This document shows positions 1-17,502 of a stretch of 17,502 bases of DNA, in pieces (positions within the stretch are counted from its first letter, which is position 1; each line of letters opens with the position of its first letter). Made by a program: the position numbers and the translations under genes. The notes under the pieces are model-generated. The model worked only from the letters and a program-made list of their open reading frames with translations, made no database searches and had not been told where the DNA came from. This DNA is from an uncultured Butyrivibrio sp. (lineage in GTDB: Bacteria; Bacillota; Clostridia; Lachnospirales; Lachnospiraceae), in NCBI GenBank assembly GCA_947169985.1, contig CAMVRW010000015.1:1-17502 (forward strand), written 5' to 3'.

Positions 1-26
1 TGGCTATAGCATGTCAACTACTTTTT

Positions 27-482
27 TCAAAAGTTTATAAAAACTTTCTGAATGCGCTCAAAGGCCAGTAAACATGTGGCATATGCAGGTTGTAAAAGTT
101 TAAAATCTGTAACAAATTCCACAATATAAATTAAAATTCCTGCTTCAACTGCTCCAAGAATTCCTCCACATAATCTGTCTAGGCCTCCAAGGATCGGTAC
201 CTCTTTTACCTGGCGAAGCGCATTACCGAGAGCAGTCATGACCCTGTAGACAACGAAAGCCACAATAAGATATCCAATCTTGGTTATCACTCCACCAAAG
301 TTCTTATTAAGAACGGCTCCAGCAATCATTGTCAGATAGTAAACTGCAGCAAAGGATGCAATGACAGCAATAAGGCCTGCTGCTTCCGCAAACAGGCCAT
401 TGTTGGTTCCATATGAGATTCTCCATAGAAACAGGCAGACCACAACAATGGTTATGACTACCTGAGAAATCTCTAATTCCAT
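27..482 (-). CDS. CvpA-like integral membrane protein
   Basis: A 151-residue, strongly hydrophobic protein with about four membrane segments (roughly residues 6-22, 32-56, 64-84 and 104-125) and a short polar C-terminus. Length, segment pattern and the Gly-rich stretch near residues 98-112 (ILGGLDRLCGGILGAVEAG) resemble the CvpA / colicin V production family, whose members are small multi-pass inner-membrane proteins of poorly defined role. The ATG at 482 has an AGGAG ribosome site about 9 bases upstream. It starts 12 bases after the DUF5711-like gene ends, so the two are probably co-transcribed as the tail of the recR-galM set. The family call rests on architecture and is moderately secure; the substrate or partner is unknown. 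Confidence 0.65.
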   Translation of the reverse strand: MELEISQVVITIVVVCLFLWRISYGTNNGLFAEAAGLIAVIASFAAVYYLTMIAGAVLNKNFGGVITKIGYLIVAFVVYRVMTALGNALRQVKEVPILGGLDRLCGGILGAVEAGILIYIVEFVTDFKLLQPAYATCLLAFERIQKVFINF

Positions 483-494
483 TAATTATTTCTC

Positions 495-1779
495 CTATTT
501 AAGGTTCAAATTCTGGACAGCTTCTGAAGTAACTAGTGTAAACCTGCTCCTGACATTTGTAGGGATCATAGTCCTTACAGGAGTCTCAAAATCGCCAGCA
601 TACTTATTATGTCCATTCATATCTCTGATGATGCACTCGTCTTCATTGTAGATAATGATCTGCTTGTTATTGAAAATGATCTCCGTGTAATCTATGTCAA
701 AGTAGGTAACAAGAACATTTTCACCCTTGTCATTATAAACCTGTAGTCTGTACTTACCCTCAGAAGTGCTGTTGGGGAATACCGCCCCCATATATGAATC
801 ATTGAAATAGATACCCTTGATCTCTTCTTCACCGGTAAATATCTCAGCCTGGCTCACAGGCTTTTCATTTCCGTTGTAGAACATTATCCTGTCGTCAGAA
901 ACAGCAAAAGCTGCTGAAGAATTCATAAACTGAACGTAGGGCACTACCACTGATGGATAATCGTATCCACTGACATAGTTGTCGATGGAGTTTTGTCCCA
1001 CTGAGCCAAAGTTAAAGAAAGCAACACTGGTCTTAAGCGCACCCTCTTCAGGATAAAGGTAAGAAACACATACAAGTTCTCCGTTTGGAGAAATGCTGAC
1101 AGACACGGGATAACCACTATCCTTCATCGTAGTCTTGAAGTTGGCAAGGGTATTACCCTGGGCATCGTAAAGATATATCCAGGCAACATCCGTTCCATCG
1201 AGTACTGCCGCCACAACACCCTGGGAAGAAACACAAAACTCTCTTATAGGAAGATTGGTATCTACCTCCCCCATGGCCCCATTAACGTTATTAACGTAAA
1301 TGTTATGCCCATTGTAATCACCAACAGCAATTACATCGCCACAGGTATGAGCAATGGGATTCTGCATCTCGTAAGTCTGGTTCCAGAGAACCTGCCCACT
1401 GGCGCTGATACAGCTGACGCCGTCCTTACTGTCCTCAAAACATTGCCGTTGGACCCCAGGAAAAAAAGGGTTTGACACCATCCTTACTGTACTGCACAAC
1501 ATGTCCGTTGAGCCCAAGCACATAAGAGTCTGTACCGTTAGTTATAGCAGTCTCCTGTGTTATAACTGCTTCAGAATATTCCTTGTCTCGCCATCCAATA
1601 TAGACTACTGCGATGAATAAAAGTGAACCCAGAATAATAGCTGATGTTCTGAAAACAACAGCTAGTTTATGATTCCTTATCTTCTCTTTATAAGAAGGTT
1701 CAACGTCAGACAGCCTTTGGCTGGAATCTCCTCTATTAAGTTTACCTGCATATGAGGTGAAATCACGTACTTCAGCCAA
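495..1779 (-). pseudogene. DUF5711-like membrane-anchored beta-propeller gene, frameshifted
   Basis: Two overlapping reading frames together describe one protein. The 5' part (1779 to 1435) starts at TTG, with GGAGGA about 7 bases upstream. It encodes a charged cytoplasmic N-terminus and one membrane helix (about residues 44-62), and stops after 114 codons. The 3' part (495 to about 1434) is in the +1 frame and encodes a propeller-like domain with repeats such as SPNGELVCVSY. One base fewer in the seven-base T run (plus-strand A run 1461-1467) would join them into about 427 residues. The break lies in an imperfect 58-59-base direct repeat. TM plus extracytoplasmic propeller resembles the DUF5711 family. 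The frameshift may be a real mutation, a sequencing or assembly error, or recoding. The in-frame ATG at 1523 is not a credible start because it reads antisense-like residues across the repeat. Confidence 0.6.
1416..1518 (-). repeat. Imperfect tandem duplication, 58-59 base offset
   Basis: Two copies lie at 1474-1518 (first in transcription order) and 1416-1459. They match at about 34 of 45 aligned bases with one single-base gap. Both encode L-G-x-N-G-x-V ... S-K-D-G-V in their own frames. The offset is not a multiple of three and copy two also lacks one base, so the pair is linked to the frameshift in the surrounding gene. Several differences are synonymous (GAT/GAC, GGT/GGC), so this is not a fresh exact duplication. 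Confidence 0.7.
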
Positions 1780-1814
1780 AAGCTATCCTCCGGTAAAATG
1801 TCTTTTTATTATGA

Positions 1815-2858
1815 TCAGATAAACTGATATACAGTAACTGTGTCGTACTCTCTGTCTGGTCCAAATACGCAGTCAGGGAAACCTGCCTGGTTGATTGAAT
1901 TTGGATAGAACTGAGTCTCAAGACAGAAACCATCACGCTTGTTGTAAACAGCACCTTCCTTGCCGGGCTTGTTTGCAATGAAGTTTCCGGTGTAGAGCTG
2001 GAATCCCGGAAGTGTTGTTGAGCACTGCATAGCGATTCCTGTTGCAGGAGATGATACTGTACAGAAATTCCTTCTGGTTCCGTCAGCACCATCGATTACA
2101 TAGTTGTGGTCATAGCCTCCAACGAACTTAAGCTGCTCATTGTCTGCCTCAATATCTCTTCTAAGAGTCTTCTCCTGGCTAAAGTCAAATGGTGTGCCCT
2201 CAACGCTGGCAATCTCGCCGGTTGGAATAGCCTCAGAATTGATAACAGGTGTGTAATGTGATGCATTCATCTTCATAACATGATCAAGGCAGCTGCCTGA
2301 ATTGTGGCCGCTCAAATTGAAGTAAACATGGTTTGTCATGTTGATAAGAGTCTTAGCATCGCTTGTAGCATGATAATGAAGTGAAAGAGCCTTGTCATCA
2401 GTAAGAGTAAATGTAAGTTCAAATACTCTGTTTCCGGAAAAGCCCAGATCACCATCCTCAGCTTCTAATGTGAACTTAACGAAATTCTCTCCCTCTTCTG
2501 CGTCCCAGACACGCTTGTGGAAACCATTGTTCATGTCAGTATGCAGGTTGTTTGGACCATCGTTGATTGGAAGAATAAATTCTTTTCCATCTATAGAATA
2601 CTTCGCGCCGGCAATTCTATTAGCTGTCGGTCCAACTGTTGAGCCAAAGAAGCAGTCATTGTCAAAATACTGCTTGTAGTCGTCATATCCAAGGACAACG
2701 TCTACCTTATTACCATCCTTGTCCGGAACAAAAATGTTTCTGATGGTGCAGCCATAATTGAGCACAACCACTTCAACACCGGAATTGTTAGTCAGATGAT
2801 ACGCATAGATAGGTGCTCCGTTTGTAGCTTCTCCCCAAAATTCTCTCTTTACTGCCAT
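1815..2858 (-). CDS. galM: Aldose 1-epimerase (galactose mutarotase)
   Basis: A 347-residue protein, normal length for GalM, which interconverts alpha and beta anomers of aldoses such as galactose and glucose in the cytoplasm. Signature elements appear in family order: TANRIAG (79-84 region), NNLHTD with substrate His106, TNHVYFNLSGH with catalytic His177, GGYDHNY with Asp250, LPGFQLYTGNF (283-293), and FCLETQFYPNSIN with the catalytic base Glu314. The ATG is preceded by AAGGAGGT. It sits 37 bases after recR and 35 bases before the DUF5711-like gene, so it is probably part of a read-through transcript from dnaX-ybaB-recR. No other galactose (Leloir) gene is adjacent. Confidence in the function is high. 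Confidence 0.93.
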   Translation of the reverse strand: MAVKREFWGEATNGAPIYAYHLTNNSGVEVVVLNYGCTIRNIFVPDKDGNKVDVVLGYDDYKQYFDNDCFFGSTVGPTANRIAGAKYSIDGKEFILPINDGPNNLHTDMNNGFHKRVWDAEEGENFVKFTLEAEDGDLGFSGNRVFELTFTLTDDKALSLHYHATSDAKTLINMTNHVYFNLSGHNSGSCLDHVMKMNASHYTPVINSEAIPTGEIASVEGTPFDFSQEKTLRRDIEADNEQLKFVGGYDHNYVIDGADGTRRNFCTVSSPATGIAMQCSTTLPGFQLYTGNFIANKPGKEGAVYNKRDGFCLETQFYPNSINQAGFPDCVFGPDREYDTVTVYQFI

Positions 2859-2895
2859 ACCCGTTATACCTCCTTAGTCTTGTGAACGGTTTAAC

Positions 2896-3495
2896 TCAAA
2901 GCTCGGTTCTTCCCTCAAGGGCTCTGAGAAGTGTGACTTCATCAATGTACTCCAGGTCGCCGCCCACAGGAACGCCGCTGGCTATCCTGGTGACTTTTAT
3001 ACCTGTAGGTTTGACCAGTTTACTGATATACATGGCGGTAGTTTCACCTTCAAGGCTTGAGTTGGTCGCAATGATCACCTCGCTTATCTCCTCCGTCTGG
3101 AGTCTTTGCATAAGCTCAGTCAGCCTGATATCTGAAGGTCCGATTCCCAGCATAGGCGAAATGGCGCCATGTAAAACATGATATACCCCTTCGTATTTGC
3201 CGGTCTTCTCATATGCCGCTAAATCTCTCGCATTTTCCACAACCATTATGGTGTGATGATCCCTGTTTTCATTGCTGCAGATAGGACAGACATCGTCGTC
3301 CGTTAACGTGCAGCAAACCTTACAATAATGGACATTTTCCCTTGCGTCGGTTATGGAATCCGCCAGTTTCTTCACCCTGTCCTTGGGCAGGTTGATGATA
3401 TAAAAAGCCAGCCTTTGAGCCGACTTCCCACCAATTCCCGGAAGGGCAGCCAGTTCATCAATTAAACGGTTGATATGTCCGCTGTATAGATCCAT
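2896..3495 (-). CDS. recR: Recombination mediator protein RecR
   Basis: A 199-residue protein of typical RecR length. RecR acts with RecO/RecF to load RecA at single-strand gaps. Visible are the N-terminal helix-hairpin-helix (LPGIGGKSAQRLAFY, about 18-32), a four-cysteine zinc motif (C58, C61, C70, C73), and a Toprim domain beginning at VVENARDLAAYE (85-96) with YHVLHGAISPMLGIGP. Its ATG shares one base with the TAA stop of ybaB (TAATG), which implies translational coupling. The dnaX-ybaB-recR order is widely conserved in Firmicutes and supports all three calls. Confidence 0.97.
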   Translation of the reverse strand: MDLYSGHINRLIDELAALPGIGGKSAQRLAFYIINLPKDRVKKLADSITDARENVHYCKVCCTLTDDDVCPICSNENRDHHTIMVVENARDLAAYEKTGKYEGVYHVLHGAISPMLGIGPSDIRLTELMQRLQTEEISEVIIATNSSLEGETTAMYISKLVKPTGIKVTRIASGVPVGGDLEYIDEVTLLRALEGRTEL

Positions 3496-3842
3496 TAGAA
3501 AGGTAATCCTCCGCCAAGTCCACCTGTCATTTTGCTCATCATAGCTCCACTGGCCTCGTCAGCCTGCTTCATAGCCTCGTTGACAGCTGCTACGATCATG
3601 TCCTGAAGCATCTCAACATCATCAGGATCAACCGCGTCGGGAGAAATGGTAACACTCTTAAGTGTCTTGTTACCAAATACAGTAGCCTCTACAGCTCCGC
3701 CGCCGGCCTTGGCTGTAAACTCCTTAGCCTCCAGTTCCTTCTGGCTCTCCTCCATCTGTCTCTGCATTCTCTGAGCCTGCTTCATAAGATTGCTCATGTT
3801 TCCAGGCATTCCTCCGCCTGGGAATCCTCCACGTTTTGCCAT
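3495..3842 (-). CDS. YbaB/EbfC family nucleoid-associated protein
   Basis: A 115-residue protein. The family forms small dimeric DNA-binding proteins. Visible are a Gly/Met-rich N-terminus, an amphipathic helix MSNLMKQAQRMQRQMEESQ (about 15-33), the core GGGAVEATVFGNKTLKSVTI (68-87), and a Gly-rich C-terminal tail. Start and stop overlap dnaX and recR by one base each. The position between dnaX and recR is the classic location. The precise DNA target is unknown. Confidence 0.95.
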   Translation of the reverse strand: MAKRGGFPGGGMPGNMSNLMKQAQRMQRQMEESQKELEAKEFTAKAGGGAVEATVFGNKTLKSVTISPDAVDPDDVEMLQDMIVAAVNEAMKQADEASGAMMSKMTGGLGGGLPF

Positions 3843-5443
3843 TATTCATTCTCCTTATCTTCGTCCTCAGTCACTATTTCAAAGTTTATTGACTGAAGGT
3901 TAACATATGATTCTTCAAAGGTCTGGGTAGGTTCAAGACACCTGGTCTCATATTCCACGTGCTTTCCCATCATCTCATCAATGAAATTCTGGAATTCCTC
4001 CGCAGATTCTCCCTTTGAATATTTATCTGATAACTGCTTGTTGTCAAAGACTATCTGCAGCTTATCATCATTTCCAAGACTGAGCTTCGCCTTTTGCATG
4101 TAGGTCTTCATGGGGTTCCCCATGCGCAAAAGAGCTCTCGGCCATTCGCTCACAAGTTTTTTGATATCGTCAGGCACTGCCCTCTCAAGCACTTTCTTTT
4201 CCTTGGGCTGGATAGGCGCTCCTGTAACTCCCGGAGCTGCAGCAACTGCTATCTGTCCGCTCTGAAGCCCATCAAGGAGCTTAGAGTTCTTTTCATCGTG
4301 CTCTTCCAAAATCCTTAAGCGATCTTCAAAAGAATCCGCCTCGTCCTTGTCCATCTGAGGTTTGCAAAGTCTTATCAGGGTGATTTCTATCAGTATTCTC
4401 TTCTGGGTTGCATACCTTATGTTGGATGACAGCTCGGAAAAGATTCTTATGAACCTTAGTATGGTATCGGTGTCTGCCCCTTCTGCCTGCTCCTTCAAAG
4501 ATTTCAGGTTATCGGTGGAAATGTCAACCACATCCTCCATCTGGTCTGAAGCCTGTACAAGCATAAGATTTCGCAGATACCACACAAAGTCGTTAACAAA
4601 CTGGGTAAGCTCCCTGCCCTGGATGACTACATCTGACAGGATTGTCAGTGCCGAATTGGCATCCTGAGTATATAGGGCGGAAAAGAGCTTTTGGAAAACT
4701 TCCGTGTCTACGGCGCCAAGCACCCCAAGTACCTTATCGTAGGTCAGTTCCTCTCCATAGTTAAATGCTATGCACTGGTCAAGGAGACTCAAGGAATCTC
4801 TCATGGATCCGTCGGCTGTCTTAGCGATGTAGCGAAGAGCCCTCTCCTCAACCTGAATACCTTCCGCATCCACAACCTGTCTGAGGCGCCCTTCGATGGT
4901 ATCAATGGTTATCCTGTGGAAATCGTATCTCTGGCACCTTGATAGAATGGTAATAGGAATCTTGTGGACTTCCGTGGTAGCCAGGATAAACATGACATAG
5001 GAAGGTGGCTCCTCAAGGGTCTTAAGAAGCGCGTTAAAAGCACCGGCGGATAGCATGTGTACCTCGTCGATGATATAGACTTTTCTTTTTCCTTTGGTTG
5101 GGGAATAGGAAACCTCGTCGATGATCTCTCTGACATTGTCAACGCCGTTGTTGGATGCAGCATCGATCTCGATGACGTTCATGCTGTTGCCGGTGGCGAT
5201 CTCTTTACACATCTCGCACTGACCGCAGGGACTTCCGTCTATGGGATTCTCGCAGTTTACTGCCTTTGCCAAAATCTTTGCAACAGAAGTCTTACCTGTT
5301 CCACGAGTTCCGCAGAACAGGTAAGCATGTCCAACTCTATCTGATCGAATCTGATTCTTGAGCGTTGTGATTATATGATCCTGGCCTTTGACATCTTCAA
5401 AGACCGGGGGTCTGAATTTCCTGTATAGTGCTACATAACCCAT
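3842..5443 (-). CDS. dnaX: DNA polymerase III subunit gamma/tau
   Basis: A 533-residue clamp-loader ATPase of the replisome. Visible are Walker A GTRGTGKT (45-52), the zinc module with cysteines around 64, 73, 76 and 79, Walker B VYIIDEVHM (122-130), and the sensor/arginine-finger motif LSRCQRYDF (167-175). The gamma-homologous ATPase and collar fill the first 360 or so residues, followed by a short tau-like C-terminal domain. I did not see an obvious slippery A-run with a downstream hairpin of the E. coli type, so production of a shorter gamma form is not supported. The ATG at 5443 has only a weak, distant GGAG. The gene lies 47 bases after the phosphofructokinase gene with no terminator seen between them. 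Confidence 0.97.
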   Translation of the reverse strand: MGYVALYRKFRPPVFEDVKGQDHIITTLKNQIRSDRVGHAYLFCGTRGTGKTSVAKILAKAVNCENPIDGSPCGQCEMCKEIATGNSMNVIEIDAASNNGVDNVREIIDEVSYSPTKGKRKVYIIDEVHMLSAGAFNALLKTLEEPPSYVMFILATTEVHKIPITILSRCQRYDFHRITIDTIEGRLRQVVDAEGIQVEERALRYIAKTADGSMRDSLSLLDQCIAFNYGEELTYDKVLGVLGAVDTEVFQKLFSALYTQDANSALTILSDVVIQGRELTQFVNDFVWYLRNLMLVQASDQMEDVVDISTDNLKSLKEQAEGADTDTILRFIRIFSELSSNIRYATQKRILIEITLIRLCKPQMDKDEADSFEDRLRILEEHDEKNSKLLDGLQSGQIAVAAAPGVTGAPIQPKEKKVLERAVPDDIKKLVSEWPRALLRMGNPMKTYMQKAKLSLGNDDKLQIVFDNKQLSDKYSKGESAEEFQNFIDEMMGKHVEYETRCLEPTQTFEESYVNLQSINFEIVTEDEDKENE

Positions 5444-5490
5444 TTAAATAACTACTCCAACAAAACTTCTATGCTGATGCCAGGCTGCCT

Positions 5491-6564
5491 TTAATCCCCA
5501 AAGCATACTCCAAGCATCTTTGCTTCCTTGATAATGCTGGCATCAGGTGAAACGTATTTCAGCTTGCCTGCGATCTCGGAAAGAGGTACCTTAACAATCT
5601 CTCTGTTCTTGTAAGCTACCATATATCCATATTCTTTATTGATAACCAGCTGGCCGGCTTCTGCACCAAGTCTTGAAGCAAATACTCTGTCGTAAGGATC
5701 AGGCATTCCGCCTCTCTGCATGTGTCCGGGAACTGTAACCCTGACTTCATGTCCGGTCTTCTTCTGGATGGCTTCAGCTATCTCGTAGGATACTGACGGA
5801 TACTTGTAGTTAGCCATCTTCTCCTTAAACTCCTTCTTGGAGAGCTTTGCATCCTTCTTGGAGATCGCACCCTCAGCTACAGCAATGATGGTGAATCTGC
5901 TGCCTCTCTTGTCTCTGGCCTCAATAGCCTCACACACCTTACCGATATCATAAGGAATCTCAGGGATAAGGATTACGTCTGCACCGCCTGCAAGGCCGGC
6001 ATTCAGAGTAAGCCATCCAACCTTATGTCCCATAACCTCAATAATGAAAACACGGCCGTGGGAATCAGCTGTGGTATGGATATTATCTATAACATTGGTT
6101 GCAACATCTACGGCGCTCTGGAAACCAAAGGTCATATCTGTGCCCCAAAGGTCATTATCAATTGTCTTGGGAAGGGATACTACGTTGAGTCCCTCCTCAC
6201 TCAGCAGATTAGCGGTCTTCTGGGACCCGTTTCCGCCAAGAACTACAAGGCAGTCAAGCTGAAGCTTATAGTAATTCTGCTTCATTGCCTCAACCTTATC
6301 AAGTCCGTTCTCGTCAGGCTCTCTGATAGTCTTAAAGGGAGTTCTTGAACTTCCAAGAATTGTTCCGCCCTTTGTCAGGATACCTGAAAAGTCCTTCGAG
6401 GTCAGCATTCTGAAATCGCTGTAGATGAGTCCTCTGTATCCATTCTTGAATCCATAAAACTCAACTTCCTCTCCGCTGTGCGCAATACACTTAACAACGC
6501 CGCGCATTGCTGCATTCAAAGCCTGACAGTCACCACCACTAGTCAACATACCAATTCTCATCAT
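5491..6564 (-). CDS. 6-phosphofructokinase (PfkA superfamily; phosphoryl donor uncertain)
   Basis: A 357-residue cytoplasmic glycolytic enzyme that phosphorylates fructose 6-phosphate. The family core is clear: N-terminal GMLTSGGDCQALNAAMRG (5-22), GGNGS (110-114), PKTIDND (132-138) with catalytic Asp136, MGHKVGWLTL (178-187), EGA (231-233) and HMQRGGMPDPYDR (281-293). The donor-site signature is mixed. Gly113 matches ATP-dependent enzymes at the position of E. coli Gly104, whereas Lys133 matches the lysine typical of pyrophosphate-dependent and some 'long' ATP enzymes. Asn112 replaces the usual Asp of GGDGS. ATP or PPi use cannot be decided from sequence. The first of two ATGs has AAGGAGG 10 bases upstream and is preferred. 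A good promoter lies upstream. Confidence 0.92.
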   Translation of the reverse strand: MMRIGMLTSGGDCQALNAAMRGVVKCIAHSGEEVEFYGFKNGYRGLIYSDFRMLTSKDFSGILTKGGTILGSSRTPFKTIREPDENGLDKVEAMKQNYYKLQLDCLVVLGGNGSQKTANLLSEEGLNVVSLPKTIDNDLWGTDMTFGFQSAVDVATNVIDNIHTTADSHGRVFIIEVMGHKVGWLTLNAGLAGGADVILIPEIPYDIGKVCEAIEARDKRGSRFTIIAVAEGAISKKDAKLSKKEFKEKMANYKYPSVSYEIAEAIQKKTGHEVRVTVPGHMQRGGMPDPYDRVFASRLGAEAGQLVINKEYGYMVAYKNREIVKVPLSEIAGKLKYVSPDASIIKEAKMLGVCFGD

Positions 6565-6626
6565 GTGAAAAAGGCCTCCTTTGAATTAAAAGCTATAAGC
6601 TTATTTGTAAACGCACACTACTAGTA

Positions 6627-6656
6627 ATTATACATTAATTCTGCCCATACTGCCAA
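6627..6656 (-). promoter_or_regulatory. Sigma-70-type promoter for the phosphofructokinase gene
   Basis: On the minus strand, TTGGCA (6651-6656) and TATAAT (6627-6632) are separated by 18 bases. The predicted start is near 6620, giving a leader of about 55 bases that contains a strong AAGGAGG. This may also drive dnaX and the downstream genes. Confidence 0.75.
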
Positions 6657-6665
6657 CTAATCCGG

Positions 6666-6694
6666 TTGACTATGAATCATTAAAAAAGTATAAT
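6666..6694 (+). promoter_or_regulatory. Promoter for tRNA-Ser
   Basis: On the plus strand, TTGACT (6666-6671) and TATAAT (6689-6694) are separated by exactly 17 bases, close to consensus and suited to a stable-RNA gene. Transcription would begin near 6701, at the base of a perfect hairpin that precedes the tRNA. Confidence 0.85.
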
Positions 6695-6724
6695 AAAAAA
6701 CGCTTCGGTGCTATTCCCGAAGCG
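6695..6724 (-). terminator. Rho-independent terminator of the HD-GYP transcript
   Basis: A perfect 8-bp stem (CGCTTCGG / CCGAAGCG, 6701-6708 and 6717-6724) with an 8-base loop is followed on the minus strand by six T residues (6695-6700) and further AT-rich sequence. It faces the HD-GYP gene, which ends at 6816. On the plus strand the same hairpin forms the 5' end of the pre-tRNA and lacks a T tract. Confidence 0.85.
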
Positions 6725-6728
6725 CTTT

Positions 6729-6814
6729 GGAGACGTATCAAAGTGGTCGTAATGAGGCGCACTCGAAATGCGTTTGTCCGTAAGGGCACGCGGGTTCGAA
6801 TCCCGCCGTCTCCG
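6729..6814 (+). tRNA. tRNA-Ser (anticodon CGA)
   Basis: Eighty-six bases fold as a class II tRNA. The acceptor stem is GGAGACG / CGTCTCC with discriminator G6814. There is a short D stem TCA/TGA and an anticodon stem GCGCA/TGCGT with loop CTCGAAA, anticodon CGA at 6764-6766. The long variable arm is TGTCC-GTAA-GGGCA, and the T arm is GCGGG-TTCGAAT-CCCGC. The CCA end is not encoded. The long variable arm and CGA anticodon identify a serine tRNA reading UCG. It ends two bases before the stop codon of the convergent HD-GYP gene. Confidence 0.96.
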
Positions 6815-6815
6815 T

Positions 6816-7832
6816 TTAATCTAGGATCCTGATTACTGTAACATCCAGTTTTTTCATCATATCTATTACAGCTCCGTTCTGGAGTTTAACCTTAGGCCTT
6901 GAAAGGTTCTTTTCATCATTCTCCATTACTATACCCTGCAGTCCATTAGACATAAGAACTTTACAGCCCAGTGGGTAAGGAGCAACATACTTAAGGAACG
7001 TGTTGATAATGTCAATATCAAACATGGTTCCGCTGTTGGCCATGATGTATTCAATGGCATCTGCCGGATTCATGGCATCCTTGTAGGCGCGCTTAGCAGT
7101 AAGTGCGTCGTACACATCTGCCACGTGTATGATCCTGGCGAACTTATGGATACCTTCTCCCTGGAGTCCTCTGGGATAGCCGGATCCATCCCAGTTCTCA
7201 TGATGGGAGTAGACGGCATTCTTAACAACAGCTGCCACGTCCTCAGCTCCCGTATCAACTCTGTCACGGAGCCTTTTAAGGCCATACAGAGGGTGGTTCT
7301 TCATCTCCTCGTACTCTTCCTTGGTAAGCTTTGCAGGCTTATTAAGTATTTCCACAGGAACATCGCATTTTCCAATATCGTGCATGAGCGCACCCTGGGA
7401 AAGCAGCTCAAGCTCACTGTTCTTAAGCCCCATTCCAATACCAATGATAACGGAAAGCACATCCACGTTTACGCTGTGGACATAGGTGTAGCTGTCGTAG
7501 GAACTTAAGGAAACCTGCTCCACAATAAGCGAATCAGAACTCTGGATCTCATTTACGATGCTGTTGGCAAGGAACATACAGGCGTCGATATCAAGCTTTC
7601 TGAGCTTGTTGATGGCCTTCATCCTGGTTTCATCTGAAACGATGCTCTTGGCGTTTTCCACGTCTCCGTTTTCGTAGACATAGACACCGTCAAACTGAAG
7701 CTTTTGTATCCTGGCAATAAACGAATCGGAAAGCTGGGTGTTTGCCCTTAAAAGCACCTGTTCATTATCGTCGTATAGGTTGCTGGACAGAATCATTCCA
7801 GCCTTAAGGTCTTTTGCGCCGACGTACCTCAT
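6816..7832 (-). CDS. HD-GYP domain cyclic-di-GMP phosphodiesterase
   Basis: A 338-residue predicted cytoplasmic signalling enzyme that hydrolyses cyclic di-GMP. The N-terminal region (about 1-75) resembles the small domain that often precedes HD-GYP (VGAKDLKAGMILSSNLYDD). The catalytic domain carries H119, the HD pair at 151-152 (MHDIGK), H180, HHE (210-212), the defining DGSGYP (215-220) and ARIIHVADVYDALTA (232-246). All expected metal ligands appear present. The C-terminal 60 residues form a small beta-rich tail (LGCKVLMSNGLQG...). No receiver or transmembrane segment is seen. It is translated from a strong AAGGAGGTG that lies inside the end of the upstream intein gene, with a 3-base intergenic gap, so expression is probably coupled to it. 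Confidence 0.92.
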   Translation of the reverse strand: MRYVGAKDLKAGMILSSNLYDDNEQVLLRANTQLSDSFIARIQKLQFDGVYVYENGDVENAKSIVSDETRMKAINKLRKLDIDACMFLANSIVNEIQSSDSLIVEQVSLSSYDSYTYVHSVNVDVLSVIIGIGMGLKNSELELLSQGALMHDIGKCDVPVEILNKPAKLTKEEYEEMKNHPLYGLKRLRDRVDTGAEDVAAVVKNAVYSHHENWDGSGYPRGLQGEGIHKFARIIHVADVYDALTAKRAYKDAMNPADAIEYIMANSGTMFDIDIINTFLKYVAPYPLGCKVLMSNGLQGIVMENDEKNLSRPKVKLQNGAVIDMMKKLDVTVIRILD

Positions 7833-7835
7833 ACC

Positions 7836-8879
7836 TCACACCTCCTTGACATGTCCTGTAGTACAGTTGTGTGAGATAATTCCATTTGCGATGAAGTTTC
7901 TGCCGGTAGTCATTATCTCCACCATATCTTCGCAGTCAACTTCCTCAATGGATACTATCCTGACTTTATCGTGGTGCTTATCCTGAATATCTACATTCTC
8001 GAGCTTACAGGTAGTCACAGGATTATAAATATTGTAAAAGCGCAGCAGTTCTGAAGGTCCGCCCAGGAGCATAGCCTTCCTGTCTTTACTGCTGTATTCA
8101 TATTCGAAGCCATACATATCAAGGCCGTATTTAACTATGTCAAGGAACTGCCTCTTTGAACTGGTGACATTCTTCACGAAGGGATTTCCCGATCCGTTTG
8201 AGTCATAGACTCCAGCCACAAAACCTCTGATGAAATCCTCCTTGTCCTTATTCTTAGAGAACTTATTGGACAGGTTTATCATCTCGGTATAGGGAAGGTT
8301 GAGCTTCTTGGTTATATAGTATTCGTTAGTATCATTATCCCTGGCAAAGCAGTCTTCTATAGTCGCATCAGCGCCAAAATACAAAAGATAATTGTACATG
8401 CGCTTCGTTACTGCTGCCTCCTGAAGCACAAATTCAGCTATATCACCGCCTTTAAAAGAGATCAGATTCTTGCCATAGATCTCCGCGCTCACAAAGTACC
8501 CCTGCATATAGAGCTTGGTCTCCTCGTGGGCTTTCTTAAGACTCCCTGTAAGACCGCACATTTTGATGTCTTCTTTCAGGTAAACCTTTCCTGCAGGAAG
8601 GGTGTCATCATCATAGGTAAAGAGCCATCCCTGCTTGGTCAGCCACTGGTGGTTAGCGCTACTTATTAAAACTCTGCCATCATTTAAGGTTATCCTGAAA
8701 GCCTTGCCTTTGCGCTTGTTTACGCTGATAACCTCACTCTTCACGTATTGATAGGAATCTCCGTTGTACTGAACAGCATAAACAGCATCGCCTTTTTTCA
8801 GCTCTTTGACCTTTCTCATTGTATTGTTGTACATCAGAACAGTCATATTACCGTCAACACAATCAAAGTTTCTTTTCAT
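7836..8879 (-). CDS. Free-standing LAGLIDADG intein (Hint domain) with minimal exteins
   Basis: A 347-residue protein that is almost entirely an intein. I choose the ATG at 8879 because GGAGAGG lies 6 bases upstream; an ATG at 8894 would add five residues. After MKRNFD comes Cys7, the presumed first intein residue (CVDGNMTVLM). Block B-like GRVLISSANHQW has His77. Two LAGLIDADG-like helices follow: YMQGYFVSAEIYG (about 124-136) and FIRGFVAGVYDSNGSG (216-231), each with an acidic residue near its end. The C-terminus has DMVEIMTTG with Asp318, FIANGIISHN and then Cys339 (penultimate His337, terminal Asn338, nucleophilic +1 Cys). All residues needed for splicing appear intact. The C-extein is only CTTGHVKEV. 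Splicing would leave a 15-residue peptide. No host domain is visible, so its role is unknown. Self-splicing, processing or endonuclease activity are inferences from the family. Confidence 0.82.
   Translation of the reverse strand: MKRNFDCVDGNMTVLMYNNTMRKVKELKKGDAVYAVQYNGDSYQYVKSEVISVNKRKGKAFRITLNDGRVLISSANHQWLTKQGWLFTYDDDTLPAGKVYLKEDIKMCGLTGSLKKAHEETKLYMQGYFVSAEIYGKNLISFKGGDIAEFVLQEAAVTKRMYNYLLYFGADATIEDCFARDNDTNEYYITKKLNLPYTEMINLSNKFSKNKDKEDFIRGFVAGVYDSNGSGNPFVKNVTSSKRQFLDIVKYGLDMYGFEYEYSSKDRKAMLLGGPSELLRFYNIYNPVTTCKLENVDIQDKHHDKVRIVSIEEVDCEDMVEIMTTGRNFIANGIISHNCTTGHVKEV
7839..7847 (-). promoter_or_regulatory. Shine-Dalgarno of the HD-GYP gene inside the intein gene
   Basis: AAGGAGGTG on the minus strand forms exactly the last three sense codons (Lys-Glu-Val) of the intein gene. 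The intein stop TGA follows directly, and the HD-GYP ATG begins 6 bases after the site. This arrangement predicts translational coupling. Confidence 0.85.
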
Positions 8880-8885
8880 AGTCAG

Positions 8886-8892
8886 CCTCTCC
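8886..8892 (-). promoter_or_regulatory. Ribosome site that decides the intein gene start
   Basis: GGAGAGG on the minus strand, 6 bases before the ATG at 8879. The upstream in-frame ATG at 8894 has no comparable site and itself runs into this motif. Confidence 0.7.
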
Positions 8893-8915
8893 ATAGAAAT
8901 GTCCAGGTTACCATT

Positions 8916-8953
8916 AAAAAATCCCAGCAGGTTAATTTAACACTGCTGAGATT
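8916..8953 (-). terminator. Rho-independent terminator of the double-glycine peptide gene
   Basis: An 11-bp stem (8920-8930 with 8943-8953, one G-U pair on the minus strand) and a 12-base AT-rich loop that is itself partly palindromic are followed by six T residues on the minus strand. It lies 31 bases after the peptide stop and only about 20-35 bases before the intein gene, so transcription of the intein gene would need read-through or a promoter overlapping the hairpin. Confidence 0.8.
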
Positions 8954-8984
8954 AATTTTACACTATCTTTCGATTGCTATCCAC

Positions 8985-9206
8985 TTATAATGTTGGCTGT
9001 GTTCCACAGTACTGACAAACCATTCGAGTACCGGAATATACGATATGAGGAGTATCCTTCTGACACTTAATACAGTAATGGGTGGTCTTTCCAGCCCCCT
9101 CTTTTATTTCTGCCACCTCAGCTCCACTGGAGGCTTTGGCAGTCCTTCCACCGGCAACATTTATAAGTTCACTCTCTTCAAGTTTTTTCTTCATTTCATC
9201 AGACAT
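8985..9206 (-). CDS. Double-glycine leader peptide with zinc-ribbon-like core
   Basis: A 73-residue protein. The first 20 residues look like a leader of the bacteriocin/RiPP double-glycine type: charged MSDEMKKKLEESEL, then INVAGG. Cleavage after GG would be expected from a C39-peptidase ABC transporter, none of which is in the window. The core of 53 residues has a linker rich in Ala, Gly and Glu and two CxxC pairs (CIKC at 45-48, CQYC at 64-67) spaced like a small zinc ribbon, ending GTQPTL. AAGGAG lies 7 bases before the ATG. It has a dedicated promoter and terminator and therefore behaves as a single-gene unit. It could be a secreted peptide, a RiPP precursor modified at cysteines, or a zinc-ribbon protein with a chance GG. 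No modification enzyme is adjacent. Confidence 0.65.
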   Translation of the reverse strand: MSDEMKKKLEESELINVAGGRTAKASSGAEVAEIKEGAGKTTHYCIKCQKDTPHIVYSGTRMVCQYCGTQPTL

Positions 9207-9233
9207 AAGGCAATCTCCTTTCCCCGTTTCTTA

Positions 9234-9262
9234 TTTATACGAACAAAAAAAATCATTGGCAA
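9234..9262 (-). promoter_or_regulatory. Promoter of the double-glycine peptide gene
   Basis: On the minus strand, TTGCCA (9257-9262) and TATAAA (9234-9239) are separated by 17 bases, with a T-rich spacer. The start would be near 9227, about 20 bases before the ATG, leaving room for a short leader with AAGGAG. Confidence 0.7.
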
Positions 9263-9278
9263 ATTTCTTTTTTCAAAT

Positions 9279-9980
9279 TCAGAATGTATACTTCAAAACC
9301 AATTCGCTAAGGGCTCTGTAGGTTCCTCTTGGCACAGAGAATTCCTTTCCATCTTCCATCACCACGTAGTCCTTAGTTATCTTTAAAACTCTTTTCAGAT
9401 TTATTATGCTCTTGGCCCCTAGGACATAAAAATAGGGTCTGTCCAGTTCATCGATCAGGGGCTGAAGAGTGCTCCTTATCAAAAAGCTGTCCTCGCCAAG
9501 CACAATCCTCTTGTAGTGGTCCTGAGACTCAATGTAGATAATGTCGTCAAGCTCTACTCTGTGGACCTCTCCGCTATCCCTGAAGGTCAGAAACCTCGCC
9601 TCTTCCTCCTGCTTGCAGACACGGTCCATGGCATCAAAAAACTCCTCCTCGAGGATGGGCTTTTCAAGATAATGGACCGCATGGATCCTGAAGGCCTCCT
9701 TGTAAAAGGCATTTGAGGAGGTCATGAAGATGATCTGAGCATCTTCATTCTTATTCCGGATGGCCTGGGCCAGCTCGATTCCGTTTATCTTGTCGATATA
9801 GATGTCCAGCAGATAGATGTCGTAGATCTGCTTTTCCATGGCACCCAAAAGATCCAGGGAGCTGTAAAAGACATCTGCCCTGATCTCCAAGCCTTCATGT
9901 GCCTTCCTGTATTTCTCCAAAAGCTCTGCCGCCTGAGCAGCAGAGCTTTTTTCATCATCACATATTGCTAAAGAATACAT
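9279..9980 (-). CDS. LytTR-family response regulator (AgrA/ComE-like)
   Basis: A 233-residue two-domain transcription regulator. The receiver domain (about 1-122) has the acidic pair Asp8-Asp9, phosphoacceptor Asp59 (YLLDIYI), Thr87 (MTSS) and Lys107 (LEKP). The C-terminal LytTR DNA-binding domain spans about 128-233 (ELDDIIYIES...YFYVLGAKSIINLKRV...VPRGTYRAL). Such regulators usually work with a membrane histidine kinase sensing peptides, but no kinase is adjacent. Its ATG follows a GGGGGA motif and is 20 bases from the DUF6033-like gene, so they are probably co-transcribed. The peptide gene starts 72 bases downstream from its own promoter and is a plausible target, though I see no clear direct repeat to prove it. 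Confidence 0.93.
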   Translation of the reverse strand: MYSLAICDDEKSSAAQAAELLEKYRKAHEGLEIRADVFYSSLDLLGAMEKQIYDIYLLDIYIDKINGIELAQAIRNKNEDAQIIFMTSSNAFYKEAFRIHAVHYLEKPILEEEFFDAMDRVCKQEEEARFLTFRDSGEVHRVELDDIIYIESQDHYKRIVLGEDSFLIRSTLQPLIDELDRPYFYVLGAKSIINLKRVLKITKDYVVMEDGKEFSVPRGTYRALSELVLKYTF

Positions 9981-10000
9981 TGTTCCCCCAACGCCCTTCT

Positions 10001-10747
10001 TTATCCCTTAAAATCTATACTCTGACCAATACTCTTCTCATATGGTGTCATCACCGAATCCGCCCGAAGCGAGAAGTTATAGTCTTCAATCTTTCTAAGG
10101 AGATCCTCCACAGAATCTGCCTGGAGGATAACGTAATCCTCCTCATCATCCTCTACTTCAGTTCCGTCCTTGTTCCGGAGCTTTTCAAGCTGGGCTTTTT
10201 CTGCTTCCTTCTTTTCTGCAGCCTTCTCAGCTTTCTTTTTCTCTGCTCTCTTTTCCTGGAGCTTGTCCATCATATCTTTGTTGGACTTACTCATAACAGC
10301 GAAGAAAGATGCTGTTCCGTTGTCGTTGACCTGCATTCCAATGGTCTTGACTCCGGACTGGTTTTGCATAATGGACTTGAGCTCCGGCATCTTAGCCTGA
10401 GCCTGGGCTATAAGCCCCTCATACTTTGCCCTGTACTCCTCATCAGTGGCCATTCTCTCAATCTTTTCTTCATCGATGAGAACTACCATCCTGTTGGCAT
10501 TACCAAAGGAGCTGGCGTTTGCCTTGGCATAGTCCTTCATGTCCTTACTTACAAGGACAAAGTCCATATTGGAGTATTTCTTTTTCAGTTCCTCGTAGTA
10601 CTTGGCACCCTCTTCACTGAGCTGTACCTTTCCCAAAGTCTTGCCATAATTACCGGTAGTTTTGCTGCTTTCCTTTGTTTCGGAATTCCTGGCTGCCTCA
10701 TAGACAGCGGGATTTGTGCCGGCAGCGATCTCAGAAATGTTGCTCAT
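10001..10747 (-). CDS. DUF6033-like charged protein
   Basis: A 248-residue soluble protein without signal peptide or membrane segment. The middle (about 50-160) contains YYEELKKKYSNMDFVLVSKD and a conserved-looking ASSFGNANRMVVLIDEEKIE, which I recognise as the style of DUF6033 proteins common in Lachnospiraceae. Residues about 158-197 are very rich in Lys, Glu and Ala and should form a coiled coil. An acidic patch DDEEDY follows. Function is unknown. The ATG has AAGGAGGGAAC directly upstream. It lies between the lipoprotein gene (65-base gap) and the response regulator gene (20-base gap). The family label is from memory and should be treated as likely rather than certain. Confidence 0.65.
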   Translation of the reverse strand: MSNISEIAAGTNPAVYEAARNSETKESSKTTGNYGKTLGKVQLSEEGAKYYEELKKKYSNMDFVLVSKDMKDYAKANASSFGNANRMVVLIDEEKIERMATDEEYRAKYEGLIAQAQAKMPELKSIMQNQSGVKTIGMQVNDNGTASFFAVMSKSNKDMMDKLQEKRAEKKKAEKAAEKKEAEKAQLEKLRNKDGTEVEDDEEDYVILQADSVEDLLRKIEDYNFSLRADSVMTPYEKSIGQSIDFKG

Positions 10748-10812
10748 GGTTCCCTCCTTGTCTCGAGAATAATCCCGTCAGCCTCCGTGCTGATGTGAAC
10801 ATTTACAGTTTC

Positions 10813-11733
10813 TTACTCTACCTTATCTCCTGTCTTGGCATCATATACAGATGACTCCAGCACTTCACCTGTTTCATACAATACCTTGGAGAATATTATC
10901 TGTTTCTTTTTCTGGTCATACTCTGTCTTATATATATATCGGACATTATCATCAAGAACTTCACGGTCTCCGATCCAATTTGGGCAGAAAAATTCAAATC
11001 CGTCTCCTGATTGAACCTCCAGCATCTTGTTGGACACGTCTACAGATACTCCCTCATCAGTCAGGATCTTGTAGTCAAAGTCAGCATAATCGCCAATCTC
11101 AGCATCTTCCCTGCCTATTGAGCTAAGGTATTCCTCTGCATAGGATCTCTCCTGCTTCTCAAGCTCATTCATGTCGTCAGGATCTATGGTGATGCACCTG
11201 CTCCAAAGAGCTTCAGGGAAATTCTTTTTGATGGAATCAACAAAGTTGCTTCCGTCCTCAGCCTCCACCATGGAAATGAATTCAAAGCTTCCATCATCAT
11301 GGGACTGAACAGTTACTACTGCCGGAATAGCTCCGGTTCCAGCACACTTTACAAAATTTCCGTTCTGGAACTCGTATGCGCCAAACATCTCCAGGATATA
11401 GCACTTCTGGTTACCGTCAGCATCAGGCTCATCCTTGTCCATAAGGATATGCCCCTCGCCCTGGGTCTCTCCTGCCTTAAACAGATTATTATTGCACAGG
11501 ATGATTCCTGCTCCGATGGCTTCATCCAAAGACGCAGTGATCTCGGGAACACTTTCCATCACAGCTTCCTGTGTTGATGCTTCAGCAGGTGCCTCAGGTG
11601 CAACCTCTTCTACTGAACTCTCCTCTGCAGCAGCCGGCGGTGCTTCTTCCGGCGCATTACTCTTGCCACAGCCCGCTATAACGGTAGAAGTTAAAAGAGC
11701 TACTGTTAATAGTGCAATTACTCGATTCTTCAT
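10813..11733 (-). CDS. Predicted lipoprotein of unknown function
   Basis: A 306-residue exported lipoprotein. The signal peptide MKNRVIALLTVALLTSTVIAGC gives a good lipobox with Cys22. A low-complexity Glu/Ala/Pro linker (about 26-60) follows, then a globular part. Segments such as GAYEFQNGNFVKCAGTGAIP, DGSFEFISMVEAEDGSNFV and SIKKNFPEALW resemble a domain I recall from the C-terminus of some BlaR1-type M56 sensor proteins of Clostridia; this is weak. The gene begins 17 bases after the TIR-propeller gene, with GAGGAGG as ribosome site, so both are in one transcript. Since the propeller of that neighbour is predicted to be outside the membrane, the lipoprotein could be its partner. Confidence 0.8.
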   Translation of the reverse strand: MKNRVIALLTVALLTSTVIAGCGKSNAPEEAPPAAAEESSVEEVAPEAPAEASTQEAVMESVPEITASLDEAIGAGIILCNNNLFKAGETQGEGHILMDKDEPDADGNQKCYILEMFGAYEFQNGNFVKCAGTGAIPAVVTVQSHDDGSFEFISMVEAEDGSNFVDSIKKNFPEALWSRCITIDPDDMNELEKQERSYAEEYLSSIGREDAEIGDYADFDYKILTDEGVSVDVSNKMLEVQSGDGFEFFCPNWIGDREVLDDNVRYIYKTEYDQKKKQIIFSKVLYETGEVLESSVYDAKTGDKVE

Positions 11734-11750
11734 AAAGCCTCCTCATCTGA

Positions 11751-14700
11751 TCAGTTGAGCTGGTACTTCCTCCTCTGATCCTCAGTCAAACTGGCGTCTC
11801 CGAATTGCTTTTGAACTTCACCCATAAGATCTTCAAGACTCTTGACCTTGAATTTATATGTTTCTTTTCCGTTAATACTTATTATACTATTTTGTTTCTT
11901 TAAATAGAACACTCCCTTATAAGCCTTTCCTGTAAATGTAAAGCTGCCTGTGTCCATAAAGTACAGATTGACTGAAGTCCTGAACGCAATAGTATGTCTT
12001 TCCACATCCTCCATAACGTTGTGGATGTCCTCGATAACGTCGTCGGATTCATACACAAATTTCTTCTCGTTAAGGTCATAGATCCTGAGATAAAGATCTG
12101 ACCCCTGAAGATAAAGCTTCGAACCATCCTCAGACATATATACGAAACCGCTGCCCAGAGTGGCATAGTACTTTACTTCATCCAGAACATCCAGGCTTTG
12201 GGCGTCAACAACACGAAGTACGCCATCCACGCAGGAAATAAGGAGTTTGCTGCCATCCTCTGTCATCCTAAGGCCTATAGCCCTGTAGTCAGTAAGTATC
12301 GGCTCCACATCATCCACCGACATGTCAGCCTTAAACAGTTCCCCATCATAGTTGATGTAATAGAATATATCGCCGGTATCCGGAAGGACAGCCTCGTTTA
12401 TGATCTTGCTGTGGTCATATTCCTGCAACAGAGTTCCGGCCTGAAGCTCTTTTTTCTCCACAACATCCACCAGCTTGTAGTCAAGGGACATCCAGAACAA
12501 AGCTCTTTTGCCCCCTACAGAAATCACATCTTTTGTAAGGGAGTATTTGCTTTCAAAAGAGGCTTCCTCTCCCTTGTCAGCTGCAATGTCGTAGTAGTAA
12601 AACTTCTCGTAATTAACCGGGAAGACTACGGTTTTGTTGTCCAGGAAGAACATATCTGAATATGATGCCCCCTCCAGTACAAGCTCCTTCTTAAGTTCAC
12701 CGGTGGTTGTGTCATAAATGTAATAAGTGGTCTTACCATACTCAGGACAAGACATTCTGGAGATGACCATATAGTTCTCACCAGGACTCTTTAGCTGATA
12801 GTCCTTTGGAGTTGGCATGGTAGCCAGATTCTCAATGGTGTCATCCTCCAAAGCTTTCATCAAAGTAATATCAGATGACCTGTACCCCGAGGAAATAAGC
12901 CTATTGGCGCCAATTGCGAAATGAATGAGGCTGTCAGCAACTTCAATGGTGTTATCAGTGTAGACAGTGCCTGTAGTGGCGTTGACAACATAAACCTTTC
13001 CGCTTATGGTACCCACGTAAGCATAGTTATTGTCACTGATCAGACGGAACGCCTCAATATCATTATCCGGGTAACATGTTGCTAAGACTTCTCCGGTATT
13101 AAGGTCAAGGGTATAGAGGCAGCTGCACAAGGATACCACCAGCTCATCATGCTTTATACCATTACCATCCTCGTAGCTTCTGGTCCTGACTCTGGTATAG
13201 CTGTTGTCAAAGTTGGAAGGAGTATGAGCACACTCAGTGGCAAACAAAAGCTCCCCGCTGGTCAGGTCGAATTTTTGAATATATGCAGACCTTGTCTCAG
13301 TAGCCATCAGATCCTCGAAGGTCATTGAGGCCACTGCAAGATAGCCATCCACGGTAAAGTGGAAATCCAGCTGAGAGTCTCCAAAGGTATTGGCACATAC
13401 TGCATTTCCCGTCCTGGTGTCTATTATGCGAATGCCTAAAGGCTCATCCGCAGCAGCATCCGACATATCAACAGCCACATAAGTTCCCTCCTCGTTCATC
13501 CTGATCTTGGATGAAAAGTCAGTCCCTTCTTCCTCATTAGTGTAGCTGAATACCACTTCACCTGTGACGCAGTCTCTCACCTCCACCAGGTCAGAATAAC
13601 TCAAAGCCACTTTTTTACTTTTGTTATCAAACCAGGCTCCCAGGCACTCATCCGGCAGATACACACTGTAGACCTCTGTGCCGTCCTCTTCAAAGCACCT
13701 TAGCTTAAATCCGGTCACCACCACAGGTTTTCTGTCAACAACAGATAACTCCGTTACAGCATCCAGCTCGCCACCAAGATACTCAGCATATTTCTCAAAC
13801 AAAAGCTCACCTTTATCAGTATCCCAGTAATAGAGCCCGCTCTGGCTATCATAGGAAAAGACTCTTTCCCCATCTGAACTGCAGGAGAAATCCCTTACAG
13901 CCATATTGTGACGAAGCTTTAGATCATTCTTAAGTTCTGAGCCCAGTTCATATGTACCAAGAGCCTGTGAAAGGGCATAGATATCGTCCTGGACCAAAGG
14001 CCTGTCATCCCCGGACTTTGGAAGCCCCTCAAGGGCTATGAGCGCAGCAGTCTTCCTGTCACCCTCTTCCAGAACGCGAAGAGATGTGGCAGCTATTACC
14101 TTTGACTCGTTTATAAGCTTTTGCTGATAGTTTTCATTGATTCTTGCCAGATTGTAGGCATTGTAGACGCCAAAAGCCACTCCCAGGATCGCTACTCCGG
14201 TGGCTATGGTCATATTTCTTCTGACACGGCGCTCTCTGTGGCGCTGTCTAAGATCATCATAATCGCAGTGAAGGATCGAAGCTGCAAGCCTCATGGTCTC
14301 CACCTTGATCTTCTTGTTGATCTCCCTTTTTGTCTCGCCCCTTACATCTGCCGCCAGAGGCTCTACAGGATTCCCGTTCTCATCAGATAAGAGCTGAGGA
14401 GGAAAAGAGTCTTCAGGCTCTCCCTCAACTAACACTGCAAGAACGTTTTCCCTTCCATGAAGGGATATAAAAGTATCTATTTCCTTCATAACCCAGTATG
14501 ACTCCTGGGTCTGTGGTGAACAGATAACAACAAGCATCTCTGACTCTGTCAGAGCGTATTCTATATTGTTTCCAAGATCACTTCCGATAGGGAGTTCTTC
14601 CTGATCCCTGAACACCCTCTGGATCCTTTTCTTTCCTGTCTCCTTCTGAATCTTCCTGGGGATCTTAGTGGTCTCCAGTGCCTTGTGAACCTTCTTTGCT

Positions 14701-14753
14701 ACATACATGTCCTTCTCAAGATGTCTGTAGCTGATAAATGCATCGTACTTCAT
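11751..14753 (-). CDS. TIR domain - transmembrane - beta-propeller protein
   Basis: About 1000 residues. I choose the ATG at 14753 (MKYDAFISYRH); a TTG seven codons upstream lacks a ribosome site. Residues 1 to about 120 are a TIR domain: YDAFISYRH (3-11), FRDQEELPIGSDL (48-60), and SYWVMKE with Glu91 at the position of the catalytic glutamate of NAD-cleaving TIRs. Basic residues RHRERRVRRN (171-180) precede one membrane helix (about 181-203), placing TIR inside and the remainder outside. A helical stretch (about 205-275, KVIAATSLRVLEEGDRKTAAL) is followed by WD40-like/propeller repeats to the C-terminus (for example FSCSSDGERVFSYDSQSG, MTEDGSKLLISCVDG). It follows the Nudix gene by 30 bases and precedes the lipoprotein gene by 17. 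A role in sensing, signalling or defence is inferred, not shown. Confidence 0.88.
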   Translation of the reverse strand: MKYDAFISYRHLEKDMYVAKKVHKALETTKIPRKIQKETGKKRIQRVFRDQEELPIGSDLGNNIEYALTESEMLVVICSPQTQESYWVMKEIDTFISLHGRENVLAVLVEGEPEDSFPPQLLSDENGNPVEPLAADVRGETKREINKKIKVETMRLAASILHCDYDDLRQRHRERRVRRNMTIATGVAILGVAFGVYNAYNLARINENYQQKLINESKVIAATSLRVLEEGDRKTAALIALEGLPKSGDDRPLVQDDIYALSQALGTYELGSELKNDLKLRHNMAVRDFSCSSDGERVFSYDSQSGLYYWDTDKGELLFEKYAEYLGGELDAVTELSVVDRKPVVVTGFKLRCFEEDGTEVYSVYLPDECLGAWFDNKSKKVALSYSDLVEVRDCVTGEVVFSYTNEEEGTDFSSKIRMNEEGTYVAVDMSDAAADEPLGIRIIDTRTGNAVCANTFGDSQLDFHFTVDGYLAVASMTFEDLMATETRSAYIQKFDLTSGELLFATECAHTPSNFDNSYTRVRTRSYEDGNGIKHDELVVSLCSCLYTLDLNTGEVLATCYPDNDIEAFRLISDNNYAYVGTISGKVYVVNATTGTVYTDNTIEVADSLIHFAIGANRLISSGYRSSDITLMKALEDDTIENLATMPTPKDYQLKSPGENYMVISRMSCPEYGKTTYYIYDTTTGELKKELVLEGASYSDMFFLDNKTVVFPVNYEKFYYYDIAADKGEEASFESKYSLTKDVISVGGKRALFWMSLDYKLVDVVEKKELQAGTLLQEYDHSKIINEAVLPDTGDIFYYINYDGELFKADMSVDDVEPILTDYRAIGLRMTEDGSKLLISCVDGVLRVVDAQSLDVLDEVKYYATLGSGFVYMSEDGSKLYLQGSDLYLRIYDLNEKKFVYESDDVIEDIHNVMEDVERHTIAFRTSVNLYFMDTGSFTFTGKAYKGVFYLKKQNSIISINGKETYKFKVKSLEDLMGEVQKQFGDASLTEDQRRKYQLN

Positions 14754-14783
14754 TACCCAAAAAACTCTTTCCAATTAAAATAT

Positions 14784-15443
14784 TTATTTCCACATGTCAC
14801 TTACAAAATACATAAGTGCCGCCCAGGTGTAGATAGAATAAAATGTCCCCTTGCCATCAACACCGTTTTTAAGCAGCTCTTTTGCCTGATCCTTAGTGAC
14901 AAGTTCAAAGCCGTCAAAGCACTCCTGACCCTCTGCCCCAGCCTGAGTAAGCTCATCAAGGCTCTGAAGATGGAGCTTAACGCAAACAAGGGCGTTGCTC
15001 TCATCCGTCATCCCGGGAGTACTGAAAAGAAATGGATTGATAACGAAAAGCTCATCCCTTTCATCATCCACCACAATTCCCGTCTCCTCATGGATCTCCC
15101 TCCTGGCAGTCTCTAAAAGAGGCTCGTCCTTCTCGGAATCCTCAGGATCCACAAGACCTGCAGGAACCCCTAAAAGAAATCTTCCTGTGGGATATCTGAA
15201 TTCATAGGAGAAAAGAAGCTGTGGCTCTTTTCCCGGAAGTTCTATGATAACCACGCAGCTGACAGCGTCAGGCAAAGCCTTCTTTAGCTCCTCTGGGCTC
15301 ATGGTAGCCACTATTTTTTCAAGAGGCCTTCTTGTGGCATTCAGATAGTGTTTCCCTTCCGCATACTGAAGATCAAAAACTTTGATAAATTTCTTGTCGA
15401 GGACTGTCTCGACGCATTCCTTACTGATAACCGGTTTTTTCAT
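14784..15443 (-). CDS. Nudix hydrolase, ADP-ribose pyrophosphatase-like
   Basis: A 219-residue soluble enzyme expected to cleave a nucleoside diphosphate linked to another moiety. The Nudix box is PAGLVDPED (94-102), an extra acidic insertion, then ETARREIHEETGI (111-123), with Glu116, Glu119 and Glu120 as metal ligands. The loop between the initial Gly and the REIHEE core is about five residues longer than the textbook box. The overall arrangement (upstream beta strands with FSYEFRYPTGRFLLGVPAG) resembles ADP-ribose pyrophosphatases of the NudF type; substrate is inferred. AAAGGAGAGCT precedes its ATG, and it starts 9 bases after the DUF6472-like gene. It is directly upstream of a TIR gene whose product, if active, would release ADP-ribose or a cyclic form, a natural substrate for such a hydrolase. 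Confidence 0.88.
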   Translation of the reverse strand: MKKPVISKECVETVLDKKFIKVFDLQYAEGKHYLNATRRPLEKIVATMSPEELKKALPDAVSCVVIIELPGKEPQLLFSYEFRYPTGRFLLGVPAGLVDPEDSEKDEPLLETARREIHEETGIVVDDERDELFVINPFLFSTPGMTDESNALVCVKLHLQSLDELTQAGAEGQECFDGFELVTKDQAKELLKNGVDGKGTFYSIYTWAALMYFVSDMWK

Positions 15444-15452
15444 AGCTCTCCT

Positions 15453-15623
15453 TTATATCTGATGTCTTACAACTTTGTACTCATCATTATCCTGATAGTA
15501 GGGGCATTCCTTGGCATTTCCGGACATGAGTCTGTAGTAATCGTCCTCGTCCATGTTCACCATGCAGGTGTAGCACTCCCAATCCTCATCATAGACATAG
15601 TTTGCGCAGGTATCGCAGATCAT
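15453..15623 (-). CDS. Small cysteine-rich DUF6472-like protein
   Basis: A 56-residue protein. It begins MICDTCANYVYDEDWECYTC and has five cysteines (C3, C6, C17, C20 and C40, the last in ECPYY) and an acidic centre MDEDDYYRLMSG, ending EYKVVRHQI. Two CxxC pairs eleven residues apart suggest metal binding. The pattern matches what I recall of the DUF6472 family of Lachnospiraceae; function unknown. Its ATG overlaps the TGA stop of the RACo-like gene (ATGA), implying translational coupling, and the Nudix gene begins 9 bases later. Codons and position support a real gene despite its size. Confidence 0.85.
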   Translation of the reverse strand: MICDTCANYVYDEDWECYTCMVNMDEDDYYRLMSGNAKECPYYQDNDEYKVVRHQI

Positions 15624-17290
15624 TCAAAATCCTCTCCAAGGCCGAAATTCATGGCCTCAATATAATCCTCATCAAAGCTGTCCAGCTCCGCAAGTTGTGT
15701 AACCTTCGCAGATCTGGCTATACGCTCCAGCTCTTCTGCAGCGTCTTCCAGAGCCTTCCCTCCGGAAAGAACCTTTGTTGTAAAAAGAGCTGCTCCCTTT
15801 AGGGCAGAATTGCCCACAGCTACTATCTTACCATCAAACGCCTTTGGAAACATCTTTAAATTAGAGATATTTTCCTGACTGATATTGCTTCCAAAACCGC
15901 CGGCTATATATACCCTGTCAGGTTCCTTTCCCTGCAAAAGAGCTTTTGCTCCCGTAAGGATAGCTGCCTTAGCCAGCTGCACATTTCTTATGTCACCCTG
16001 AGTGAACCTGATACTGCCATCCTCTGTCACAGGAAAGCCCTCCTCAAAGAACTTTTCCGTCAAAAGACCTGTATCATCGATGATCCCATTTCCATAAAGC
16101 TCAGAAACAATCTCCATGACACCTGTCCCGCAGATCCCTATAGGAGCCTTTCCTCCTATGGTCTCATAAGTTACTTTCCTGGCTCCGGGATCTATGCTCA
16201 CATGGCTTATGGCTCCGGGAACCGACGGAGCTCCTGCAGATATTCCTCCCGCCTCAAAAACAGGCCCCGCTGCAGTGGAGGTCACATTCATCACCTTACC
16301 GTCATAGAAGGCCATCTCTCCGTTGGTTCCAAGATCCAGGAAAAAGAACTTTTCCGAAGGATTCGGGGCCAACGAAAAAAGGCCGGATACTATGTCTGCC
16401 CCCACAAAGCCTGAGATTCCCGGCATCAGAGTGAGGTTTATGCCTGGGATATCCGGCATTATTGTTTCCGAAGGCATCTGTTCCAGATCAAGAAAATTCG
16501 AAGTATAGGGGTACTTTCCAAGTCCGGAAACATTTCTTTTTGCCAGAAGATTAAGCATTGTGGTATTTCCGGTAATTGTTATGGCTTTGAGATCAGGACT
16601 GTCTCCTTTAAAGGATATCCCTTCAGCAGCTGACAGCTCTTTTACCAGGGACCCTATGTCGGAAACAGCCAGAGCGCTTAATTCCTTAAGTATGATCTCG
16701 TCCTCTGCAGCAGCAATCCTTGAGATCACATCTGCGCCGTATTTCCTCTGGGAATTTACGCAGCTGGCGGTTCTGATAATGCTGCAGCCTTCATCTTCTC
16801 CGCTCAGACTATCATCACACCTTATTAAGGCTGCGGCGATTGTGGTGGTGCCAAGATCCACTGCGATTCCATAGGACACTGATGTATTGATGTGCGATGT
16901 CCGACTGTCAGATTCAGCCGTTGAAGACTTGTTCTGTCCGGCTTGTTCTTCCGCCCTGTATTCCAAAGTTGCTATGGACATATCCTTTTCCAAAACCTGC
17001 TGCCCCAGATCAAGCTCACAGTCTTCATTTAAGATGCATCTGCAAAGAAGCCTTACTCCATCTGCTCTCTCCTCATCTGAGAGAACATCCTCCTCATAGA
17101 AATCTGCATTGGGTGCACCCTTAAGAAATCGCACTTTGCATTTTCCACAGCCTTTACTTCCTCCACAGGGAAGACTGTATTTTATACCCTCCCTGTCAAG
17201 GATCTCCTTAAGCCTTTTGCCTGTTTCGGCATTTAGTTTATGTGATTTACCATATTCAGTTATTGTCACACTAATTCGCAAACCCTTCAT
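15620..17290 (-). CDS. Ferredoxin/ASKHA corrinoid-activator-like protein (RACo/RamA-type)
   Basis: A 556-residue protein. The N-terminal plant-type 2Fe-2S ferredoxin domain has LPCGGSKGCGKCKV with Cys42, Cys48 and Cys51 and the fourth ligand at LLCRC (83 or 85). After a Ser/Glu-rich linker (about 105-135), an actin-like ATPase fold follows: YGIAVDLGTTTIAAAL (139-154), FFFLDLGTNGEMAFY, GICGTGVMEI and YIAGGFGSNI. This architecture is that of proteins that reductively reactivate the cobalt of corrinoid methyltransferases. No methyltransferase or corrinoid protein gene is in the window, so the target is unknown. The ATG at 17290 has no ribosome site; a GTG at 17269 has AAGGG about 11 bases upstream, so translation may start at residue 8. 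It overlaps the DUF6472-like gene by four bases. Confidence 0.88.
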   Translation of the reverse strand: MKGLRISVTITEYGKSHKLNAETGKRLKEILDREGIKYSLPCGGSKGCGKCKVRFLKGAPNADFYEEDVLSDEERADGVRLLCRCILNEDCELDLGQQVLEKDMSIATLEYRAEEQAGQNKSSTAESDSRTSHINTSVSYGIAVDLGTTTIAAALIRCDDSLSGEDEGCSIIRTASCVNSQRKYGADVISRIAAAEDEIILKELSALAVSDIGSLVKELSAAEGISFKGDSPDLKAITITGNTTMLNLLAKRNVSGLGKYPYTSNFLDLEQMPSETIMPDIPGINLTLMPGISGFVGADIVSGLFSLAPNPSEKFFFLDLGTNGEMAFYDGKVMNVTSTAAGPVFEAGGISAGAPSVPGAISHVSIDPGARKVTYETIGGKAPIGICGTGVMEIVSELYGNGIIDDTGLLTEKFFEEGFPVTEDGSIRFTQGDIRNVQLAKAAILTGAKALLQGKEPDRVYIAGGFGSNISQENISNLKMFPKAFDGKIVAVGNSALKGAALFTTKVLSGGKALEDAAEELERIARSAKVTQLAELDSFDEDYIEAMNFGLGEDFE

Positions 17291-17303
17291 ACATCAATAG
17301 TTT

Positions 17304-17333
17304 AGCATAAAAGTAGTTGCATTATTGTGGCAT
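17304..17333 (-). promoter_or_regulatory. Possible promoter of the RACo-like gene
   Basis: On the minus strand, ATGCCA (17328-17333) and TATGCT (17304-17309) are separated by 18 bases, each four of six to consensus. Transcription near 17297 would leave almost no leader before the ATG at 17290, which favours the internal GTG start. Confidence 0.35.
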
Positions 17334-17361
17334 TTTGGAGTTAAATGTGAGAAAATATAAG
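17333..17361 (+). promoter_or_regulatory. Possible promoter of the SPFH gene
   Basis: On the plus strand, TTTTGG (17333-17338) and TATAAG (17356-17361) are separated by 17 bases. The -35 is poor; the -10 is fair. It is the best placed candidate in the divergent 114-base gap. Confidence 0.3.
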
Positions 17362-17404
17362 TTACGAAATAATTGTAGCTTTTAAAGTATGAAAGGAGAT
17401 AGTT

Positions 17405-17502
17405 ATGGGGCTTATTTCAGCAGCACTTTCAGCAGGTGGCAGCGTTCTTTCTGATCAGTGGAGAGACTATTTCTACTGCGAATCACTTCCTAATGAGGTG
17501 CT
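17405..17502 (+). CDS. SPFH-domain protein, 5' end only (YdjI-like)
   Basis: The first 32 codons of a gene that runs off the right edge: MGLISAALSAGG, then DQWRDYFYCESLPNEV. This opening closely matches bacterial SPFH/'virion core' proteins of the YdjI type, which begin with a short hydrophobic Ala/Gly-rich helix followed by a DQWK-F-YC pattern. Such proteins are membrane-associated scaffolds. AAAGGAGAT lies 5 bases before the ATG. It is transcribed divergently from the RACo-like gene. Only the start is visible, so the identification depends on this N-terminal pattern. Confidence 0.7.
   Translation, partial: MGLISAALSAGGSVLSDQWRDYFYCESLPNEV

Follow-up and report, generated by a model that had tools for sequence, protein, structure and literature searches.

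A free-standing intein gene adjoining an HD-GYP gene in Butyrivibrio

The window, a 17,502-nucleotide stretch of DNA from an uncultured Butyrivibrio sp. (contig CAMVRW010000015.1), carries on its minus strand at 7836–8879 an ORF whose sequence is that of a complete intein, including a LAGLIDADG domain, between tiny exteins. The initial annotation had called this a gene that is nothing but an intein. This has been borne out: the 347 aa ORF matches intein models, its exteins are tiny, and eight further genomes carry homologues of the same kind. The best explanation, at a probability of about 0.45, is that a host-less, self-processing intein acts as a non-cutting, DNA-binding partner of the HD-GYP protein encoded next to it, in a horizontally transferred operon. 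The sequence basis for this is the architecture, the exclusive pairing of the two genes, their tight or overlapping ends, the invariant C-junction, the missing acid of the first LAGLIDADG motif, and the discordant trees.

Architecture and conserved residues of the intein ORF

The ORF begins with an ATG at 8879 and has its stop codon at 7836–7838. There is an alternative in-frame ATG at 8894, five codons upstream, but the start at 8879 is favoured because it aligns with the start in the homologues and has a GGAG shortly before it. Residues 7–338 match intein models, with TIGR01445 at 25.2 bits (cut-off 24.5), TIGR01443 at 19.2 bits (cut-off 15.6) and Pfam Intein_splicing (PF14890) at E 3e-8 and 34.0 bits, slightly below its cut-off of 35.8. 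The best curated match is NF038136, the Rv2578c-type radical SAM intein, the intein part of which matches residues 7–340 at 104 bits. NF038136 matches all nine homologues, as does TIGR01445 at E ≤ 0.01. TIGR01443 matches only three of the nine, although it is over its cut-off in the window protein.

The N-extein, MKRNFD (6 residues, 8862–8879), has Met1 and Asp6 invariant in the alignment of the nine. It is followed by the N-terminal half of the Hint (splicing) domain, residues 7–90 (8610–8861), which is matched by TIGR01445 and has Cys7, Ser74 and His77 placed by alignment. The LAGLIDADG domain, residues 118–298 (7986–8528), is recognised by fold match and alignment; Gly136 replaces the motif-1 acid and the position of the motif-2 acid is Asn228. 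The C-terminal half of the Hint domain, residues 299–338 (7866–7985), is matched by TIGR01443 and has Glu321, Arg327, His337 and Asn338 by alignment. The C-extein, CTTGHVKEV (9 residues, 7839–7865), has only Cys339, the +1 residue, invariant in the nine. Its last codons, K-E-V, are written AAGGAGGTG (7839–7847), and this stretch is also predicted to be the Shine-Dalgarno sequence from which the HD-GYP gene is translated. All of these features are on the minus strand.

Residue numbers are those of the window protein in the nine-sequence alignment. The window protein has all of the intein junction residues: Cys1, the block-B His, the penultimate His, the terminal Asn and the +1 Cys. The annotated Cys7, His77, His-Asn and Cys339 therefore stand, but Asp318 as the block-F acid does not; the aligned acid is the invariant Glu321, and Asp318 is replaced by Glu or Asn in two of the nine. 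Ser74, His77, Glu321, Arg327, His337 and Cys339 are invariant in all nine, as is Asp6 at the -1 position. Residue 7 is Cys in seven, Ser in one and Tyr in one (strain WCD3002, G026), while residue 338 is Asn in three and Asp in six. Asp and Gln endings are known among inteins and are able to cyclise, according to the available text of PMC4031507. From the same text, Tyr7 would not permit a class 1 splicing start, leaving class 2 (direct attack by Cys+1) or C-terminal cleavage alone as possibilities. Past Cys339, each of the 8 C-extein positions varies, with a mean identity of 26%. The retention of Cys+1 and the penultimate His amid this drift suggests that the chemistry at the C-junction is under selection. 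Autoprocessing of the protein's own ends would proceed through Cys or Ser at residue 7 (eight of the nine) and attack by Cys+1, and then through cyclisation of Asn or Asp.

The initial annotation also listed two LAGLIDADG-like helices. A LAGLIDADG fold with two motifs is present, but the motif-1 catalytic acid (at position 136, or at 137 in an alternative alignment) is lost in all nine, so that the motifs do not both carry an acid. Glu133, three residues ahead of this position, is kept in eight of the nine and could in principle replace it. The motif-2 acid is Asp or Glu in seven, with Asn in the window and Ala in G060. Three host-embedded inteins used for comparison, none of them of Rv2578c, keep the motif-1 acid. 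The domain has a fold match to WhiA (DUF199), and a catalytically reduced LAGLIDADG core may bind DNA as it does in WhiA. The structure model has a mean pLDDT of 53 overall and its Hint part is poor.

Distribution, the HD-GYP partner and movement of the unit

A first search with the window protein alone found a homologue in 9 of 145 relatives, and a profile search with the nine sequences found homologues in 9 of the 79 genomes of the genus, including the window's own. Many of these 79 genomes are incomplete, the window's own being at 66.85%. Seven of the nine carriers are named Butyrivibrio and the genus name is taken from such named members; carrier names are Butyrivibrio sp. FCS014 (G062), WCD3002 (G026), Su6 (G052), SIG347 (G021), SIG344 (G006), RGIG2449 (G071) and uncultured Butyrivibrio (G028). 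The homologues are 46–61% identical to the window ORF and all are full-length open frames. All nine are free-standing, having an N-extein of 6 residues and a C-extein of 4–11 residues, and none is embedded in a host protein. A sequencing error that hides longer exteins is ruled against, because eight further genomes share the architecture. A broken second copy in strain FCS014, which lies at a contig end and is probably an assembly artefact, was not counted.

In a 397-genome sample of the family, an intein match was found only in the window's own genome. A 398-genome sample of the phylum added one weak partial match (G609, residues 163–276, E 4e-5). The search of viral_contigs found no confirmed intein relative and a viral origin was rejected on this basis. 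Distant intein matches are present in 10 records of the phage collection and 3 of the plasmid collection, the best of these being no more than 32% identical, and no close host-embedded relative was found in the genomes searched.

The HD-GYP gene (6816–7832, minus strand, 338 aa) starts 3 nt past the intein stop in the window. It directly follows the intein ORF in all nine carriers, at spacings of +3, +3, 0, -4 (four genomes), +16 and +43 nt. Both features for which homologues were to be checked, tiny exteins and an HD-GYP neighbour, are found in every carrier. At E ≤ 1e-60, this HD-GYP is found in exactly the same nine of the 79 genomes and no other. The neighbours are 70–76% identical to that of the window. 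The window HD-GYP matches PF13487 at 108 bits (cut-off 27.2), and its catalytic residues HD, GK, H, HHE, G.GYP and D are invariant in all nine. Solved relatives (5z7c, 4mcw, 4r8z) include phosphodiesterases of c-di-GMP and 3'3'-cGAMP, and the protein is predicted to be a cyclic-dinucleotide phosphodiesterase. The family sample has 28 other genomes with an HD-GYP match at E ≤ 1e-75. The 29 HD-GYP loci of other genera that were compared are 35–45% identical and all 29 align from the first residue, therefore the gene is not a truncated or split host of the intein.

The exclusive pairing favours a functional couple, and the intein protein may have a joint regulatory role with HD-GYP. The earlier proposal that the intein matters to the adjacent HD-GYP gene is upheld as far as the pairing goes, in the same nine genomes and always adjacent; the link itself is predicted. 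Fusion of the two proteins by stop read-through was rejected as a general mechanism, since the genes are in frame after one stop only in three of the nine (the window, G062 and G026). A GGAG that fits as the HD-GYP ribosome-binding site lies inside the C-extein codons in seven of the nine, and in G071 and G060 any such site is located past the intein stop. The C-extein is thus partly explained by the needs of the DNA, not by those of a peptide.

PADLOC gives weak Cas3/Cas10-HD matches for the HD-GYP protein; the intein has no PADLOC match and membership of a defence system was rejected. Elsewhere in the window, at 11751–14774 (minus strand), a protein of 1007 residues has a TIR domain (matched by ThsB_TIR too) at its N-terminus and weak beta-propeller matches in the remainder. 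The 3' end of a tRNA-Ser(CGA) at 6728–6815 (plus strand) abuts the HD-GYP stop codon, and within 6500–9300 tRNA was the only RNA element at gathering threshold. In strain FCS014 the unit comes after a tRNA-Glu. In G028, the repeat-like gacacggggacggttctgttgtctccttttgg and its complement are directly after the HD-GYP gene (L020 12060–12290), with none seen in G021 and G006.

The intein/HD-GYP unit is found in seven neighbourhoods. Among ORFs of at least 90 aa, no two sites have an orthologous flanking gene in common, except within the trio G021, G006 and G028; apart from this there are a few paralogue matches (23–55%). A dnaX tree was made from 61 of the 79 genomes, 73 having a dnaX match and 12 of those being left out. 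In this tree the carriers are scattered among non-carriers, with G049, G050, G027 and G038 as near sisters that do not have the unit. AU tests over the nine carriers reject the dnaX topology for both the intein (p 8e-13) and HD-GYP (p 0.002). When the two genes are tested against each other, the intein topology is not rejected on the HD-GYP data (p 0.056), but the intein data reject that of HD-GYP (p 0.010). It is likely from these comparisons that the pair has moved between species. The patchy distribution, the seven neighbourhoods, the discordant trees and the sign that the ORF moved recently within a single group of species support the suggestion of the initial annotation that the element spreads without a host.

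The window site was compared in 19 relatives. In ten of them the two flanks lie near each other on the fetched stretch, and in none of these ten is the unit found between them. Four of these (G072, G021, G028 and G006) have tRNA-Ser, a small ORF and a LytTR gene, such that window segment 6819–8984 is missing between the tRNA-Ser and the small ORF. The small ORF is missing too in G056, G031, G004 and G066, and G067 and G060 have a different tRNA-like sequence. The small ORF of the window (8985–9206, minus strand, 73 residues) has a GG-leader-like start (ESELINVAGG), a C-terminal CxxC..CxxC pattern and a weak PADLOC PDC-M14A match; its homologues at the tRNA-Ser/LytTR site of G072, G021, G028 and G006 are 35–45% identical.

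At the Su6 site, remnants of the HD-GYP 3' end persist in one sister clade, with roughly 90 nt in G012 and roughly 14 nt in G049, and G040 has no remnant. The left break points of the two remnants differ, suggesting that the unit was probably lost twice here. Such deletion remnants in two relatives show that a genome can do without the pair. At the FCS014 site, the place of the unit is taken in the related G050 by an open frame of 563 residues that resembles a transporter gene, presumably DctA-like from its appearance (L122 2829–4517). Seven of the nine have no direct or inverted repeat of at least 9 bases shared by the 145 bases ahead of the unit and the 160 that follow it, and transposon-like ends were rejected for this reason. 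In the window there is a single direct match, which is A/T-rich; G062 likewise shows an A/T-rich direct match and in addition an inverted 9-mer, with a 13-base terminator-like direct repeat in a wider stretch.

The low-divergence tract and the competing explanations

Of the 266 1-kb windows compared between G021 and G006 at the locus, the one that diverges least is the intein ORF (1.2%), against minima of 4.5% in the 223 windows off the ORF and 3.5% in 122 windows of the dnaX locus. Between G021 and G028 it is likewise the lowest of 105 windows (1.0%), the minimum of the 62 off-ORF windows being 3.6%. The G021–G006 tract starts at 9982–10004 (ATG at 10001) and ends at 10922–11058 (stop at 11050), thus running from about the ATG to the stop. 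It is bordered by 11 mismatches in 66 bases just before and 10 in 70 just after, in stretches that were chosen after the fact. A second low patch, with one mismatch, lies inside HD-GYP at 11128–11300. For this pair, dS is 0.02 in the intein, 0.71 in HD-GYP and 0.49 in dnaX. One 157-residue ORF pair is also low (dS 0.031), which counts against the low intein dS being unique; this pair is taken to be an antisense frame and the frame-free 1-kb windows were relied upon instead. GC3 in the trio is 42 for the intein and 51–53 for HD-GYP. G006 and G028 are alike over most of the neighbourhood, with a dS of 0.032 in the intein and 0.025–0.067 in neighbours other than HD-GYP. In the trio, intein dN is lower than dS, a weak signal from few changes. 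The intein ORF has probably been moved or converted recently between the G021 lineage and G006/G028, without most of HD-GYP. Conversion limited to the ORF favours an element in its own right, and low divergence of this kind, seen in a single group of species, is no more than suggestive of homing activity. Beside the unit, a 657-residue gene that looks like fructose-1,6-bisphosphatase, which is our assumption, is inverted in G021 relative to G006 and G028 (L016 7829–9802 compared with L017 7883–9856).

Several observations sit uneasily with the best explanation, that of a non-cutting partner of HD-GYP. Asp338 is present in six of the nine, TIGR01443 matches only three and one genome has Tyr7, while Glu133 could in principle stand for the lost acid and the structure model is of low quality in its Hint part. 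Movement of the intein ORF without most of HD-GYP is not what a strictly co-adapted pair would predict. The rejection of the HD-GYP topology by the intein data, the dispensability of the pair and the incompleteness of many of the 79 genomes also weigh against it. A further reading, held tentatively and with the odds somewhat against it, is that splicing chemistry has been kept for the protein's own maturation, and that the nuclease-dead intein is a signalling partner of HD-GYP in an operon mobile among Butyrivibrio species. This would mirror yeast HO, in which splicing was lost and the nuclease retained.

The main rival, next after the best explanation and on balance unlikely, is a bacterial counterpart of WHO: a free-standing, intein-derived homing gene beside a constant target, HD-GYP, that would propagate through nicking or cutting of DNA together with gene conversion. 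In the available text of PMC7282813, the yeast WHO and HO genes, relatives of the VMA1 intein, are stand-alone, independently expressed, intein-derived LAGLIDADG genes, and WHO elements home beside one constant gene, FBA1, as the ORF here adjoins HD-GYP in all nine carriers. HO and WHO have a zinc finger (PMC7282813) and are without exteins and motif G in the portions of PMC7282813 and PMC7282806 that describe them. The ORF here differs in being bacterial, with an HD-GYP neighbour, in having no zinc finger, in keeping Cys+1 and an intact motif G, 9 residues past which the window ORF ends, and in having lost the motif-1 acid. This loss in all nine disfavours classical homing, although the motif-2 acid of seven would make a nickase possible. 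The coincidence of the low tract with the ORF, the contrast in dS between the intein and both HD-GYP and dnaX, and the lower GC3 of the intein are as homing would have them. However, G021 and G006 have no aligned flank upstream of a short leader, and ordinary recombination of one unit with another would also end near the ATG; the low patch inside HD-GYP fits mosaic recombination, and G006 against G028 gives no contrast to the neighbouring genes. A homing parasite also needs empty targets, and the 79 genomes hold no such HD-GYP allele without the element. No HD-GYP fragments are seen beside the ORF.

It is improbable that the unit is simply a dispensable two-gene mobile cassette in which the intein is a decaying passenger, its splice residues inherited and without present use. 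The presence in 9 of 79 genomes, the deletions with differing remnants in G012 and G049, Tyr7 in G026 and Asp338 in six would all be expected of it. The broken second copy in G062 would be also, but is probably an assembly artefact. Decay is hard to reconcile with nine full-length open frames at this level of identity and with His77, His337 and Cys339 invariant beside unconserved residues; dN below dS in the trio adds weakly to this.

The initial annotation had also considered release of a short spliced peptide as a signal; across the nine, ligated exteins would give 10–17 residues. The splice residues are kept, and signal peptides can differ among strains, but this is now very improbable: the C-extein, of 4–11 residues, has only Cys+1 conserved and bears the ribosome-binding GGAG of the next gene in seven of the nine, residue 7 of G026 is unable to start class 1 splicing, and the seven neighbourhoods share no flanking gene of at least 90 aa besides HD-GYP. 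Erosion of a host gene around the intein, which that annotation had raised too, or truncation of the sequence has as little in its favour, for although the match to the Rv2578c-type radical SAM intein makes an ancestral host conceivable, all nine copies are equally host-less, their flanking genes are unrelated, the search of the genomes turned up no close relative inside a host protein, and HD-GYP is not a split host.

Relation to known systems

The usual view of inteins is that they reside within a host protein. The Rv2578c-type radical SAM intein and other LAGLIDADG inteins have Hint blocks A, B, F and G with a nested LAGLIDADG domain, as here, but they are inside large host proteins. WhiA is a Gram-positive protein with a LAGLIDADG fold that does not cleave, the loss of cleavage being given in the available text of PMC7282813. 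In WhiA a helix-turn-helix is joined to the LAGLIDADG domain, as far as the available description goes, whereas none was matched in the window protein, and no WhiA counterpart of its Hint domain is named there. Bacterial intein-like (BIL) domains are Hint-type autoprocessing domains which, in the available text of PMC4031507, are without the +1 nucleophile that is present here as Cys339 in all nine. In the open-access literature searched, no description was found of a bacterial free-standing, intein-only family or of bacterial free-standing homing endonucleases derived from inteins.

HO and WHO are the stand-alone relatives that were found described, and in these motif G is lost. The bacterial family keeps the residues of the C-junction and loses the nuclease acid. 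With an intein-only family in bacteria it would be possible to test directly whether selection can keep an intein for the sake of its processing chemistry, and the exclusive pairing of the family with HD-GYP points to a definite pathway where its function can be sought.
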